A stretch of DNA of 64,000 bases from assembly GCF_900142135.1 (NCBI RefSeq), contig NZ_FQZU01000006.1:1-64000 (forward strand), read 5' to 3'. This DNA is from Desulfatibacillum alkenivorans DSM 16219 (lineage in GTDB: Bacteria; Desulfobacterota; Desulfobacteria; Desulfobacterales; Desulfatibacillaceae). Within the stretch, counting starts at the first letter, position 1. Every line of letters begins with the position of its first letter. Of this stretch, positions 1 to 64,000 are shown piece by piece. The notes under the pieces are model-generated. The model was not told the origin of the DNA. It was given only the letters and a program-made list of their open reading frames with translations, and did not search any database. The translations under genes and the position numbers were made by a program.

Positions 1-187
1 GAAAAGTTCTTTGCGGAGCTTACTTTCAAGAAAGCGATTCGCCGAAGGCTCTAATCACCTGCGCGGAGCGCCATTGAAAAGTTTTGATCAAACTTTTTGC
101 CGCGTCGCGGCGTATAGAAAAAGAGTTTGCCGCCGGAGGCGCAGTTCGCAGTTCGTCTTTTCCGCAGTTCATCAGTTCAGTAGTTCC
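1..187. other. Intergenic edge, no gene seen
   Basis: No coding region is supported here. An inverted repeat lies at 77-97 (arms AAAAGTTT and AAACTTTT around TGATC). It could act as a weak terminator for the leftward amine oxidase gene that ends at 188. Short CAGTTC-type direct repeats occur around 139-184. Confidence 0.4.
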
Positions 188-1273
188 TTAGTTTTGAATT
201 ATGGCGGCAACGGCCCGTTCCGCGCTGGACAGGGCGCCTTCCAGGTATCCGCCGTAGTAGTCGGCGGTTTCGCTGCCGGCGAAGTGGAAAGAGCCGTCCC
301 AGATGCTTGTTTTTCCTCCTGGCGGATGGAATTCAGGGTGGTTATGGGCGGAGCGCTGGTCGTATTCCGCGGCCGTATACTTTTCCCGGGCCCAATCCTG
401 GTAGTAGATTTTCACCGGAGTTTTTGCGTTTTCTCCGAAAAGACAGGGAAGCTGGGCCAGGACGGCCTGGGTCATGGTTTCGTCGTCCTTGCGCCTTAAG
501 GCGGGGATATTTGAGAAGCCGGTAAGTCCATAGGGCGCGCCTTCCGGGGCGGAGCCGTCGTGAAATTCCCCGATGGGCCCGCACAGGCTGAAGCCCTGGC
601 CGGAAAAGCCCATGCTCAGCCAGTCCGCTTTGTCGTACAGGGCGAAAAATTTGGCGTGCCCGGCCATCCAGGTGCTGGCTTTCAGCATGGCCTGGGTGAG
701 GCCGTAGGATAAATCCGGGGTGAATAAAATGGAGCTGGCCGCCAATCGGGGCGGCATGGCGAGGATAAGGTGGTCCGCCTCCAGCACGCATTGGGGCGCT
801 CGGTCCAGAACTCCCACATGGACCCGGACGCCATGGTCTTGGCGCTGGATTTCGCAGACCGGATGATTCAGGCGGACGTCACTCCGGGGAAGCCGGGAGC
901 ACAGCCCCTTGATCATAGATGCCATGCCGCCTTCCAGCCTGCGGCCGGGGGGATCCATGGGATAGCCCGGAAAGTTTTCCACATGGCCGTCTTTTGCCAT
1001 GAACCGGGCCATGCCTTTTTCAAACTGAGGGAATGATTGAAGCCCCAGAGCCTGGATGAGGGAGACCACCTTGGGGTTCAAGGCCGGCCAGTACCAGGAC
1101 GGCCCCAGGTCCGCGAAAAAGCCCTCATGCTCCGGGCAGAGTATCCTGCCTCCCACCCGGTCCCGGGCTTCCAGGATGGCGATGGCTTTATTTTGCGCCG
1201 CCAGCAGGCAGGCTGCATACAGCCCGCTGAGGCCGCCTCCGATAATTACAACGTCCGTTTTTTCCATGTGCAT
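188..1273 (-). CDS. FAD-dependent amine oxidase / flavin-containing oxidoreductase
   Basis: The 361-residue protein opens with a dinucleotide-binding fold: VVIIGGGLSGLYAA has the GxGxxG pattern at residues 12-17, followed by the RDRVGGRI segment near residue 40, typical of the flavin monoamine oxidase/NAD(P)-binding superfamily. The C-terminus carries the usual second FAD contact (FAGSETADYYGGYLEGA, about residues 330-346). Members oxidise amines or other CH-NH/CH-CH bonds with bound FAD; the substrate cannot be read from sequence. At 361 residues it is shorter than typical monoamine oxidases (about 450). It starts 4 nt after the stop of the upstream gene, so the two are probably co-transcribed leftward. 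A start at the second Met (1267) is also possible. Family is confident, function is not. Confidence 0.85.
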   Translation of the reverse strand: MHMEKTDVVIIGGGLSGLYAACLLAAQNKAIAILEARDRVGGRILCPEHEGFFADLGPSWYWPALNPKVVSLIQALGLQSFPQFEKGMARFMAKDGHVENFPGYPMDPPGRRLEGGMASMIKGLCSRLPRSDVRLNHPVCEIQRQDHGVRVHVGVLDRAPQCVLEADHLILAMPPRLAASSILFTPDLSYGLTQAMLKASTWMAGHAKFFALYDKADWLSMGFSGQGFSLCGPIGEFHDGSAPEGAPYGLTGFSNIPALRRKDDETMTQAVLAQLPCLFGENAKTPVKIYYQDWAREKYTAAEYDQRSAHNHPEFHPPGGKTSIWDGSFHFAGSETADYYGGYLEGALSSAERAVAAIIQN

Positions 1274-1277
1274 ATTC

Positions 1278-1808
1278 TTAGAAATTGGAGCCTTTCAATC
1301 TATCTTTTCCCCCAGGCCTAATGCTTGTTTCCGGGGGGGATTCGTCGAGGAAGGCAAGGACCGCGCTCCGGATCTCCTTGTCCCTATTGACTGCTGAAAA
1401 CCCGAAAGCCAGGGGCCAGAAGCGGTCTTCCAAAACCAGAACCAGCCGTGTGGCGCCTCCGCTTTGCTGGGACGTCGGCTTGCATATGACGGCGTCCACA
1501 ATCCGGTTCAGTCTGGCCCTGTCGGATGCGTTGGTCCAAAGGCCGCTTCTCCGCCAGGTCGCCATGCCGGTGGATTTATCCAGTTCGGTGATCGTCTCCC
1601 TGTAAAGGAGCAGCCCGCCGATGATGAAGGCCGGTCCAAGCGCCAGCCCGAACGCGGCGTCCTTTGAGAACGCCTTGCCGCCGAAAGCCAAAGAATACAG
1701 GCTTGCAAGCAAGGCGATGAGTCCGAGAGCGAGGATGAAAGCGAAAACAGCGCGGGGCTTGTTTTCAATGACAAGGCGGGTTGAGGTCTGCTCGACGATT
1801 TTTGTCAT
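1278..1808 (-). CDS. Hypothetical two-TM membrane protein
   Basis: This 176-residue protein has a short N-terminal stretch, two hydrophobic segments (about residues 20-40 and 50-70), then a soluble tail containing ITELDKSTGMATWRR and LVLVLEDRFWPLAFGF. That arrangement (two helices followed by a small beta-rich domain) recalls bacterial PH-like or DUF membrane proteins, but I do not recognise a family. It is the first gene of a probable two-gene leftward unit with the amine oxidase, separated by 4 nt. No catalytic motif is visible. The 213-bp stretch between it and the next gene at 2022 shows no feature. Confidence 0.6.
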   Translation of the reverse strand: MTKIVEQTSTRLVIENKPRAVFAFILALGLIALLASLYSLAFGGKAFSKDAAFGLALGPAFIIGGLLLYRETITELDKSTGMATWRRSGLWTNASDRARLNRIVDAVICKPTSQQSGGATRLVLVLEDRFWPLAFGFSAVNRDKEIRSAVLAFLDESPPETSIRPGGKDRLKGSNF

Positions 1809-2021
1809 GGCTTTGATTGCGCTCCCCGATTTGGATGAAAAAACCTATCCGGCCCATGCCAAACAAATAGGTTGTTATCATCCGCCTTCAGGGAGGGCAA
1901 GTCAATCCCAAGTTTGGGGGCCTTTGCAGCCGGCGTTGAAGGCCCCGCATCAGGGGGGGGCGGCTGGAAGGCTTTGCCTGAAATCCCCGTTTATCCGGAA
2001 GAAAAGAAGAAGATGTGCAGC

Positions 2022-4973
2022 TTAACATAGGTAGGGCGCGAATGGCTGAACCAAAGGCCCTTCGTGCAGCAAGGCTTCAAACTCTTCGGGCGGCAGGGGT
2101 TTGCTGAAGTAATACCCCTGGATGTAATCCGTCTCTATCTTGTGCAGGAAATCCAGTTGATCTTTGGTTTCCACGCCCTCGGCGACCACCTGGATATTCA
2201 GGCCATGGGCCATTTCCACGATCGCCCGCACCAGCATGTTGGCCTGGCGCTCGTCCGGCACGTCGTCCACAAACGACTTGTCTATCTTAAGGACGTCGAT
2301 GGGAAAACGGCGCAGATAAGATAAAGAGGAATACCCGGCGCCAAAGTCGTCCAGGGAGGTCGTTACTCCCATGGCGCGCAGGTCTTGCAGCGTTATTCGT
2401 GATTGTTCAGGGTTTTGCATAAGAACGCTTTCGGTGATCTCCAGTTCCAGAGCGCCGGGAGGCAGGCCTGTTTTGTCCAGGACCTCCCGGACAAGGAGCG
2501 GCATGTCATCTTCGCGAAACTGCCGGGGCGAGACGTTCACGGCCACCTTGACGTCCTTTCCGGAGGCGGTGCGCCAATGCTGGGTTTGCCTGCACGATTC
2601 CTCCAGCACAAAGCGGCCGATGGGGACGATCAGGCCCGTGTCCTCCGCCAACGGGATGAAATCCGCCGGGGACGCCAGGCCGCCGTTGCGCCGCCATCGC
2701 ACAAGCGCCTCCATTCCCATGATGGTTTTATGGGCGGTGATGACCTTGGGCTGATAATGCACGGTTATTTCGTTATTCTGCAAGGCGGTGCGCAGGCTGC
2801 CTAACATGGCCAGTCTTTTGTTGGCCTCTTCGTTCATGGATCGCTTGAAGAACCTGTGTTTGCCCTGGCCGGATTGCTTGGCCTCCCGGCAGGCCACGTC
2901 CGCGTTTTTTATCAGGGTAATGGGGTCCGCCGGCTCCGAACCCTTTTTGGTGACGGCAATGCCCATGGAGGCGCTCAGATAGATTTCCTCATCGTTAATC
3001 CGAAAAGGCTCGTCAAATATTGTGTTGAGCGAATCCGCGGTCAGGGCGGCGTCGGAAGGCGATTTCAGGCCTGTTTGCACCAGAACAAAATCGTCGGCGC
3101 CCATTCGGCAGCAGAATTCCCTCCATCCATGGCGCAAAACCAGCCTGTCTGCCGCTTCCTGCAATATTTTGTCGCCTGCGACGTGTCCCAGGGCGTTGTT
3201 TACGGAAACAAAATCGTCAAGATCCAGCACGATGACGGCCAGGAGTTCATCCGCCCTTTCCGCCCGGGCTATGGCCTGTCTCAGATGCTCCGTAAAAAGT
3301 TCGCGATTAGGCAGGTCGGTCAAGGCGTCGTGGTAGGCTTGATGCCGGAGCATCTCCTCCCCCCGGCGTACGTCGGACAGGTCGTGAAAGACCCCCACAT
3401 AACGGGAGGCGACGCCGAAGTCGTCCTTCACCGCCGTGATGGTGGTCCATTGGGGGTAGGCTTCCCCGTTTTTGCGGCGGTTCCAGATTTCGCCCCGCCA
3501 CTCCCCCTTCTCAATGAGAGCATCCCACATTTTTTTGTAAAAATCATCGTCCTGCCGGTCGGATTTCAGGATGCTCGGATTTTCCCCCAAGGCTTCCCCG
3601 GCCGAGTATCCGGTGATATTGCTGAAGGCCTTGTTGGTGGAAAGGATCTTTCCGTCCTGATCGGTCACCACCACCCCTTCCAGAGCCTCGTCAAAAACCT
3701 TCTGGGCCAGTTCCAGGCGGTTTTCAAATTGCTTTTTTTGATGGATGTCCACGTGCGTGCCGACCATTCTTTGGGCCCGGCCGTTTTCATCAAACTCCAT
3801 GACGCGGCCCCTGCCCAGAATCCATTTCCAGTCCCCGCCCTTGGTTTTCATCCGGAATTCAACGGAATACGGTTCGCCGCTTTTCAGGTATTTGATCATG
3901 AGCCTTTTGGCCCTGGGAAAATCATCCGGATGCATCAGCATCTCCCAGGTTTCCATGCTGGGCTCCATTTCGTCCGGCTCATAGCCGAGCATGGTGTAAT
4001 AGCGGGGGCTGAAATAGGCCCGCTTCTCAGGGATGCACCAGTCCCAAAAGGCGTCGCTGACCGAGTCTATGGCCAGTTGCATCCGCTCCCTGGAAATACG
4101 CAATTCCTCCTGCACCGCTTTTTCCGCGGTTTTGTCTTCAAAAATGGCCGCGATCTCCCCGCTGGGCAGCTTGTAGACGTAATTTTCCACCCACAGGTCC
4201 ACGCGATGATCGCTATACTGGAACATGGGCTTATGCTCGGGTTCGCCAGTGCGGTAAACCCTGCGAAACACCTCCAGCAGGCCCAGTTTTTCCACGCTCG
4301 GGAACACCTCCTGGACGCTTTTCCCGATAATGTGCTCCCGCTTTAGCCGGCTTGACTCTTCGCCGGCCTTGTTGATTTCCTTGAAAATAAAGTCTCGCCC
4401 GTTCTCACTGGCCGTGTAGACGGCGATGCCGGTGCCGATTCCCTCAAAGATGGTTCGAAACAGGAACTCGCTATGAAAAAGCCGGCGCTCCAAATTCACC
4501 TTTTCCGTGGCGTCCTGATTGCTTCCCCGGCGGCCGATGAATTCTCCCTGATCGTCAAAAATGGGGCTGCAAACGTGGGATATCCAGTGAACCTCTCCTT
4601 TTTGGGAAATGATCCGGAAATCCATGGGCGCGTGGACGGGCCCCGCGTGCATGCAGTTGAGATGCTTTAAAACCTTGTCCCGGTCGTCGGGATGAATGAT
4701 TTTGATGTAAAGATCGGGATCCTCCATGAACTCCCGGGCGGTGTAGCCGCTTATCCGCTCGCACGAAGGCGACACATAAAGGAATGATCCATCCGCGCCG
4801 ATCATGTATTCCCAATTGTGGGAGCCATCCGCAATGGTGTGGTAAAACTGCTTCGGCGTCGGGCGCCGTGCGGATTGCAAGCCTGAATGCCGCACCCGGC
4901 TTTTAAAGGTCTTCTGTTTCGTTTTGGTGACGCCGTCCTCGCCGATTTGCGGTTTTACCATGTGACCAAGCAT
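2022..4973 (-). CDS. Multi-PAS GGDEF/EAL cyclic-di-GMP signalling protein
   Basis: The 983-residue protein lacks obvious membrane segments and is probably cytosolic. Four PAS/PAC-type sensor modules fill roughly residues 40-560 (two contain the HPDD motif typical of PAS_3 folds). A GGDEF domain follows (about 565-725, beginning ALTDLPNRELF), then an EAL domain (about 735-975). The GGDEF signature reads GADDF (near residue 625) instead of GG[D/E]EF, so diguanylate cyclase activity is doubtful. The EAL domain keeps EALVRW, the NVSPRQF segment, ELEITES, the DDFGAG loop and VAEGVE, so it looks like an intact c-di-GMP phosphodiesterase. The degenerate GGDEF may bind GTP and regulate the EAL domain, as in CC3396-type proteins (inference). 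It is transcribed alone, leftward. Confidence 0.9.
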   Translation of the reverse strand: MLGHMVKPQIGEDGVTKTKQKTFKSRVRHSGLQSARRPTPKQFYHTIADGSHNWEYMIGADGSFLYVSPSCERISGYTAREFMEDPDLYIKIIHPDDRDKVLKHLNCMHAGPVHAPMDFRIISQKGEVHWISHVCSPIFDDQGEFIGRRGSNQDATEKVNLERRLFHSEFLFRTIFEGIGTGIAVYTASENGRDFIFKEINKAGEESSRLKREHIIGKSVQEVFPSVEKLGLLEVFRRVYRTGEPEHKPMFQYSDHRVDLWVENYVYKLPSGEIAAIFEDKTAEKAVQEELRISRERMQLAIDSVSDAFWDWCIPEKRAYFSPRYYTMLGYEPDEMEPSMETWEMLMHPDDFPRAKRLMIKYLKSGEPYSVEFRMKTKGGDWKWILGRGRVMEFDENGRAQRMVGTHVDIHQKKQFENRLELAQKVFDEALEGVVVTDQDGKILSTNKAFSNITGYSAGEALGENPSILKSDRQDDDFYKKMWDALIEKGEWRGEIWNRRKNGEAYPQWTTITAVKDDFGVASRYVGVFHDLSDVRRGEEMLRHQAYHDALTDLPNRELFTEHLRQAIARAERADELLAVIVLDLDDFVSVNNALGHVAGDKILQEAADRLVLRHGWREFCCRMGADDFVLVQTGLKSPSDAALTADSLNTIFDEPFRINDEEIYLSASMGIAVTKKGSEPADPITLIKNADVACREAKQSGQGKHRFFKRSMNEEANKRLAMLGSLRTALQNNEITVHYQPKVITAHKTIMGMEALVRWRRNGGLASPADFIPLAEDTGLIVPIGRFVLEESCRQTQHWRTASGKDVKVAVNVSPRQFREDDMPLLVREVLDKTGLPPGALELEITESVLMQNPEQSRITLQDLRAMGVTTSLDDFGAGYSSLSYLRRFPIDVLKIDKSFVDDVPDERQANMLVRAIVEMAHGLNIQVVAEGVETKDQLDFLHKIETDYIQGYYFSKPLPPEEFEALLHEGPLVQPFAPYLC

Positions 4974-5642
4974 ACTCGCCGTTCATCCCTTCCTCAAAAA
5001 AATCCCGCTAAGGTTCAGCCGGCAGGTCCAGCAAGAAGGGCGTCCCATCCGACTTGATTTTCGCAACTGCGTACGCGGCGCCGTCCGAATCCGGCGCACG
5101 AATCCCCTCTTTTAGGCTTTATCGGAACGATCGGGCCTAAATTTAACTGAAAAGCCCCTTTTTTTTGACAGGCGCTATATGCTGTATGACTTTTATCGGG
5201 GATCTCAATAATTCAGTTATGATCACATAATATCCTGTTTTATATGGATTAAATTCTTTTCAAGCGTTTTGGGCCTCGCATGAATCTTTTGCTAATGATA
5301 ATCTTTGTCAATTACTTGACGGGCAGACTAGGCCTTTTTCTTCGGCGCGCTTTGCGAGAAGATTCGTCGTAATAACAAAACATTGAAGCGCCGCTTCCGA
5401 ATCGGCCCTCCCGGGGGTGTTAATAATATGACGCATTAAATACAAATATGTAAAAATTTGTTTGGCCGCCTACCAAAGTGAAAAATAATTGCGCAAATAC
5501 CCGTACCCTTTGTAAACGCAATAAATGCAGCGTGTTACAGAGTAGCTCCCTTCCGGCTTTCAGGAAGGGAAGGGGATCTCTTCGCCCTCCGCCTCCCTGT
5601 GATTTTTTAATAACTCACTGTTAAAACAATGTAAAATTTTGA
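4974..5642. other. Long AT-richer intergenic region with a hairpin
   Basis: No convincing gene is seen between the divergent GGDEF/EAL gene and the chemoreceptor. A perfect 8-bp stem with an 8-nt loop lies at 5547-5570 (TCCCTTCC / GGAAGGGA), with no U-tract after it. The region is much richer in A and T than flanking genes and must hold the promoter of the leftward gene. Confidence 0.5.
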
Positions 5643-5658
5643 TGGCACGCCGCCTGCA
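5643..5658 (+). promoter_or_regulatory. Candidate sigma-54 (RpoN) promoter of the chemoreceptor gene
   Basis: TGGCACGCCGCCTGCA matches the -24/-12 consensus TGGCACG-N4-TTGCA at all but one defined position, with GG and GC correctly spaced. Transcription would start about 12 nt downstream, near 5669, leaving a leader of about 215 nt before the ATG at 5884. No enhancer-binding protein gene is in the window. Assigned by consensus only. Confidence 0.65.
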
Positions 5659-5669
5659 AGGAGGCTTTC

Positions 5670-5726
5670 AAAACCGGACGCCGGTTTTTGCAATAATTGT
5701 GTTCGGACGCCAGGGGGCGTCCTTTT
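5670..5726 (+). promoter_or_regulatory. Two hairpins in the chemoreceptor leader
   Basis: Two perfect stems follow the sigma-54 candidate: AAAACCGG/CCGGTTTT around ACG (5670-5688), and GGACGCC/GGCGTCC around AGGG (5705-5722) followed by TTTT. The second resembles an intrinsic terminator, so the leader could attenuate transcription. Its layout did not match any riboswitch class I know, including the GEMM c-di-GMP aptamer. Function is unproven. Confidence 0.45.
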
Positions 5727-5883
5727 CACCTGGACAAACGGCTTCACAAATATTCCGGCGCAATGCCTCTTGCATCCGGCAATCCTTCCCATTTTTTCAG
5801 GGGGCTTGCGTCGGGCGCGGTCTTTTAAGCGGAATGTTGCAGGCGCCGCCAGCCACCACTAAATTTATGAAAGGAATTGGCGA

Positions 5884-8046
5884 ATGTTGAAAAATATGAC
5901 CGTGGGCAGGAAGATTTTTTTGGGGTTTATTTCCGTTCTTGTTCTTCTTTCCGCGGTGGGTTTTATATCTTATGAAGCGCTCGTGGGAGCTTCCCAAGGA
6001 TTCACTTCATACCGGGAGATGGCGCGGGACGCTAATTTGGGGGGGCAGTTGCAGGCCAACATGCTGATGGTGCGCATGCAGGTTAAGGACTTCCTCATAA
6101 CAGGAAGCGCGGAGCACATCCGGCAGTTTGACGCGTATTGGAACAAGATGGAGCAGTTCCAGGCCCAGGCGCAAAAGGAGATCCTGGACCCGGAGCGCGC
6201 CGCCATGATTGATTCCATTGAAACGCGGCTTGGGGAGTATAAAACGAGTTTCGGTCAGGTCGTGGAGCGCATGAATCAGCGGAACGCCTACGTCAGCGAT
6301 GTTCTGGACCAAAAGGGCCCGTTCATGGAAAAGACCCTGTCAAAAATCATGGTTTCCGCCCATAATGATGATGACGCATCCGCCGCGTACTATACGGGAA
6401 CGGCGTTGAGGGGCCTGCTGCTGGGACGCCTGTATATGGCCAAGTTTCTGAATTCCAATGATCTGAAGGACGTGGAGCGGGTGCAGCAGGAATTCAGCGG
6501 TATGCAGGAGGCATTGGGGATCCTTGACCGGGAATTGGATAACCCGGAAAGACGGGAAATGCTGGCCGCCGTCGCTGCCGCCAAAAACCAATACATAACC
6601 GCGTTTGACAAGCTGGTGCAAGTCATCAAGGAGCGCAATGGGATTATTGCCGATTCTTTGGATCGAATCGGACCGGAAGTGGCTCAGGACATCGAGGACG
6701 TGAAACTTTCCATCAAGGAAGTCCAGGATGAACTGGGGCCGAAGCTCGTGGCTTCCAACAAGAAAAGCCTTTCTCTGATTGTGATTGTGGGGGCGGGCGC
6801 CATCCTGGGCGGACTGCTTTTGGCGTTGGTTATCACCCGGGGAATCACTAGGCCTATTCAAAGGGTGGTGGACTTCGCCGGAAAGCTGCGGGCCGGGGAT
6901 CTTTCGGCCCAGTTGGAGGAAGGCAAGGATGAAATCGGCGTGATGAGTTCGGAGCTCAACTCGGTCGTGGAAGCCCTGCGCCGCAAGGAACGCATCGCCG
7001 CCGCCATTGCAAAGGGGGATTTAAACCAGGACGTAAGCCTGGCCTCGGACAAGGACTCCTTTGGAAAGGCCCTCAGAACCATGGTTTCCAGTCTCAACGG
7101 CATTGTCGGCCGGCTATATGTTGCGGCGGACCAGGTGGACACGAGTTCCAAGCAGGTCTCCGAATCCAGCATGTCCCTTTCCCAGGGCGCCACGGAGCAG
7201 GCCTCCTCCCTGGAGGAAATCACGTCTTCCATGACGGAAATCAGCGCCCAGACCAAGACCAATGCGGACAATGCGGGCGAGGCTTCCAATCTGGCCGTGG
7301 AAGCCACGGGCGCCGCGGAAAAAGGCGTGAGCAGGATGGCGGAGATGACCAACTCCATGTCCACCATCAGCGAGTCCAGCCAGGAGATCGCCAAGATCAT
7401 CAAGGTCATTGATGACATCGCCTTCCAAACCAACCTGCTGGCTTTGAACGCCGCCGTGGAATCGGCCCGCGCCGGCGTGCACGGCAAGGGATTCGCCGTG
7501 GTGGCCCAGGAAGTGCGCACCCTGGCCTCCCGCAGCGCAAAAGCCGCCCAGGGCGTGTCCGACCTGATCGAAAACGCCGTCAACAACATCCATGAAGGGG
7601 CTAAAATCGCCGAAAACACCTCCCAGGCCCTGGACGAAATTCAAAGCAGCGTCTCCAAAGCCGCGAATCTTGTGGCGGACATCGCCGTCAGCAGCAATGA
7701 ACAGGCCAAAGGCATCTATCAGGTGAATGAAGGGCTCTCCCAGATCGACAGCGTCACCCAGCAAAACGCCGCCAACGCCGAAGAAACCTCGGCCGCCTCC
7801 ATGGAGCTGTCCTCCCAGGCCACGGCCTTGCGAGGGGTCCTGGCCTTCTTCCAGACCGGCGCCGCCGCGTCGGGCGAAGCGCCCCGGGCGGCCGCGCCCG
7901 AGGTCAGGCCCTTGGGCATCGCCTCCCAATCCCAAAAAGCCTTGCCCAGAGAGCCTGAAGCCTGGGGCGGAGACTCCCTGGCAAGAAGCCAGGTGCGGCC
8001 GGACCAGTTGATAAGCCTTGATGACAGCGAGTTCGACCGGTACTAG
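5884..8046 (+). CDS. Methyl-accepting chemotaxis protein
   Basis: This 720-residue transmembrane chemoreceptor has an N-terminal helix (about residues 10-30), a helical periplasmic sensor of about 265 residues, a second helix (about 296-320, [14 protein letters not shown]), a HAMP linker (about 322-375) and a long cytoplasmic signalling coil. The conserved hairpin tip [18 protein letters not shown] lies within about residues 510-530 and contacts CheA/CheW. Glu/Gln-rich, Ala/Ser-rich stretches on both sides are typical methylation helices. The C-terminus (DSEFDRY) lacks the NWETF-like CheR tether. The ligand is unknown. ATG is preceded by AAGGAATT. It is monocistronic with a strong terminator downstream and a likely sigma-54 promoter upstream. 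Confidence 0.93.
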
Positions 8047-8110
8047 CCCCATTCGCCTTTTTGCGGCGGATGGAATCCCGCCTCCGCCTGCTCTGCGGCT
8101 TATTTTCGAA

Positions 8111-8144
8111 AGCCGGAACCCATGCAAAAGGGTTCCGGCTTTTT
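8111..8144 (+). terminator. Rho-independent terminator after the chemoreceptor
   Basis: An 11-bp perfect stem (AGCCGGAACCC / GGGTTCCGGCT) with an 8-nt loop is followed directly by TTTT, 65 nt after the stop codon. Confidence 0.9.
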
Positions 8145-8892
8145 GCTTTGGGGCAGCCTCCAGGATTGCACGCTTCGGGCCGGGTAACGGGCGCTCATGT
8201 CGCCCTTTTTCAAAGAAATACGGCCGGGGGCGTCATGGCGCTTCCGGCGGCCGCAGGCTGCAGGCCCCAGCCTCTGAATGGAATTATTATAATTTGACTA
8301 ATGTGCGGCGGGTAATTTGTTTCTCGGGAGGGGCGAAAAAACAACCGGCGTCGCGGCCTTTGCTGCCGGGCTCTCCTTCTTTGTTCGCTAAATTATATAA
8401 TAAAAATGATTAATTATATTCTTAATTCGAGAGAGGCCCTTGTTTGGGACGGCGGTTGGGAATAGAACCTGATTTTGATATTTTCTATTTAGTCGGGAGT
8501 TTTGATTTGTCAAGAAGGGTAAAAAAAGACTTGACGAAATAAATTCTGTTCATATAGAATTCGAAATGAGCAATATTCATGTCGGCAACAGCCTCTCATG
8601 CCTTGAATAACAGTCTTGAATAACCGGATGGGTCCAAAAACATCCATGCGACTGTTTAAATATCTCAACTTGTTAGTGAAATCAGTGCACATATTAGCGT
8701 CGCCTTATGCAGGCAGGGCAATTGATGTTGAATTGCATTCATAGGTGAACCCGCCCTGGATGATTTCCAGGCGGTCGGGCCGGAAAAAACAGGCGCGGCA
8801 ATGCCGCTCCCTCCCTCCGGCGCCATGAAAGACTCTTCACGACCTCAGGTCCTTATCGGTCAAACGTTGCACCAAGGAAAGGCGCCTGTCCC
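8145..8892. other. Intergenic region upstream of the liv operon
   Basis: No gene is supported in this 750-bp gap. The centre (about 8280-8720) is strongly AT-rich and probably contains the liv promoter, but I could not pick a convincing -35/-10 or -24/-12 pair. A small inverted repeat (GCAATT..AATTGC) lies near 8730-8748. Confidence 0.4.
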
Positions 8893-9759
8893 ATGTTTCT
8901 GCAAATCGTTTCAAGCGGTATAGCCATCGGCTGCATCTATGCATTGATCGCTTTGGGCTTTGTCCTCATCTACAAGGCCTCGGAGGTGGTCAACTTCGCC
9001 CAGGGCGATCTCATGATGATCGGCGCGTTCCTGGTATACAGCGCCGTCACCCATTTTCACGTTCCGTTCATCCCGGCCTTTTTAATCGCCGTCATCATCA
9101 TGGCGGTTTTGGGTAAAGGCATCGACAGGCTTTTGCTCCGCCCCCTTGTGGGAGAGCAGGCCTTCGCCCTGATCATGGCCACCATCGGGCTGGGGATTCT
9201 CATCCGCAGCATCGGCGGCATGATCTGGGGGTACGACACCTTTTCGTTCCAGGCGGGCATCACGGACCGGCCCGTCCGCATGGGATCGGTGGCGCTGTCC
9301 TCCGTCCATATCTGGATCATCGCCGTAACCCTGCTTTTGATCGTGGGGCTGTACTACTTTTTCAACAGGACCAAGACCGGCGTGTCCATGGAAGCGGCGT
9401 CCCAAAACCAGCTGGCCGCCTATCTCATGGGCATTGGCGTTAAAAAGGTGTTTTCCAACATCTGGGCCATCAGCGCCATGGTGGCCACCGTGGCGGGCGT
9501 GCTTTTAACCCCCCTTCAATTCCTGAACTACAACATGGGCTTTGTGGGGCTCAAGGCCTTTCCCGCAGCCGTATTGGGGGGCTTCGGCAGCATTCCCGGG
9601 GCCATTGTGGGAGGCATAATTATCGGGGTTTCCGAGTCCATCGCCGGCGTGTACCTGCCGGAGGGATTTAAGGAAATCTTTGCGTGGATAATCCTGATTG
9701 GGGTTTTGATGATTCGCCCGGAGGGCATTTTCGGGATTCAGGAAAGAAAGAGGGTCTAA
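8893..9759 (+). CDS. livH: Branched-chain amino-acid-type ABC transporter permease LivH
   Basis: The 288-residue integral membrane protein matches LivH: an N-terminal GIAIGCIYALIALGFVLIYKA helix, repeated hydrophobic helices throughout, and the LGGFGSIPGAIVGGIIIGV segment (about residues 230-250) that forms the ATPase-coupling region. It pairs with LivM (3 nt downstream) to form the inner-membrane channel of a HAAT-family importer. First gene of a tightly packed operon livH-livM-livG-livF-binding protein-acyl-CoA synthetase. The partner synthetase suggests the transported ligand may be an organic acid rather than leucine (inference). Confidence 0.93.
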   Translation: MFLQIVSSGIAIGCIYALIALGFVLIYKASEVVNFAQGDLMMIGAFLVYSAVTHFHVPFIPAFLIAVIIMAVLGKGIDRLLLRPLVGEQAFALIMATIGLGILIRSIGGMIWGYDTFSFQAGITDRPVRMGSVALSSVHIWIIAVTLLLIVGLYYFFNRTKTGVSMEAASQNQLAAYLMGIGVKKVFSNIWAISAMVATVAGVLLTPLQFLNYNMGFVGLKAFPAAVLGGFGSIPGAIVGGIIIGVSESIAGVYLPEGFKEIFAWIILIGVLMIRPEGIFGIQERKRV

Positions 9760-9762
9760 GAA

Positions 9763-10839
9763 ATGCGTTTTGAGAAGCGAATGCACTACCTGGAGGACGT
9801 CCAGCTTTTTCGCTACCGGAGCGACATGGCCTGGTACATCCTGCTCCTCCTCCTGTTGCTGGCGGCGCCGGCCGCCATGGGAACCTATTGGGTGTCCTTG
9901 CTGATCCAGATCGGCATATACATCATTGTGGCCCTGGGCTTGAACCTCCTGAGCGGCTACACCGGGCAGGTCTCCCTGGGGCACGCCGCCTTTTTCGCCG
10001 TGGGGGCCTATACCTCGGCCATCCTCACCGGCAAGTACAGTATTCCCTTTTTGCTGGCCCTGCCGGCCTCGGGCGTTGCGGGCGCCGCGGCGGGCCTGGT
10101 CGTGGGCCTGCCCGCCCTGCGGCTCAAGGGGCTGTATCTGGCCATCGCCACCATGGGCTTCGGCTTTATCGTGGAGGAAATCATCGTCCAGTGGGAAAGC
10201 GTGACCAACAGCGTAAACGGCCTCATGGTAACCCGGCCGGTCATCGGCCCCATCTCCTTTCAGAGCGATAAGTCCTATTATTATCTGGTGCTGGCCGTCG
10301 TGCTCATCATGGTTCTGGCCATCAAGAACATCCTGCGCACCCCCACGGGCAGGGCTTTTATCGCCATTCGGGACAGCGAAATCGCAGCCGAATCCATGGG
10401 CGTCAGCCTGACCGTCTACAAGACCGCCGCCTTCGCAATCAGCGCCTTTTACGCCGGAGTGGCCGGTTCGCTCTTCGCCCATTTCATGTTTTTCATCGGC
10501 CCGGAAAACTTCACCATCATGGAGTCCATCAGCTTCCTGGTGATGATTCTGGTGGGCGGCCTGGGCTCTGTCCACGGGGCCGTGTTCGGCGCGGTGTTCA
10601 TCACCTTTCTGCCCGAAGCCATCAGCTTGAGCAGGGGCTATTTGCCGGCGGTGATAGGCGAGCAGGCCGGGCTTCAGTCGGCCGTGTACGGGCTGGTGCT
10701 GCTGCTGTTCATCCGGTTCGAACCCCTGGGCTTGTACGGCCGGTGGCTGAAAGTAAAATTCTACTTTGAAAATTTTCCCTTTTACAAAAAGGACACCTTT
10801 CGCAGGGTCAGAAAATTCCATCGGACCGTCAAACAGTAA
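9763..10839 (+). CDS. livM: Branched-chain amino-acid-type ABC transporter permease LivM
   Basis: This 358-residue permease has the LivM signature GLNLLSGYTGQVSLGHAAF (about residues 67-85), many hydrophobic helices and the coupling motif LVGGLGSVHGAVFGAVF near residue 265. The charged tail after about residue 325 is cytoplasmic. It starts 3 nt after livH and precedes livG by 45 nt. It forms the heteromeric transmembrane channel with LivH. Length is normal for the family. Confidence 0.93.
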   Translation: MRFEKRMHYLEDVQLFRYRSDMAWYILLLLLLLAAPAAMGTYWVSLLIQIGIYIIVALGLNLLSGYTGQVSLGHAAFFAVGAYTSAILTGKYSIPFLLALPASGVAGAAAGLVVGLPALRLKGLYLAIATMGFGFIVEEIIVQWESVTNSVNGLMVTRPVIGPISFQSDKSYYYLVLAVVLIMVLAIKNILRTPTGRAFIAIRDSEIAAESMGVSLTVYKTAAFAISAFYAGVAGSLFAHFMFFIGPENFTIMESISFLVMILVGGLGSVHGAVFGAVFITFLPEAISLSRGYLPAVIGEQAGLQSAVYGLVLLLFIRFEPLGLYGRWLKVKFYFENFPFYKKDTFRRVRKFHRTVKQ

Positions 10840-10884
10840 AACAGGCCGTCCAAGAAGGTTTTCTAAGGCCTACGGGGATTTGAC

Positions 10885-11652
10885 ATGAGTGACAACGGTT
10901 TTTTTCGAGCCGCCGGCATATCCATACAATTCGGCGGCATCAAAGCGCTGGAAAACGTCAGCCTGGACGTCAAACAGGGAGAGGTGCACGCCATTATCGG
11001 CCCCAACGGAGCGGGCAAGACCACATTGCTCAACTGCATCAGCCGGCAGTATAAAGCCGACAGCGGCCAGGTTTTTTTTCAGGGAAAGAACATACTCAAG
11101 CTAAAGCCTCACCAGGTGGTTTCCAGGGGCATTGCCCGCACCTTTCAGAACATCGAACTTTTCAAGAACATGACCGTCATGGACAACATGCTCCTGGGCC
11201 GCCATTCCCAAAGGGCCACGGGCATTTTCTCCGATATTCTGTTCTACGGAAAGGCCCGTCAACAGGAATCGGACTTCCGCCTGAAGGTGGAGGAGGTCAT
11301 CGACTTTCTGGACCTCCAGGCCTACCGCAACAGAATCATCAACGACGTCCCTTACGGCGTGCAGAAAAACGTGGAGCTGGGCAGGGCTCTCGTTATGGAG
11401 CCCCGGCTTCTTTTACTGGACGAGCCTTCTTCCGGACTGAACATGGAAGAAACCCAGGACCTGGCCTTCTGGATCGAGGACATCAGGGACGACCTGGGTA
11501 TAACCATAATCCTCGTGGAGCATGACATGCGTCTGGTCATGGACTCCTGCGACAGGGTGACCGCCCTGGATTACGGCGGAGTGCTTGCGGTGGGCGAGCC
11601 TAAAGAGGTTGTCAAGAATCCGGACGTGGTCAAAGCTTATCTGGGGGAATGA
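10885..11652 (+). CDS. livG: ABC transporter ATP-binding protein LivG
   Basis: The 255-residue ATPase has a Walker A motif GPNGAGKT (residues 39-46), a Walker B LLLLDEPSSG with catalytic Glu, and a switch His in VEHDM. The ABC signature has the LivG-type form PYGVQK in place of LSGGQ. The C-terminus (VVKNPDVVKAYLGE) is the usual LivG ending. It energises import through LivHM as a heterodimer with LivF, whose ATG lies 7 nt after its stop. ATG at 10885 is preceded by a GGGGAT Shine-Dalgarno-like sequence. Confidence 0.93.
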   Translation: MSDNGFFRAAGISIQFGGIKALENVSLDVKQGEVHAIIGPNGAGKTTLLNCISRQYKADSGQVFFQGKNILKLKPHQVVSRGIARTFQNIELFKNMTVMDNMLLGRHSQRATGIFSDILFYGKARQQESDFRLKVEEVIDFLDLQAYRNRIINDVPYGVQKNVELGRALVMEPRLLLLDEPSSGLNMEETQDLAFWIEDIRDDLGITIILVEHDMRLVMDSCDRVTALDYGGVLAVGEPKEVVKNPDVVKAYLGE

Positions 11653-11659
11653 GTGCGGC

Positions 11660-12427
11660 ATGGCAATACTCCAAGTAAAAAACATCGAGGTTTCCTACGG
11701 GCCGGTGAACGTGGCCAAAGGCATTTCCTTTGAAATCGAGGAAGGCTCCATCGTAACCATTCTGGGGGCCAACGGCGCCGGTAAAACCACCATCTTGCGG
11801 ACCATATCCGGCCTGATCGAGCCGGAAAAAGGAAGCGTGGAGTTTGAGGGCAAGCCCATTCACGGCCTCGAACCCGAAGAAATCGTCAAAATGGGCATAT
11901 CCCACGTCCCTGAAGGGCGGGAGGTCTTCCCGGACCTGACGGTCTATAAAAACCTCATGATGGGCGCCTTTATCCGCGACGACAATCAGGCCATAGAACG
12001 GGATCTGGAGCGGATATACAATTATTTCCCCATCCTGTCGGACCGGAAGGAACAGCTGGCCTTCACCTTGAGCGGCGGCCAGCAGCAGATGCTGGTGATC
12101 GGGCGGGCTCTTATGTCCCGCCCCAAACTCCTGCTTTTGGACGAACCCTCCCTGGGCTTGGCCCCCCTGCTCATCAAAGAGATTTTTGAAATCATCACAC
12201 GCATCAATCAGGAACAGAGAACCACCATCCTGCTGGTGGAGCAGAATGCGCGGATGGCGCTCTCCGTGGCGCAGCACGGATATATTCTGGAAATGGGCCG
12301 CATGGTCATGGACGACGCCACGGAAAAACTGCAGGCCAATGAAGACGTTCAGGAATTTTACCTGGGCATGCGGGAAGAGGGCATCCGCGGCGCCCGCCGA
12401 TGGAAAAAGAAGAAGCAATGGCGATGA
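11660..12427 (+). CDS. livF: ABC transporter ATP-binding protein LivF
   Basis: Start chosen at MAILQVKNIEVSYG, the family-typical N-terminus, 7 nt after livG; an in-frame extension of 25 residues overlaps livG and is rejected. The protein (255 residues) has a Walker A GANGAGKT, canonical signature LSGGQQQM, Walker B LLLLDEPSLG and switch His region VEQNA, all standard for LivF. The last residues (GARRWKKKKQWR) are unusually basic and extend a little past the normal end. It forms the nucleotide-binding heterodimer with LivG. Confidence 0.92.
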   Translation: MAILQVKNIEVSYGPVNVAKGISFEIEEGSIVTILGANGAGKTTILRTISGLIEPEKGSVEFEGKPIHGLEPEEIVKMGISHVPEGREVFPDLTVYKNLMMGAFIRDDNQAIERDLERIYNYFPILSDRKEQLAFTLSGGQQQMLVIGRALMSRPKLLLLDEPSLGLAPLLIKEIFEIITRINQEQRTTILLVEQNARMALSVAQHGYILEMGRMVMDDATEKLQANEDVQEFYLGMREEGIRGARRWKKKKQWR

Positions 12428-12456
12428 ATTCTTCACTCAATAAAGGAGAAAAATCC

Positions 12457-13659
12457 ATGTCCATCACTCGAAGAACTGTTTTTCTGATAGCAGCGGCAAT
12501 CTTTGTACTGGCCTTTTGCCCCGGCCTCTCCCTGGCCGAAGTGGGCGTAACCAAGGATGAAATCAAGATAGGAGGCATCCTGGACCAGTCCGGGCCCATT
12601 GCCTTTATGGGCAAGGCCGTCAGCGACGGCTCGAAAATGTACTTCCAGTACATCAACGACAAGGGCGGCGTCCACGGCCGCAAGATCAACTACATTGTGG
12701 AGGACGACGGTTACCAGCCCCCCAGGGCCGTGCAGGCGGTCAAGAAATTGACCTCCAGAGACCAGGTCTTTTGCATTTTTTCCGTTTTGGGCTCGGCCCA
12801 GTGCAACGCCATGTATCCCATCCTGGAATCCCAAGGCATCCCCCTGGTTCTGCCCGCCACCCAAAACCAGGATATGGGCGTCCCCCCCAGGAAATACCTC
12901 TTTTTGGGAGACCCCACCTACACGCTTCAAGGCAAGATCGCCCTGGAATACATCGTGGAGGACAAGGGAATCAAAAGCCCCAAAGTCGCCTGCATCTTTC
13001 AGGACGACACCCCCGGCCACGACTGGCGCAACGGCGTCCGCATCGGCGCCAGGCATTACGGCCTGGATGTGCTGGAACTGCCCTTTAAAAGAGGGTCCGT
13101 GGATTTCGGATCCCAGATGGCCAAATGCAAGGACGAAGGCGTCACCCACGTTCTGGCTTGGGCCCTTGTCCGCGAGCCGGGCATCATGATGAAGGAAGCC
13201 CAACGCCTGAACTACAAGCCCACCTGGATCTGGGCCGCTCCGTCCCTGAGCAAAAAGGTCCTGGAACTGGCGGGCGACGCCTTGGACTTCAACAGCGACA
13301 TTTACGGAACCAGCATCTGGTCCGACGCCGCCAGGGACAAAACCCCCTCCCTGCAACTGGTGCAGGATTGCATTGATAAATACGGCTGGGGCAACTACGA
13401 CGAACCTCTTTTTCTCTATGGATTCCAGTCGGCCATGACCCTGGTGGAGGGTCTCAACCGGGCCGGCAAGGACCTGACCCGGGAAGGACTCATCAAAGCC
13501 TTTGAAACCTTTGACAACTACGACAACGGCATCTTGGCGCCCATCACCTGGGGACCCAATAAAAGGGCTGGCGGCGATTCCGTCAAGATGTTCGAGGTTA
13601 AGGACGGAGAATGGCATGCCATGCAGCAGGGCTGGCGCTTCACCACCATCAAAGACTAA
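12457..13659 (+). CDS. Periplasmic substrate-binding protein of the Liv-type transporter
   Basis: ATG at 12457 is preceded by AAAGGAGA at a good distance and begins a Sec signal peptide (MSITRRTVFLIAAAIFVLAF, cleavage likely after LSLA, about residue 27). The mature protein starts with GVTKDEIKIGGILDQSGP, the standard opening of family-5 periplasmic binding proteins (Peripla_BP_6, LivJ/LivK-like), and keeps the expected length (400 residues). It captures the ligand in the periplasm and delivers it to LivHM. Its position next to an acyl-CoA synthetase suggests a carboxylate or fatty or aromatic acid ligand, but the pocket cannot be read reliably. Confidence 0.92.
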   Translation: MSITRRTVFLIAAAIFVLAFCPGLSLAEVGVTKDEIKIGGILDQSGPIAFMGKAVSDGSKMYFQYINDKGGVHGRKINYIVEDDGYQPPRAVQAVKKLTSRDQVFCIFSVLGSAQCNAMYPILESQGIPLVLPATQNQDMGVPPRKYLFLGDPTYTLQGKIALEYIVEDKGIKSPKVACIFQDDTPGHDWRNGVRIGARHYGLDVLELPFKRGSVDFGSQMAKCKDEGVTHVLAWALVREPGIMMKEAQRLNYKPTWIWAAPSLSKKVLELAGDALDFNSDIYGTSIWSDAARDKTPSLQLVQDCIDKYGWGNYDEPLFLYGFQSAMTLVEGLNRAGKDLTREGLIKAFETFDNYDNGILAPITWGPNKRAGGDSVKMFEVKDGEWHAMQQGWRFTTIKD

Positions 13660-13688
13660 CCGTATTATTAGAAGGAAAAGATAAGATC

Positions 13689-15509
13689 ATGCCGACACCC
13701 GTCAGATTGGATCCATCGTTAAACACGGTTCCGAAACTGTTTCACGCCAAGGTCAAGCAATTCGGCGACCGTGTGGCCATGAGGGAAAAGGTCCTTGGCG
13801 TGTGGCAGGAGATATCTTGGAATGAGTACCTGGATAACGTAAGAATTGCAGGCGCGGCGCTGCTCGCCCTTGGCGTCTCCAAGGGCGAGTGCGTCTCCAT
13901 CATCAGCGAAAACAACCCGGAGTGGCTCTATTGCGACATCGCGGTCCAATGCCTGGGCGGAATCTCAGTGGGCATATACCCCACCTGCTCCTCCGAAGAG
14001 GTGGCCTATATCATCAACCACTCCGAATCCCGCATCTTTTTCGTGGAGGACGAAGAGCAGCTGGACAAGTACCTGGAATCCCGCGCCGAATTGACCTGCG
14101 TGGAAAAGGTCATCGTCTACGACATGGAAGGCCTGCGAAAGTTCAAGGACGACATGGTCATGAGCTTTGATGAATTCATGGCCATGGGCAGGGAGGAGCG
14201 CCAAAAAGATCCCTACCGGTTCGAGGAAATCTGGCCCAGCGTCCGGCCCGAAGATACGGCTATCGTGGTCTATACCTCAGGAACCACCGGGCCTCCCAAA
14301 GGCGCCATGCTGTCCCATAATAACATCACCTGCGCCAACCGCATGCTGGTGGAGGCCAACCCGGTCGACGAGGGGAACGAAATCCTTTCCTTCCTCCCCC
14401 TTTGCCACGTGGCCGAGCGGAATTGCACCACTTTCCAGGGACTCACCAGCGGAGTCATTATCAATTTCGCCGAAAACCTGGAAACCGTGCCCGAGGATCT
14501 GCGGGAAATCTCCCCCCATTCCTTTTTCGCCGTGCCCCGCATCTGGGAAAAGTTTTACTCCAGCATCATCATCCGGATGAAGGACAGCACCTGGCTGGAA
14601 AACAAAGTGTTCGACTGGGCCGTAAAAACCGGACGCATGATTTACGCGTTGAAAGCGGAGGAAAAGCCCATTCCTTCTATGTTGAAGTTCAAATATTTCT
14701 GGGCGCATCTGCTGGTCTTCCGAAACATGAAAAGAATGCTGGGCCTCGACCGCGCCGCCTACATGATTTCCGGCGGAGCGCCCATCGCCCCCGAAATCCT
14801 GGAGTTCTTTCACGCGGCCGGCCTGCCCATCCGTGAGGTGTACGGACAAACGGAATCCACCGGACCCACCACCATCCACCAGGGCAAAGACATCAAACTC
14901 GGGACCGTGGGCAAGCCGTGCCCCGGCGTGGAGGTGAGGATAGCGGAAGACGGCGAAATTCTGGTTCGGGGCGAAAACGTCTTCCAGGGGTATCTGAAAG
15001 CGCCTGACGCCACCGCCGAAACCATCGTGGACGGGTGGCTGCACTCCGGCGACGTGGGCAGAATGGACGACGAGGGCAACCTGGTCATCATGGACCGGAA
15101 AAAGGACATCATCATCACCGCCGGCGGAAAAAACGTCACGCCCCAATACATTGAAAACAAGCTCAAGTTCAGCCCGTATATTAATGACGCGGTGGTCATC
15201 GGCGATCGGAGAAAATACCTCACCGCTTTGGTCATGATCGACAAGGAAAACGTCACCCAGTACGCCCAGGAGGAGCGGATTCCTTTCACCACCTACAAAA
15301 GCCTGTGCCATAACCAGGAAATCAACGACCTGATTCAGGCGGAGATCGCCAAGGTCAACAAAACCCTGGCCCAGGTGGAGACCATCAAGAAGTTCCGGCT
15401 CATCGACATCGAACTTACCTCCGATGATGCGGAGCTCACCGCCACCATGAAATTGAAACGCAAGTACGTGAACCAGCGCTTCGAAACCCTCATTGCGGAT
15501 ATGTACTAA
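13689..15509 (+). CDS. Long-chain fatty-acid--CoA ligase (AMP-binding)
   Basis: ATG at 13689, 9 nt after GAAGGAAAAG, gives a 606-residue protein. It contains the AMP-binding P-loop YTSGTTGPPKGAMLSH (about residues 194-209), a GQTES adenylate motif (about 383), the YLKAPDATAETIVDGWLHSGD block and the hinge/A10 region MDRKKDIIITAGGKNVTP (about 467). This matches FadD15/FAA-type long-chain acyl-CoA synthetases (about 600 residues), which couple ATP to acyl-adenylate and then acyl-CoA formation. It is the last gene of the liv operon, 29 nt after the binding protein, suggesting import followed by vectorial CoA activation. Chain-length specificity is not determinable here. Confidence 0.92.
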   Translation: MPTPVRLDPSLNTVPKLFHAKVKQFGDRVAMREKVLGVWQEISWNEYLDNVRIAGAALLALGVSKGECVSIISENNPEWLYCDIAVQCLGGISVGIYPTCSSEEVAYIINHSESRIFFVEDEEQLDKYLESRAELTCVEKVIVYDMEGLRKFKDDMVMSFDEFMAMGREERQKDPYRFEEIWPSVRPEDTAIVVYTSGTTGPPKGAMLSHNNITCANRMLVEANPVDEGNEILSFLPLCHVAERNCTTFQGLTSGVIINFAENLETVPEDLREISPHSFFAVPRIWEKFYSSIIIRMKDSTWLENKVFDWAVKTGRMIYALKAEEKPIPSMLKFKYFWAHLLVFRNMKRMLGLDRAAYMISGGAPIAPEILEFFHAAGLPIREVYGQTESTGPTTIHQGKDIKLGTVGKPCPGVEVRIAEDGEILVRGENVFQGYLKAPDATAETIVDGWLHSGDVGRMDDEGNLVIMDRKKDIIITAGGKNVTPQYIENKLKFSPYINDAVVIGDRRKYLTALVMIDKENVTQYAQEERIPFTTYKSLCHNQEINDLIQAEIAKVNKTLAQVETIKKFRLIDIELTSDDAELTATMKLKRKYVNQRFETLIADMY

Positions 15510-15605
15510 CGAGCGGGGCGCCCCCTGCGGGCGCCTTTAGTAATTGCCCCCCGTGGGCGCCCTTGGCAACTGTGGCCGCGTTCCCCTGTGGCGCCTTCAG
15601 CAGTA

Positions 15606-16091
15606 TGTAGCTGCGCCCCCCTGTGGGCGCCTTTAGCAATGTAGTCACAGGGCTTGCCCTGCGTTGCTTTTGGGATGATGAGACAGTCAAGTGCGTTTCC
15701 AAGGTCAGCTCCCGTACTCAACATCAATACATTGTAGTTGCGCCCCCCTGTGGGCGCCCTTGGCAACTGTAGCTGCGCCCCCCTGTGGGCGCCTTTAGCA
15801 ATGTAGTCACAGGGCTTGCCCTGCGTTGCTTTTGGGATGATGAGACAGTCAAGTGCGTTTCCAAGGTCAGCTCCCGTACTCAACATCAATACATTGTAGT
15901 TGCGCCCCCCTGTGGGCGCCCTTGGCAACTGTAGCTGCGCCCCCCTGTGGGCGCCTTTAGCAATGTAGTCACAGGGCTTGCCCTGCGTTGCTTTTGGGAT
16001 GATGAGACAGTCAAGTGCGTTTCCAAGGTCAGCTCCCGTACTCAACATCAATACATTGTAGTTGCGCCCCCCCCGTGGGCGCCCCGGGAAT
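15606..16091. repeat. 162-bp tandem repeat array, three units
   Basis: Units start at 15606, 15768 and 15930, exactly 162 bp apart. Units one and two look identical; the third diverges near its end (about 16070). Each unit holds two hairpins of the GCGCCC-CCCTGT-GGGCGC type and one CAGGG-CTTG-CCCTG hairpin, each preceded by TGTAG or GTAG. Because 162 is divisible by three, the array is open in several frames, but the encoded 54-residue repeat has no gene-like start or composition. A related GCGCC palindrome also follows the synthetase stop at 15517-15540. Confidence 0.9.
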
Positions 16092-16160
16092 GCGCTCGCC
16101 GCGTTCCCGGCAGGGTTATCCTGCTGTAAATCCAATTCATCCTCCGCAGCTTACAAAGGC

Positions 16161-16285
16161 AATGTAGTCACAGGGCTTGCCCTGCGTTGTTTTGGGAAGC
16201 ATGAGACAGTCAAGCGCGTTGCAAAGGTAAGCTCACGTACTAAAAAACAATAAATTGTAGTCGCGCCCCCCTGTGGGCGCTTTTT
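16161..16285. repeat. Degenerate fourth copy of the 162-bp repeat
   Basis: AATGTAGTCACAGGGCTTGC at 16161, the ATGAGACAGTCAAG segment near 16200 and the GTAGTCGCGCCCCCC hairpin near 16257 repeat the array in order, with substitutions and small deletions. It is separated from the array by about 70 bp of unrelated sequence. Confidence 0.8.
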
Positions 16286-16550
16286 TTAGGGGCGGCCCAG
16301 GCAAGGTCGTTTTTTGCCTGGGCGCGAAGCGCAGTAGGCGCGGCCCGGACCGCGACATGGAATCCTTCTTCGTAAGATGAAGGTCCGTCAGATGGGCGAT
16401 TTGAAAGTACGTTTTCTTCGGCATATACTGCTCTCTCATTCATGATTTTGCGTTATTATTTTAATAATTTATATCAGGTAGGAAATGCCGTGGCAACTAA
16501 ATGCGACGCTTTGCGCTCAGCCACTCTGGGGCGGCGGCAAGATTATTTTT

Positions 16551-16590
16551 CAAAAAAAGGGGCCATCCTTTTCAAAAAAAGGATGGCCCC
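16551..16590 (-). terminator. Terminator of the leftward tRNA-Arg gene
   Basis: GGGGCCATCC / GGATGGCCCC forms a 10-bp perfect stem (16559-16568 with 16581-16590). On the minus strand it is followed by seven T, 10 nt after the tRNA 3' end. Confidence 0.85.
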
Positions 16591-16599
16591 TCAAATAAT

Positions 16600-16676
<77 letters not shown>

Positions 16677-17026
16677 ATGGAGTGACTTTTTGACGCTATT
16701 TTGACGTTCGGCGCCGTCTTACATTAATAGCCGTTTATGCATCGTCCTGCGGCGCCGAGCCTTCGGTTCTCCCCAAATCCATCTTGAGCAGCCCGAATTC
16801 GGACCTGTTCCTATCAGGGTTGCCTTGCCCAAGGCAAGTTTTTTCAGGCCTGCAGGCCGAATCGGCAAAAAAAAATTTCCTACCACCCCGGACAATATTT
16901 GGCAAGAGCAAACAATTCCCAATAGAATTTGAAGTTTGTTATCGCCGGGTTTAACCTTGATTTTTGGTCCAAGGATTCTTAGTATTATTGAGGAGATTTT
17001 TACGAAACGGAAAGGGCAGACGTAAA
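16677..17026. other. Intergenic region upstream of clpS
   Basis: This 350-bp gap separates the leftward tRNA-Arg from clpS. No gene is seen. It must hold both the tRNA promoter and the clp promoter. A small palindrome (CAGGCCTGCAGGCCGA) sits near 16844. Confidence 0.4.
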
Positions 17027-17341
17027 ATGAGTCCCGATCGACACGAAGATCTCGGCGATGTCCTGACAGAGCCGACCCAAAAAACCGAGCGGCCTCGCAT
17101 GTTCAAGGTCTTGCTCCATAACGACGATTACACCACCATGGAGTTTGTGGTAGGGGTTTTGCAAAGAGTCTTTAACAAGTCCGTGCCCGAGGCCACTCGG
17201 ATTATGCTGAACGTCCACAACCGGGGCGTGGGTGTGGCCGGGGTGTATACGGCGGAGGTTGCAGAAACTAAGATTGAGACAGTGCATTCCATGGCTCAAG
17301 CTGACGGTTTTCCACTCAAGTGCAGCATGGAGCCTGAGTAA
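17027..17341 (+). CDS. clpS: ATP-dependent Clp protease adaptor ClpS
   Basis: The 104-residue start at ATG 17027 follows an AAAGGGCAG Shine-Dalgarno sequence. The core FKVLLHNDDYTTMEFVVGVL is the ClpS signature: the N-degron pocket Asp/Asn residues of HNDD and the Met of TTMEFV are present. The later ARIM-type segment ATRIMLNVHNRGVGVAGVYT contains the conserved His. ClpS binds primary N-degrons (Leu, Phe, Trp, Tyr) and passes them to ClpA. It lies 41 nt upstream of clpA, and aat follows, completing an N-end-rule cluster. Confidence 0.96.
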   Translation: MSPDRHEDLGDVLTEPTQKTERPRMFKVLLHNDDYTTMEFVVGVLQRVFNKSVPEATRIMLNVHNRGVGVAGVYTAEVAETKIETVHSMAQADGFPLKCSMEPE

Positions 17342-17382
17342 GGGGCTCCCGGTTTTCCGGAAACAGAGCAGGGAGACGGAAT

Positions 17383-19629
<2,247 letters not shown>

Positions 19630-19631
19630 CC

Positions 19632-20339
19632 ATGCCTGTTTACGCACTTTCCGAAGCCATATGCTTTCCGGACCCCTCCCTGGCCAGAGCCGACGGACTC
19701 CTGGCCGTGGGAGGGGACCTTTCCCCCGAAAGGCTTCTCAACGCCTATTGCATGGGAATTTTCCCATGGTACTCCGAGGGCGAGCCCATCTTGTGGTGGT
19801 CCCCCAACCCCCGGCTGATTCTCATTCCTTCCAGGTTCCACATGTCATCCAGCCTGAAAAAAACCTTGCGGCAAAAGCGCTTTACCGTTACGCTTGATAC
19901 AGCATTTAAAGACGTCATGGCCGCCTGCGCCGCTGTCCGCCAGGATCAGGGGGAAGGCACCTGGATCCTGCCCGATATGGAAAAGGCCTATTACCGCCTG
20001 CATCAGGCCGGCTTCGCCCATAGCGTGGAAGCCTGGCAGGACGGCGAACTGGCCGGCGGCTTGTACGGCGTGAGCCTGGGGCGGGGATTCTTTGGGGAAT
20101 CCATGTTTTTCAAAAAATCCAACGCGTCCAAAGCGGCTTTTGCTACTCTGGTGGAATTTCTTACGGCTCACGAGTTTGAGTTTATTGACTGCCAGATGAA
20201 AACGCCGCACCTCATGAGCCTGGGCGCCGAGGAAAGGCCCCGCTCGGTGTTTTTGGACATGCTGCACCAGACCCTGGAATTCCCCACGCTCAGGGGGCGT
20301 TGGAGCCTGGAGTCCGAAAACGGCCTGAAAATCGGTTGA
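19632..20339 (+). CDS. aat: Leucyl/phenylalanyl-tRNA--protein transferase
   Basis: The 235-residue protein shows the Aat hallmarks: GLLAVGGDLSPERLLNAY, GIFPWYSEGEPILWWSPNPR, and SLGRGFFGESMFF with the catalytic region, then FIDCQM. It transfers Leu or Phe from aminoacyl-tRNA to proteins with N-terminal Lys or Arg, creating primary N-degrons for ClpS. It starts 3 nt after the clpA stop, so translational coupling is likely. The product acts directly upstream of the two other genes in the pathway, which makes this operon functionally coherent. Confidence 0.96.
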   Translation: MPVYALSEAICFPDPSLARADGLLAVGGDLSPERLLNAYCMGIFPWYSEGEPILWWSPNPRLILIPSRFHMSSSLKKTLRQKRFTVTLDTAFKDVMAACAAVRQDQGEGTWILPDMEKAYYRLHQAGFAHSVEAWQDGELAGGLYGVSLGRGFFGESMFFKKSNASKAAFATLVEFLTAHEFEFIDCQMKTPHLMSLGAEERPRSVFLDMLHQTLEFPTLRGRWSLESENGLKIG

Positions 20340-20342
20340 TAA

Positions 20343-20697
20343 GACGCTGGGCCCCCGCTTGCGGGCGACCCTGAAAAGCGCTCGTCCTTGCGGGGATGAC
20401 GGTCTTACAAGGCGCAAGGAAGTTCAGAGGTCGTGGGAGTTTTCCCGATTATTGGCGAAGGCGCATCCGCGACCCATAAAATGCAACGGCTTTCAGTGCG
20501 GGGATAATGATCCTGCAAGGCGGTCGAATAAGATACCGGGGCGTTTTGCCCCTGTATAATGGAGAGAAGGCGAACCCAAAACCCCTGGGGCGCGGCAGCC
20601 GTCTCTCTCCGTCATCCCCGTGGAGCCATGGAGGCGGGATGATTGCGGCTGTTTTGCAATCATCATGACGCAATGGCGTAAACGGGGACCCAGCGTC
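20343..20697. repeat. Composite inverted-repeat element (GACGCTGGG...CCCAGCGTC)
   Basis: The left end reads GACGCTGGGCCCCCG and the right end CGGGGACCCAGCGTC, an almost perfect terminal inverted repeat. Internally there are CGGGGATGACG (about 20392) and CTCTCCGTCATCCCCGTGG (about 20605), which are also mutually inverted, plus a TGATTGCGGCTGTTTTGCAATCATCA stem-loop region near 20640. The same parts recur at 33514-33741 and 52542-52634. No coding capacity. It fills most of the gap between aat and the HIT gene. Confidence 0.7.
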
Positions 20698-20779
20698 ATT
20701 GTTGCATGCAAGGCTAACTTAAAATACACGCAATGGAACCGCTTACTCAAAGCTGATATGAAATCTGAGGAGACCACGG

Positions 20780-21112
20780 ATGGAACAGGACTGCATATTC
20801 TGCAAAATCGTTGCAAAAGAATCTCCGGCCGATATTGTTTACGAAAACGATAAGCTGGTCGTCTTTAAGGATATCAACCCCGAAGCCCCGGTGCATTTGC
20901 TGGTGGTCCCCAAAAAGCACATCCGCAGCGTCAATGACATCGAGCCGGAAGATCAGGCTTTGGTGGGGGAAATGGTCGCTGCGGCCAAGCTGGTCGCCGC
21001 CCAGGAGGGAATCAATGAGTCCGGCTACAACCTTCTTTTCAACGTGGAACGGGGAGGCGGCCAGATTATATTTCACCTGCACCTGCATTTGTTAGGAGGA
21101 TGGAAACGGTGA
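20780..21112 (+). CDS. HIT-family nucleotide-binding protein (HinT-like)
   Basis: The 110-residue protein begins with a CIFCKI zinc-type Cys pair and ends with the histidine triad in FHLHLHLLGGW (HxHxH followed by hydrophobic residues, about residues 98-102), the active site of HinT phosphoramidases. These enzymes hydrolyse AMP-linked phosphoramidates such as adenylated lysine. Length and order match bacterial HinT. The stop overlaps the start of the next gene by GTGA, suggesting translational coupling. Confidence 0.93.
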   Translation: MEQDCIFCKIVAKESPADIVYENDKLVVFKDINPEAPVHLLVVPKKHIRSVNDIEPEDQALVGEMVAAAKLVAAQEGINESGYNLLFNVERGGGQIIFHLHLHLLGGWKR

Positions 21113-21735
21113 CAAACCCGGTTTTGGAAAGGATTTACAGCCAGTTTTTGGAACGCGCGGAAACCCTGGATTTTATCGGCCTGGCCAATCGTCTTGGCGT
21201 GGAGATGGACGAAGACGCCCTGATTATCCCCTATTTCGACAGCCAGTACAGGGTCAGCAAACAAAGCATCCTGGGGCCGGACTTCCGGGAGCCCGCCCCC
21301 ATCGTCAAAGCCGTTTTGTGCCAGTATCTCACCCAGTTTCCCCAGTCTCCAAGCCCTTCCCGCGACTGGACCGCCTTTCGCGACCTGCCCGAAGGGGACA
21401 GATTCGCCGGAGATTTTCGGTCCAGCGTGGAAATGCCTCTGGCCCGGATTTTTACCGGCAAGCGTTTGGATCTCATGACCTCCTGCGCCGCCATAGGGGG
21501 GCTGACGCCCACCGAGGGATTTGATTACGACGCCTCCATGGTTTTTCAGGCCCTGCCCCACATGAACCTGCTTCTTTTATTCAATGATGCAGACGAAACG
21601 TTTCCCGCAAAATGCCTCCTCCTTTTCGAAGATAACGCCCATGAAATTTTGGACATGGAAACCTTGTCCGTGGTCGCCTGGCGCCTAGCCTATCTGCTGT
21701 TCACAATGTCCGGAATTGAACTTTCCGAAGAGTAA
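21109..21735 (+). CDS. DUF3786 domain protein
   Basis: I chose GTG at 21109: it gives an AGGAGG spacing of 9 nt and a 4-nt GTGA overlap with the HIT stop, whereas the in-frame ATG at 21100 directly abuts the AGGAGG. The 208-residue protein contains segments typical of DUF3786 (a single-domain family of anaerobes): VLCQYLTQFPQSPSPSRDWT, FRDLPEGDRF, and DMETLSVVAWRLAYLLF near the end. The function of DUF3786 is not established. Soluble; no signal peptide seen. Confidence 0.75.
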   Translation: MTNPVLERIYSQFLERAETLDFIGLANRLGVEMDEDALIIPYFDSQYRVSKQSILGPDFREPAPIVKAVLCQYLTQFPQSPSPSRDWTAFRDLPEGDRFAGDFRSSVEMPLARIFTGKRLDLMTSCAAIGGLTPTEGFDYDASMVFQALPHMNLLLLFNDADETFPAKCLLLFEDNAHEILDMETLSVVAWRLAYLLFTMSGIELSEE

Positions 21736-22547
21736 AATACAGGTTTTTTCTTGCATTGTGGGCTATTATACAGGTTTGGGGTGCGATGTTTCAATGGGTT
21801 GGAGTGATTCCCGTCATAGCCCTATTGCCTTAGATCCCGTAAGTTGGCAGATAGGTCGTTTGCCCTCCTGGGGGGCCTTTTCCCGGGGCGGCGGACGGTG
21901 GAGTCAAACCAGCTTAGGGGAGAGCCCGCCATGCAAAACATATCAGCGACTTTCGGCGTCCGGCCTATTCTCTACGGCCCCTGCGGCCGCATGGTTTTGT
22001 TTTTCACTGTCAAGGATTTCATGCCGGCGTCACGCCCCGACTCAGCCAATGGCTCGGAACGCCCGTCCGGTAACTTCCCCAAACGGCCATCTTTAATCAG
22101 ACAGTTTCAGAGCGCCAGGGCCGGAGAAGACCCTGACCGCCCCTGACCAGGCCTTGAATAAAAAGAATTGAAACAGGCTAAATTTTTTAACGTTTTATGC
22201 CGATTAAACGTATATAAAGGACTGCCCAATGGATCTCCGGACTGGAATTCAAGCTGAATTGTACAAGATGTCAAGTAGTTATATTGATATTGTTTGTGAA
22301 AAAATACTGAATCGCGTCCGGATTTTTCGCCTTTTCGTAACCGCCGCCCTGGTTGGCTCGACTCCAAATAGATCAGGCGGCGGGAATGCGGCCCTACCAA
22401 CCGCAGAAGCGAAAGGCCTGGCGCCTATGTCATACTCTGACTGTCTTGAACATGGCCTGGGGTGCGGCTGGCCAGGATGAAAGTATGGGAGCCGGAAATA
22501 ATGCAGCGCATGATTTCCAGGCTCATCCCACCCGAAAGGATGTTGCT
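21736..22547. other. Long intergenic region, no firm gene
   Basis: Several short open frames occur here, but none has both a plausible ribosome-binding site and a recognisable product. Around 22175-22215 the DNA is AT-rich, with ACGTTT/AAACGT half-sites 10 nt apart, a possible promoter or operator for the methyltransferase gene. Otherwise I see nothing definite. Confidence 0.4.
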
Positions 22548-23579
22548 ATGAGTTTATCAACCCAGCTTGCTGAAAGCGGTTTCGTCCCTGGAGCAGCCCT
22601 GACTCAGGGAATGCGGATCACGGAAAGAAAACGCCTTACCCATGAAGCCAAAGGAGACGTCCATTCCCTGCAGAGAAACAAGATGTCGCTCATCCGCGCC
22701 ATGGACCGGTCTCCCATCGTCATGCCTTTGCCCAAAGGCAACGGACATCCTTTTCAGGTCCCCATTGATTTTTACCAAAAGGTGCTCGGCTCTTCCATGC
22801 TGTTTTCCTGCTGCCATTTTCCCGAAGAGGTGAACTCCCTGGACGCAGCGGAAAGATCTATGATCGAATTGATAACCAAACGGGCTGACGTTCAAAACGG
22901 CCAGCGCATCCTGGATCTGGGGTGCGGCTGGGGCGGCCTTAGCTTGTGGATCGCTCGTATGTACCCTGAATGCGACATCATTGCCGTGACCACTTCCTGT
23001 CCGCAAAAGGAATACATCAAAGCCCGCGCCCAAGCCTTGAAGCTGACCAACCTGCATCCGGTCACCGTGGATATGCAGAATTTCGCGCCAAGAGGAACTT
23101 TCGACCGCATCATATCCGTGGAACTGTTCAACCACCTGCGCAACTGGCGGGCTATGCTAAGCCGCGTATCCCAATGGCTCGGCCCTGACGGACGTTTGTT
23201 CCTGCAGATGTTCTGCCATAGAAATTACGCCTATGCCTTTGAAAGCCCAGGTCCGAAAAACTGGATCGCCCGGCATTTTTTCCAACGCAGCATCATGCCC
23301 TCGGACGACCTCCTTCTTTATTTTCAGGACGATTTGGTCTTGAACGAGCATTGGACCTTATCCGGGCGCCATTATCAAAAGACGGCCCAAGCCTGGGGCG
23401 CCAACATGCGCGCTAAAAAGTCCGAAATTATGGGCATTATGGACAATGTCTACGGAAAGGATCGGGGCAAGCTCTGGCATCAGAGGTGGAGGAACTTTTT
23501 CGTAGCCTGCGAAAGCCTGTGGGGCTACGGCCAAGGCAAGGAGTACATGATCGCCCAATATCGCCTGCAACGGAGATGA
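22548..23579 (+). CDS. CFA-synthase/coclaurine N-methyltransferase-like SAM methyltransferase
   Basis: Start at ATG 22548 follows GAAAGGA by 7 nt. The 343-residue protein has SAM motif I ILDLGCGWGGLSLWIA (about residues 121-136) and downstream ISVELFNHLRNW, LFLQMFCHRNYAY and LLLYFQDDL segments. This pattern is nearer to the coclaurine-N-methyltransferase branch of the cyclopropane-fatty-acyl-phospholipid synthase superfamily (FSCCHF start of the core, GRHY near the end) than to classical Cfa. It may methylate a lipid or a small amine. The N-terminal 85 residues are poorly conserved. No partner gene is adjacent. Confidence 0.8.
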   Translation: MSLSTQLAESGFVPGAALTQGMRITERKRLTHEAKGDVHSLQRNKMSLIRAMDRSPIVMPLPKGNGHPFQVPIDFYQKVLGSSMLFSCCHFPEEVNSLDAAERSMIELITKRADVQNGQRILDLGCGWGGLSLWIARMYPECDIIAVTTSCPQKEYIKARAQALKLTNLHPVTVDMQNFAPRGTFDRIISVELFNHLRNWRAMLSRVSQWLGPDGRLFLQMFCHRNYAYAFESPGPKNWIARHFFQRSIMPSDDLLLYFQDDLVLNEHWTLSGRHYQKTAQAWGANMRAKKSEIMGIMDNVYGKDRGKLWHQRWRNFFVACESLWGYGQGKEYMIAQYRLQRR

Positions 23580-23911
23580 CCCCTCCGTTTTTATACCATC
23601 AATATCCTTTTAACCATCAATATCCCAAACCCTGCCCCAAGTACGGCCGCCAGCCGCTGTCGCGCGGCTGGCCGCGTCGTCAATCAGCAGCATTCTGAGT
23701 ACTCTGTATAAATAAATAAAATCAGATGGTTTTATTAGTTGCTAATGAGGACAAAATTCACATTTGAAGTTTAATCGCATTCTTTGGCCAGCCCTGGCAG
23801 GATACTGCCCTGCCTGGGCTGGCCCTCAAGAATGGGGCGCTTTTCTTTATAATACCGTTGCAGGGCTCTTGTCCTGCCTTTTTGGGAGGAGATTTAACCT
23901 GGGGGCTTAGG
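23580..23911. other. Intergenic region with hairpins
   Basis: No gene. A strong two-part stem-loop lies at 23786-23824 (GGCCAGCCC and GGCAGG pairing with their complements, one T-T mismatch). GCAGG/CCTGC followed by CTTTTT at 23860-23883 could terminate rightward transcription from the methyltransferase gene. Near 23645-23680 another GC-rich palindrome (GCCAGCCGC / GCGGCTGGC) is seen. Confidence 0.5.
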
Positions 23912-24154
23912 CTATGACAAACCCTTGGTAAACAAGACGACTATAATGAACACGTCCATGGCAATAAACACGCCGCCGATGGTCTTTACATAACCCGGCC
24001 TTGCGGTCAACTGTCTGTCTCCGGCGTAATGGATAAGCGGATATTTGGAATAAAAATTCTTAATTTTTTCTGCGGTTTTTTGGGGACGGGCTACGGCGTA
24101 TATCCCGGCGGCTCCTATAATCAGGCCCCATGCCAACAATAAAAATATTTCCAC
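23912..24154 (-). CDS. Small two-TM membrane protein
   Basis: A GTG start at 24154 is preceded on the minus strand by GGAG at 6-7 nt. The 80-residue product has a hydrophobic N-terminus (IFLLLAWGLIIGAAGIYAVA, residues 3-22), a polar middle with KIKNFYSKYPLIHYAG, and a second hydrophobic helix (GGVFIAMDVFIIVVLF, about residues 60-75). That is a hairpin membrane protein of unknown role. The ribosome-binding site and topology argue it is real; no family is recognised. Confidence 0.6.
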   Translation of the reverse strand: MEIFLLLAWGLIIGAAGIYAVARPQKTAEKIKNFYSKYPLIHYAGDRQLTARPGYVKTIGGVFIAMDVFIIVVLFTKGLS

Positions 24155-24534
24155 GATTTTCTCCGTCGCTTCTCAGACCTAAATAATCGGTAATATTTCA
24201 ATTTATATCATATATATTGCATGGCTGTACAGTTTCGTCCGGCAAGGGGTTGTCAAATGACAATTAACTATTTGTATTTATGATATATTTTTTAGTAAAG
24301 CATCGTGATCGATTTGAATTTTCATGGCCTGTTGTTTGGGGCATTTATTTTGAATTTAATGCGTTACGCAGGCTCTGCGCCTGATGGCCTTCTTCAGAAA
24401 CCGCACGCATCACCCATTATCGAAGTTCGTGATTCAAAGAAAAACCGCACGTGCAGGTTCATCCAACACAGCTTCGCCGTCGGATATTCCGAAAAGTTGA
24501 ATACAGTATTATGGAAACTGGAAAGCAAAAGAAG
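24155..24534. other. AT-rich intergenic region
   Basis: No gene seen. The AT-rich part (24180-24300) probably carries the promoter of the leftward small membrane protein. No U-rich hairpin was found directly after the tRNA-Ser gene. Confidence 0.35.
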
Positions 24535-24620
24535 TGGCGGAGGGAGTAGGATTCGAACCCACGGGGCTTTCACCCAACGGTTTTCAAGACCGCCGCCTTA
24601 AACCACTCGGCCATCCCTCC
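24535..24620 (-). tRNA. tRNA-Ser (anticodon TGA)
   Basis: On the minus strand the gene starts GGAGGGATGGCCGAGTGG and ends with encoded CCA. Acceptor GGAGGGA pairs with TCCCTCC, discriminator G. The anticodon arm encloses CTTGAAA (anticodon TGA), and the long variable arm is typical of serine tRNAs. It decodes UCN-type codons, UCA in particular. Confidence 0.95.
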
Positions 24621-24910
24621 TTAAAAAGGGGCCTGCAAAATCAACGCACCAATTATCACTCCTGCCGGTTCCGGTCAACTCCAATTCCCGGCGAGGCTAA
24701 ATTTTCAAGGCTTGAATGCACAAAGGTCCGGGCGCCTCCTCAGGTTTTTTTGATAAAATTTACCGGACGTAAAAATAAATGCCGCATTGCGTCAAAAATC
24801 CTTGATTTTCCCGCCACGCCGCGTTAATCTGCAATCATCGTCAATACAGCGCCGCAGCCTTGGACGGCGCACCTTCCAAACAAAATTAAAAAGAACATGG
24901 AGCACTGGCT

Positions 24911-25588
24911 ATGAGACGCGTCTGCACATTTTCAGCCCTGATGGTTATCATTTGCGCATTTCTCTCCCCTGTTTTCGCAGGAGACGGGGCCTGGCAGTTG
25001 GTCCGGGATGAGGACGGGGTGCAAACCTACTCCCGCCAGGTGGAGGGTACGGATTTTCTCGAATTTGAAGCGGTTACTGAGATTTCCGCCAGCGTGGACC
25101 TGTTGGACGCAGTCCTGCTGGATGTAGCTAATTATTCCCAGTGGATGGCCAAATGCAATGGATCAGAGCTTGTGGAGACATTGGACGACGGGAGCCTCAT
25201 GATCTATTATGTCCAGGCTTTGCCCTGGCCCTGTTCGGACCGGGACATGGTTTTCAACGCGATCACCACCAAAGACCGGGACAAAGGGATCATGGAGATT
25301 CAGCTTCAAATGGATCCGGATGCCGCAGATGTGGGGCGTGACAAGCGGACTCCCATGAGGACCTTCCAGGGCCGGATCTATATGGCCGCCATTGACAAGG
25401 ACAAGACCGAGGTGCGCTATCGCGTGATTGCGGACCCGGCCGGGACGATTCCCGTATCCGCGGTGAACGCCTTTTCCAAAACCATTCCCGGGGGCACGCT
25501 TCTGGGCATGAAAAAAATGGCCGTCAAGGAAAAATACATCAAGGCCGCCATGCAAAGCCAAATGCGGGAATCCGGCAAGAACGGATAA
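24911..25588 (+). CDS. Secreted START/SRPBCC-domain protein
   Basis: A Sec signal peptide (MRRVCTFSALMVIICAFLSP, cleavage likely after VFA, about residue 23) precedes a START-type lipid-binding fold: WQLVRDEDGVQTYSR, then SQWMAKCNGSELVE, ALPWPCSDRDMVF and FQGRIYM. This resembles bacterial START-domain proteins related to StAR/PCTP. The protein (225 residues) is probably periplasmic and may carry a lipid or hydrophobic ligand. It stands alone, 290 bp after the tRNA-Ser gene. Confidence 0.82.
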   Translation: MRRVCTFSALMVIICAFLSPVFAGDGAWQLVRDEDGVQTYSRQVEGTDFLEFEAVTEISASVDLLDAVLLDVANYSQWMAKCNGSELVETLDDGSLMIYYVQALPWPCSDRDMVFNAITTKDRDKGIMEIQLQMDPDAADVGRDKRTPMRTFQGRIYMAAIDKDKTEVRYRVIADPAGTIPVSAVNAFSKTIPGGTLLGMKKMAVKEKYIKAAMQSQMRESGKNG

Positions 25589-25619
25589 ACAGGCGCCCCG
25601 AAAATCATAAGGGGGCAAC

Positions 25620-25672
25620 TCTTTGGTTGATTGTTAAGGCCGTCGGACGCCCTGCCGGCGGTCAACCAAAGA
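25620..25672. repeat. Inverted repeat downstream of the START gene
   Basis: TCTTTGGTTGA (25620-25630) and TCAACCAAAGA (25662-25672) are perfect 11-bp arms around a GC-rich centre that can itself pair (CGTCGG/CCGGCG). No U-tract follows, so it is a stem-loop of unknown role rather than a clear terminator. Confidence 0.55.
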
Positions 25673-25856
25673 CGCGGCCCCTTGTCTGATCCCCCCCGGA
25701 AGCCGACGGCCATATTAATAGGCCTTTGCAACAAGTATTGCTTTTTTCCCTCTTCTCCTGGTAACATTATTAGGATACCTTATGGGGATTCAAAGGCGCA
25801 TTGCGCCCTTTGACGCCCCCTTTGCATACCGCCAAACCGGGAGGCCGCATTAGCGC

Positions 25857-26855
25857 ATGGAACAGGCCAGGCATTTCAGAACCCTCATACTCATGACCGT
25901 CTTCGTCATCCTGGGCGGCTCCGTGGGCTTTATGATTATAGAGGGCTGGTCCTTTTTGGACGCTCTGTACATGACCATCATCACCATTTCCACCGTAGGG
26001 TATAAGGAAGTCGGCGACCTGGACGAAAACGGCCGGTTTTTCGTCATCATTTTTATATTTTTCGGGGTGGGGCTTTTTATGTACGCCGTGGCGTTTATCG
26101 CTCAGTTCATGGTGGAAGGACGGCTGCGGGAGATTTTGGGGAGAAGGAAATTGGAAAATCAGATCAAAAAGCTCAAAAACCACTACGTGGTTTGCGGATA
26201 CGGCCGCATAGGCAGCGTCCTGTGCAAAGACCTGATCCATGGAAAAAAACAGATTGTGGTCGTGGAGCAGGAGGAAAAATACCTTGAGAGCCTGAACAAG
26301 GAAGGGATTCTTTATCTGCTGGCTGACGCCACCGACGAGGAAACCCTGATCCAGGCTGGAATCAAGCAGGCCAGGGGCCTGGTGGCGGCTTTGGGCAGCG
26401 ACGCCCAGAACGTGTTTGTGGTGCTCACCGCCCGACAGTTGAATCCGGATCTGTTTATCATGGCCCGGGCCAATGTCCAGTCCTCCATGCCCAAGCTGAT
26501 GGCCGCGGGCTCCAACAAGGTCGTCTCTCCCCACGACATTGGCGCCAAGCGCATGGCCGATGGCATTTTGCATCCCAACGTTACGGACTTTCTGGAACTG
26601 GCCTCCTGCAACACCCAGGACGACATCAACATGGAGGAAATCCCCGTCGCGGAAGACTCCAAACTGGCCGGCGTTGCCTTGTTTGAATCCAATATCCGCA
26701 AGGATTTGAACCTCATCATCATCGCCATAAAAAAGTCCGACGGCGCCATGTCCTTCAACCCGGAGTTTTCCGCCATCATCACCCCGGGAGACACGGTCAT
26801 CGCCGTGGGCAAGCGTGGAAACCTTTCCCAACTGGAAAAAATCCTCAATCCCTGA
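25857..26855 (+). CDS. Potassium channel with RCK (TrkA-N/TrkA-C) domains
   Basis: This 332-residue protein has TM1 (about residues 7-27), a pore loop with filter TVGYKE (about 47-52), TM2 (about 62-82), then a Rossmann RCK-N domain starting HYVVCGYGRIGSVLC (about 107) and an RCK-C domain from about 250. That is the MthK/Kch-type layout. The classical filter is TVGYGD; here Lys-Glu replaces Gly-Asp after the TVGY core. Regulation would be by NAD(H)/nucleotide or Ca2+ binding to the RCK ring. The kinase-like gene follows after 35 nt. Confidence 0.88.
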   Translation: MEQARHFRTLILMTVFVILGGSVGFMIIEGWSFLDALYMTIITISTVGYKEVGDLDENGRFFVIIFIFFGVGLFMYAVAFIAQFMVEGRLREILGRRKLENQIKKLKNHYVVCGYGRIGSVLCKDLIHGKKQIVVVEQEEKYLESLNKEGILYLLADATDEETLIQAGIKQARGLVAALGSDAQNVFVVLTARQLNPDLFIMARANVQSSMPKLMAAGSNKVVSPHDIGAKRMADGILHPNVTDFLELASCNTQDDINMEEIPVAEDSKLAGVALFESNIRKDLNLIIIAIKKSDGAMSFNPEFSAIITPGDTVIAVGKRGNLSQLEKILNP

Positions 26856-26890
26856 TCCCGCCCGGCCGGGCCGGGGCGCAAAGACGGCCC

Positions 26891-27439
26891 ATGCAGACAG
26901 TATACATCCTCATCGGACCTAAAGGCAGCGGCAAATCCCATATAGGACGCCTCATGGAATCCCGCCTGGGAATCCCCTTTCTATTAACCGAAGACATCTT
27001 CCTGCAATTCCAAAAACAGGGGCTGGAAACCCAAGACGTCTACAAAGCGGGGTTTCCGGAAACCGCAAACACCATTGAACGTTTATTGAAAACCAAGGAT
27101 GCACTGGCCTTTGAAAGCACAGGGGCTTCGCCGCTCTTCTTTGAGTTGCTGGAATCCTTGCGACTGCAATTTGACGTAAAATTGATTGCCGTCAGTGCGT
27201 CCGCACGGGTATGCTTAACAAGGATCCGATCCAGGGACGCAGGCGTTCACATGCCTGCAGACGACGCCCTGATAGAAAAAGTGCACCGGATCAGCTCAGG
27301 TCTGGCCTTGGATTACGACCTGGTTATCCGGAACGAAAACCTGCGGGAAAGCGAGATTGTAGCGCTTTTGCAAAGCGTGACGGCCGCGGAGCAGGAGAGG
27401 GGGGCTATATCTTCTTATGGCGGCGAGCAGCACAGTTAA
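26891..27439 (+). CDS. P-loop kinase-like ATPase (shikimate-kinase-like fold)
   Basis: The 182-residue protein begins with a Walker A P-loop in YILIGPKGSGKSHIGRLM, the opening of shikimate-kinase/gluconate-kinase/AAA_33-type small kinases. ESTGASPLF may contribute substrate contacts. The end ISSYGGEQHS overlaps the following hydrolase gene by 23 nt, implying coupled translation. Substrate is unknown. The cytosolic location is inferred from lack of signal or membrane segments. Confidence 0.7.
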   Translation: MQTVYILIGPKGSGKSHIGRLMESRLGIPFLLTEDIFLQFQKQGLETQDVYKAGFPETANTIERLLKTKDALAFESTGASPLFFELLESLRLQFDVKLIAVSASARVCLTRIRSRDAGVHMPADDALIEKVHRISSGLALDYDLVIRNENLRESEIVALLQSVTAAEQERGAISSYGGEQHS

Positions 27440-28358
27440 AAGTTTTGACGGAACGCGGATTCATTACCGCACCCAAGGCGAAGGCCCGGTCATGTGCGCA
27501 TGCAACGGCATCGGGGTTTCCACGTTTTTCTGGAATTACCTGGTCAAGTATTTTTCCAAATCCCATCGGGTGATTGTCTGGGATTACCGTTTTCACGGAA
27601 AGTCGGGGCCCGGACCGGATTATGACGGCCTGACCATGGAAACCAACGCCCGGGACCTGCTGGCGGTCCTGGACGGCGCAAAAGCGGACAAGGCGGTCCT
27701 CCTTGGGCACAGCATGGGCGTGCAGACCATCCTGGAGTTCTACAGGCAACATCCGGACCGCTGCTCCGCCCTGATTCCCGTGCTGGGGGCTTACGGCCGC
27801 CCTTTGGACACCTTTTTGGGAACGGATATATTCAAGTATCTGTTTGCGTTCGGGTTTTATCCCATGTTTCTTTTTCCCGGCGCCGTGCAAAAAGCCGTCC
27901 GCACCGGGCTGAAGGTGTTGTTTTCCGATTACGTGGCCTGGCCCGGCGCCAGGCTGACCGGGCTGGTCAATTTTCAGCACATCAGGAAAAAAGACCTGCA
28001 TTTGTATCTGGATCACCTGAAAACCCTGGACCTCAGGGCCTTTATGGCCATGGCCAAACACATGCAGGAGCATTCGGCCAGGGCGATCCTGCCGGAAATA
28101 ACGGTTCCGGTCCTGGTCATCGCCGGGGAGGACGACCTGTTCACCCCCCTGGAAATATCAAAGGACATGCACGGCATGATCCCCCATTCCGAGTTGCTGG
28201 TCATTCCCCGCGGCAGCCACGCAGCCCTGGTGGAGCAGCCCGAACTCATGAATTTGCGGATTGAGAAGTTTTTGCGGGAAAGAGTGGAGAACCCTTGTCC
28301 GCCGGGAAAAAAAAGAAAATCGCTCCGCGCAAAAGGAAAAATGAAAAAAACGGGATAG
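27417..28358 (+). CDS. Alpha/beta-fold hydrolase
   Basis: The 313-residue protein shows a standard alpha/beta hydrolase layout: WDYRFHGKSGPG, nucleophile elbow GHSMG (Ser about residue 101), an acid residue in VIAGEDDLFTPLE, and the catalytic His in RGSHAALVE (about 268). This set matches esterases, lactonases and haloperoxidase-like enzymes. Substrate is not determinable. The C-terminal tail is very basic (PGKKRKSLRAKGKMKKTG). It overlaps the upstream kinase by 23 nt and precedes the histidine kinase by about 25 nt. Confidence 0.85.
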   Translation: MAASSTVKSFDGTRIHYRTQGEGPVMCACNGIGVSTFFWNYLVKYFSKSHRVIVWDYRFHGKSGPGPDYDGLTMETNARDLLAVLDGAKADKAVLLGHSMGVQTILEFYRQHPDRCSALIPVLGAYGRPLDTFLGTDIFKYLFAFGFYPMFLFPGAVQKAVRTGLKVLFSDYVAWPGARLTGLVNFQHIRKKDLHLYLDHLKTLDLRAFMAMAKHMQEHSARAILPEITVPVLVIAGEDDLFTPLEISKDMHGMIPHSELLVIPRGSHAALVEQPELMNLRIEKFLRERVENPCPPGKKRKSLRAKGKMKKTG

Positions 28359-28384
28359 CGCCGCATTGAAAGCTATTGAGACGT

Positions 28385-30625
28385 ATGATTGAAAGGCTGA
28401 AAAAATTTCTCAAACCGCCTCCTTCGAGCGAAAGCCGGGATAAAGACTTCTGGCGGGACAGAATCCTCCAGGTGATCCTGGTGGCCGGGCTGATCATCGC
28501 CTTTTTCGCCCTGATTCCAGCCGCGTTCATGGCGATTCGCGAAGGGCTCTGGCTGATCTTCTTCCTGGACGCGGCGACCTACGCGGCCGGGATTTTCATC
28601 CTCGTTTCCCGCCGTCTGAATTTCAAGTTCCGGGCCATAACCGTCGTCCTGCTGATTTTCATCATAGGCCTCTATATAATCGGCAATTTCGGGCTGCTGA
28701 GCGGAGGCGCTTTTTGCCTGTTCGCCTTTGCCGTGCTCTCCGGCCTATTGCTGGGCCTGAAAGCCGGCGCCATTGCCCTTTTGATCAACGCCTGCATTCT
28801 GCTCCTTTTCGGCGTGCTTCAGGGCGGCGGCCATTGGAGGCCGGACCTTCCTTTTTTCCCCTCCAATATCAGGGGATGGGTGGCCTGGGCCACCTTTATG
28901 CTCATGAATTCCATTTCCACCCTCGCCGCCGCCTCCATGATCAAAGCCATGGAGTTTTTGGCCGACAAAGCCCAGGCGTCCAATAAGGAGTTGATGGAAG
29001 AGCAGCAAAAACTCATTCGGGAAATTGAGGAAAGGGAAAAAGCCGAGGCCGCCCTCAGGGAGAGCGAAAATAGATACCGGCTTCTTGCGGATAATGTATC
29101 GGACGTCATCTGGACCTATGACATGAAGACAGACAAGCTCACCTACGTGAGTCCGTCCGTTTACGCCGCCCGGGGATACACCCCGGAGGAGGTCATGGAG
29201 CAAAGCCTGAATGACATGCTCACGCCGGTCTCTCGGGAAATCGCTGAAAAGGCTTTAATGGCAGGGCTGGAAAGGGCGTTCCGGCCGGGAGTTGACCCAA
29301 AACGCTCGCGAACCCTGGAATTGCAGCAGGTCAGCAAGGACGGAACCGTTTCCTGGACCGAAGTAACCACCTCCTTTATTCGAAACGACGAAGGCAAGCC
29401 AACCGGCATGGTGGGGGTAAACCGGGACATCGAGGCCAGGAAAAAAGCCGAAGGGGAACGGCTTCGCCTGGAGCAAAGGCTCCAGGAAGTGCAGAAAAGG
29501 GAAGCCATCGGCACCCTGACAGGCGGCGTGGCCCATGATTTCAACAACATCCTGGGCGTTGTGCTCGGCCATGCGGATCTCTTGTTATATGACGTCGAAG
29601 AGTCGGACCCGCAATATTTCAGCCTTGTGGAAATAAGAAAAGCCGGGCTCCGGGCCAGGGATATCATTGCTCAGCTTTTACGGTACACCCGGACCGAGGA
29701 GAAAATACTCGCCCCCCTGGACATGGTTCCCGTCATCCGGGAGTCCCTGAACCTGCTCCGGCCCACCTTGCCGGGCAAAGTCCATGTCCGCATGGATTTT
29801 AAAGAGGCCAAGGCCATCATTAACGGCGACGGCGCCATGCTGAATCAGGCGATCACAAACCTTTGCCTCAACGCCTCCCAGGCCATGGAGCAAACCGGAG
29901 GAATGCTGGAAATCAGCCTGGAGCGGGTGAGCTTGCCGTCCGGGCATCCCTCCCTTCCCCAGGATGTGCGTGGAGGAGACTTCGCCAGGCTGGTCGTGGC
30001 GGACTCGGGGCCGGGCATTGCCCTGGAGCATGTGGACAGGATATTCGATCCTTACTTCACCACCAAGGAAGTGGGGGAGGGCTCCGGCCTGGGCCTGGCC
30101 GTGGTCCACGGCATTGTCAAAAATCACGGCGGATTCATTGCCGTGGACAGCTCTCCGGGCAAGGGCGCCGCGTTCTGCCTGCACTTTCCCATATCTCGGG
30201 AATCCGCATTGGAAGAAGATGCAAAAGAGGAGGCCCCGGACCTGCCTTCCGGCAGGGAGTCCATCCTGTTTGTGGACGACGAGGCCTCCATGGTGGAAAT
30301 GGCCGAGCAAATGCTGGGAAGGCTGGGATACGACGTCGTCACCCTTTCCAGTCCGGTCGAGGCTTTGGACATGTTCCGCCATAATCCCTCCAGGTTTGAC
30401 CTGGTCATGACCGACATGAGCATGCCGGAAATGAGCGGGGTGGAGCTTTTTGAAAAAATCCGCCGCCTGGATGAAACCGTTCCTGTGGTGATCTGCACCG
30501 GCTACAGCACCCGAATCAATGAGAAAAAGGCCCTTGAAATGGGCATGGCCGCTTATGTCTCCAAACCCATGTCCATGCACGGCATCGCTTCCACGCTCCG
30601 CCAGATCCTCGATAAAAAATCCTAG
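28385..30625 (+). CDS. Membrane-bound hybrid histidine kinase (PAS-HisKA-HATPase-REC)
   Basis: ATG 28385 was chosen; an in-frame TTG at 28376 is possible. About six hydrophobic helices (residues 30-190) form a membrane module, followed by a coiled coil (about 200-220), a PAS domain (YRLLADNVSDVIWTYD, about 228-350), a HisKA box with AHDFNNIL (His about 384), an HATPase domain with DSGPGI and the GSGLGLA G-box, and a C-terminal receiver (about 625-746, phospho-accepting Asp in VMTDMSMPEMSG, about 677). This is a hybrid sensor whose receiver probably modulates its own kinase; no cognate regulator lies beside it. The signal is unknown. Confidence 0.88.
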   Translation: MIERLKKFLKPPPSSESRDKDFWRDRILQVILVAGLIIAFFALIPAAFMAIREGLWLIFFLDAATYAAGIFILVSRRLNFKFRAITVVLLIFIIGLYIIGNFGLLSGGAFCLFAFAVLSGLLLGLKAGAIALLINACILLLFGVLQGGGHWRPDLPFFPSNIRGWVAWATFMLMNSISTLAAASMIKAMEFLADKAQASNKELMEEQQKLIREIEEREKAEAALRESENRYRLLADNVSDVIWTYDMKTDKLTYVSPSVYAARGYTPEEVMEQSLNDMLTPVSREIAEKALMAGLERAFRPGVDPKRSRTLELQQVSKDGTVSWTEVTTSFIRNDEGKPTGMVGVNRDIEARKKAEGERLRLEQRLQEVQKREAIGTLTGGVAHDFNNILGVVLGHADLLLYDVEESDPQYFSLVEIRKAGLRARDIIAQLLRYTRTEEKILAPLDMVPVIRESLNLLRPTLPGKVHVRMDFKEAKAIINGDGAMLNQAITNLCLNASQAMEQTGGMLEISLERVSLPSGHPSLPQDVRGGDFARLVVADSGPGIALEHVDRIFDPYFTTKEVGEGSGLGLAVVHGIVKNHGGFIAVDSSPGKGAAFCLHFPISRESALEEDAKEEAPDLPSGRESILFVDDEASMVEMAEQMLGRLGYDVVTLSSPVEALDMFRHNPSRFDLVMTDMSMPEMSGVELFEKIRRLDETVPVVICTGYSTRINEKKALEMGMAAYVSKPMSMHGIASTLRQILDKKS

Positions 30626-30636
30626 CCCGCCCCCTC

Positions 30637-30913
30637 TCTCCACGGGGATGACGGAAAGCAGCGGCTGGCTGGAAATTTCAGGGACATGAACTGATTTCTG
30701 CAAAACCGACGGAAGCCCCCAGTGAAGACCCTTGAAATCAGTGTCGTGTCCCCAGAAATCTCAAGCGCCCTCGGAATTTTCGTTAACCTCGAAAAATCGT
30801 CATCCCGGCAAGGGCGATCCTGCTTTTAAGGATCGTCCGCAAGCCGGGATCCAGCGTCTTTTTGACTTGTTCCTGGAATGTTATTACCTTTTTGAACGCA
30901 ACTTGGTATGAAT
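30637..30913. repeat. Cluster of interspersed palindromic repeats
   Basis: Several dispersed elements are packed here. CTCTCTCCACGGGGATGACGG (30637-30657) is one arm of the CCCAGCGTC family. An imperfect inverted pair lies at 30672-30698 and 30734-30762 (arms sharing GATTTC/GAAATC and GGGACA/TGTCCC cores). A CGTCATCCCGGCAAGGGCGA-type palindrome ends in GGGATCCAGCGTC (about 30798-30860). TTTTTGAACGCAACTTGGTA follows (about 30890-30912). The last two units recur together at 52721-52829 in the same order. Confidence 0.7.
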
Positions 30914-31054
30914 TTCCATATTCCGAAATTCATCCACTCGTTGCAGAAATAAAGAATCTTTTGTATACTGAATTCCTAAAACCTATCCCCCGATTTGTCC
31001 AGAGGCCAAGGCGCTAGGCCGGCGCGGCCTTTTTTTAAATTGAATAATTTTATC

Positions 31055-31092
31055 TTGACTTCACTTTTTGAATATTTTAAAAAAATATTCAA
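31055..31092 (+). promoter_or_regulatory. Putative promoter with overlapping operator palindrome
   Basis: TTGACT (31055-31060) could be a -35 box, with TAAAAA 17 nt downstream (31078-31083) as a poor -10. A perfect inverted repeat, TTGAATATTT and AAATATTCAA around TAAAA (31068-31092), overlaps it. That is the layout of a repressor site. It is 354 nt upstream of the enoyl-CoA hydratase ATG, so a long leader or a second promoter would be needed. Confidence 0.45.
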
Positions 31093-31445
31093 GTTCAACG
31101 CCGGGGCGAAGGGGCTTGACCTTTCCTCGATTCCTCGCATCCATCAACCCAAGAGGCGCCATGCAACTGCTTGAAGCCATGCACCTGAGTCTTTGCAAGA
31201 CGAGCCGCCGGAACCGCGGCTTGGCGCATCAAGCCTCTTCCGAACAACCAAACATGGATAAAGGAATGCGGAGCCGTGTAAGCCGCAGTTCTGCGCACGC
31301 ATTGATAAAACCTGCCGGCTTCCCATTGTGATCTGATTTTTTTCGGCGGGAGGCCGGTCGCTCCGGAGGCGTTCTTGAATTTGTTCGAGCGCGAATGAAA
31401 ATTGCGGCGGGCAAGAGGCAAACTTTCAAAAACAGGGGTTAAACA
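31093..31445. other. Leader region of the acyl-CoA gene pair
   Basis: No gene is supported in this 350-bp stretch. Translated in any frame it gives only short, compositionally odd peptides. The 3' end carries AACAGGGG before the ATG at 31446. Confidence 0.35.
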
Positions 31446-32225
31446 ATGGATTCAGGAGACTTGCTGTACCGTGTGGAAAACAACGTGGCCTGGTTGACCA
31501 TCAACCGGGAGAAAAACCGCAACTCCATCAACGGAGCGGTGATTGAAGGCTTTTTCAAGTATCTGGATGAGGCGGAAAATGATCCGGAAGTGCGCGTGGT
31601 TTGCGTGACCGCCGCGGGAAACCGGGCGTTTTGCGCAGGCGCGGACCTTGCCAACGCCATGGGCGGCGGCGTGGGCAAGGCCCAAAGCGGCAATCAGGCC
31701 TATGCGGATTTGCTGAAAAGAATCGCCGGATATCCTAAACCCACGGTGGCTCGGGTGGCGGGCTCCTGCGTGGCCGGAGGCACGGGATTCATGCTGGCCT
31801 GCGACATTGTCATCGCCGCGAACACGGCCAAGTTCGGGACTCCTGAGGTGAATGTGGGCTTGTTCCCCTTGATGATCGGCGCCCTGATTTTCAGGAACGT
31901 GCCCCGCAAGGCGGCCATGGAAATGATTCTTTTAGGCGACAAGATCACTGCGGAAAAGGCCCTGGAAATGGGCATGCTCACCAGGGTGGTCGCTCCCGAG
32001 GCCCTGGACGCGGAGGTTGACAAGGTGTTGTCCACCCTGGCCAAAAAAAGCCCCATTGGCATGAAAATCGGGAAAGAAGCCTATTACGCCGTGGATTCCA
32101 TGGATTTGGAGAGCGCCTTGGATCTCCTTTCCGGCAAGTTATCGGACGTGGCGGCGACGGAAGACGCAAAGGAAGGCATTACCGCCTTTCTGGAAAAGCG
32201 GGAACCCAAGTTCACCGGTAAATAG
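31446..32225 (+). CDS. Enoyl-CoA hydratase/isomerase family protein (copy 1)
   Basis: The 259-residue crotonase-fold protein has the CoA-binding oxyanion motif FCAGADLAN (about residues 60-68) and VAGGTGFMLACDIV (about 108-121). In hydratases the two catalytic Glu sit in GGGCE and PEI; here the first position is Phe (GGTGF), while the second Glu is kept in GTPEVNVG. A hydration role is therefore uncertain; isomerase, thioesterase or hydrolase activities occur in the superfamily. It lies 39 nt upstream of an acyl-CoA dehydrogenase, in a probable two-gene operon for beta-oxidation-type chemistry. Confidence 0.9.
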   Translation: MDSGDLLYRVENNVAWLTINREKNRNSINGAVIEGFFKYLDEAENDPEVRVVCVTAAGNRAFCAGADLANAMGGGVGKAQSGNQAYADLLKRIAGYPKPTVARVAGSCVAGGTGFMLACDIVIAANTAKFGTPEVNVGLFPLMIGALIFRNVPRKAAMEMILLGDKITAEKALEMGMLTRVVAPEALDAEVDKVLSTLAKKSPIGMKIGKEAYYAVDSMDLESALDLLSGKLSDVAATEDAKEGITAFLEKREPKFTGK

Positions 32226-32264
32226 ATCATCATCTTATCCAAAGAATATTTTAAGGAGGGCAAC

Positions 32265-33416
32265 GTGGCGAAAGATCTGTATTTTAACAAGGAAGCTCAA
32301 ATGGTCCGCAGTGCGGTCCGTGATTTTGTAAAAAAGGAAATCAATCCCTACGTGGATGAATGGGAAGAGGCAGGGACCACTCCCCTGCACGATTTGTTCA
32401 AAAAAATGGGGGACTTGGGGTTTTTGGGAATCCGCTACGACCCGAAATACGGCGGACAAGGCATGGACTACTGGGCGGAATGCGCTTTCCTGGAAGAGCT
32501 TGGCCGCATAGATTGCGGCGGCGTGGGCATGGGCATTACCGTGCAGACCGGCATGGCCACTCCCGCCATTTACGAATTCGGCAGCGAGTATCTCAAGGAA
32601 AAATACCTCATGCCGGCCATCGCCGGCGACATGGTGTCCTCCATTGCCGTGACCGAGCCGGACGCCGGATCGGACGTGGCCGCCCTGAAAACTTACGCCA
32701 AGAAGGAAGGCGACTATTATATTATCAACGGCTCCAAAACCTACATCACCAACGGCACCCAGGCCGACTTCCTGACCTTGCTGGCCCGCACCAGCGATGA
32801 CCCGGGATATCATTGCTATTCCCTGTTTGTGGTGCCCACCGACCTGCCCGGCTTTCAAATCAGCAAAAAGCTGGACAAACTGGGCATGCGTTCCTCGGAT
32901 ACGGCGGAGCTCTACTTCGACAACGTAAAGGTTCCGGCCGAAAACCTCATCGGCAAGGAAGGCGAAGGCTTCATCCAGCAGATGCAGCAGTTCCAGCATG
33001 AGCGTTTCACCGCTTTGCCCACGGCCTACGTGGGCGTGGAAAGGGCCATCAAGCGCACCGCCGAGTATCTCAAGGGCCGCATCGTCTTCGGCAAACCCCT
33101 GCTGTCCAAGCAGGTGCTCAGGCACAGGCTGGCCCAGTGGATGACGGAAGCCGAATCCCTCCGCGCCCTGACTTACCACATTGTCCGGTTGAAGGAAGCA
33201 GGCCAGGACGTCACCCGGGAGATTTCCATGGGCAAGCTCCTCGCCGGCCAGTTGATGAACAAGGTGGCGGACGGATGCCTGCAAATGCATGGCGGCATAG
33301 GCTTCATGAATGAAATGTGGATTTCCCGTTACATGCGGGACGCCAAGCTCATCTCCATCGGCGGCGGCGCCAACGAAGTCATGAGCGAAATCATTTTCAA
33401 GACTTCCGGCCTGTAA
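32265..33416 (+). CDS. Acyl-CoA dehydrogenase
   Basis: GTG start at 32265 is set by TAAGGAGGG 5 nt upstream. The 383-residue flavoprotein shows the family landmarks: AVTEPDAGSDVAALKT (FAD/substrate loop, about residues 126-141), YIINGSKTYITNGTQADF, and the C-terminal MHGGIGFMNE ... ISIGGGANEVMSEII. In MCAD-type enzymes the catalytic base is the Glu of YEGT; here that position is Gly (GGGANE), so the base would have to lie elsewhere, as in isovaleryl-CoA dehydrogenase-like members. It oxidises an acyl-CoA to enoyl-CoA with electrons passing to ETF. The neighbour upstream is a hydratase-family protein. Confidence 0.93.
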   Translation: MAKDLYFNKEAQMVRSAVRDFVKKEINPYVDEWEEAGTTPLHDLFKKMGDLGFLGIRYDPKYGGQGMDYWAECAFLEELGRIDCGGVGMGITVQTGMATPAIYEFGSEYLKEKYLMPAIAGDMVSSIAVTEPDAGSDVAALKTYAKKEGDYYIINGSKTYITNGTQADFLTLLARTSDDPGYHCYSLFVVPTDLPGFQISKKLDKLGMRSSDTAELYFDNVKVPAENLIGKEGEGFIQQMQQFQHERFTALPTAYVGVERAIKRTAEYLKGRIVFGKPLLSKQVLRHRLAQWMTEAESLRALTYHIVRLKEAGQDVTREISMGKLLAGQLMNKVADGCLQMHGGIGFMNEMWISRYMRDAKLISIGGGANEVMSEIIFKTSGL

Positions 33417-33436
33417 TCAAGGGATTATAAAAAGGA

Positions 33437-33462
33437 CCAAAGGATCCTGCAGGATCCTTTGG
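33437..33462 (+). terminator. Perfect 26-bp palindrome after the acyl-CoA dehydrogenase
   Basis: CCAAAGGATCCTG is followed immediately by its reverse complement CAGGATCCTTTGG, 20 nt after the stop. The stem is long, but the run after it is CCTTGTCTTGG rather than pure T, so it is a probable transcription-end hairpin of moderate strength. Confidence 0.6.
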
Positions 33463-33513
33463 CCTTGTCTTGGCTGGGAGCCCGAACCGGCGGCAAAGGA
33501 TTCAAAATACAAG

Positions 33514-33741
33514 GACGCTGGGTCCCCGCTTGCGGGCGATCCAAAAATGCGGATCGCCCTTGCGGGGATGACGACCATATCCGCTAACCGGATGCTTTAA
33601 GGGGCATGCGGTTCCGCTGCTAAAGCAAAATAGCTTCAACCGGAACATCTCTCCGTCATCCCCGTGCAGGGAGGCGGCGGGATGATTGCGGTTGTTTTTG
33701 CAATCATCATGACGCACTCCCGAAAACGGGGACCCAGCGTC
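33514..33741. repeat. Composite inverted-repeat element, second copy
   Basis: The ends are GACGCTGGGTCCCCG (left) and CGGGGACCCAGCGTC (right), perfect inverses. Inside are GCGGGCGATCC / GGATCGCCC, CGGGGATGACG and CTCTCCGTCATCCCCGTG, plus the TGATTGCGG ... GCAATCATCATGACGCA stem-loop. It matches 20343-20697 but is about 130 bp shorter. It has no coding potential. Confidence 0.75.
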
Positions 33742-33847
33742 TTTGGGACTCACGGCAAGGCCGAAGCCGGTTTCCGGGCAGGCTCTCAAAGCGCTTGATT
33801 GGCGGCTCTATAAATTCGGTTTATTCATCACACGCGGGGGGCTGTGG

Positions 33848-34717
33848 ATGAAAGTATTCAAACGCATTAAAGAATTTGACCTATTCACGTTTATATCCGG
33901 GCTGGCAATGCAGCGGCTTTACGGCAGAGACAAAAAACTGCCGAAATTCGTCCGGCGGGCCTTGCTGTTCGGACCGGAGCATTTCTCCATCCTGGGGCAT
34001 ATCCGCTTCTTTCGCAAGAATCTGGCGGTGTTCGACCCGGCCAAGACCAATTTCTCCGTGCTGCCCATCAATCAGGACATCGAAGGCGCCGAAGACCTGG
34101 CCTTGCCCATTGAGATTATCGACGACCTTATCGACCGGTCGTCCCACAGGGCGATTTTAAGCAAATGCGTTTGCCGCATGAATTACGACTGCCAAAATTA
34201 CCCTGTCGATCACGCCTGCCTGTTTCTGGGCGAGTCCGCCAAGGACACGCCCAAAAAATGGCGGCGCATGGTGACCAAGGAGGAAGCCAAGGCCCACGCC
34301 CGCAAAGGCGTAAGCCACGGCCTGGTGCCCATGGTGGGCAAAATCCGCTTTGACAGCGATACCTTGGGCATTCAGGACAAGGGCAAATTGATGACCATTT
34401 GCTTTTGCTGCGAATGCTGCTGCCTCAGCCGTTTTTTGGGCCCCCTGCCGCCGGATTTGGTGGATACGCTCCAGCATCCGGTGGAGGGAATCAGTCTGGA
34501 AATCACGGACGACTGCATTGCCTGCGGGGAGTGCGTCGACGTTTGTTACTTAAATGCCCTGGAAATAGTTGACGGAAAGGTTATAAGAAAGGATATTTGC
34601 AGAATGTGCGGCCGTTGCGCCGCAGCCTGCAAACAGCATGCGGTGAAAATCAAGCTGGACAATCCCAATGTCGTCAATGACGTGGTTGACCGCCTGCTGT
34701 CCATTGTCGAAATTTAA
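33848..34717 (+). CDS. 4Fe-4S dicluster protein with a Cys-rich CFCCECCC motif
   Basis: ATG 33848 gives 289 residues; an in-frame extension runs into repeat DNA and is rejected. Early Cys residues occur in LSKCVCRMNYDCQNYP (about residues 103-118), a dense cluster CFCCECCC around residue 186, then two ferredoxin-type motifs: CIACGECVDVC (about 224-234) and CRMCGRCAAAC (about 251-261), each followed by a Cys-Pro-less end. Such proteins likely transfer electrons in anaerobic metabolism. The same architecture is seen at 36363-37454, so the two are paralogues. Redox partner unknown; the neighbouring enoyl-CoA hydratases suggest a link to acyl-CoA degradation. Confidence 0.8.
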   Translation: MKVFKRIKEFDLFTFISGLAMQRLYGRDKKLPKFVRRALLFGPEHFSILGHIRFFRKNLAVFDPAKTNFSVLPINQDIEGAEDLALPIEIIDDLIDRSSHRAILSKCVCRMNYDCQNYPVDHACLFLGESAKDTPKKWRRMVTKEEAKAHARKGVSHGLVPMVGKIRFDSDTLGIQDKGKLMTICFCCECCCLSRFLGPLPPDLVDTLQHPVEGISLEITDDCIACGECVDVCYLNALEIVDGKVIRKDICRMCGRCAAACKQHAVKIKLDNPNVVNDVVDRLLSIVEI

Positions 34718-34753
34718 TCCGTTCCCGGGAGTGAAAGCGTTGAAAAAGGTTTC

Positions 34754-35077
34754 ATGGATTGCGCTTTTTTGGGTTGCTTGCAACCGGGGCCGGTTGGGGG
34801 CGCCTGCCTGCTTTTCGCCGCGTCCTTTATGATTCTCACCGGCCTTGAGGAAATGGCCGCCGAGCCCTTGGACGAAAGAAAAATTTTCGCCGCGGGCATC
34901 GTCTTCATCCTGGGCGTGGGCACGGGCCTGGTTCCCGAGATTTTTTCTCGTATGCCCCATTTTTTTAGGCCGTTTTTCAGCGATCCGTTGTCGTCGGCCG
35001 CCATCCTGGCGGTCATTTTATATCAAATCTTTCACATGGACCAACTGTGGGCCAAGTTTAAGGAAAAGGAGTCATAA
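34754..35077 (+). pseudogene. C-terminal remnant of an NCS2-type xanthine/uracil permease
   Basis: The 107-residue frame reads LLFAASFMILTGLEEM, then DERKIFAAGIVFILGVGTGLVPEIFS and SDPLSSAAILAVILYQIF, which resembles the last helices of nucleobase:cation symporters (usual length 430-500). The N-terminal three quarters are absent: the upstream gene ends only 36 nt before. The first 12 residues do not fit the family. It is therefore probably a deletion remnant, not a working transporter. An unrelated small membrane protein is the alternative. Confidence 0.55.
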
Positions 35078-35158
35078 ACCAAAACACATCGTTTGACCAT
35101 TTTATGACGCCCGGGGGGGCGCTGCAATCATGTTTGCAATGTATTTGAGGAGGTGCAC

Positions 35159-35929
35159 ATGGGTTCGGATGCTTTTATCGTAGAAAAAATCGACGGTGTG
35201 GCTCGCTGCACCATGAACGTTCCCGAAAAAATGAACGCCATGGGAAAAGAGCTGGTGTTCCCTATGCTGGAAACCTTGCCTCAGGTACTTGCCGATGACT
35301 CAGTGAAGGTTATAGTATTAAGGGGTGCAGGGGGAAATTTTACGACCGGGGGCGACGCCGACATTCTCGGCGATAATTTGGACCCATTGGCGCTTTGCGA
35401 CGCCATGAACAAAATCAACGAAATTTTGGTCATGCTGTACCAGGGGCCTAAACCGGTGATCACGGAAGTGGATGGATTCGCCGTAGGCGGAGGCCTGGGC
35501 GTTGCCCTGGCTTCGGACATTACCTACGCCACGGAACGGGCCGTATTCTCGGTCTTTTTCCTTCGAATCGCAGCCGTGCCCGACCTGGGCTGCGCCTATT
35601 TCCTGACCCAAAGGGTCGGAATGGCCAAAGCCCGGGAGCTTGTGTTCACCGCCAAAATGTTTGACGCCCAAAAAGCCCTGGACATGGGTTTGATAAATAA
35701 GGTATCGCCCCATGAGACCATAGGCGAGGAAGTCATGGAATTAGCGGCGAAAATCGCTTCCCGGTCCGCCAAGGCCCTGGCCTGGACCAAGCGGGCCATG
35801 AACACCGTCACGCAGGTGGATCTACGAACCGCCCTGGATATGGAAGCCCATATTCAACCCCTTATGATCATGAGCGACGATCATAAAGAAGCCATAAGGG
35901 CGTTTTTAAAGAAAACGCCGCAAATGTAG
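35159..35929 (+). CDS. Enoyl-CoA hydratase/isomerase family protein (copy 2)
   Basis: ATG 35159 follows GAGGAGG by 5 nt; the in-frame GTG at 35153 overlaps that sequence and is rejected. The 256-residue crotonase-fold protein has the oxyanion elements FTTGGDADILG and VGGGLGVALASDIT. Both hydratase Glu residues are missing (GGGLGV and FFLRIAAVPDLG). The Asp of VPDLG aligns with the Asp used by PaaG/dienoyl-CoA isomerase types, so an isomerase is more likely than a hydratase (inference). It is followed after 12 nt by a NifX-like gene. Confidence 0.88.
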   Translation: MGSDAFIVEKIDGVARCTMNVPEKMNAMGKELVFPMLETLPQVLADDSVKVIVLRGAGGNFTTGGDADILGDNLDPLALCDAMNKINEILVMLYQGPKPVITEVDGFAVGGGLGVALASDITYATERAVFSVFFLRIAAVPDLGCAYFLTQRVGMAKARELVFTAKMFDAQKALDMGLINKVSPHETIGEEVMELAAKIASRSAKALAWTKRAMNTVTQVDLRTALDMEAHIQPLMIMSDDHKEAIRAFLKKTPQM

Positions 35930-35941
35930 GGAGACAAAAAC

Positions 35942-36340
35942 ATGAAGATTGCAGTACCCACCAGAGAAGGAAAGATTGACGATCATTACGGCCATTGCGA
36001 CCATTTTACCGTTTTCACCGTGGACGCCGACAAAAAAATCACGGATGAAAACATCGTCGAATCCCCCCAGGGATGCGGCTGCAAATCCAACATCGCACAA
36101 CAGCTTTCTGCAGAAGGCGTTACCGTGATGCTTTCCGGCAACATGGGACAGAGCGCGGTGGACAAACTCAAAGAAGCCGGAATCCAGGTGGTCCGGGGCT
36201 GCGACGGAGAAATCAAGGACGTCCTACAGCTCTGGCTGGACGGAGAAATCAAGGACTCCGGCATTGGATGCAGCGAACACGGCCACGAATGCGGCCATCA
36301 ACACGGCGAAACCCACGGGGATTACACTTTTGTGAGCTAA
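35942..36340 (+). CDS. NifX/NifB-associated dinitrogenase iron-molybdenum cofactor-type protein
   Basis: The 132-residue protein opens with IAVPTREGKIDDHYGHCDHFTVFTV, the Nitro_FeMo-Co domain that binds Fe-S or FeMo-co precursors, and continues with GVTVMLSGNMGQSAVDKLKEAGIQVV. An extra Cys pair (QGCGCKS) and a C-terminal His/Cys tail, GCSEHGHECGHQHGETHG, could bind metals. No nif genes are nearby, so it is more likely an Fe-S or metal-handling accessory than nitrogenase assembly. It sits 22 nt before a Fe-S protein gene and appears co-transcribed. Confidence 0.85.
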   Translation: MKIAVPTREGKIDDHYGHCDHFTVFTVDADKKITDENIVESPQGCGCKSNIAQQLSAEGVTVMLSGNMGQSAVDKLKEAGIQVVRGCDGEIKDVLQLWLDGEIKDSGIGCSEHGHECGHQHGETHGDYTFVS

Positions 36341-36362
36341 GCTACCTATGAAAGGAGGGGGC

Positions 36363-37454
36363 ATGTCCAAAGACATTTATCAGCAACTGCGTGAACAACT
36401 GGACCAATATTCCTTGGGATTTCCGGCCACGGAATCCGGAGTGGAAATCAAAATCCTCAAAAAGATGTTTACGGAAGAACAAGCCGCGATGTACCTGGAC
36501 ATGACCCTCTTCCTGGAAACCCCGGAAGGCATTGCAGAACGCGCCGGCATGGACCCGGAGAAAGTCTCGGCCGTATTGCAGCAGATGGCCAGGGACGGGC
36601 TTATTTTCCGCCATCGCAAAGGCGATCTGGTGCGCTATGCCGCCGTCCCTTTTGTGGTGGGCTCTTATGAATTCCAGCTGAAAAACATGGACGAGGAATA
36701 CGCCCGCCTGTGCGATCAGTATATGGACGAGGCCCTGCTCAATTTCGATCAGGACGCGGATTCGCCCATGCGGACCATCCCGGTCAATCAAGCTGTGGAC
36801 GGCTCCTTTCCCGTGGCGGCCCACGACAACGCCATGGAGATTTTAAAGCGCCAGAAAAAAATCGCCATCGCCGAGTGCATCTGCCGGGTCCAGCAGCACA
36901 AAACCGGAAACATGTGCACCAAACCCCTGGAAGTCTGCTTTGTGTTCGGCAGCCATGCGGACTACTACGTGGAAAACGGCCTGGCCCGGATGATTCCTCT
37001 TGAGGAAGCCCTGCAAATCCAGGAAAAATGCGAGGAATACGGCCTGGTCAACCAGCCTTTTAACGTGGTCAATCCCGGCGGCATGTGCAACTGCTGCGGC
37101 TGCTGCTGCGGCGTGCTCCGCGCCTTGAAAAAGCATCCCAAGCCCACGGAGATCGTCCTGACAAATTTCCAGGCAGTGGTGGACGCCGAACTGTGCGCGG
37201 CTTGCGGAGATTGCGAGGAAAGATGCCAGGTCCTGGCAATCACCTACGATGACGACGGCATCGCCGTGGTTGACGAGGACCGCTGCATCGGATGCGGCCT
37301 GTGCATCACCACCTGTCCCACGGAGGCCCTCAGCCTCAAGCCGGCCTCTGAAGACCAATGGAAAACGCCTCCGTCCAGCGAGCAGGAGCTTTTTGCAAGC
37401 ATATCCGCCAAACGGGGAACCAACCTGGTGCCCTTGAAAATGGCCGCAAAGTAG
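36363..37454 (+). CDS. 4Fe-4S dicluster protein with a Cys-rich CNCCGCCC motif
   Basis: ATG 36363 follows AAAGGAGGGG; 363 residues. The N-terminus (about 1-100) is a winged-helix-like region (AERAGMDPEKVSAVLQQMARDGLI). Cys motifs are CICRVQQHKTGNMC (about residues 178-191), CNCCGCCC (about 243-250), and two ferredoxin clusters CAACGDCEERC (about 279-289) and CIGCGLCITTCP (about 309-320). The order matches the protein at 33848-34717. This looks like an electron carrier or Fe-S regulator used with the adjacent enoyl-CoA genes; the exact reaction is unknown. Confidence 0.82.
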   Translation: MSKDIYQQLREQLDQYSLGFPATESGVEIKILKKMFTEEQAAMYLDMTLFLETPEGIAERAGMDPEKVSAVLQQMARDGLIFRHRKGDLVRYAAVPFVVGSYEFQLKNMDEEYARLCDQYMDEALLNFDQDADSPMRTIPVNQAVDGSFPVAAHDNAMEILKRQKKIAIAECICRVQQHKTGNMCTKPLEVCFVFGSHADYYVENGLARMIPLEEALQIQEKCEEYGLVNQPFNVVNPGGMCNCCGCCCGVLRALKKHPKPTEIVLTNFQAVVDAELCAACGDCEERCQVLAITYDDDGIAVVDEDRCIGCGLCITTCPTEALSLKPASEDQWKTPPSSEQELFASISAKRGTNLVPLKMAAK

Positions 37455-37462
37455 GGCGGGCC

Positions 37463-38242
37463 ATGAGCGATTCTCCCGTCTTATTCGAAGCGGCCGGCGG
37501 CATAGCCCTCATTACATTAAATCGCCCGGATAACCGGAACTCCATGAATGCGGAGGTGCTTCCCGCCTTTCAAGAGGCCATGGATCAGGTGCAGGCCCAA
37601 AAGGGCCTCCGCTGCCTCATCATAACCGGTTCCGGCAAGAGCTTTTGCGCAGGCATGGATTTTCACGCCGCCTTTCCGGAAGACGGCGCCTTGCCCAATC
37701 AGGTTTTTGAACAGATTTACAAGCCTTTTCTGGCCGTGGCGGACCTTCCCTTTCCGGTGATCGGCGCCCTGAACGGCCACGCCATCGGCGGCGGGTTCGG
37801 CCTGGCCATGATGTGCGACATTCGCATGGCGGCCCTGGAAGGCAAATACGGCGCTAATTTCGCCCGTCTGGGCATCCACTCCGGCATGGCCGTGAGCTAC
37901 GTGCTGCCCCGCCTTGTGGGCCTGTCCAAAGCCAACGAGTTATTATTCACGGGCAGGCTTTTCGGCGGCGCCGAAGCCCTTGAAATAGGCTGGGCCAGCT
38001 ACGCCCTGCCCCGGGAGGAAGTGCTGCCCAAGGCTCGTGAGCTGGCCCGGGAAATCGCCATGAGCGCGCCCGTGGCCGTGCAGATGATGAAGCGCTCCAT
38101 ATACAAAGGCCTTGATTGGAAAGCCAGGGAGGCTGCGGAATGGGAGGCCCATTGCCAATCCCGGACCTTTGAAATGGAGGACGCCAAGGAGGGCGTCGCC
38201 GCCTTGTTGGAAAAGCGGCCGCCCAACTTCAAAGGCAGATAA
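37463..38242 (+). CDS. Enoyl-CoA hydratase/isomerase family protein (copy 3)
   Basis: The start at 37463 (AGGGCGGG upstream) gives 259 residues. Oxyanion motifs SFCAGMDFHA and AIGGGFGLAMMCDIR are clear, but the second region reads FARLGIHSGMAVSYVLPRLVG, and neither hydratase Glu is present. This variant is common in crotonase-like proteins of unassigned reaction. It is only 8 nt after the Fe-S gene, so co-translation is likely. An inverted-repeat pair begins 6 nt after its stop and probably ends the unit. Confidence 0.9.
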   Translation: MSDSPVLFEAAGGIALITLNRPDNRNSMNAEVLPAFQEAMDQVQAQKGLRCLIITGSGKSFCAGMDFHAAFPEDGALPNQVFEQIYKPFLAVADLPFPVIGALNGHAIGGGFGLAMMCDIRMAALEGKYGANFARLGIHSGMAVSYVLPRLVGLSKANELLFTGRLFGGAEALEIGWASYALPREEVLPKARELAREIAMSAPVAVQMMKRSIYKGLDWKAREAAEWEAHCQSRTFEMEDAKEGVAALLEKRPPNFKGR

Positions 38243-38248
38243 AAACAA

Positions 38249-38322
38249 ATGGGGTCAAGTCTACGTTTGACGTTTGAGGAGGAAAAAATTGTCTCAAACG
38301 TCAAACGTAGACTTGACCCCAT
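38249..38322. repeat. Empty 30-bp inverted-repeat pair (family A)
   Basis: Two perfect 30-bp arms (38249-38278 and 38293-38322) start ATGGGGTCAA and end CGTTTGAG, facing each other across only 14 bp. The arms carry G at position 11 (ATGGGGTCAAGTC) where other copies carry A, and the change is matched in both arms. As DNA it is a hairpin; it may also terminate transcription of the upstream operon. Confidence 0.9.
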
Positions 38323-38348
38323 ACCTTAACCCAAACGAATTATGAGCT

Positions 38349-39017
38349 ATGCAATCAAAATCCAAAGACAAAACTCCCGGCCCCAGCCGCCGGGAAAGGC
38401 AACGTAAGGAGCGCCGGCAGGCCATCTTGCAGGCTGCGGAGAACCTGTTTGCGGAACAGGGGTACCGCAAAACCCGCATTGAAGACATCGCCGGAAAAGC
38501 CGACGTCTCCGTGGGCACGGTTTACGGATACTTCAAGAACAAGGAAGACTTGCTCATGAGCGTGCTGGAGGACATCGGCATGTTTGTGCGCCGCCTTGTG
38601 GGCTCGGAGTTCCGCAAGGCCGCCACCACTTTGGAAGGCATTCGTTTGGCCGGAATGGCTTTTTTTGAGGTTCTTTGCGTGCACCATAACGAAAAGCTGG
38701 CTCTTTTTTACGATGAACGCATTGGGAACAGCGAACAGTTTCAGCGGGCCCGCAAAGTGTGGTCCATCCAGATGATCGAGGACGTCAAAGGCGCTATTTT
38801 AGTGGTTCAGGAGGCTTCCGGCATGGAGTTCCGGTCCTCCATGTCCGCTGAGATCATGGGCGTTTGCACGGTGGGCATATTCGATCGGCTGGGGTATTTT
38901 TACCAGCTCAGCCAGATTGACCCAGAGACCCTGAAGACCGTCGGAGAGGAAACTGTCGCCTTTGTTGTAGGAGGAATTCAAAGCCTGATTACCAGAGAGG
39001 GAGGGAAGCTGGGATGA
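38349..39017 (+). CDS. TetR/AcrR-family transcriptional regulator
   Basis: The 222-residue protein has a basic N-terminus and a TetR helix-turn-helix: QAILQAAENLFAEQGYRKTRIEDIAGKADVSVGTVYGYFKNKEDL (about residues 26-70), followed by a helical ligand-binding domain. Its neighbours point to control of fatty-acid or acyl-CoA genes, as for many TetR repressors of beta-oxidation (inference). The stop overlaps the next gene by ATGA, so they form a unit. A family-A inverted repeat lies between it and the upstream hydratase gene. Confidence 0.92.
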   Translation: MQSKSKDKTPGPSRRERQRKERRQAILQAAENLFAEQGYRKTRIEDIAGKADVSVGTVYGYFKNKEDLLMSVLEDIGMFVRRLVGSEFRKAATTLEGIRLAGMAFFEVLCVHHNEKLALFYDERIGNSEQFQRARKVWSIQMIEDVKGAILVVQEASGMEFRSSMSAEIMGVCTVGIFDRLGYFYQLSQIDPETLKTVGEETVAFVVGGIQSLITREGGKLG

Positions 39018-39805
39018 AAGATATCTGCAAGGATTTGAAAGCGGAGTACGACGCCCTGGACGCCCTTGTCGCCGGACTGGACGACAAGGGCCTGGACCGG
39101 GAAACCCCGTTTTTCGGGTGGACCATCCGGGACGAAATTTCGCACATTGCGTTTTTCGATGAGGCGGGCAGACTCTCCGCCACGGACAAGGAAGGATTTC
39201 AAAAGCAGATGCAGTGGCTTTTGGAGGGCATCAAGGATTTTGACGACGTGCACAAAAAGGTGCACGCTTTAGGACGTGAGAAAACCGCCGAGGAGCTTAT
39301 GGCGTGGTGGCGGGAAGAGCGCGCCGCGGAGCTTAAAGCCCTGGAGGCCTTGGACCCCAAGGATCGCCTGCCCTGGTACGGCCCGGACATGAGCGCCTTG
39401 TCGTTCGCCACGGCCCGGCTCATGGAAACCTGGGCCCACGGCCAGGACGTGGTGGACGCCCTGGGCGCGCAGCGGGAGGCCACGGACCGCCTTTCCCACG
39501 TGGCCCACATCGGCTTCATCACCTTTAAATGGGCTTATGTGAACCGTCAGTTGCCCGTGCCCGAAAAAACCGTGCGCGTGGAATTGAAAAGCCCGTCCGG
39601 AGCAGACTGGAATTTCGGGGATGAAAACACGGACCAATTGGTCAAGGGGGACGCCCTGGACTTTTGCCTGGTGGTCACCCAACGCAGGAACGTGGGCGAC
39701 ACGGGATTGGAAGTGGCCGGAGACGTCGCCAAGGAGTGGATGGATATCGCCCAGGCCTTCGCCGGCCCGCCCGAAACCCGGCCGGCCTTGGGGCAACGGA
39801 AATAG
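39014..39805 (+). CDS. TIGR03084-type DinB/MDMPI-fold protein
   Basis: The 263-residue protein resembles the maleylpyruvate-isomerase N-terminal/DinB-like family (TIGR03084): WTIRDEISHIAFFDEAGRL (His about residue 44) and LMETWAHGQDVVDALG (His about 142) are the usual metal-ligand positions. These proteins use a bound metal in thiol-dependent transfers or isomerisation; the function of TIGR03084 itself is unassigned. It is translationally coupled to the TetR gene by ATGA, so the regulator probably responds to the same pathway. Confidence 0.8.
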   Translation: MKDICKDLKAEYDALDALVAGLDDKGLDRETPFFGWTIRDEISHIAFFDEAGRLSATDKEGFQKQMQWLLEGIKDFDDVHKKVHALGREKTAEELMAWWREERAAELKALEALDPKDRLPWYGPDMSALSFATARLMETWAHGQDVVDALGAQREATDRLSHVAHIGFITFKWAYVNRQLPVPEKTVRVELKSPSGADWNFGDENTDQLVKGDALDFCLVVTQRRNVGDTGLEVAGDVAKEWMDIAQAFAGPPETRPALGQRK

Positions 39806-40301
39806 CCTTAGTAAAGGCTGCATGAAGCCGGTTGAGATTAGTTGAGGCCATTTGTTGGGCTTCGCACATAAGTTTTTGACCACGGCCGTCATCCCGGCGT
39901 CAAATAGAATGTTCTCGTACGAGCGGTTCTGCACGCTCTACCCAACCTACAGTCTTTATTGCCAAAATATAGGTTGGGTTAAGAATTCCGGTTTCCAAGG
40001 CTTACGCAGCCTTCGTTGATTTTGGACTTCGAACCCAACAAAAAAGCGCCGGGCTTGCTGCATCACAGCATGGGGCGATTGCGGCGGATTTCATTATCCG
40101 CCATAAAGAAGCAATAAAAGGGGGCGCCTGGCTTCAGGCGCCCCCTTGCTGCTTCAAAATGTCCAATACCAAGTTGTTGTCATTCGAGTAATTTACTCAT
40201 TTGCTTTCCGGGCTTTGGATCCACACCCCGCCGCCCTCCCTCCACGGGGATGACGGAGAGCGGCGGCCATATACCCTTTTGAACGCAACTTGGTATACGG
40301 C
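39806..40301. repeat. Repeat-filled intergenic region
   Basis: No gene. A CAATACCAAGTTG sequence (about 40166) and its inverse TTTTGAACGCAACTTGGTAT (about 40273-40292) form an inverted pair around CCTCCCTCCACGGGGATGACGG (about 40235-40256), an arm of the CCCAGCGTC repeat family. A strong hairpin for the VCBS gene is listed separately. Confidence 0.6.
40118..40147 (-). terminator. Terminator of the first VCBS gene
   Basis: GGGGGCGCCTG / CAGGCGCCCCC (11-bp stem, loop GCTT, 40120-40145). On the minus strand it is followed by TTTTATT. It lies about 155 nt after the stop of the leftward VCBS gene. Confidence 0.7.
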
Positions 40302-42938
40302 CTAGTATCTTGAGGGCGCGAAAAACTCCCTGACCTTCCGCCATACGGAGGAGGACTCGGACCCGGCCGTCTGCACAAAGCAGAGGTCGTCGTCGCTTTT
40401 GAAAATGGCCGCGGCTTCGTCCACGGTCCTCACATTCCTGAGGTATGTGAGCTTGCCGGTCGAATCGCCCGCCACGGCGTCCATGTCATTGTCGTTGTCC
40501 AGGTCGGCCATGACCACGGCGCCGGGGAAGGTTTTCTTCGAGGCGATGGCGAAGGGATTGGCGCTTCCCGCCTGTTCTTCAAAAGCCGGGGAGGTTCTGG
40601 TTCCCACGTTCTTGAAGTAACGGGCGTCCTGCCAGATCACATCGTGGGCGTCGGGCAGTTCTTCGCCTTTTCTCGGCCCCTCGTCGCCGGCAAAGTACAT
40701 CAGTTTTCTGTACCAGGGCAGGCGGTCCCCCATGACGGCGTCCTGGTCCCCGTCGCCGTCAAAATCGGCGAACGACAAGGTGGGGACAAAGGAGCCCACA
40801 ACCCCGCTAATCACCTCAGTTTGCGTGATAAGTTCAGAACCGGATATGGGCGAAATGGTGTACTGAATCATGGATGCCATGGGGTCGAAGAACACCGTGT
40901 CGGTGATCAGGTGCAAGGTCGGCGTGACGGTTGTGCCGTCGTTGCGATAAAAATATACGCCGCCCTGGTTTTCGCCGACCATGCCGGAGACGAAAACGTC
41001 CAGGTCGCCGTCGCCATCGATATCCACAAAGGCCGGGCTGGGATAGATGGGCAGGATGCCCAGTTCACCCAAGGGGTTTTGGTCCAGCGCCTTGAATTTC
41101 CGGGTTTCCGGCTCATATTCAAAGGCATCGATATTTCCGCCGCCAATTAACATGGACTTTCTTTTATAGACCCCCGTCGGCTCTATAACGACGCTGTATT
41201 GGGAGTATCCTGCATAAACCTCATTGATTCCATCTCCGTTCATGTCCGCAATGCCCGGAGACGGCAGAAAGTAATTGCCGGGCCAGGAGATGGGCTCGTC
41301 ATCCAGGCTGTGCAGGGCGAAAAGGGGATCGGCTTCGCCGCCGATGTTTTCATAATAGTTCAGTAGAGATCTGCCGCTGCTCGCCTTGGATTGGGCTTTC
41401 TGTCCCCCATCGTAAAAGTTGTAACTCAGGCCGCCTACCACGGCGTCCATGTCGCCGTCTCCGTCCACGTCCCCTAAGGCGGGGATGGACGTGGCCGCTA
41501 CGGGGCCCAAGTTGAAGGGGTTGTCGCCCCGGGAGCGGTAGTCCGGCTCAGTTTTCGTTCCCGTGTTCTGGTAATACCGGATGGAGTTGTTGGAGAGCAT
41601 TGCCTCCAGGGAGTCCGTACTCCCGAAATACGGAACCATGGGGTTGGCCATAATGTATTCGCTGTAAAAGGAATTATATCCGTTTGTCCCTGTAAACAGG
41701 TCGTCCAGTCCGTCGCCGTTGATGTCCGCGAAAACCGGCGCCGAAGCTACTCCCGGGTCGACTCTGAATGGATTTTCGTCCTGGGTGCGCTCCTCGAACG
41801 AATATCCGTACTTGTCGCCGGTATTCTCAAAGAAGACCAACGGCCCGTAGGCGCTTCCCAGGAGCAGGTCCATGTCGCCGTCGCCGTCCACGTCGGAGAA
41901 AGCAGGCGCCGCGTTATAACCGGCGTAAATCGTGTTGGATTCGGAGTCCTGCAAATAGCCCTGGCAGGCAAATTCGATGGTTGCGGTTACCGGGCCTTTT
42001 TGGCGCTCCACTTCGCCGGTTATGTTTTCAAAAAAGGCTACATATCCATAATATCCGCCGACCATGCAGTCCATGTCGCCGTCGCCGTCAATATCCACAA
42101 AGGTTGGGACGGCGTCCCACAGGTCGCCCACAACAAGGGGGTTGTAATTCATGGCTTTGGTGGTTCCGGAAACCACTATGTTGCTTATGTCGAAAACAGG
42201 GGCTTGGGGCGTGCCCTTGTTCTCGAAAAAGCTGATGGAGGACATGTAGTCCGAACTCTTATTTTGCCAGGTCTGGTGGTAGCCTCCCTCCCACGTCCCC
42301 ACAAAGCAATCCATGTCGCAGTCGCCGTCAATATCCACGAAGGAGGGCGCGGTATACCGGAAAAATTCCTCCGTGCCGTACAATGGGTTGCTTTTCGGTT
42401 TGACGAATACGAAGTTCGGCTGGGTTTTGCCGCCCTGATTTTCCCAGAAGTTGATGCTGCCCTGCCGGTTGCCCACAAAGCAGTCCAGGTCGCCGTCTTT
42501 ATCTATGTCCACAAAGGCCGGTTTTGAATACTCTTCCATGGCGCCGGCCAGGGGGTTGGTTCCGCCGTAGTAATTCAAGCCAAGCCCGTCCGCCAGGGCG
42601 TCGCCCACGCCCCCGCCCAAAACCAGAGCGCCGGAAAAAGCCGCCGCTATGGCGCCCCGGGCGATCAGCCTTTTGGCGGAAGAGCCTGAGCCTGAGGGGG
42701 TAAACACGCCCGCCGCCGCCAGTTCCTTGCATGCGGAACGGCTGAGGCCGCCTTTTCGGGTGATGGGTTGAGCGGTTGTGAACTGGTGGACCTTGCTTTC
42801 CAAACCGGAACCGGTATTGGTAAAGGCCAGTGCGCAGCCAAATTTCCTGCTGGCGAATAGCGCCGTGGAGCCGACCTCCTCCAGCGCTTTTGCTACATTT
42901 TTCGAATCAATTGCCTGGATTCTTCTTCCTTGTTTCAT
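40302..42938 (-). CDS. Large FG-GAP/VCBS-repeat protein with N-terminal leader (paralogue 1)
   Basis: Start at 42938 (MKQGRRIQ) has AAAGGAGTG upstream; a 16-residue extension is rejected. The 878-residue product has a conserved N-terminal module (residues 1-87) with Cys34 and Cys70, then a Sec-type signal segment (AKRLIARGAIAAAFSGALVL, about 88-107, cleavage likely near ALA at 116). Ten Asp-rich repeats of the form D-x-D-x-DGDxD-x-FVG follow, the calcium-binding blades of an integrin-like propeller. The C-terminus ends SSSVWRKVREFFAPSRY. It is probably exported and surface-associated. Paralogue 2 is upstream. Binding partner unknown. Confidence 0.85.
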   Translation of the reverse strand: MKQGRRIQAIDSKNVAKALEEVGSTALFASRKFGCALAFTNTGSGLESKVHQFTTAQPITRKGGLSRSACKELAAAGVFTPSGSGSSAKRLIARGAIAAAFSGALVLGGGVGDALADGLGLNYYGGTNPLAGAMEEYSKPAFVDIDKDGDLDCFVGNRQGSINFWENQGGKTQPNFVFVKPKSNPLYGTEEFFRYTAPSFVDIDGDCDMDCFVGTWEGGYHQTWQNKSSDYMSSISFFENKGTPQAPVFDISNIVVSGTTKAMNYNPLVVGDLWDAVPTFVDIDGDGDMDCMVGGYYGYVAFFENITGEVERQKGPVTATIEFACQGYLQDSESNTIYAGYNAAPAFSDVDGDGDMDLLLGSAYGPLVFFENTGDKYGYSFEERTQDENPFRVDPGVASAPVFADINGDGLDDLFTGTNGYNSFYSEYIMANPMVPYFGSTDSLEAMLSNNSIRYYQNTGTKTEPDYRSRGDNPFNLGPVAATSIPALGDVDGDGDMDAVVGGLSYNFYDGGQKAQSKASSGRSLLNYYENIGGEADPLFALHSLDDEPISWPGNYFLPSPGIADMNGDGINEVYAGYSQYSVVIEPTGVYKRKSMLIGGGNIDAFEYEPETRKFKALDQNPLGELGILPIYPSPAFVDIDGDGDLDVFVSGMVGENQGGVYFYRNDGTTVTPTLHLITDTVFFDPMASMIQYTISPISGSELITQTEVISGVVGSFVPTLSFADFDGDGDQDAVMGDRLPWYRKLMYFAGDEGPRKGEELPDAHDVIWQDARYFKNVGTRTSPAFEEQAGSANPFAIASKKTFPGAVVMADLDNDNDMDAVAGDSTGKLTYLRNVRTVDEAAAIFKSDDDLCFVQTAGSESSSVWRKVREFFAPSRY

Positions 42939-43307
42939 CAAAAACACTCCTTTTTGGATTTCCTGCTCCCCCCGAAAAAAAAGCATAGTCTCTCGGCGTC
43001 AAACTTTTTGTACAGATAGGGCTTTATAGAATAGATTTTTAAAAAAGTTACAGGAAAAATACGTAAAAATTAAAATTATTTTTGAAAAACATCGTATAAC
43101 GATGGTTATATGTGGTTTAAAAGCGGTTTTTTGATATGGATATCCCAGTGAGAATCAGGCGGATGAGCGGCAAAAAAATAATCTAAAAGCCAAAGGAGAA
43201 GATCGGCGGAGACGGCCCCTTGGAAGAAGGATGAACTTCCCCCTCAAAAAAACTCAGGGGCGCCCGAAAACAGGCGCCCCTGAGCATTACAAAAAAATCA
43301 GGATCGT
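42939..43307. other. Intergenic region between the VCBS paralogues
   Basis: This 370-bp gap is AT-rich around 43020-43140 and should carry the promoter of the leftward paralogue 1. The terminator of paralogue 2 occupies 43246-43284. No other gene is seen. Confidence 0.5.
43246..43284 (-). terminator. Terminator of the second VCBS gene
   Basis: A 12-bp perfect stem CTCAGGGGCGCC / GGCGCCCCTGAG (43253-43264 and 43273-43284) is followed on the minus strand by seven T. It lies 24 nt after the stop. Confidence 0.92.
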
Positions 43308-45857
43308 TTAGTATTTGGAAGGCGCGAAAAACTCCTTGACCTTCCGCCACACCGAGGAGGACTCGGAACCGGCCGTCTGCACAAAGCAGAGGTCGTCGTC
43401 GTCTTTTAATATGGCCAGAGCCTCGTCCACGGTTTCCACATTCCGGTAATAGTAGAACTTGCCGTAAATCTCTCCGAATACTGCGTCCGGGTCGCCGTCA
43501 CTGTCCAGGTCTGCAATGGTCGTGGCGCCGGGGAAGGTCTTGTCCAAAAAGCCCGAGAAGGGGTTGGCGTTTCCGGTTTGCTCCTCAAACATGGCTTCCG
43601 TAGCGGTTCCCGTGTTCTTGAAATAGCGGGTTCCCAAATCAAATTCCAGGGTCCCGGTGACCACGTCTTGTTTTGCTCCCCTGAGGTAAAACATCCAGGA
43701 CCAGATGGAGAACCTGTCGCTCAACACGGCATCGCTGTCCCCGTCGCCGTCCCAATCGGAGAAGGACAAATACGGTATAAAAACGCCCGGGATGCCGCTT
43801 AACGGATTGGTTTCCGTGACCAGGGAGAAGGTGGGCGTGACGGCCGTTCCCACATTGCGGTAAAACATGATGTCCGCGTTGTAATAATCCCAGCCGTCTT
43901 CCGGCGAAATGCCGGAGATAAAAGCGTCCAGGTCGCCGTCGCCGTCAATGTCCGTAAAAGCGGCCTGGGGATAAATAGGAATGCCTTCCAATTCACCCAG
44001 GGGGTTCTCGCACAGCCAGTCGAAGGCCATTGTGTCGGTCACGTAGCTGAAGGCCTCAATCTCCGCCGTGGGCGTGATTGTTCTCTTTAAAATATTGTCA
44101 TAATAAGTGTCATAGCTGACGCCAACGTAGACTTCATCTATGCCGTCTCCGTTCAGGTCTGCCGTGGTGGGAGTAGGCATGTACCAATCTTCGTTCCACA
44201 CCATGCTCCAGGGATTGTTGTACATGGAGTGCTGGGCGAACAGGGGGTTGGTCGCGCTGCCCCTGTTTTCAAAATACTTCATGTCTTTGGGAGCGAAATA
44301 ATCCGGATCGTATTTGACTTCGGCCCTTTTGTTGTAAAGGTTGAAGCTGGCGCCCACAATGGCGTCCAGGTCGCCGTCGCCGTCCATGTCCCCAAAAGTC
44401 ACGCTGGGCATGAGGGCAGCCGGTCCCAGGTTAAAGGGGTTGTCGCCGCGGGACCGCAGATCCGGCGCGGTTGTGGAGCCCACGTTCTGGTAATAACGCA
44501 GAAAAATGTTGGAGTAGAAATCCGACAAGGCGGGAAGGTCATCCTCCTCTTCATCCTTGCGGTCGTCCACATAATATTCAAACGGAGAGGCGCCCACAAA
44601 CAAGTCATAGGTCCCATTGCCGTTAATGTCCGCAAAGGCCGGCGCCGAATACATGCCGGGCGCCATTCTCGTCACGCTCTGGCACATCTCACGCCATTCC
44701 AGAACCATGTTCTGGGCGTCGCCCGTGTTTTCAAAGTACTGGATCGATCCGTACATATTGCCCACAAAAAGATCCAGGTCGCCGTCGCCGTCAATATCCG
44801 CAAAGAAGGGGGCTGCGACGCCGCCGTAGGCCCAGATGTAAAAACTTTCCGGATCCTTGCTTATGGAAAAGGCTTCCAGGGGGCCGCGGGATATGAACTC
44901 AATGGCGTCGCTGAGCCAGGTTTTGGTCTGGCTGTTGTCAACGGTCATGTTTTCATAATACCAGACGTATCCTTCTTCCCCGCCGATGAAAGCGTCCATG
45001 TCGCCGTCGCCGTCAATATCGGCGAAGGTGGGGGAGGCTTCTTCATCCTGGGTGAAGACGAGCGGGTTGAAGCCCACGGTCTTGCGGGTTTCGGTGATAT
45101 TGCCCGTTTCAAAGACCGGGTTGGTCTTGCTTCCCGTGTTTTCAAAAAAGCTGACGTAAGAGGTGCTGCCGCCGTTCTTTACGCCAAAAGACTGCGATAA
45201 AGCGTATTTGTGGCCCACAAAACAGTCCATGTCGCCGTCGCCGTCAATGTCCACAAAGGCGGGAGAAGCCAGATAGGTCAGACCCTCCGTGCCGGTCAGG
45301 GGGTTGGCGTCCCCCTCGATCAGGCTGAAATTGGGGTTTTGGGAGGTTCCGTTATTCTTCCAGAATTCAATGTAGCCGTAGCCTCCGCCCACAAAGCAGT
45401 CCAGGTCGCCGTCGCCGTCAATGTCCACAAAGGCCGGCTTGGCGTCGTAAACCATCGTTTCGGCCAGGGGGTTGGTCCCGCCGTAGTACTTTAAGCCCAG
45501 ATCATTCGCCGCCATGGCGTTGTTCAGGCCGCCGCTCATGAGCATGGCGCCGGAAAAGGCTGCGGCAAGCGCCCCCCTGGCGATCAGCCTTTTGGCGGAA
45601 GACTCGGATCCCACAGGATTCAAAAGCCCTGCGGCGGTCAGTTCCTTGCACGCACAACGGCTAAGAGCGTTCTTGCCAGTGATTGGGTGAGAGGTTGTAA
45701 ACCTATGGGTTTTTCTTTCCACGCCCTGGCCGGTGTTGGTGAAAGCCAGCGCGCACCCCAGGTTTTTGTTGGCGAATAGCACTGTAGCGCCTTTTTGGGC
45801 CAGCGCCTCCGCCACCTTTTGCGGGTTTGTTTTGTTAACCTTTTGTCCCGTCTGCAT
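43308..45857 (-). CDS. Large FG-GAP/VCBS-repeat protein with N-terminal leader (paralogue 2)
   Basis: Start at 45857 (MQTGQKVNK) is preceded by TAGGAG; a long upstream extension is rejected. The 849-residue protein aligns without gaps to paralogue 1 over residues 1-115, including GCALAFTNTG, Cys34, Cys70 (LSRCACKEL), and SSAKRLIARGA at the start of the signal segment. Ten D-x-D-x-DGDxD repeats follow, with two weakened ones (near DINGNGTYD and DLNGDGIDE). The final 30 residues are almost identical to paralogue 1. The leader and C-terminal conservation exceed that of the repeats, suggesting they are the functional parts for export or anchoring (inference). Confidence 0.85.
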   Translation of the reverse strand: MQTGQKVNKTNPQKVAEALAQKGATVLFANKNLGCALAFTNTGQGVERKTHRFTTSHPITGKNALSRCACKELTAAGLLNPVGSESSAKRLIARGALAAAFSGAMLMSGGLNNAMAANDLGLKYYGGTNPLAETMVYDAKPAFVDIDGDGDLDCFVGGGYGYIEFWKNNGTSQNPNFSLIEGDANPLTGTEGLTYLASPAFVDIDGDGDMDCFVGHKYALSQSFGVKNGGSTSYVSFFENTGSKTNPVFETGNITETRKTVGFNPLVFTQDEEASPTFADIDGDGDMDAFIGGEEGYVWYYENMTVDNSQTKTWLSDAIEFISRGPLEAFSISKDPESFYIWAYGGVAAPFFADIDGDGDLDLFVGNMYGSIQYFENTGDAQNMVLEWREMCQSVTRMAPGMYSAPAFADINGNGTYDLFVGASPFEYYVDDRKDEEEDDLPALSDFYSNIFLRYYQNVGSTTAPDLRSRGDNPFNLGPAALMPSVTFGDMDGDGDLDAIVGASFNLYNKRAEVKYDPDYFAPKDMKYFENRGSATNPLFAQHSMYNNPWSMVWNEDWYMPTPTTADLNGDGIDEVYVGVSYDTYYDNILKRTITPTAEIEAFSYVTDTMAFDWLCENPLGELEGIPIYPQAAFTDIDGDGDLDAFISGISPEDGWDYYNADIMFYRNVGTAVTPTFSLVTETNPLSGIPGVFIPYLSFSDWDGDGDSDAVLSDRFSIWSWMFYLRGAKQDVVTGTLEFDLGTRYFKNTGTATEAMFEEQTGNANPFSGFLDKTFPGATTIADLDSDGDPDAVFGEIYGKFYYYRNVETVDEALAILKDDDDLCFVQTAGSESSSVWRKVKEFFAPSKY

Positions 45858-46333
45858 AAAATCAACTCCTAAATTTTCAAAGGTTCGCCCAAGGTGGTAA
45901 CCGGCAAGGGATGTTCCCCCACGCTCCCGAGCCAATCGATAAGTACGGTTTTCTGCGGTAAACTCATGTCCGCCCGTAGAGCAGACAATGGTCAACTTAT
46001 TGTATTCAGCTATATTTGTTGTAGCTTTAAGGCTGGAGCTCAAAGTCGGATATACAGCTCCGACAGCATATATTACATCGTATTCTGAAAACAATATCAT
46101 GCCTTTAACTTTCGGTCAAGCAAGCCCTGTCTGAATCAAAAAAATAGTGAGTATTCGGCCTAAACACAGCCTATGATTCGCCGCCGGTCTCAGGAAGCCC
46201 TTCTCCCCAACCCCTCAAAAAAAAATGGCATGGAAGGCTTTCCTCGCCTCCATGCCATTGTTCAACAAATCAAATTTTACCCCTTAATGTAAAGGGTCCG
46301 GCCCTGCCATGCGCTGAAACGCCGCCGCCGGCC
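45858..46333. other. Intergenic region upstream of paralogue 2
   Basis: No gene is supported. The in-frame upstream part of paralogue 2 (to 46100) has no better start and is AT-richer. The rest contains the terminator of the leftward TIGR03032-GNAT gene at 46216-46259. Confidence 0.45.
46216..46259 (-). terminator. Terminator of the TIGR03032-GNAT gene
   Basis: AATGGCATGGA (46224-46234) pairs with TCCATGCCATT (46249-46259). On the minus strand a run of nine T follows. It lies about 75 nt after the stop codon. Confidence 0.9.
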
Positions 46334-48346
46334 TTAAGCAAGCATCTTGTGCACCATCCGGGCTTCCGTGACGTCTTCAATATAGGGCCGGAGGTGCTTT
46401 TCGAAAAGTTTCAGCACGGCTTCGTTGCGTACGTCCATCATAAACAGGGCGTTGGGAATATTCGCCGCCATCCTGCGCCTGGCCGCTTCAATCATCAACG
46501 GCATGGCCACGTTTTTGCCTCTCAATTCCTGGCTCAGGTACAGGGCGCTGTACTGCAGCGTATCAGGGGCCACCCGGTGGGCGATGCTCCAGCCTGCGAT
46601 TTTTCCCTGATAGCGAAGGCCGATGCTGATTTTCGGCTCGATGATCTGCTCCTCCAGAAAAGGAGATAACTCCCTCGGAAATTCGGGATCCTTCATGATG
46701 CGATCCTGGATGTCGCGCCGGTCGTCATCCGTCAAGTCGCCCCAGTCAAACAACTCGCATATATGAGTGGGAAACGGCATGTTCAACCATTCCGCCCCTG
46801 CAATGGACTTGGTGGTGCTTTTTCCTATCACCCTGAGCGGCTTGGAGGGCGCCCATCCTTGCTTTTTAGCCAGCAGTTCCAGGGCCGTGGCGCCGTCCCA
46901 GTTTGTCCGGTAAGTTAAATCCATGGCTTTCAGGCCAAGATTCCTAAGCACGGCCTCCATCTCCGAAACCAACTTGCCTGCTATGCCCTGATTTCTGTAT
47001 GGCGCCGCCACGGCCAGGGATATGATTTCCGCGGAAAAATTGTCCGGCCGCATTTCCGCAATGCAGGCGCCCACAAGCCCCTGGTCATTGGAAGCCGTGA
47101 CAATGTTCACCTTGCCCGCCGGCGGCAGGCTTCTCCATCTGGCGGACAGCCTGGGAAAGGAAAAAGGCTCGAACTTCTGCGCCTCGGCCGGGTTAAGGCC
47201 TGTTTGGGATTCAAACTTGTAATTGGAGGTCTTGTCCTCCACTGGCACGCGCCAGGTGTGGGGAACGTTCTTTTCTTTGCCCAAATCCCCCGAGTCGATG
47301 GTGATGATGTGCCAGATCTCCTTGTTTTTCAGGCCCAGGGCCATGGGTCTGCGCACCTTGGGCAGAATCTGGACGTCGTAAAGCTCGGTGACAACGCCTT
47401 CTATCCGCGCCCAATGGGCCACCTCTCCGGTGTTGATGTTGATGACCATGAAGCCGCACCACGGCTCCGCGTCCCGGCTTTCCAGCTCATGATCCAGGTC
47501 CAGGCCGGTGAACGCCTTGTTCCGGGGCTTGGAAAGGCCTACAACCGCATAGTTTCCGCAAAAAGCCAGGCCGCGCATATATCCCGGGCAAAATGCCATG
47601 GGTTCGAACTCGCCGTTTTCCAGGTTGATGGCGCCGAAATAGCCCTTGCCCGAATTGCAAAGCCATAGTTTGTCCCGGTAATACCGGGGCGAGTGCGGCA
47701 TGGACAAGCCCTGGGCCACGATCTCGTCGGTCTGGATGTCCACCACCACGCCGCCGTCGTTCCGGCGGTCCCGCCAGCCGGAAACCACGTCGGACCGGCT
47801 CACCGCGGTTACGTATTTGGCTTCTCCCTTAACCAAAGCCAGGCCGTTCAAGTGGCACCGGTCCTCGTGGGCCAGTTGCGAAATGAACGGAGGCCGCCAA
47901 TAGGGCTTGAAGCTGTATCGGTCGCTGACCGTGGACAGGCAGCTGTACAGGGTGTTTACAAAAATGACGTCCCCGTTTTTGTCCACCACGACGTCGTGGA
48001 TGTCCAGGTCGCCCGTGGTATAGGCCTTGCGCGGCACGTAAAGCCGGTCGTATTCATTGTACAACTCGCCGGGCGCCAGGGCGTTTTCAAAACGCCATAA
48101 CTGATACCGGCTGCTCATGATCAAACTGTCCGGCGTAGCCCACAGACCCATGGCATGGTCGAACAAACGCTCAAAAGCCGACAGGGCGCCGTTTTCCTTC
48201 AGCCCCAGAAAGAACAGGCGGCTGCTCTGGTAGGTCGTAAAAGCCAGGCTGATTTGTTCCTGATTCAGCCAGGACAGAAAACCCTGGGAGCAAGTGATTT
48301 CAACGGGAGGTTTGTTCTGGCTCTGCTGGGGCGCGACGGGATCCAT
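46334..48346 (-). CDS. TIGR03032/DUF4915 protein fused to GNAT acetyltransferase domain(s)
   Basis: This 670-residue protein matches TIGR03032 over about residues 20-340 (MGLWATPDSLIMSSRYQLWRF, YVPRKAYTTGDLDIHDV, HEDRCHLNGLAL, WLCNSGKGYF), a beta-propeller-like family of unknown function. A GNAT fold follows: LAVAAPYRNQGIAGKLV (acetyl-CoA P-loop, about 440-456). A second, degenerate GNAT-like domain may fill about 540-670 (YLSQELRGKNVAMPLMIEAARR). TIGR03032 is usually a separate protein, so the fusion is notable. Start at 48346 follows CGAGGTAC. It is encoded divergent to nothing and upstream of the VCBS pair. Substrate unknown. Confidence 0.78.
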   Translation of the reverse strand: MDPVAPQQSQNKPPVEITCSQGFLSWLNQEQISLAFTTYQSSRLFFLGLKENGALSAFERLFDHAMGLWATPDSLIMSSRYQLWRFENALAPGELYNEYDRLYVPRKAYTTGDLDIHDVVVDKNGDVIFVNTLYSCLSTVSDRYSFKPYWRPPFISQLAHEDRCHLNGLALVKGEAKYVTAVSRSDVVSGWRDRRNDGGVVVDIQTDEIVAQGLSMPHSPRYYRDKLWLCNSGKGYFGAINLENGEFEPMAFCPGYMRGLAFCGNYAVVGLSKPRNKAFTGLDLDHELESRDAEPWCGFMVININTGEVAHWARIEGVVTELYDVQILPKVRRPMALGLKNKEIWHIITIDSGDLGKEKNVPHTWRVPVEDKTSNYKFESQTGLNPAEAQKFEPFSFPRLSARWRSLPPAGKVNIVTASNDQGLVGACIAEMRPDNFSAEIISLAVAAPYRNQGIAGKLVSEMEAVLRNLGLKAMDLTYRTNWDGATALELLAKKQGWAPSKPLRVIGKSTTKSIAGAEWLNMPFPTHICELFDWGDLTDDDRRDIQDRIMKDPEFPRELSPFLEEQIIEPKISIGLRYQGKIAGWSIAHRVAPDTLQYSALYLSQELRGKNVAMPLMIEAARRRMAANIPNALFMMDVRNEAVLKLFEKHLRPYIEDVTEARMVHKMLA

Positions 48347-48371
48347 ATATGTACCTCGATAACCTAAAGAA

Positions 48372-49016
48372 TTATTGACTGACGGTCTTTAATGCGTTGA
48401 AAATTTCTGCTTTGGGCGCGGCGCCCTGACGCAAAATAAGCGGAGGATCCTCCGTGACGTCCACCACCGTGGAGCCTGCGCCCCCGGCGAGCTTTCCGGC
48501 GTCCAATGCCAGGGGCGTCCTGTCAAGCACCGCCTGGGTCAGTTGCCCGAAATCCCCGGCCCCGGGCTCGCCCGACAGATTGGCGCTGGTGCCGGTAATG
48601 GGCTCGCCCAGGCCTTTGACCAAAGCCCTGGCCACGGGATGGGCGGCCATGCGGATGCCGATTTTTTTCTTGCCTCCCAAGAGCGAGGGCGGCAAAAGGC
48701 CCGAGGCGTAAAACACCAGGGTCATTCCCCCGGGCCATAATTTCTCCATGAGAAGCCTGCCGCTTTCAGGAATCTCCCGCACAAGAGGCTTAACCTGGTC
48801 TATGGAATTCACCAAAATCAACAAGGGCTTGTCGTCCGGCCTGCCCTTGATCCGAAACACCTCGGCCACGGCCTGGGGATCGGACGCCTTCGCCGCCAGT
48901 CCGTAAAGGCCGGTGGTGGGAAAAACCACCACCCCGCCTTCCTTCAAAACCTGCACGGCTTCATCGATCGCCTCTCCCCTTGGATCGGACGCATCAACAC
49001 GCATTATCCGGGCCAT
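48372..49016 (-). CDS. L-threonylcarbamoyladenylate synthase family protein (TsaC/YrdC/YciO)
   Basis: The 214-residue protein has the YrdC fold: GGVVVFPTTGLYGLAA, IKGRPDDKPL, LWPGGMTLVF, IGIRMAAHPVA and GTSANLSGE, then an RQGAAP end. These form the ATP/threonine-binding pocket that makes threonylcarbamoyl-AMP for the t6A tRNA modification at ANN-decoding tRNAs. YciO paralogues look similar, so TsaC versus YciO is not certain. It lies 26 nt upstream of the TIGR03032-GNAT gene in a leftward pair; a family-A repeat lies upstream. Confidence 0.88.
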   Translation of the reverse strand: MARIMRVDASDPRGEAIDEAVQVLKEGGVVVFPTTGLYGLAAKASDPQAVAEVFRIKGRPDDKPLLILVNSIDQVKPLVREIPESGRLLMEKLWPGGMTLVFYASGLLPPSLLGGKKKIGIRMAAHPVARALVKGLGEPITGTSANLSGEPGAGDFGQLTQAVLDRTPLALDAGKLAGGAGSTVVDVTEDPPLILRQGAAPKAEIFNALKTVSQ

Positions 49017-49034
49017 GGCAATTACCTTAAAAAC

Positions 49035-49064
49035 ATGGGGTCAAATCTACGTTTGACGTTTGAG
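49035..49064 (+). repeat. Single family-A 30-bp repeat
   Basis: One copy of the 30-bp repeat (starts ATGGGGTCAA, ends CGTTTGAG) lies in the 61-bp gap between the leftward purDE and tsaC-like genes. No inverted partner lies close by. Confidence 0.9.
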
Positions 49065-49077
49065 CCCCTTAAAACCG

Positions 49078-50847
49078 CTAAAGGGCTTCCACCTTTTTGG
49101 CCTTGGCGATGACTTCCTCCGCCATTTTCTCCTTGAACGCCGCCAGCCGTTTGGCCACGGTTTCGTCCGCAACGCCGATAATCTGAGCGGCCAGAACGCC
49201 GGCGTTCTTGGCGCCCATTTTACCCACAGCCACCGTGGCTACGGGAATTCCCGGAGGCATCTGCACCGTGGCGAGCAAAGCGTCGAAGCCGGCCAGAGGC
49301 GTGGCGTCAATGGGTACGCCGATGATGGGCAGGGTGGTCTGGGCGGCCAATGCCCCGGCCAGGTGCGCGGCGGCGCCGGCGCCGGCGATGATCACCTTGA
49401 TGCCCCTGTCCCGGGCCGTGCGGGCGATTTCCGCGGCCCGTTCCGGCGTGCGGTGGGCGGAAGCCACGGTCATTTCGTACGGAATGCGCAGCTTGGTCAA
49501 CATTTCCGTAGCGCCTTGCATCACCTTCAGGTCGGAGTCGCTGCCCATGAGGATGGAGACCAAAGGCGCGGGCTTGACGTGCCTGCTGGCTTTTTGTCCG
49601 ATGTCCTTACGCTTGTACACGCCGGTCCACTTGATTTTATCCGCGGCCTTGTAGGCTTTGGCAATGGCTTTGTCGATGGTCTCCCCCAAGGCGGTCACGC
49701 CAAGCACCCGGCCGCCGGAAGCGACGATCTTCTCGTCCTGCAAGGCCGTGCCCGCATGGAACACAAACACGTCCTTCATGCGTTTGACCGCGTCCAGGCC
49801 GGAAATGGGCATGCCCTTGTCGTAAGATCCGGGGTATCCCTTGCTGGCCAGGACAATGCACACCGCAGCCTGGGGATCGATTTCCAGGTTGACCTTGTCC
49901 AGTTCTTCCCTGCTCACCGCTTCCATGATTTCCACAAGGTCGGTTTTCAGGCGCATCAAAAGGGGTTGGCATTCGGGATCGCCGAAGCGGGCGTTGAACT
50001 CCAGCACCTTGATGTCGTCGCCGTCGATCATAAGTCCGGCGTACAACACGCCCTTATAAGGAGCGCCCTCGGCGGCCATGGCCTTGACCGTGGGCTTCAT
50101 GACTTCGTTCATGATCTTGTCGTGCATGTAGGCGTCCACAACCGGAGCGGGGGAGTAAGCCCCCATGCCGCCGGTGTTGGGGCCTTTGTCTCCGTCGAAG
50201 ATGGCCTTGTGATCCTGGGAAGAGGGCAGCGGCAGCACGGTCTTGCCGTCGGTGAAAGCCAGGAACGAAGCTTCCTCGCCCGCCAAAAGCTCTTCGATGA
50301 GCATTTTCTTGCCCGCGTCGCCGAAGGCCTTTTCCTCCATGACCAGGTTGACGGCCTCCAAGGCCTGCTTTTTGTTGGTGCAGACCATGACTCCCTTGCC
50401 TGCAGCCAGGCCGTCGGCCTTCACCACCACCTTGCCGCCTACTTCTTCAATGTAGGCTTTGGCTTTTTCGATGTCGGTGAAGGTTTTTCCCACAGCCGTG
50501 GGAATACCGTATTTGGTCATGAGGGATTTGGCGAAGGACTTGCTGCCTTCCAGACGGGCGGCCGCCTTGCTGGCGCCGAACACCATGAGCCCGGCTTTTT
50601 CGAACTTATCCACAATGCCTTCGGTGAGGGGCGCCTCGGGACCCACCACGGTCAGGCCGATGGCGTTTTCCTTGGCAAAGGCCAGGAGATTGGGAATGTC
50701 TTCTGCGCTGATGGGCACGCATTCGGCCGATTCCGCGATGCCGGCGTTGCCCGGCGCGCAATAAATCTTTTCGACCTTGGGGCTTTGGGAGAGTTTCCAA
50801 ACCAAAGCATGCTCCCTGCCTCCCGAACCTATAACCAATACTTTCAT
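49078..50847 (-). CDS. purDE: Fused phosphoribosylamine-glycine ligase and N5-CAIR mutase (PurD-PurE)
   Basis: The 589-residue protein joins two purine enzymes. Residues about 1-425 form PurD: KVLVIGSGGREHALVWKL, an ATP-grasp core, and FNARFGDPECQPLL (Mg-binding). Residues about 430-589 form PurE: ILMGSDSDLKVM (about 431-442), VASAHRTPE and GAGAAAHLAGALAA. PurD makes GAR from phosphoribosylamine and glycine; class I PurE moves CO2 to give CAIR. ATG at 50847 has AGGAGG upstream. PurD and PurE act at steps 2 and 6b of the pathway, not consecutive, so fusion is not simple channelling. I saw no frameshift between them. Confidence 0.93.
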   Translation of the reverse strand: MKVLVIGSGGREHALVWKLSQSPKVEKIYCAPGNAGIAESAECVPISAEDIPNLLAFAKENAIGLTVVGPEAPLTEGIVDKFEKAGLMVFGASKAAARLEGSKSFAKSLMTKYGIPTAVGKTFTDIEKAKAYIEEVGGKVVVKADGLAAGKGVMVCTNKKQALEAVNLVMEEKAFGDAGKKMLIEELLAGEEASFLAFTDGKTVLPLPSSQDHKAIFDGDKGPNTGGMGAYSPAPVVDAYMHDKIMNEVMKPTVKAMAAEGAPYKGVLYAGLMIDGDDIKVLEFNARFGDPECQPLLMRLKTDLVEIMEAVSREELDKVNLEIDPQAAVCIVLASKGYPGSYDKGMPISGLDAVKRMKDVFVFHAGTALQDEKIVASGGRVLGVTALGETIDKAIAKAYKAADKIKWTGVYKRKDIGQKASRHVKPAPLVSILMGSDSDLKVMQGATEMLTKLRIPYEMTVASAHRTPERAAEIARTARDRGIKVIIAGAGAAAHLAGALAAQTTLPIIGVPIDATPLAGFDALLATVQMPPGIPVATVAVGKMGAKNAGVLAAQIIGVADETVAKRLAAFKEKMAEEVIAKAKKVEAL

Positions 50848-51404
50848 TTGCGCCTCCTGTTCAGCCCGTGGGGGGACGGGTTAGGGTAGTAAATCTGATT
50901 GCAATTTGAAGTCTTATAGCGAAAACACAGGCCTTTAGCAAGAGCGCCGGGAACGATTTATGACAGGGTCTAAAGGTATTTTCCAGCCGCATCCCGCGCC
51001 GCCCCCGGCGCAAGAGATGGGGTCAAATCTACGTTTGACGTTTGAGGCGCATTTTTATGCCGACCCCGGCATGCAATGCCTTAGGCCGAAGGCCAATAAA
51101 GGAGCCCTGTAGGTTTGTGGAAATTGAGTTTGATCTGCGGTTGAAAAGAAGCATTCGAAATCGTCTTTTTGCAGCGGCGCTGCTTGCCGCGCCCGGTGGT
51201 TGCGGGGCCTCCCCGCCGTAGTTGTTCTTGGTTGCGCGGTCCTCGCGCTGCAGCAGCAAGGCTTGCGCCGCTTTACTTTTAAAAATAACCCAATTATAAC
51301 TTGATAAAGTCAGTCATATGATGCAACATGCCGCCCTTTGGCCCGGGGAGGCCGGAATCCCACGCCATGCATCACATTTGGTAATCCAAAGAAAGACAGG
51401 CGTC
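50848..51404. repeat. Intergenic region with family-A and CGCTGCTTGCCGC repeats
   Basis: A family-A copy at 51017-51046 starts an outward-facing pair (its partner is at 52830-52859). At 51177-51223 a GGCGCTGCTTGCCGCGCCC sequence followed by GTTGCGGGGCCTCCCCGCCG matches 59087-59134. The purDE promoter should lie within about 50870-51000. No gene is supported before 51405. Confidence 0.6.
51017..51046 (+). repeat. Family-A 30-bp repeat, left end of a 1.84-kb cassette
   Basis: This copy and the inverted one at 52830-52859 enclose the esterase gene. Sequence matches the 30-bp consensus exactly. Confidence 0.85.
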
Positions 51405-52328
51405 ATGCAGAGTTTACGAAGTCGAGCCATTATATTTTTGATGAAACATCGCCACTGGTTTTCGCTCAAACTAAAGGCGGAGGTTATTGATTTTAATTCG
51501 CCCGTGGCTGAAATGCGGGCCAAAGTGGAAAAATCCGCCGCAAGAATGGCCAAGATGCCGGAAGGCATGGAAGCCGTCCCGGCTGACATGCAAAATCCCA
51601 CTGGAGAGATCATCCGTTACAAGGACTCCCAGGACGACCGCATGATCCTCTATTTTCACGGGGGCGGATACGTCATGGGCTCCGTCAAATCCCATCGCGG
51701 CATTGTGGCCAAATTCGTCAAAGGAACCGGGATCAACGCCCTGTGCTTTGAATACCGCCTGGCGCCCGAGCATCCCTTCCCCGCCGCCTTGAATGACGCC
51801 GTGGCGGCCTATCAATGGCTGCTGGACCAGGGAACAAAACCCGGCTGCATCGTATTCATGGGCGATTCAGCCGGCGCGGGCCTGGCTTTGGCGGCCCTAT
51901 TGGCCCTGAAAGAGAAAAGCCTTCCTCAGCCAGCGGCCGCGGCGGTCATGTCTCCTTGGGCGGACGTCGCCTGCACCGGAGAGTCCTACAAAAAGACCGA
52001 CCCCGTGGCGCCCAAGGGATCTTTTTCAGTGTACGGAACATATTACGCAGGGGACAACGACAAAACCAACCCGCTTGTTTCGCCTGTTTATGGGAACCCG
52101 GAGGGCCTGCCGCCCTTGTTTTTATCCGTGGGGGAAGACGAACGGATTCTGGACGATTCGGTGCGGTTTGCGGAAAAAGCCGAAAAGGCGGGCGTGGATG
52201 CAACCCTGAAGGTGGGCGAGGGCATGGTCCATTGCTATCCGGTGCTGTCGCCAATGTTCCCCGAAGCCAAGGAGGCCATGGACGAAATTTGCGCCTTTGT
52301 GAAAACGCGTTTGGGCGGGTATGCCTGA
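51405..52328 (+). CDS. HSL-type alpha/beta hydrolase (esterase/lipase)
   Basis: The 307-residue version starting at MQSLRSRAIIF was chosen; an upstream in-frame ATG at 51318 and a later one at 51435 exist and no strong ribosome-binding site decides. The protein has the hormone-sensitive-lipase motifs HGGGYVMGS (oxyanion, about residues 85-93) and GDSAGAGLAL (nucleophile Ser), an acid in VGEDERIL, and a final His in MVHCYPVL. Such esterases cleave short-chain acyl esters. It lies between paired family-A inverted repeats. No neighbour suggests its substrate. Confidence 0.85.
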   Translation: MQSLRSRAIIFLMKHRHWFSLKLKAEVIDFNSPVAEMRAKVEKSAARMAKMPEGMEAVPADMQNPTGEIIRYKDSQDDRMILYFHGGGYVMGSVKSHRGIVAKFVKGTGINALCFEYRLAPEHPFPAALNDAVAAYQWLLDQGTKPGCIVFMGDSAGAGLALAALLALKEKSLPQPAAAAVMSPWADVACTGESYKKTDPVAPKGSFSVYGTYYAGDNDKTNPLVSPVYGNPEGLPPLFLSVGEDERILDDSVRFAEKAEKAGVDATLKVGEGMVHCYPVLSPMFPEAKEAMDEICAFVKTRLGGYA

Positions 52329-52541
52329 TGCTGGAATTTTAAGGGGTGGAATCCGCTTGCTTTTTTGATTCGCCGATGGATAAGGCGCAGGTTCAGCGGG
52401 ATTACAGGATTCTGCTTCAAAAACGGTTTGAACTGCGTGTGCTGCGCCCCCCGGCATGAAACGTCCCGGCAACCATGTGGCGCCCGAGGGGCGCGGCTGT
52501 ATTGCCCCCCATCCTTTGCCCATGCGACTATTCCACAACGA
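52329..52541. other. Short intergenic segment
   Basis: No gene. The segment separates the esterase from repeat DNA; no terminator hairpin with a T-run was found. Confidence 0.35.
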
Positions 52542-52829
52542 GACTGGGTCCCCGTTTCCTGGATTGCGTCATGATGATTGCTAAAAGACGCACAATCATT
52601 CCGCCCCTCCCTCCACGGGGATGACGGAGAACGGCGGATTTAGCAGGCAAAGGGGGGGCGTTCCCGCATCCTCATATAACGGCTGCAAGCGCCCTCTGCA
52701 CATTCCCAACCTCAAAAAATCGTCATCCCGGCAAGGGCGATCCGCTTTTCAGGATCGTCCGCAAGCCGGGACCCAGCGTCATTTTGGACTGGCCTTGGAA
52801 TATAATTACTTGTTTGAACGCAACCTGGT
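52542..52829. repeat. Composite palindromic repeats
   Basis: At 52542-52634 lies an inverted right half of the CCCAGCGTC family (GACTGGGTCCCCG ... CCACGGGGATGACGGAG). At 52721-52790 there is a CGTCATCCCGGCAAGGGCGA-type palindrome ending GGGACCCAGCGTC, followed by GTTTGAACGCAACCTGGT at 52812-52829. The last two parts repeat the order seen at 30798-30912. Confidence 0.7.
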
Positions 52830-52859
52830 CTCAAACGTCAAACGTAGATTTGACCCCAT
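52830..52859 (-). repeat. Family-A 30-bp repeat, right end of the esterase cassette
   Basis: Inverse copy, starting CTCAAACGTC and ending TTGACCCCAT. It ends 8 nt before the stop codon of the VWA gene at 52868. Together with 51017-51046 it forms an outward-facing terminal inverted repeat. Confidence 0.88.
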
Positions 52860-52867
52860 TCTTTGTC

Positions 52868-54265
52868 CTACAACACCAAATCCTTGATGAACTCCATCAA
52901 CTGATTCAGGTTCTGGACCTGCCGGAATTCGTGGCAATACCGTTCGTAGGTGCGCATTTCGCTGTCCCCGGAATACCAGAACACCTCGTGCTCGGGGTTG
53001 AGCCAGATCACCCTCCGGCACTTGTCCCGCATTTGGTCCAGAATGTCCGCCTCGGGATTGGAATAATTGGACCGTCCGTCCCCGATGATAATCAGGGTGG
53101 TTTTTTTGTTCAGGATGTCCATGTATTCCCGCTTGAAATGGCGGAAGGTGGCGCCGTAATCGGTCCTGGCTTCAAAGGGAATCCGGTCGCTTCGAAGGAC
53201 CTCTTCGATGGCTTGGTTGATCTCGTGCTTTTCAAAGATGTCGCTCACTTCGGTCAGGCTGTTGACGAACACAAAAGAGCGGACGCCGGTAAAGCGTTCG
53301 GAGACCGAGTACAACAGGTTCAGCATGAAACGGGCCGCGGCCCACACCGAGCCGGACACGTCGCACAGGGTGACCACCTTGCCTTTGCGGGGGGGCTTGG
53401 ACTTGAAAATCAGCTCCACGGGCACGCCTTGATACTTGGAGGCCGCCCGAATGGTCTTTTTGATGTCCAGCACGCCGGAGGTCTTCCGGGCGTATCTGCG
53501 GCCGATGGTGTCCTTGAGCTTGGCCACCAGATGGTCGATGATCTCCCGCATCTCCTCCACTTCCTTACGGGAAAGCGATACAAAGGGCTTGTCGCCCAGT
53601 TGGGCCAGGTGCTTTTCCGGGGAGGTGGATTTTTTCATGGACGCGTTGTCCGGCCGGGGCTCCTTGGTGAGCATTTCCTGCGCCGTGGCCAGGCGCTCGT
53701 CAAAATACTCCCGCAACTGCTGGCGAATCTGGTAGTCGATGGTCTCCGTCACTCCGGGCGAGGGCGTGCGGCTTTCCAGAAATTGGGCGATAAGCTCCCG
53801 GACGTCGTTAAAGCCCAGCATGATCTGGAGCCTTTTGGCCAGCTGGCCCAGGTTGGAGCCTTTGATGCGCGGACCGGAGTCCTCGTCCGTCTGCATTTGC
53901 TGCAGCAATTCCAGGTATCCCATGGGATTGCCGGCCATGAGGTCCATGATCGCCTGGCTTTCCTGATCCTGGCCCATGTTCTCCTGCAGAAAGTCCAGGA
54001 TCTCCTCCAGGTGCTGGGCCATGGACTCGGATTTAACGTCCAGGTCCGTCTGCATTTCGTGGAAGAACAAATGGTACAAGTGGTCGAACTTGGCTTGCTC
54101 CCGGCGGCTTTTGACGAAATTCGACCGCAAAAGGATTTTGAATTCCTCCTCGTCCGTAGGATTGGCGTACTGCATCTGATCCAGGCAGTCCAAAACCTCG
54201 GACGTGGACACCCTAAGCCCCGCGGCCCGGGTGCATGCGGCGAATTTTAGGACAAGCTGCATCAT
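52868..54265 (-). CDS. CoxE-like VWA-domain protein
   Basis: The 465-residue protein carries a C-terminal von Willebrand A domain of the CoxE type: the MIDAS motif DVSGSV (about residue 304), then VNSLTEVSDI and the IGDGRSNYSN segment. The N-terminal half (about 1-270) is helical, as usual for CoxE/YeaD partners of MoxR. These pairs assist metallo-enzyme maturation (CO dehydrogenase, methanol dehydrogenase). It overlaps the upstream ATPase gene by ATGA. No Cox or Mox enzyme is in the window, so the client is unknown. Confidence 0.87.
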   Translation of the reverse strand: MMQLVLKFAACTRAAGLRVSTSEVLDCLDQMQYANPTDEEEFKILLRSNFVKSRREQAKFDHLYHLFFHEMQTDLDVKSESMAQHLEEILDFLQENMGQDQESQAIMDLMAGNPMGYLELLQQMQTDEDSGPRIKGSNLGQLAKRLQIMLGFNDVRELIAQFLESRTPSPGVTETIDYQIRQQLREYFDERLATAQEMLTKEPRPDNASMKKSTSPEKHLAQLGDKPFVSLSRKEVEEMREIIDHLVAKLKDTIGRRYARKTSGVLDIKKTIRAASKYQGVPVELIFKSKPPRKGKVVTLCDVSGSVWAAARFMLNLLYSVSERFTGVRSFVFVNSLTEVSDIFEKHEINQAIEEVLRSDRIPFEARTDYGATFRHFKREYMDILNKKTTLIIIGDGRSNYSNPEADILDQMRDKCRRVIWLNPEHEVFWYSGDSEMRTYERYCHEFRQVQNLNQLMEFIKDLVL

Positions 54266-55185
54266 TGTATGCCGGCCTTTTTAGACATGTCTTCCATGTA
54301 CTTCATGACTTTTTCCGTGTCCGAGCGGTATTTGGTGATGACGCTCAGGGTGTCGCGGATGATGTCCTGGCTCAAATCGCCCACCTGGAGCACCATCAGG
54401 GATTGCGCCCAGTCCAGGGTTTCGGAGATGCACGGCTTTTTCTTCAGATCCAGGTCCCGGATTTCCCGGATGGCGTCCACAAGCTGGAAAACCAGCGTAT
54501 CGTTGATGCCCGGCTGTTTGAGCCTGACGATCCGGGCTTCCAGGTCCCGGTCCGGATAATCGATGTATAAATGAATGCACCGGCGCTTGAGGGCGTCGGA
54601 CATGTCCCGATAGTTATTGGATGTCAGAAAAACAAAGGGGATGGCCACGGCCTTCTTGGTGCCCAATTCCGGGATGGTCACCTGAAAGTCGGACAGGATT
54701 TCCAGCAGAAAAGCCTCGAATTCAGGGTCCGATTTGTCCACTTCGTCCACCAGAAGCACCACGGGCTCCTTGGATGTGATGGCCGACAGCAGCGGCCTGG
54801 GCTGGATAAAGCGTTCGGAAAAGAAAGCGTCTTCCTGGGCCGCGATCTTGTCCACGGCATCGGACAGGGAACTGGACGCTTCGATGACGTCGTGAATCTT
54901 GTCCTTGACCATTTGGGTGTACAAAAGCTGCTTGGCGTATTCCCATTCATACAGGGCTTTGGCCTCGTCCAGGCCTTCGTAGCATTGCAGCCGGATCAAC
55001 TCGCGGTTTAGGCAGCGGGAAACCGCCTTGGCCAACTCGGTCTTGCCTACGCCCGCAGGGCCTTCCACCAAAATAGGCTTGTTGGTGGCGCTGGCCAGAA
55101 AGACCACCGTGGCCGCCAACTTGGAGCATATGTAATCGGCGTCTTCCAGCTTGATTTTTACGTCCTCGACACTTTCAAATAGCAT
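54262..55185 (-). CDS. MoxR-family AAA+ ATPase
   Basis: The 307-residue protein has Walker A GPAGVGKT (residues 42-49), Walker B VVLLVDEVDK (about 142-151) and a sensor-1 region VFLTSNNYRDMSDALKRRC with Arg finger, typical of the MoxR/CoxD subfamily. ATG 55185 follows CGAGGT. It forms a translationally coupled pair with the VWA protein (4-nt ATGA overlap) and probably acts as a chaperone ATPase for a metal-containing enzyme or complex. Confidence 0.92.
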   Translation of the reverse strand: MLFESVEDVKIKLEDADYICSKLAATVVFLASATNKPILVEGPAGVGKTELAKAVSRCLNRELIRLQCYEGLDEAKALYEWEYAKQLLYTQMVKDKIHDVIEASSSLSDAVDKIAAQEDAFFSERFIQPRPLLSAITSKEPVVLLVDEVDKSDPEFEAFLLEILSDFQVTIPELGTKKAVAIPFVFLTSNNYRDMSDALKRRCIHLYIDYPDRDLEARIVRLKQPGINDTLVFQLVDAIREIRDLDLKKKPCISETLDWAQSLMVLQVGDLSQDIIRDTLSVITKYRSDTEKVMKYMEDMSKKAGIQ

Positions 55186-55219
55186 AAATACCTCGAATTC
55201 ATGAAAAGCCCCGCCCGGG

Positions 55220-55789
55220 TCAGTTGGTTCCGGCGGTCAGGGCTTCTAATATGTCCTGGTGTTCCTCTTCATAGGCCCGGACCCTGCGATCATGATCCCT
55301 GGCCTTTTCCGATAGGGCCATAATTTTGTCGTTCACTTCCTGAACCTTGGTGTTATGAACCCGCATGACGCTTCTTTTTCGTATTCTTTTGCCCGCTTCC
55401 GCAAGCGCGTTCGCCTCCTCCTGCAGGGCGTCCCTCTCTTCCCGCAATTCCCGGGCCTCTTCATTCAGCCTTTTACGGCCCTCGATAAAGGCCTGGATCT
55501 CCGCGTTGCTCGGCCTTTTCTTTTTAGGGGCGACGGACTGGCCGGGAGGCGCGCCATCGCCCTTCCACCCATGGCCGGGGTTGGCCGAGGAAGAGCGGGG
55601 AGACGGCGACGGAGCAACTTCCTTGGTGACCTGCACCTGGGAAGGGGGGACCTCGGCGGCCGCAGGCGGGGCGTCCGTAAACACCAGGTTTCCGTTCTCG
55701 TCCCGGTAGGAATAGATCTCCGCAAATCCGTCCTGAGTCCAGGCAAAAAGCAAAAAGGCCGCAAAGGCGCATAGCGCAATCTGTTTCAT
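55220..55789 (-). CDS. Secreted DUF4124 protein with coiled coil
   Basis: ATG 55789 follows GGAG by 6-7 nt. A signal peptide (MKQIALCAFAAFLLFAW, cleavage likely after FA, about residue 23) is followed at once by EIYSYRDENGNLVFTDAPP, a DUF4124 domain, a short Pro/Ser-rich linker (about 50-90), and a long charged coiled coil (about 95-185). DUF4124 proteins are periplasmic, of unknown function, sometimes near peptidoglycan genes. It is 34 nt upstream of the MoxR gene in the same orientation but belongs to a different functional class. Confidence 0.8.
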   Translation of the reverse strand: MKQIALCAFAAFLLFAWTQDGFAEIYSYRDENGNLVFTDAPPAAAEVPPSQVQVTKEVAPSPSPRSSSANPGHGWKGDGAPPGQSVAPKKKRPSNAEIQAFIEGRKRLNEEARELREERDALQEEANALAEAGKRIRKRSVMRVHNTKVQEVNDKIMALSEKARDHDRRVRAYEEEHQDILEALTAGTN

Positions 55790-56118
55790 AATATTCTCCG
55801 GCGTATAAGGTTCGCGTGGGAAATCCCCCATTCCATAACGCTCAACATTCTGATCCGGCTTGCATCCTCCCGGAAAGCCGAAAGCTTCCGGCCGCGGGAT
55901 TGGAGAATAGTATCATCCGCCCGTCAGCCCGTCAATTGAGTTCCTCAGCTCTCCTTTCGCCCTTGTTATGTATGCTCGCCGCCGCTCCGTTTCGAGAACG
56001 CCGGCGCCCTCCGAAAAATCCTTGACAAATTATTTGTCATAGTCAAATATTATCCCTAACAAATAAATCGGCCCGTGTACAGCTTTTGATGTAAACCCCC
56101 CTATTGAATAAGGAAAAA
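55790..56118. other. Divergent promoter region
   Basis: This 330-bp region lies between the leftward DUF4124 gene and the rightward MarR gene. It contains the MarR promoter/operator (next entries). The rest shows no gene. Confidence 0.5.
56022..56053 (+). promoter_or_regulatory. MarR promoter with operator 1
   Basis: TTGACA (56022-56027) serves as -35, with AAATAT 17 nt on (56045-56050) or TATTAT just after as -10. The operator TATTTGTCATAGTCAAATA (56031-56049) sits between them. Its form TATTTGWC-N3-GTCAAATA matches operator 2 at 56595, with one half-site mismatch, so the MarR gene is probably autorepressed. Confidence 0.75.
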
Positions 56119-56580
56119 ATGATCCAAATGCCCCAACTGCGAGAGACGGACTTGAAAAATTACCGCATTTTCCTGCTCATGGCCAAGGTGCAATCCAGAA
56201 CCTCCCGCTTTTTCAAAAAGGAAATGAAGGCGGCGGGCCTGGAGATCTCCTTCTCCCAACTGGGCGTCCTGTTCATGCTGGAGAAAAATGACGGCATGTC
56301 CATGGGAGACTTTTGCGCCCAGTTGGAGATGGAAAACTCGGCGGTCACCCGTCTCATGGACCGGCTGGAAAAAAGCGGGTGCGTGCTTCGGAGAGTGAAC
56401 CCGGAGGACCGCCGCCAGTTTTTGGTGGATATCACGGACAAAGGCAGGGAGCAGGCCGCCCTTGCCAAGCCCATTGTAAGAGCCGCCAACCAAAAGATTC
56501 TGGATGGCCTTTCCGGGGAGGAGATTCTTTTGTTCGTGGGCGTCATGAAGTCGTTTTTGGATATTTTTCCCGCGGGATAA
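56119..56580 (+). CDS. MarR-family transcriptional regulator
   Basis: ATG 56119 was chosen since AAGGAAAA lies just upstream; an earlier TTG (56104) would place the start before it. The 153-residue winged-helix protein has SFSQLGVLFMLEKNDGMSMGDFCAQLEMENSAVTRLMDRLEKSGCVLR (about residues 43-91), a MarR DNA-binding core, and the wing RRVNPEDRRQFLVDIT. It is flanked by two operators of the same sequence and followed by an enoyl-CoA hydratase gene, so it likely represses that acyl-CoA gene and itself, with a CoA-thioester or aromatic ligand as inducer (inference). Confidence 0.92.
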   Translation: MIQMPQLRETDLKNYRIFLLMAKVQSRTSRFFKKEMKAAGLEISFSQLGVLFMLEKNDGMSMGDFCAQLEMENSAVTRLMDRLEKSGCVLRRVNPEDRRQFLVDITDKGREQAALAKPIVRAANQKILDGLSGEEILLFVGVMKSFLDIFPAG

Positions 56581-56594
56581 TTTTTTTGTCTCAA

Positions 56595-56613
56595 TATTTG
56601 ACTACGTCAAATA
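56595..56613 (+). promoter_or_regulatory. MarR operator 2 upstream of the enoyl-CoA hydratase
   Basis: TATTTGACTACGTCAAATA is a perfect 8+3+8 palindrome, 15 nt after the marR stop and 46 nt before the hydratase ATG. It matches operator 1, which supports control of both genes by the MarR protein. Confidence 0.78.
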
Positions 56614-56659
56614 CTGTGTTGGCAGATGGCATTCACCCTTTAGCTGCGAAGGAGAAGTC

Positions 56660-57379
56660 ATGAATTTCGAATACATGGACATTCAAGTGCAGGACGATCT
56701 GGGGATCGTAACCATGAACCGGGCGCCGGAAAACAGGGTCAACGGCCCATTTATTCAGGAGTTGACCCGGGCTTTCCAGGCCGTCAAGGAAAACGCGGAC
56801 ATCAAGGCGGTCATTTTGGCCAGCGCCTTGGAGAAGTTTTTCTCCAACGGCTATGACCTGGAATGGATGGCCGCCAACTTCTCGGAGATCGAACGGGTCC
56901 AGGCTCTTTTGGAAGGCGCTTCGGCGTTTCTGGCGGACCTTTGCGTGTTCCCCAAGCCGGTCATCGCCGCCATGAACGGCCATACCTACGGCGAGGGCGC
57001 CTTTATCGCCGGATGCTGCGACTATCGCATCATGCGGCAGGATCGCGGATGGGTGTGCTTTCCCGAGGTGCACATCAACAAGCCGTTCATCCCCGGCCAG
57101 ATCGCCATCATGCGGGAAATCCTCTCCCCGCGGGCTTTTCGGGACATGGCCCTTTTCGGCCGCAGATACGGCGGGCCCGAGGCCCTGGAAATCGGGTTTG
57201 TGGACCAGATTTCGCCCCTGGAGGAGTTGATGGACCGGGCCAAGGCCATGGCCGGAGAAATGCTGGCGTTCCACCCGGACGCCTTCGCCGAGATCAAAAA
57301 GCGCATCCGCTCCCCTTTGTCCAAAATCATCCGGGAGCAGGATCCGCCGGTCATTCAAAGGAATCTCGGCCTCGCTTAA
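56660..57379 (+). CDS. Enoyl-CoA hydratase/isomerase family protein (copy 4)
   Basis: The 239-residue protein begins at ATG 56660 after AAGGAGAAG. Oxyanion motifs FFSNGYDLEWM and NGHTYGEGAFIAGCCDYRIM are present. The first catalytic Glu of hydratases is replaced (GAFIA), but FPEVHINKPF keeps a Glu in the second position, as in Delta3-enoyl-CoA isomerases (ECI/PECI-like). Isomerisation of unsaturated acyl-CoAs is therefore more likely than hydration (inference). It is controlled by the MarR operator upstream and separated from htpX by about 110 bp. Confidence 0.9.
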   Translation: MNFEYMDIQVQDDLGIVTMNRAPENRVNGPFIQELTRAFQAVKENADIKAVILASALEKFFSNGYDLEWMAANFSEIERVQALLEGASAFLADLCVFPKPVIAAMNGHTYGEGAFIAGCCDYRIMRQDRGWVCFPEVHINKPFIPGQIAIMREILSPRAFRDMALFGRRYGGPEALEIGFVDQISPLEELMDRAKAMAGEMLAFHPDAFAEIKKRIRSPLSKIIREQDPPVIQRNLGLA

Positions 57380-57491
57380 AATCGGCCTGCAACCGGCCGA
57401 AATGATCTTGCGCGCCCGTTTTTCATGGTTATTTTTTGCCTGTGTAGGCCCGCACTTTGTGCAAGGACCACTTTGAAGGAGGAAATGATTA

Positions 57492-58421
57492 ATGGGCAAC
57501 CAGATCAAGAGTGTAATGCTTTTAACGGCCATGACGGCCTTTTTGTTGATTGTCGGACAATTGATCGGCGGCAGGGCGGGAATGACATTCGCCCTGATCA
57601 TGGCCGTGGGCATGAATTTTTTCAGTTATTGGTATTCGGATAAAATCGTCCTGAAGATGTATCGCGCCAAGGAAGTCGGCCCCGGACAGGCGTCGGAGCT
57701 TTACGGGATCGTGCAACGGCTGTCCTCCAACGCCGGGCTTCCCATGCCCAAGGTGTATATCATCCCCCAGCAGGCGCCCAACGCCTTCGCCACGGGCCGC
57801 AACCCGGAGCACGCCGTGGTGGCGGTCACCGAAGGCTTGCTCAACCTCATGAACCGGGAGGAGCTGGCAGGCGTGCTGGCCCATGAACTGGCCCACGTCA
57901 AAAACCGGGACATCCTCATTGGAACCATCGCCGCCACCATGGCCGGAGCCGTCATGTTCCTGGCCAGCATGGCCAAATGGGGGGCTATCTTCGGAGGATT
58001 CGGCGGACGGGATGACGACAGCCCTCTGGGCTTTGCAGGCATGCTCATCATGGCCATCCTGGCGCCCATCGGAGCGGCCTTGATCCAGATGACCATATCC
58101 CGCACCCGGGAATACCAGGCCGACGCCACGGGCGCCCAAATCGCCGGGAATCCCAAAGGCCTGGCTAACGCCCTGGCCAAACTGGGAGCCTATTCCGGTC
58201 GCATCCCCATGGACGCCGAGCCTGCCACGGCCCATATGTTCATCGTAAATCCCTTGTCCGGCAAGAGCCTGGCCAGCCTGTTTTCCACCCATCCTCCGCT
58301 GGAGGAAAGAATCGCCCGGCTCACCGGCGCCATGCCCCAAGGCGGCGCGCCCAGCCCCCCCAACAGAACGGCCAGAAACGCCGAAGACAGCGCCAGGGAC
58401 TTCTGGGACTCCCTGAAATAG
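57492..58421 (+). CDS. htpX: Membrane zinc metalloprotease HtpX
   Basis: The 309-residue protein has two N-terminal helices (about residues 5-25 and 28-48), the zinc motif [10 protein letters not shown] (His about 130 and 134) and a third ligand Glu region after two further helices in [10 protein letters not shown] (about 205), all typical of HtpX. It degrades misfolded membrane proteins with FtsH. ATG 57492 follows AAGGAGGAAATGATTA. The terminator is 28 nt downstream, so it is monocistronic. Confidence 0.95.
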
Positions 58422-58448
58422 CGCTCCACGCCATAAAAAATGACCCAG

Positions 58449-58486
58449 CCCGGCCATGCCCATCAACCCAGCAGGCCGGGTTTTTT
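58449..58486 (+). terminator. Terminator after htpX
   Basis: CCCGGCC (58449-58455) pairs with GGCCGGG (58474-58480), followed by six T (58481-58486). The T-run then joins a family-A repeat at 58487, which begins the 255-bp tandem duplication. Confidence 0.9.
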
Positions 58487-58990
58487 ATGGGGTCAAATCT
58501 ACGTTTGACGTTTGAGGCATGGCTTCCAGCGACTAAGGCGGACGCAGGAGCCTGTAATCATAGCAGCATTGGAGAAATGCAGCATCGTGGCTTCGCCCCA
58601 CTGCGGCGCCGATTGGACGTGCGGAGTACTTCCCGGACAGGCGCCGGGGCCTGCAGCTACAGGTCGAATTCAACAGGCGCGTTTTAAAAAACAATGTAGC
58701 CGCAGGGCTTGCCCTGCTATTTTTTGGGGGCTGAATTTTTTATGGGGTCAAATCTACGTTTGACGTTTGAGGCATGGCTTCCAGCGACTAAGGCGGACGC
58801 AGGAGCCTGTAATCATAGCAGCATTGGAGAAATGCAGCATCGTGGCTTCGCCCCACTGCGGCGCCGATTGGACGTGCGGAGTACTTCCCGGACAGGCGCC
58901 GGGGCCTGCAGCTACAGGTCGAATTCAACAGGCGCGTTTTAAAAAACAATGTAGCCGCAGGGCTTGCCCTGCTATTTTTTGGGGGCTGAA
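58481..58990. repeat. Tandem duplication of a 255-bp unit
   Basis: Unit 1 (58481-58735) and unit 2 (58736-58990) appear identical, starting TTTTTTATGGGGTC and ending GGGGGCTGAA. Each contains a family-A copy (58487-58516 and 58742-58771) and a TGTAGCCGCAGGGCTTGCCC hairpin (about 58695 and 58950). Open frames inside are copies of each other and not gene-like. Recent duplication is implied by the absence of differences. Confidence 0.92.
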
Positions 58991-59317
58991 GGCCCACAAA
59001 TGCGGCCGGTAAAGATTATGGAACTCAAAGCGGGAGGCCCCATTTGAAGCCGCTTTTCTATAGCTGAGCGGTCCCCGCGCCGTCGGGGCGCTGCTTGCCG
59101 CGCCCTGTAGTTGCGAGGTCTCCTCGCTGTAGTTTTGCGCGCTCCACCCGCGAACGGCATAGGCTTATTGAGGCCAGTCTTTTCGATAAGATTCTTTTGA
59201 TCACAGATTCTCCATTTAAAATTCGTCAAGATTAATTGGCCCTACTATAAAAGAACAGATGATCAAAATTAAAAAAAGAATAATTGTAATCGTTAAGCAT
59301 GCATAGAAAATTTTGAA
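58991..59317. repeat. Repeat tail with a CGCTGCTTGCCGC element
   Basis: Contains GGCGCTGCTTGCCGCGCCC and GTAGTTGCGAGGTCTCCTCGC (about 59087-59134), near matches to 51177-51223. The region then becomes AT-rich up to the small membrane gene. No other gene is seen. Confidence 0.6.
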
Positions 59318-59533
59318 CTATATTCCGGTCTTGCCCTTATCTTCTCGGGTGTATCTTCTGTATTCGGAAGCTACCATTGGCCAAAACAGCAAGCAGTAAT
59401 AGTCGATTGATTTTCCAACCAGTGAATTAGTGATTAGGTAGTATGTCATATAAAAAAGGCTGCCCAAAACCATAAGAAAGAAAGGGGCAATAACAATCGG
59501 CCCCCAAACCACCATGTGTTGCATCAAAGTCAT
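59318..59533 (-). CDS. Small membrane protein between family-A inverted repeats
   Basis: The 71-residue product has a hydrophobic stretch (MVVWGPIVIAPFFLMVLGSLFYMTYYLI, about residues 7-34) and a second weaker one (YYCLLFWPMVASEY), then a charged tail RRYTREDKGKTGI. The DNA is notably AT-richer than its neighbours, suggesting different origin. The start has no strong Shine-Dalgarno sequence. It lies within the 58487/58742 to 59660 inverted-repeat pair. No family recognised; it might be real or a decayed frame. Confidence 0.45.
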   Translation of the reverse strand: MTLMQHMVVWGPIVIAPFFLMVLGSLFYMTYYLITNSLVGKSIDYYCLLFWPMVASEYRRYTREDKGKTGI

Positions 59534-59597
59534 GTTATCATCTTCATTGGTGTCCTGGATTTTTATTTTAAAAATAATTACTTATAGCTGTTGAGAT

Positions 59598-60770
59598 TTA
59601 ACAGCCTTTTTGTTTAAGGCGAAAAATCTTCTCAAACGTCAAACGTAGATTTGACCCCATCGGTCGTTGGAAGGCGCCGGAATCCCGGTCCCGGGCCATT
59701 ATGTCAAACAAATCCAAATAGGCCTGGGCGACGTTCTCCAGTGAAAACCGGCTTCCCCGGATGGATTCCCTGGCCTGGTCTGCCAGTTTGGTGCGCAATT
59801 CCGGGTCGTGGGCCAGAAACTCCAGCCTTTTGGCGAAGGTTTCCATGTCTCCCACGGGAACGCAAAATCCGTTCACGCCGTCCTCCACCAGTTCCGGTAT
59901 GCCGCTGGGGATGTCCGTGACTACCGGGACGCATCCGGCGGCCATGGCTTCCAAAAGGGAGACGGGCGTTCCTTCGAAGCCCGAGGTCAGCACCAGGGCG
60001 TCGTGCTCCACAAGGTGGCGAAGCACCTGATCGTTGGGCAGGGTTCCTGTCATGGTTACAACGCCTTTTTTGATTTGCGTCGCCAGGGCCTTTTTCAGTT
60101 CTTCGGCTTGGGGGCCTCCTCCGATGATGGTCAGGGAATAGGGGACATGCCTTTGCTCCAGCTTTTCCGCTAAGGCGGCCAAATCCATAATCCGCTTTTG
60201 ATGGTGAATCAGCCTGCCCGTGTAGATGATCCGCAGGATGGCGCCGGGCCGGGCCGGTCCCCGCCTCAAGGATGTGACGGCCACGCCGGACGGAATGACA
60301 TGCACCCGGGATGCCAGGTCCGGCAAATCCGTTTTGACCCTTGCGGCGATGGCGCGGCTGACGCACACCGCGGCGTTCCATGAGGCGCCCAGGCGCTGCA
60401 CGTGGTCGTAATGCGCCGGGTCGTCGCTGTGGACCACCCCGCAAACCATGACGTTTTTCGAAAGGGCGGGGCAGATGCGGGAGTGGTCGAAATCGTAGCC
60501 GGGAACGTAAATGCAGGGCGCCAGGCTTTCCAGATAGTTCAGCAAGGCCTTTTGCCGGGCCTTGAGGGTCGCCTTGGGCCTGGCCGGCAGGAAATAAGCC
60601 GGCGCGTCATGGGGCGCCGGCATGGGCATGGGGTCGGGCGCCGTGGGATTGGTCAAAAGCAGGCGGGCGTCATGCCCTCTGCGGTTCAATTCCCGAATCA
60701 GGTTGGAAACCGCCGTGTTGACGCCGCTCAGGCCGTATGTCGGCGAGCTGAATATGACCCGAAATCCCAT
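59598..60770 (-). CDS. Group-1 (GT4) glycosyltransferase with a repeat-encoded C-terminus
   Basis: This 390-residue protein has a GT-B fold: VIFSSPTYGLSGVNTAV near the start, IIYTGRLIHHQKRI and TIIGGGPQAEELK in the middle, and the GT4 nucleotide-sugar signature EGTPVSLLEAMAAGCVPVV with PELVEDGVNGF (about residues 270-305). It probably transfers a sugar in polysaccharide or glycolipid synthesis. ATG follows GCGAGGAG. The final about 20 residues (GSNLRLTFEKIF...) are encoded by a family-A repeat at 59631-59660, so the original stop was probably lost or displaced. The next genes upstream encode an ABC-2 exporter. Confidence 0.87.
   Translation of the reverse strand: MGFRVIFSSPTYGLSGVNTAVSNLIRELNRRGHDARLLLTNPTAPDPMPMPAPHDAPAYFLPARPKATLKARQKALLNYLESLAPCIYVPGYDFDHSRICPALSKNVMVCGVVHSDDPAHYDHVQRLGASWNAAVCVSRAIAARVKTDLPDLASRVHVIPSGVAVTSLRRGPARPGAILRIIYTGRLIHHQKRIMDLAALAEKLEQRHVPYSLTIIGGGPQAEELKKALATQIKKGVVTMTGTLPNDQVLRHLVEHDALVLTSGFEGTPVSLLEAMAAGCVPVVTDIPSGIPELVEDGVNGFCVPVGDMETFAKRLEFLAHDPELRTKLADQARESIRGSRFSLENVAQAYLDLFDIMARDRDSGAFQRPMGSNLRLTFEKIFRLKQKGC
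59631..59660 (-). repeat. Family-A repeat forming the end of the glycosyltransferase gene
   Basis: Inverse copy beginning CTCAAACGTC; it pairs with the copies at 58487 and 58742. Translated on the minus strand it gives MGSNLRLTFE, which reads in frame with the glycosyltransferase. Confidence 0.9.
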
Positions 60771-60805
60771 GACTCCTCGCTTTTTTTAAGGCGAATTCCT
60801 TATTT

Positions 60806-61843
60806 TTAGCCGGTCCACTTGAACATCCAGGAGCCCAGGGCCATGAACACAGTGGTGATCAGGGCTAGTATGAGAATCTGGGGCATAATCTCCGCGAATC
60901 CTCCGCCGTAGCTCATGACCTCCCGCATGCCGGAAGTTACGTGGGTCAGGGGCAGCGCTTGCGAAAGCCCTTTCACCCAGCCTGGGGCGCCTTCGATGGA
61001 AAACCACACCTCGGACAAAAACATCATGGGCCAGGAAAGCAGGTTCAAAAGGCCGGAGGCGAATTCCTCGTTGGACCCCCGGGAGGCGATGACCATGGCC
61101 AAGGACACATGGGATGCGCCGCCCAGCATGAACACCGTGATCAAGGCCAGGTACGATCCCTTGCATTGAAACCCGAACATGAGCACGCAGGCGATGTAAA
61201 CCAGGAGGGTGGAAAACATGATGACCAATAACCGCGAGACCACGTGGGCGCTTAAAAACTGGAACGCGCTTAAAGGCGTGGCCGCCAGGCGCTTCAGCAC
61301 GTTGTTCTTTCTATACCGGACCACCACGAATCCCACGCCGAACAGGGCGGAAAACATCATGTTCATGCCCAGGATTCCCGGAAAGAGCCAGTCGATGTAA
61401 TCCACCTGAAAGCCCTCGATGGTCTGCCGGGCGGTATAGTTTTTCAAAACTTCCGGCTCGGCCGCTGCGGCTTCCAGAATATCCCCGGCAATGGCCCCTT
61501 TGGGGGAGGTGTCCGACACCCAATAGCTTAAGGGCTCGGTCCCGGCCTGGACCGCAATGTCCAGCCTGTGCGCCGCCAGCTTTTCCAGGGCCTCTTCTTT
61601 ATTCGGCATTTCCACCTTGGAGAAAAAAGGCGAGTCCTCCACCCGGGCCGGAAGTTGGTACGAAAGAACCTCTCCCTGGCTGGGAACGACCCCCATTTTA
61701 TAGGTGGGCTCGGCGCCCCGTCCGAATATGGCGGCGAAGCCCGCAATAATCAGGAACGGAAATGCGATGTTCCAGAACAAGCCCGCCCGGTCCCGGTAAA
61801 ATTCCTTGTTGCGGGCTGTGAATAAGGCCCAAAATGCTTTCAT
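60806..61843 (-). CDS. ABC-2 type transporter permease
   Basis: The 345-residue protein has one N-terminal helix (WNIAFPFLIIAGFAAIF, about residues 24-40), a long periplasmic loop (about 45-165) and five C-terminal helices, including the ABC2_membrane region LLNLLSWPMMFLSEVWF (about 262-278) and ITTVFMALGSWMFKW at the end. This is the DrrB/YhhJ-type permease of an export system. Its ATG overlaps the ATPase stop by 4 nt. With the glycosyltransferase it may export a glycoconjugate or drug (inference). Confidence 0.88.
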   Translation of the reverse strand: MKAFWALFTARNKEFYRDRAGLFWNIAFPFLIIAGFAAIFGRGAEPTYKMGVVPSQGEVLSYQLPARVEDSPFFSKVEMPNKEEALEKLAAHRLDIAVQAGTEPLSYWVSDTSPKGAIAGDILEAAAAEPEVLKNYTARQTIEGFQVDYIDWLFPGILGMNMMFSALFGVGFVVVRYRKNNVLKRLAATPLSAFQFLSAHVVSRLLVIMFSTLLVYIACVLMFGFQCKGSYLALITVFMLGGASHVSLAMVIASRGSNEEFASGLLNLLSWPMMFLSEVWFSIEGAPGWVKGLSQALPLTHVTSGMREVMSYGGGFAEIMPQILILALITTVFMALGSWMFKWTG

Positions 61844-62730
61844 TCGCGTAACCTGCGGCCCGTGAGGTCCAGAAAAAGGTCCTCCAAATTCGGGCTCCTC
61901 ACCGTGATGGAATGAAGATCCACCCCGGCTTGAAGCAGCTTTTCAAGGCATCCTTTGATGTCTTTGGTCTGCAGTTGGATGTTGTCCCCTTTTTGGCGAA
62001 CCCGGATGTTTTCGTCCGCCAGGGTCATGGGATCGATGGGGAAGCTGAACGCCGGCAGGCTGGCCAGAACGCCCTTGCCGTGCTCCTGCAATAGATCGGC
62101 CGGGCTGCCCTGGGCGATGATGGCGCCCTGGTCCATGATGGCGATTTCGTCGCAGAGCTTCTCCGCCTCCTCCATATAATGGGTGGTCAGAACCACGGTC
62201 TTTCCCTGGGTCTTGATGGTCCGCACAATGTCCCATACGTGCCTGCGCGCCTGGGGGTCCAGGCCGGTGGTCGGCTCGTCCAGAAAAACCAGTTCCGGGT
62301 CGTTGACCAAGGCCAGGGCCAAAAGCAGGCGCTGCTTCTGCCCGCCGGAAATTTTATCGTTAAAACGCTCCAGGATGTCTTCCATCTGGCAGAGCGCGAT
62401 CAACTTGTCCAGATCCATGGGGTTTTTATAGAGCCGGGCGAAAGTGGCCAGGGTTTCCCTGACCGTCAAAAACGACAAAAGCGCCGTGGATTGAAACTGG
62501 ATTCCCGCCTCCTGGGCGAAATCCCTGGTCCGGGGCTTTCCTTTATAAAGCACCTCCCCCGAGGTTTGGGGGATAATGCCTTCCACAATTTCCAGAGTGG
62601 TGGTTTTGCCCGCTCCGTTGGGGCCAAGCAAGCCAAAGCAGACGCCTTGCCTTACCCCAAACGAGACGCCGTCAACGGCCCTGACTTTGGGATACTGCTT
62701 GACCAAATTGTTAATTTTCATAATATCCAT
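61840..62730 (-). CDS. ABC-2 type transporter ATP-binding protein
   Basis: ATG 62730 was chosen (GAGG lies 6 nt upstream); the in-frame ATG at 62742 is the alternative. The 296-residue ATPase has Walker A LLGPNGAGKTT (about residues 34-44), signature SGGQKQRLLLA (about 132-142), Walker B LVFLDEPTTGLDPQ and switch His LTTHYMEEAE. A C-terminal DrrA-like domain follows (about 225-296). It powers the adjacent permease in an efflux/export complex. Confidence 0.93.
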   Translation of the reverse strand: MDIMKINNLVKQYPKVRAVDGVSFGVRQGVCFGLLGPNGAGKTTTLEIVEGIIPQTSGEVLYKGKPRTRDFAQEAGIQFQSTALLSFLTVRETLATFARLYKNPMDLDKLIALCQMEDILERFNDKISGGQKQRLLLALALVNDPELVFLDEPTTGLDPQARRHVWDIVRTIKTQGKTVVLTTHYMEEAEKLCDEIAIMDQGAIIAQGSPADLLQEHGKGVLASLPAFSFPIDPMTLADENIRVRQKGDNIQLQTKDIKGCLEKLLQAGVDLHSITVRSPNLEDLFLDLTGRRLRE

Positions 62731-62968
62731 GGCGATCCTCATCTTTTTGCCGCTTGCGAACGGAGTTTTAGCACAGAGCGTTTTCTTTCGCCACCCCTGC
62801 TTTGCCTGGGGCCGGGGTTGTGTTATAATTATCAGGTCTAAAATCGCCGATTTTCAGATCGCCCCCAAAATATCAAAAATCAATGCGTCATGCGGCAGGG
62901 CGCCTCCGCCCCAAATTATTCTTGCGGGAATCCGGCCAAGCCCCCTCATTCGTGACATGGGACCCTAT
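62731..62968. other. Divergent intergenic region
   Basis: This 238-bp region holds promoters for the leftward ABC genes and the rightward sensor gene. TTGTGTTATAATTATCAGG near 62818 contains a TATAAT -10-like element for rightward transcription. Confidence 0.4.
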
Positions 62969-64000
62969 ATGATCCGTTTTGCGGGAAAAAAGATTCAAGC
63001 CTTTTTTCAAAGCATACTGCCAACCTCTTTGGAATGGGAGACCAATTACTCCCAGGCCAGAATCAAGCTGTTTTTGGCGGTGTTTCTTTTAGTCGCAGGC
63101 GGGGTTGTGCTGGGTTTTGGAATTCAGGATCTTTTAAAAGGCGCCTACAATGCCGCTTTACCCGCTTTCGCCGCTGTGACCGGATGCTTTCTTGGCCTGT
63201 TTTTTATCAACCGGCCGGCAAACAAGGCCCTTATATACAGAACTGTTTTCATCCTCTTGCTGGTTTTGTTCGGAGAGGCGGCGTGGAATGGGGGGGATCT
63301 GGGCTCCATGGCCTTATGGACTTTGATTCTGCCTCCCACGTTTTTCTTTTTGTCCGGAAGAGGCGAGGGCTTGCTCTGGACGCTAGGATCCTTGGCTCTG
63401 ATCGCCTGGATTATGCTGGATCCCTGGAAGTTGCTGAACTCCCACCAATACACCGAAGGCTTTTTACTGCGTTTTTTTCTCTGCTTTGTCATCATCAGCG
63501 CCATTTCCTGCGCCTCGGAGCTCTCGCGCTTTTGGTATCAGACGGAAATGGAGGAGCAGCAACGCAAGCTTTTGGAGGAAAAGGTTTTTTTGAAGAACAG
63601 CATCGCCCTGCGCATCCAGGTGGAGGCGGCTTTACGAAAAAGCCAGTCTTTGTATGAGCTGCTGACCAGAAACATGAAGGACGTCATCTGGACCACGGAC
63701 CTGGACTTTCGTCTGACGTACGTAAGTCCGGGAATCCGTCTGTTGCAGGGATTTACGCCTGATGAACTGGCGGACAGGTCCATTGAAAGCATGATGGTTC
63801 CCGACAGCCTGAACAAAGCCGTGAGCGTGTTGACCCGTCTGGCCGAAAGAAAATCCACCCAGTCCGTGGCCCTGGAAACGGAAATGCTGCACAAGAACGG
63901 CGGCTCCGTCTGGGTGGAAACCGTCGCCAGCCTGTACCTGGACGACAATGGCGTTCCCGCCGGGTTCATCGGCTCCTCCCGCGACATCTCGGACAGAAAA
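62969..64000 (+). CDS. Membrane PAS-domain sensor protein, cut by the window edge
   Basis: An open frame from ATG 62969 runs to the end of the window (344 codons) without a stop. It encodes MIRFAGKKIQAFF, about five to six hydrophobic helices (about residues 30-190), a coiled-coil linker (EEQQRKLLEEKVFLK) and a PAS domain (LLTRNMKDVIWTTDLDFRLTYVSPGIRLLQGFTPDELADRS in short segments, about 228-340) ending SSRDISDRK. This layout closely parallels the hybrid kinase at 28385-30625, so a histidine kinase or GGDEF domain probably follows beyond the edge. The output domain cannot be seen. Confidence 0.8.
   Translation, partial: MIRFAGKKIQAFFQSILPTSLEWETNYSQARIKLFLAVFLLVAGGVVLGFGIQDLLKGAYNAALPAFAAVTGCFLGLFFINRPANKALIYRTVFILLLVLFGEAAWNGGDLGSMALWTLILPPTFFFLSGRGEGLLWTLGSLALIAWIMLDPWKLLNSHQYTEGFLLRFFLCFVIISAISCASELSRFWYQTEMEEQQRKLLEEKVFLKNSIALRIQVEAALRKSQSLYELLTRNMKDVIWTTDLDFRLTYVSPGIRLLQGFTPDELADRSIESMMVPDSLNKAVSVLTRLAERKSTQSVALETEMLHKNGGSVWVETVASLYLDDNGVPAGFIGSSRDISDRK

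Follow-up and report, generated by a model that had tools for sequence, protein, structure and literature searches.

Two neighbouring genes of Desulfatibacillum alkenivorans DSM 16219 (Desulfobacterales), here called A and B, encode FG-GAP proteins in which a conserved module of 87 residues stands ahead of the hydrophobic signal segment. Why should a secretion signal begin so late, and do this leader and the C-terminal tail together define one dedicated route of export, processing or anchoring? We addressed these questions in a window of 64,000 nucleotides, which is the whole stretch of DNA analysed and part of contig 33 of the 6.47 Mb host genome (G000). In our preferred reading, to which we give a probability of about 50%, the leader and the segment behind it together make up a signal peptide in two parts, about 116 residues long, on tandemly duplicated, secreted FG-GAP propellers with a CFI-box-like tail. 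This looks like an unusual local form of a bacterial secretion signal and not like a new secretion system.

Genes A and B and the segment behind the leader

Both genes lie on the minus strand (Table 1), and in each a leader was seen, with a hydrophobic stretch behind it that begins past about residue 90, in line with an earlier note made from the sequence; its term "giant" is overstated for proteins of 849–878 residues. Pfam FG-GAP_3 (PF13517, formerly named VCBS) matched A with 142.5 bits in 8 stretches and B with 136.2 bits in 7 stretches, far above the cut-off of 26.9, and each protein carries ten DxDxDG-type motifs, in agreement with the VCBS/FG-GAP identity and the ten repeats first described. 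The repeats reach up to the 40-residue tail. Outside the leader the full-length model is beta-rich, with Foldseek matches to CRTAC1, DDB1 and integrin alpha chains. The open frame of B extends upstream as far as 46100; position 45857 was chosen as its start because it is aligned with the start of A and a Shine-Dalgarno sequence is present.

Table 1. Features of the A/B locus in the window. A slash marks the putative cleavage site.
Feature	Position	Strand	Evidence
Gene A, 878-aa FG-GAP protein with leader	40302..42938	-	ORF; AGGAG 8 nt 5' of ATG; FG-GAP_3 E 6.1e-42
Leader module of A (residues 1-87)	42678..42938	-	Alignments; dN/dS ~0.16 for A vs B
Signal segment of A (residues 88-116), KRLIARGA...DALA/DG	42591..42677	-	AxA position kept in 7/7; hydropathy; cleavage putative
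FG-GAP repeat region of A, ten DxDxDG-type motifs	40425..42533	-	Pfam and motif count
C-terminal tail of A (residues 839-878), LCFVQTA then VWRKVREFF	40305..40424	-	NF041763 14.9 bits, cut-off 15.9
Gene B, 849-aa paralogue of A	43308..45857	-	ORF; AGGAG 8 nt 5' of ATG; FG-GAP_3 E 5.6e-40
Leader module of B (residues 1-87)	45597..45857	-	AlphaFold2 model of residues 1-90
Signal segment of B (residues 88-116), KRLIARGA...NNAMA/AND	45510..45596	-	AxA in 7/7; hydropathy; low-confidence helix 87-107; cleavage putative
FG-GAP repeat region of B, ten DxDxDG-type motifs	43431..45449	-	Pfam; beta-rich model, Foldseek best match CRTAC1
C-terminal tail of B (residues 810-849)	43311..43430	-	NF041763 15.1 bits, cut-off 15.9
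Upstream neighbour, DUF4915/TIGR03032 fused to GNAT domain	46334..48346	-	Domain search; adjoins array in both genomes; neighbourhood only

The segment behind the leader was compared among seven copies, namely A, B and the five copies c1–c5 of Desulfatibacillum sp. MAG7 (G001). In all seven, RL[IV]ARGA is invariant just before the hydrophobic stretch and an AxA closes this stretch at the same place. The core is Gly/Ala-rich and starts after about residue 90, and thus the segment is not an ordinary short signal peptide. Its best 13-residue Kyte-Doolittle mean is 1.6–2.0, compared to 1.8–3.2 in ten further proteins of the genome that are presumably exported, which places it below nine of these ten signals. 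The full-length model of B has a helix at residues 87–107 with low confidence. Judged by inspection, the features of a Sec signal (RL[IV]ARGA, Gly/Ala core and AxA) are present in 7/7 copies, with weak hydropathy, and would be consistent with an N-in Sec signal that is cut by signal peptidase I.

Alternatively, the segment could be an uncleaved signal anchor which holds the propeller on the membrane, the leader being a permanent cytosolic domain that perhaps signals on propeller binding. Such a single-pass sensor or anchor would match the order of a domain that is predicted to fold and a lone helix behind it. However, all seven copies keep the AxA, and the hydrophobic stretch is short with many Gly and Ala residues, and we consider an anchor somewhat unlikely. 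A Tat-type signal of a KR variant with a long n-region, exporting the protein already folded, is a weaker rival to Sec and in our view unlikely. Tat signals combine a basic motif with a weakly hydrophobic, Gly/Ala-rich segment, and both KRL[IV]AR with the segment that follows it and the hydropathy below nine of ten comparison signals are Tat-like, but a twin arginine is found in none of the seven copies (KR in six, AR in c1) and cytosolic folding of a calcium-dependent propeller would not be expected.

The leader as a predicted domain and its distribution

Residues 1–87 of A and B align without a gap and are identical at 48 of 87 positions (17 at most when one copy was shuffled 2,000 times), and GCALAFTNTG is present, as the earlier note had claimed. 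Its other details hold in part: Cys70 is common to A and B, but the other shared cysteine is residue 35 and not 34, and the SR of the LSRxACKEL motif varies among the seven copies. Cys35 is kept in 7/7 copies. A Cys35–Cys70 disulfide was rejected, as Cys70 is kept in only four of them, with W, H or R in the others.

An AlphaFold2 prediction for residues 1–90 of B based on the seven sequences yielded the elements H12-21, E26-30, E35-41, E46-52 and H67-75, and the leader is thus apparently a compact alpha-beta-beta-beta-alpha domain. The mean pLDDT per 10-residue block was 81–91 for residues 11–80, with a pTM of 0.60 and a range of 67.4–78.3 in mean pLDDT among the five models. In the full-length model the leader had the same order of elements at lower confidence (blocks of 28–62 pLDDT). 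Foldseek against the PDB gave no leader match at E <= 0.001 (best E 0.41), and the best Z of 4.4 (2x5h) in a VIA-align comparison of the leader model is too low to conclude from; a likeness to SH2 domains, with rows at Z ~3, was treated as a common arrangement. The order of the elements, together with the sequences of HicA proteins, had prompted a HicA/dsRBD reading, which was rejected at the profile level only: hhalign gave a probability of 0.7% against a profile of 16 HicA homologue rows, compared to 99.8% in a control of one HicA half against the other. Overall, the predicted domain appears to be without a convincing known fold.

In the host genome, A and B are the only convincing matches to the leader. 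A search of nine genomes of the family added the five copies in G001, all in tandem, and the profile search proposed in the earlier note therefore found seven genes and not just two. Among 291 genomes of the class, four had a match at E <= 0.01, that is G000, G001 and two judged to be chance. A seven-row profile including the signal matched three of 395 phylum genomes, the third in the signal segment only, and the same profile without the signal matched two of 395. With c1, the most divergent leader, as lone query, matches were found in two of 389 class genomes, and a pattern scan of a genome contig collection confirmed one locus, the MAG7 array. These genome samples overlap, some runs scored the best 10–14 candidates per genome, and remote members may be missed. 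The propeller of B was detected at E <= 1e-30 in two of the 194 genomes searched in the order, which are once more G000 and G001; since the propeller is equally restricted, the leader is as narrow in distribution as the whole protein family, not narrower. In the genomes searched, the leader is restricted to one tandem gene family of the genus Desulfatibacillum.

No family for the leader was found in Pfam or NCBIfam (weakest match Pfam DUF5429, E 0.11), and a PHROGs search gave nothing below E 0.1. Sequence searches of solved structures gave no match at E <= 0.001 with the full profile and two chance matches with E above 1 for the leader. None of 27 pattern stretches in viral contigs was confirmed, and plasmids had no match at E <= 1. 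Several candidates were judged to be chance: L011 and L012 (E 0.07 and 0.89, one stop inside each), L014 (E 0.014, one stop), L020 (E 7.9e-4, three stops), L021 (E 0.009, opposite a long ORF) and L023 (E 0.005, signal segment only).

The locus is syntenic between G000 and G001: one flank carries a purD-purE fusion, Sua5 and the DUF4915-GNAT gene, and the other flank carries the MDMPI-type and TetR genes, where the neighbours in G001 were assigned by eye. The fusion combines GARS domains and AIR carboxylase in one protein of 589 residues (window positions 49078–50847).

Probable partial concerted evolution of the array and selection on the leader

The C-termini of A and B are nearly identical over 30 residues (28/30), as had been noted. 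The broader claim that the ends are more conserved than the repeats stands within each genome, where identities of leader, propeller and tail are 55, 48 and 88% for A and B and 76, 61 and 84% among c2–c5. Between the genomes (A and B versus c2–c5), however, the leader is about as conserved as the propeller (54 and 52%, tail 64%; with gaps counted, leader 53, propeller 47 and tail 46%), and in comparison to c1, the most divergent copy, it is even lower (32 versus 43%, tail 41%).

In trees of leader plus signal and of the tail, A pairs with B (support 99/99 and 95/99), and in the propeller tree A pairs with c5 (93/91, not starred). An AU test rejected A+c5 for leader plus signal (p 0.003) and for the tail (p 0.002); on the propeller, A+B was not rejected (p 0.08). 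Synonymous agreement was higher at the ends than in the propeller in four of six G001 pairs (c2-c3, p 1e-5; c4-c5, 0.002; c3-c5, 0.009; c2-c5, 0.035; one-sided Fisher tests, uncorrected), and by the same test no excess was seen for c2-c4 (0.087) and c3-c4 (0.59). The combined ends of A and B showed no synonymous excess either (one-sided Fisher, p 0.25), with an agreement of 0.76 in the tail, 0.49 in the leader and 0.58 in the propeller, and there is no synonymous sign of concerted evolution in their leaders; nor was an excess at the ends observed in eight between-genome pairs (p 0.08 or more). These patterns fit a partial concerted evolution of the tandem array, which may explain much of the end similarity and is clearest in G001 and in the tail of A and B.

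In the G001 array (L019:6660-15450), an element like GAAGAGGGGGAATTCTC lies upstream of c2–c5, and hairpins with a GGGGGAnCC-type arm are located 3' of them. Copies c3–c5 show a mosaic of identity, with c3-c4 tracts near alignment columns 250–400 and 750–800 and c4-c5 identity from 575 on, which suggests intragenic recombination that diversifies the propellers.

The leader is most likely translated and under purifying selection as a protein, because dN is well below dS, a Shine-Dalgarno sequence precedes all seven copies and no in-frame start between leader and signal is common to them. For A versus B we obtained a dN of 0.31 and a dS of 1.9 (dN/dS ~0.16) and for c4 versus c5 a dN of 0.12 and a dS of 0.48; the ratio is 0.16–0.33 across seven printed pairs and 0.36 for the pair with the outlier c1. 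These values bear on the reading of the leader as a functionless relic, a coding segment picked up by the array's ancestor, tolerated, and kept alike by gene conversion. Sec accepts N-terminal extensions, the searches found the leader in one genus only, it is no more conserved between the genomes than the propeller, and the ends have been homogenised in several G001 pairs. A relic would, however, hardly retain a dN so far below dS, a nearly gap-free leader with invariant residues across seven copies and a fold predicted with confidence, and we regard this explanation as quite improbable. A mis-annotated start, with translation beginning past the leader, is hardly credible: in-frame GTG, TTG or ATG codons do lie between leader and signal, but they vary from copy to copy, the GTG and ATG common to c2–c5 (inside the signal segment) are missing from A, B and c1, none of these codons is shared by all seven, AGGAG or GGGAG precedes the leader start in 7/7 copies, and the leader evolves as a protein.

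Proposed export, the tail and known systems

The analysis showed that the leader evolves as a protein, is predicted to fold, is followed by a conserved AxA and is confined to one genus among the genomes covered, and that the genome encodes a type II secretin (GspD, 519 bits, cut-off 351). The scheme that follows, with its export route, cleavage step, destiny and task of the leader, bound calcium and role of the tail, is inferred. Residues 11–80, the first to be made on the ribosome, would form the small alpha-beta-beta-beta-alpha domain and remain cytosolic. Residues 88–116 would then act as a Sec-type signal of low hydrophobicity whose positive charges face the cytosol, and signal peptidase I would cut at the conserved AxA. 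Most likely, the leader would modulate targeting or the speed of export in the manner of the N-domain of long autotransporter signals, or it would be a small released cytosolic product. The mature propeller would fold outside, its DxDxDG loops probably holding calcium, and the LCFVxxA tail could serve as a CFI-box-like surface-sorting tag, perhaps through the type II secretion system. More tentatively, and with less probability than the two-part signal itself, the leader domain might be a genus-specific n-region that is cut off together with the signal at the inner membrane and persists as a stable cytosolic product of ~9–12 kDa, regulating or pacing the export of a diversifying tandem family of surface propellers. 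If so, a single polypeptide would give rise to a receptor that is secreted and, in the cytosol, to a reporter of its own export.

LCFVxxA is present near the C-terminus of 7/7 copies, so that the leader-bearing proteins do share the tail, as the earlier note had asked. Its proposal that the tail defines anchoring or processing finds some backing in the resemblance to the CFI-box, a 14-position putative sorting motif (NF041763), although the last 60 residues of A and B, with 14.9 and 15.1 bits, score below the cut-off of 15.9. The same applies to a six-frame search of the genome, in which the two tails reached 15.3 and 15.7 bits and ranked 9th and 8th of 18 matches at E <= 10, directly after seven proteins above the cut-off. 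The likeness is weak because DCFVG-type repeats in the propellers of A, B and their paralogues score nearly as high (11.7–14.8 bits). The five G001 tails were absent from 22 matches at E <= 10, and the tails of c1 and c5 scanned alone gave no match to NF041763. Given the composition, CF[IV]xx[ALV] would turn up somewhere in 30 positions with a probability of ~4e-4, for a pattern that was picked after the tail had been seen. The tail is therefore a plausible but weakly supported candidate for a sorting tag, and it is a better lead to anchoring than the leader.

Of the seven CFI-box proteins above the cut-off, L067, L081, L082, L084 and L085 clearly begin with an ordinary signal close to the N-terminus, L083 has ~40 residues before its signal if the first plausible Met is used, and L086 was left unassigned. 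None of the seven (0/7) shows the leader. Because these CFI-box proteins do without the leader, leader and tail as one dedicated route, which the earlier note had envisaged, are not supported; moreover, the leader was found on one tandem family in one genus and much of the similarity of the ends fits within-genome homogenisation. Three further low-scoring tails in the genome carry CFV and behind it a hydrophobic stretch that leads to a basic end. The seven CFI-box proteins and these three (L063-L069, L072-L074) perhaps carry two forms of one sorting tag.

Among open-licence PMC papers, none was found on the CFI-box motif or on Desulfatibacillum FG-GAP proteins. A and B come closest to four known groups. 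They have DxDxDG loops like the propellers of CRTAC1 and integrin alpha chains and like FG-GAP proteins in general (PF13517, PF01839). The best Foldseek match was CRTAC1 (9etn, E 1.8e-9), but TM-scores are low (0.20/0.28), and leader and tail lie outside the PF13517 and PF01839 models. As in CFI-box proteins (NF041763), CF[IV]xx[ALV] is found near the C-terminus after an acidic stretch; apart from scoring below the cut-off, A and B differ in running on for 25 residues after the Cys, whereas all seven CFI-box proteins end 6–8 residues past it. With the MYXO-CTERM/myxosortase tags, which are tripartite with a Cys motif, a transmembrane helix and a basic end (PMC11980579), A and B share an invariant Cys in the C-terminal tail, but by inspection they have no transmembrane helix or Arg cluster after this Cys; the three CFV tails of the host genome do resemble these tripartite tags as described there. 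The tail of A and B possibly points to an extended form of a C-terminal sorting motif.

The long bacterial signal peptides known are mainly those of autotransporters. Neither an ESPR nor a type V translocator beta-barrel was among the Pfam matches at E <= 1 (for the ESPR, in whole proteins or leaders), and A and B are therefore not members of this group. By layout, it nevertheless includes the nearest known case: the long signals of autotransporters and two-partner secretion proteins have an N-domain, the ESPR, of ~25 extra residues before a cleavable Sec signal, and its role is described there as still open (PMC2805444). The leader of A and B is longer, with 87 residues, and predicted to be folded, whereas no folded domain is described for the ESPR in the sections of that paper considered here. 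A seven-member family from a sulfate reducer with a predicted globular extension of 80 residues thus provides a clean case in which the role of an N-domain before a Sec-type signal can be tested.
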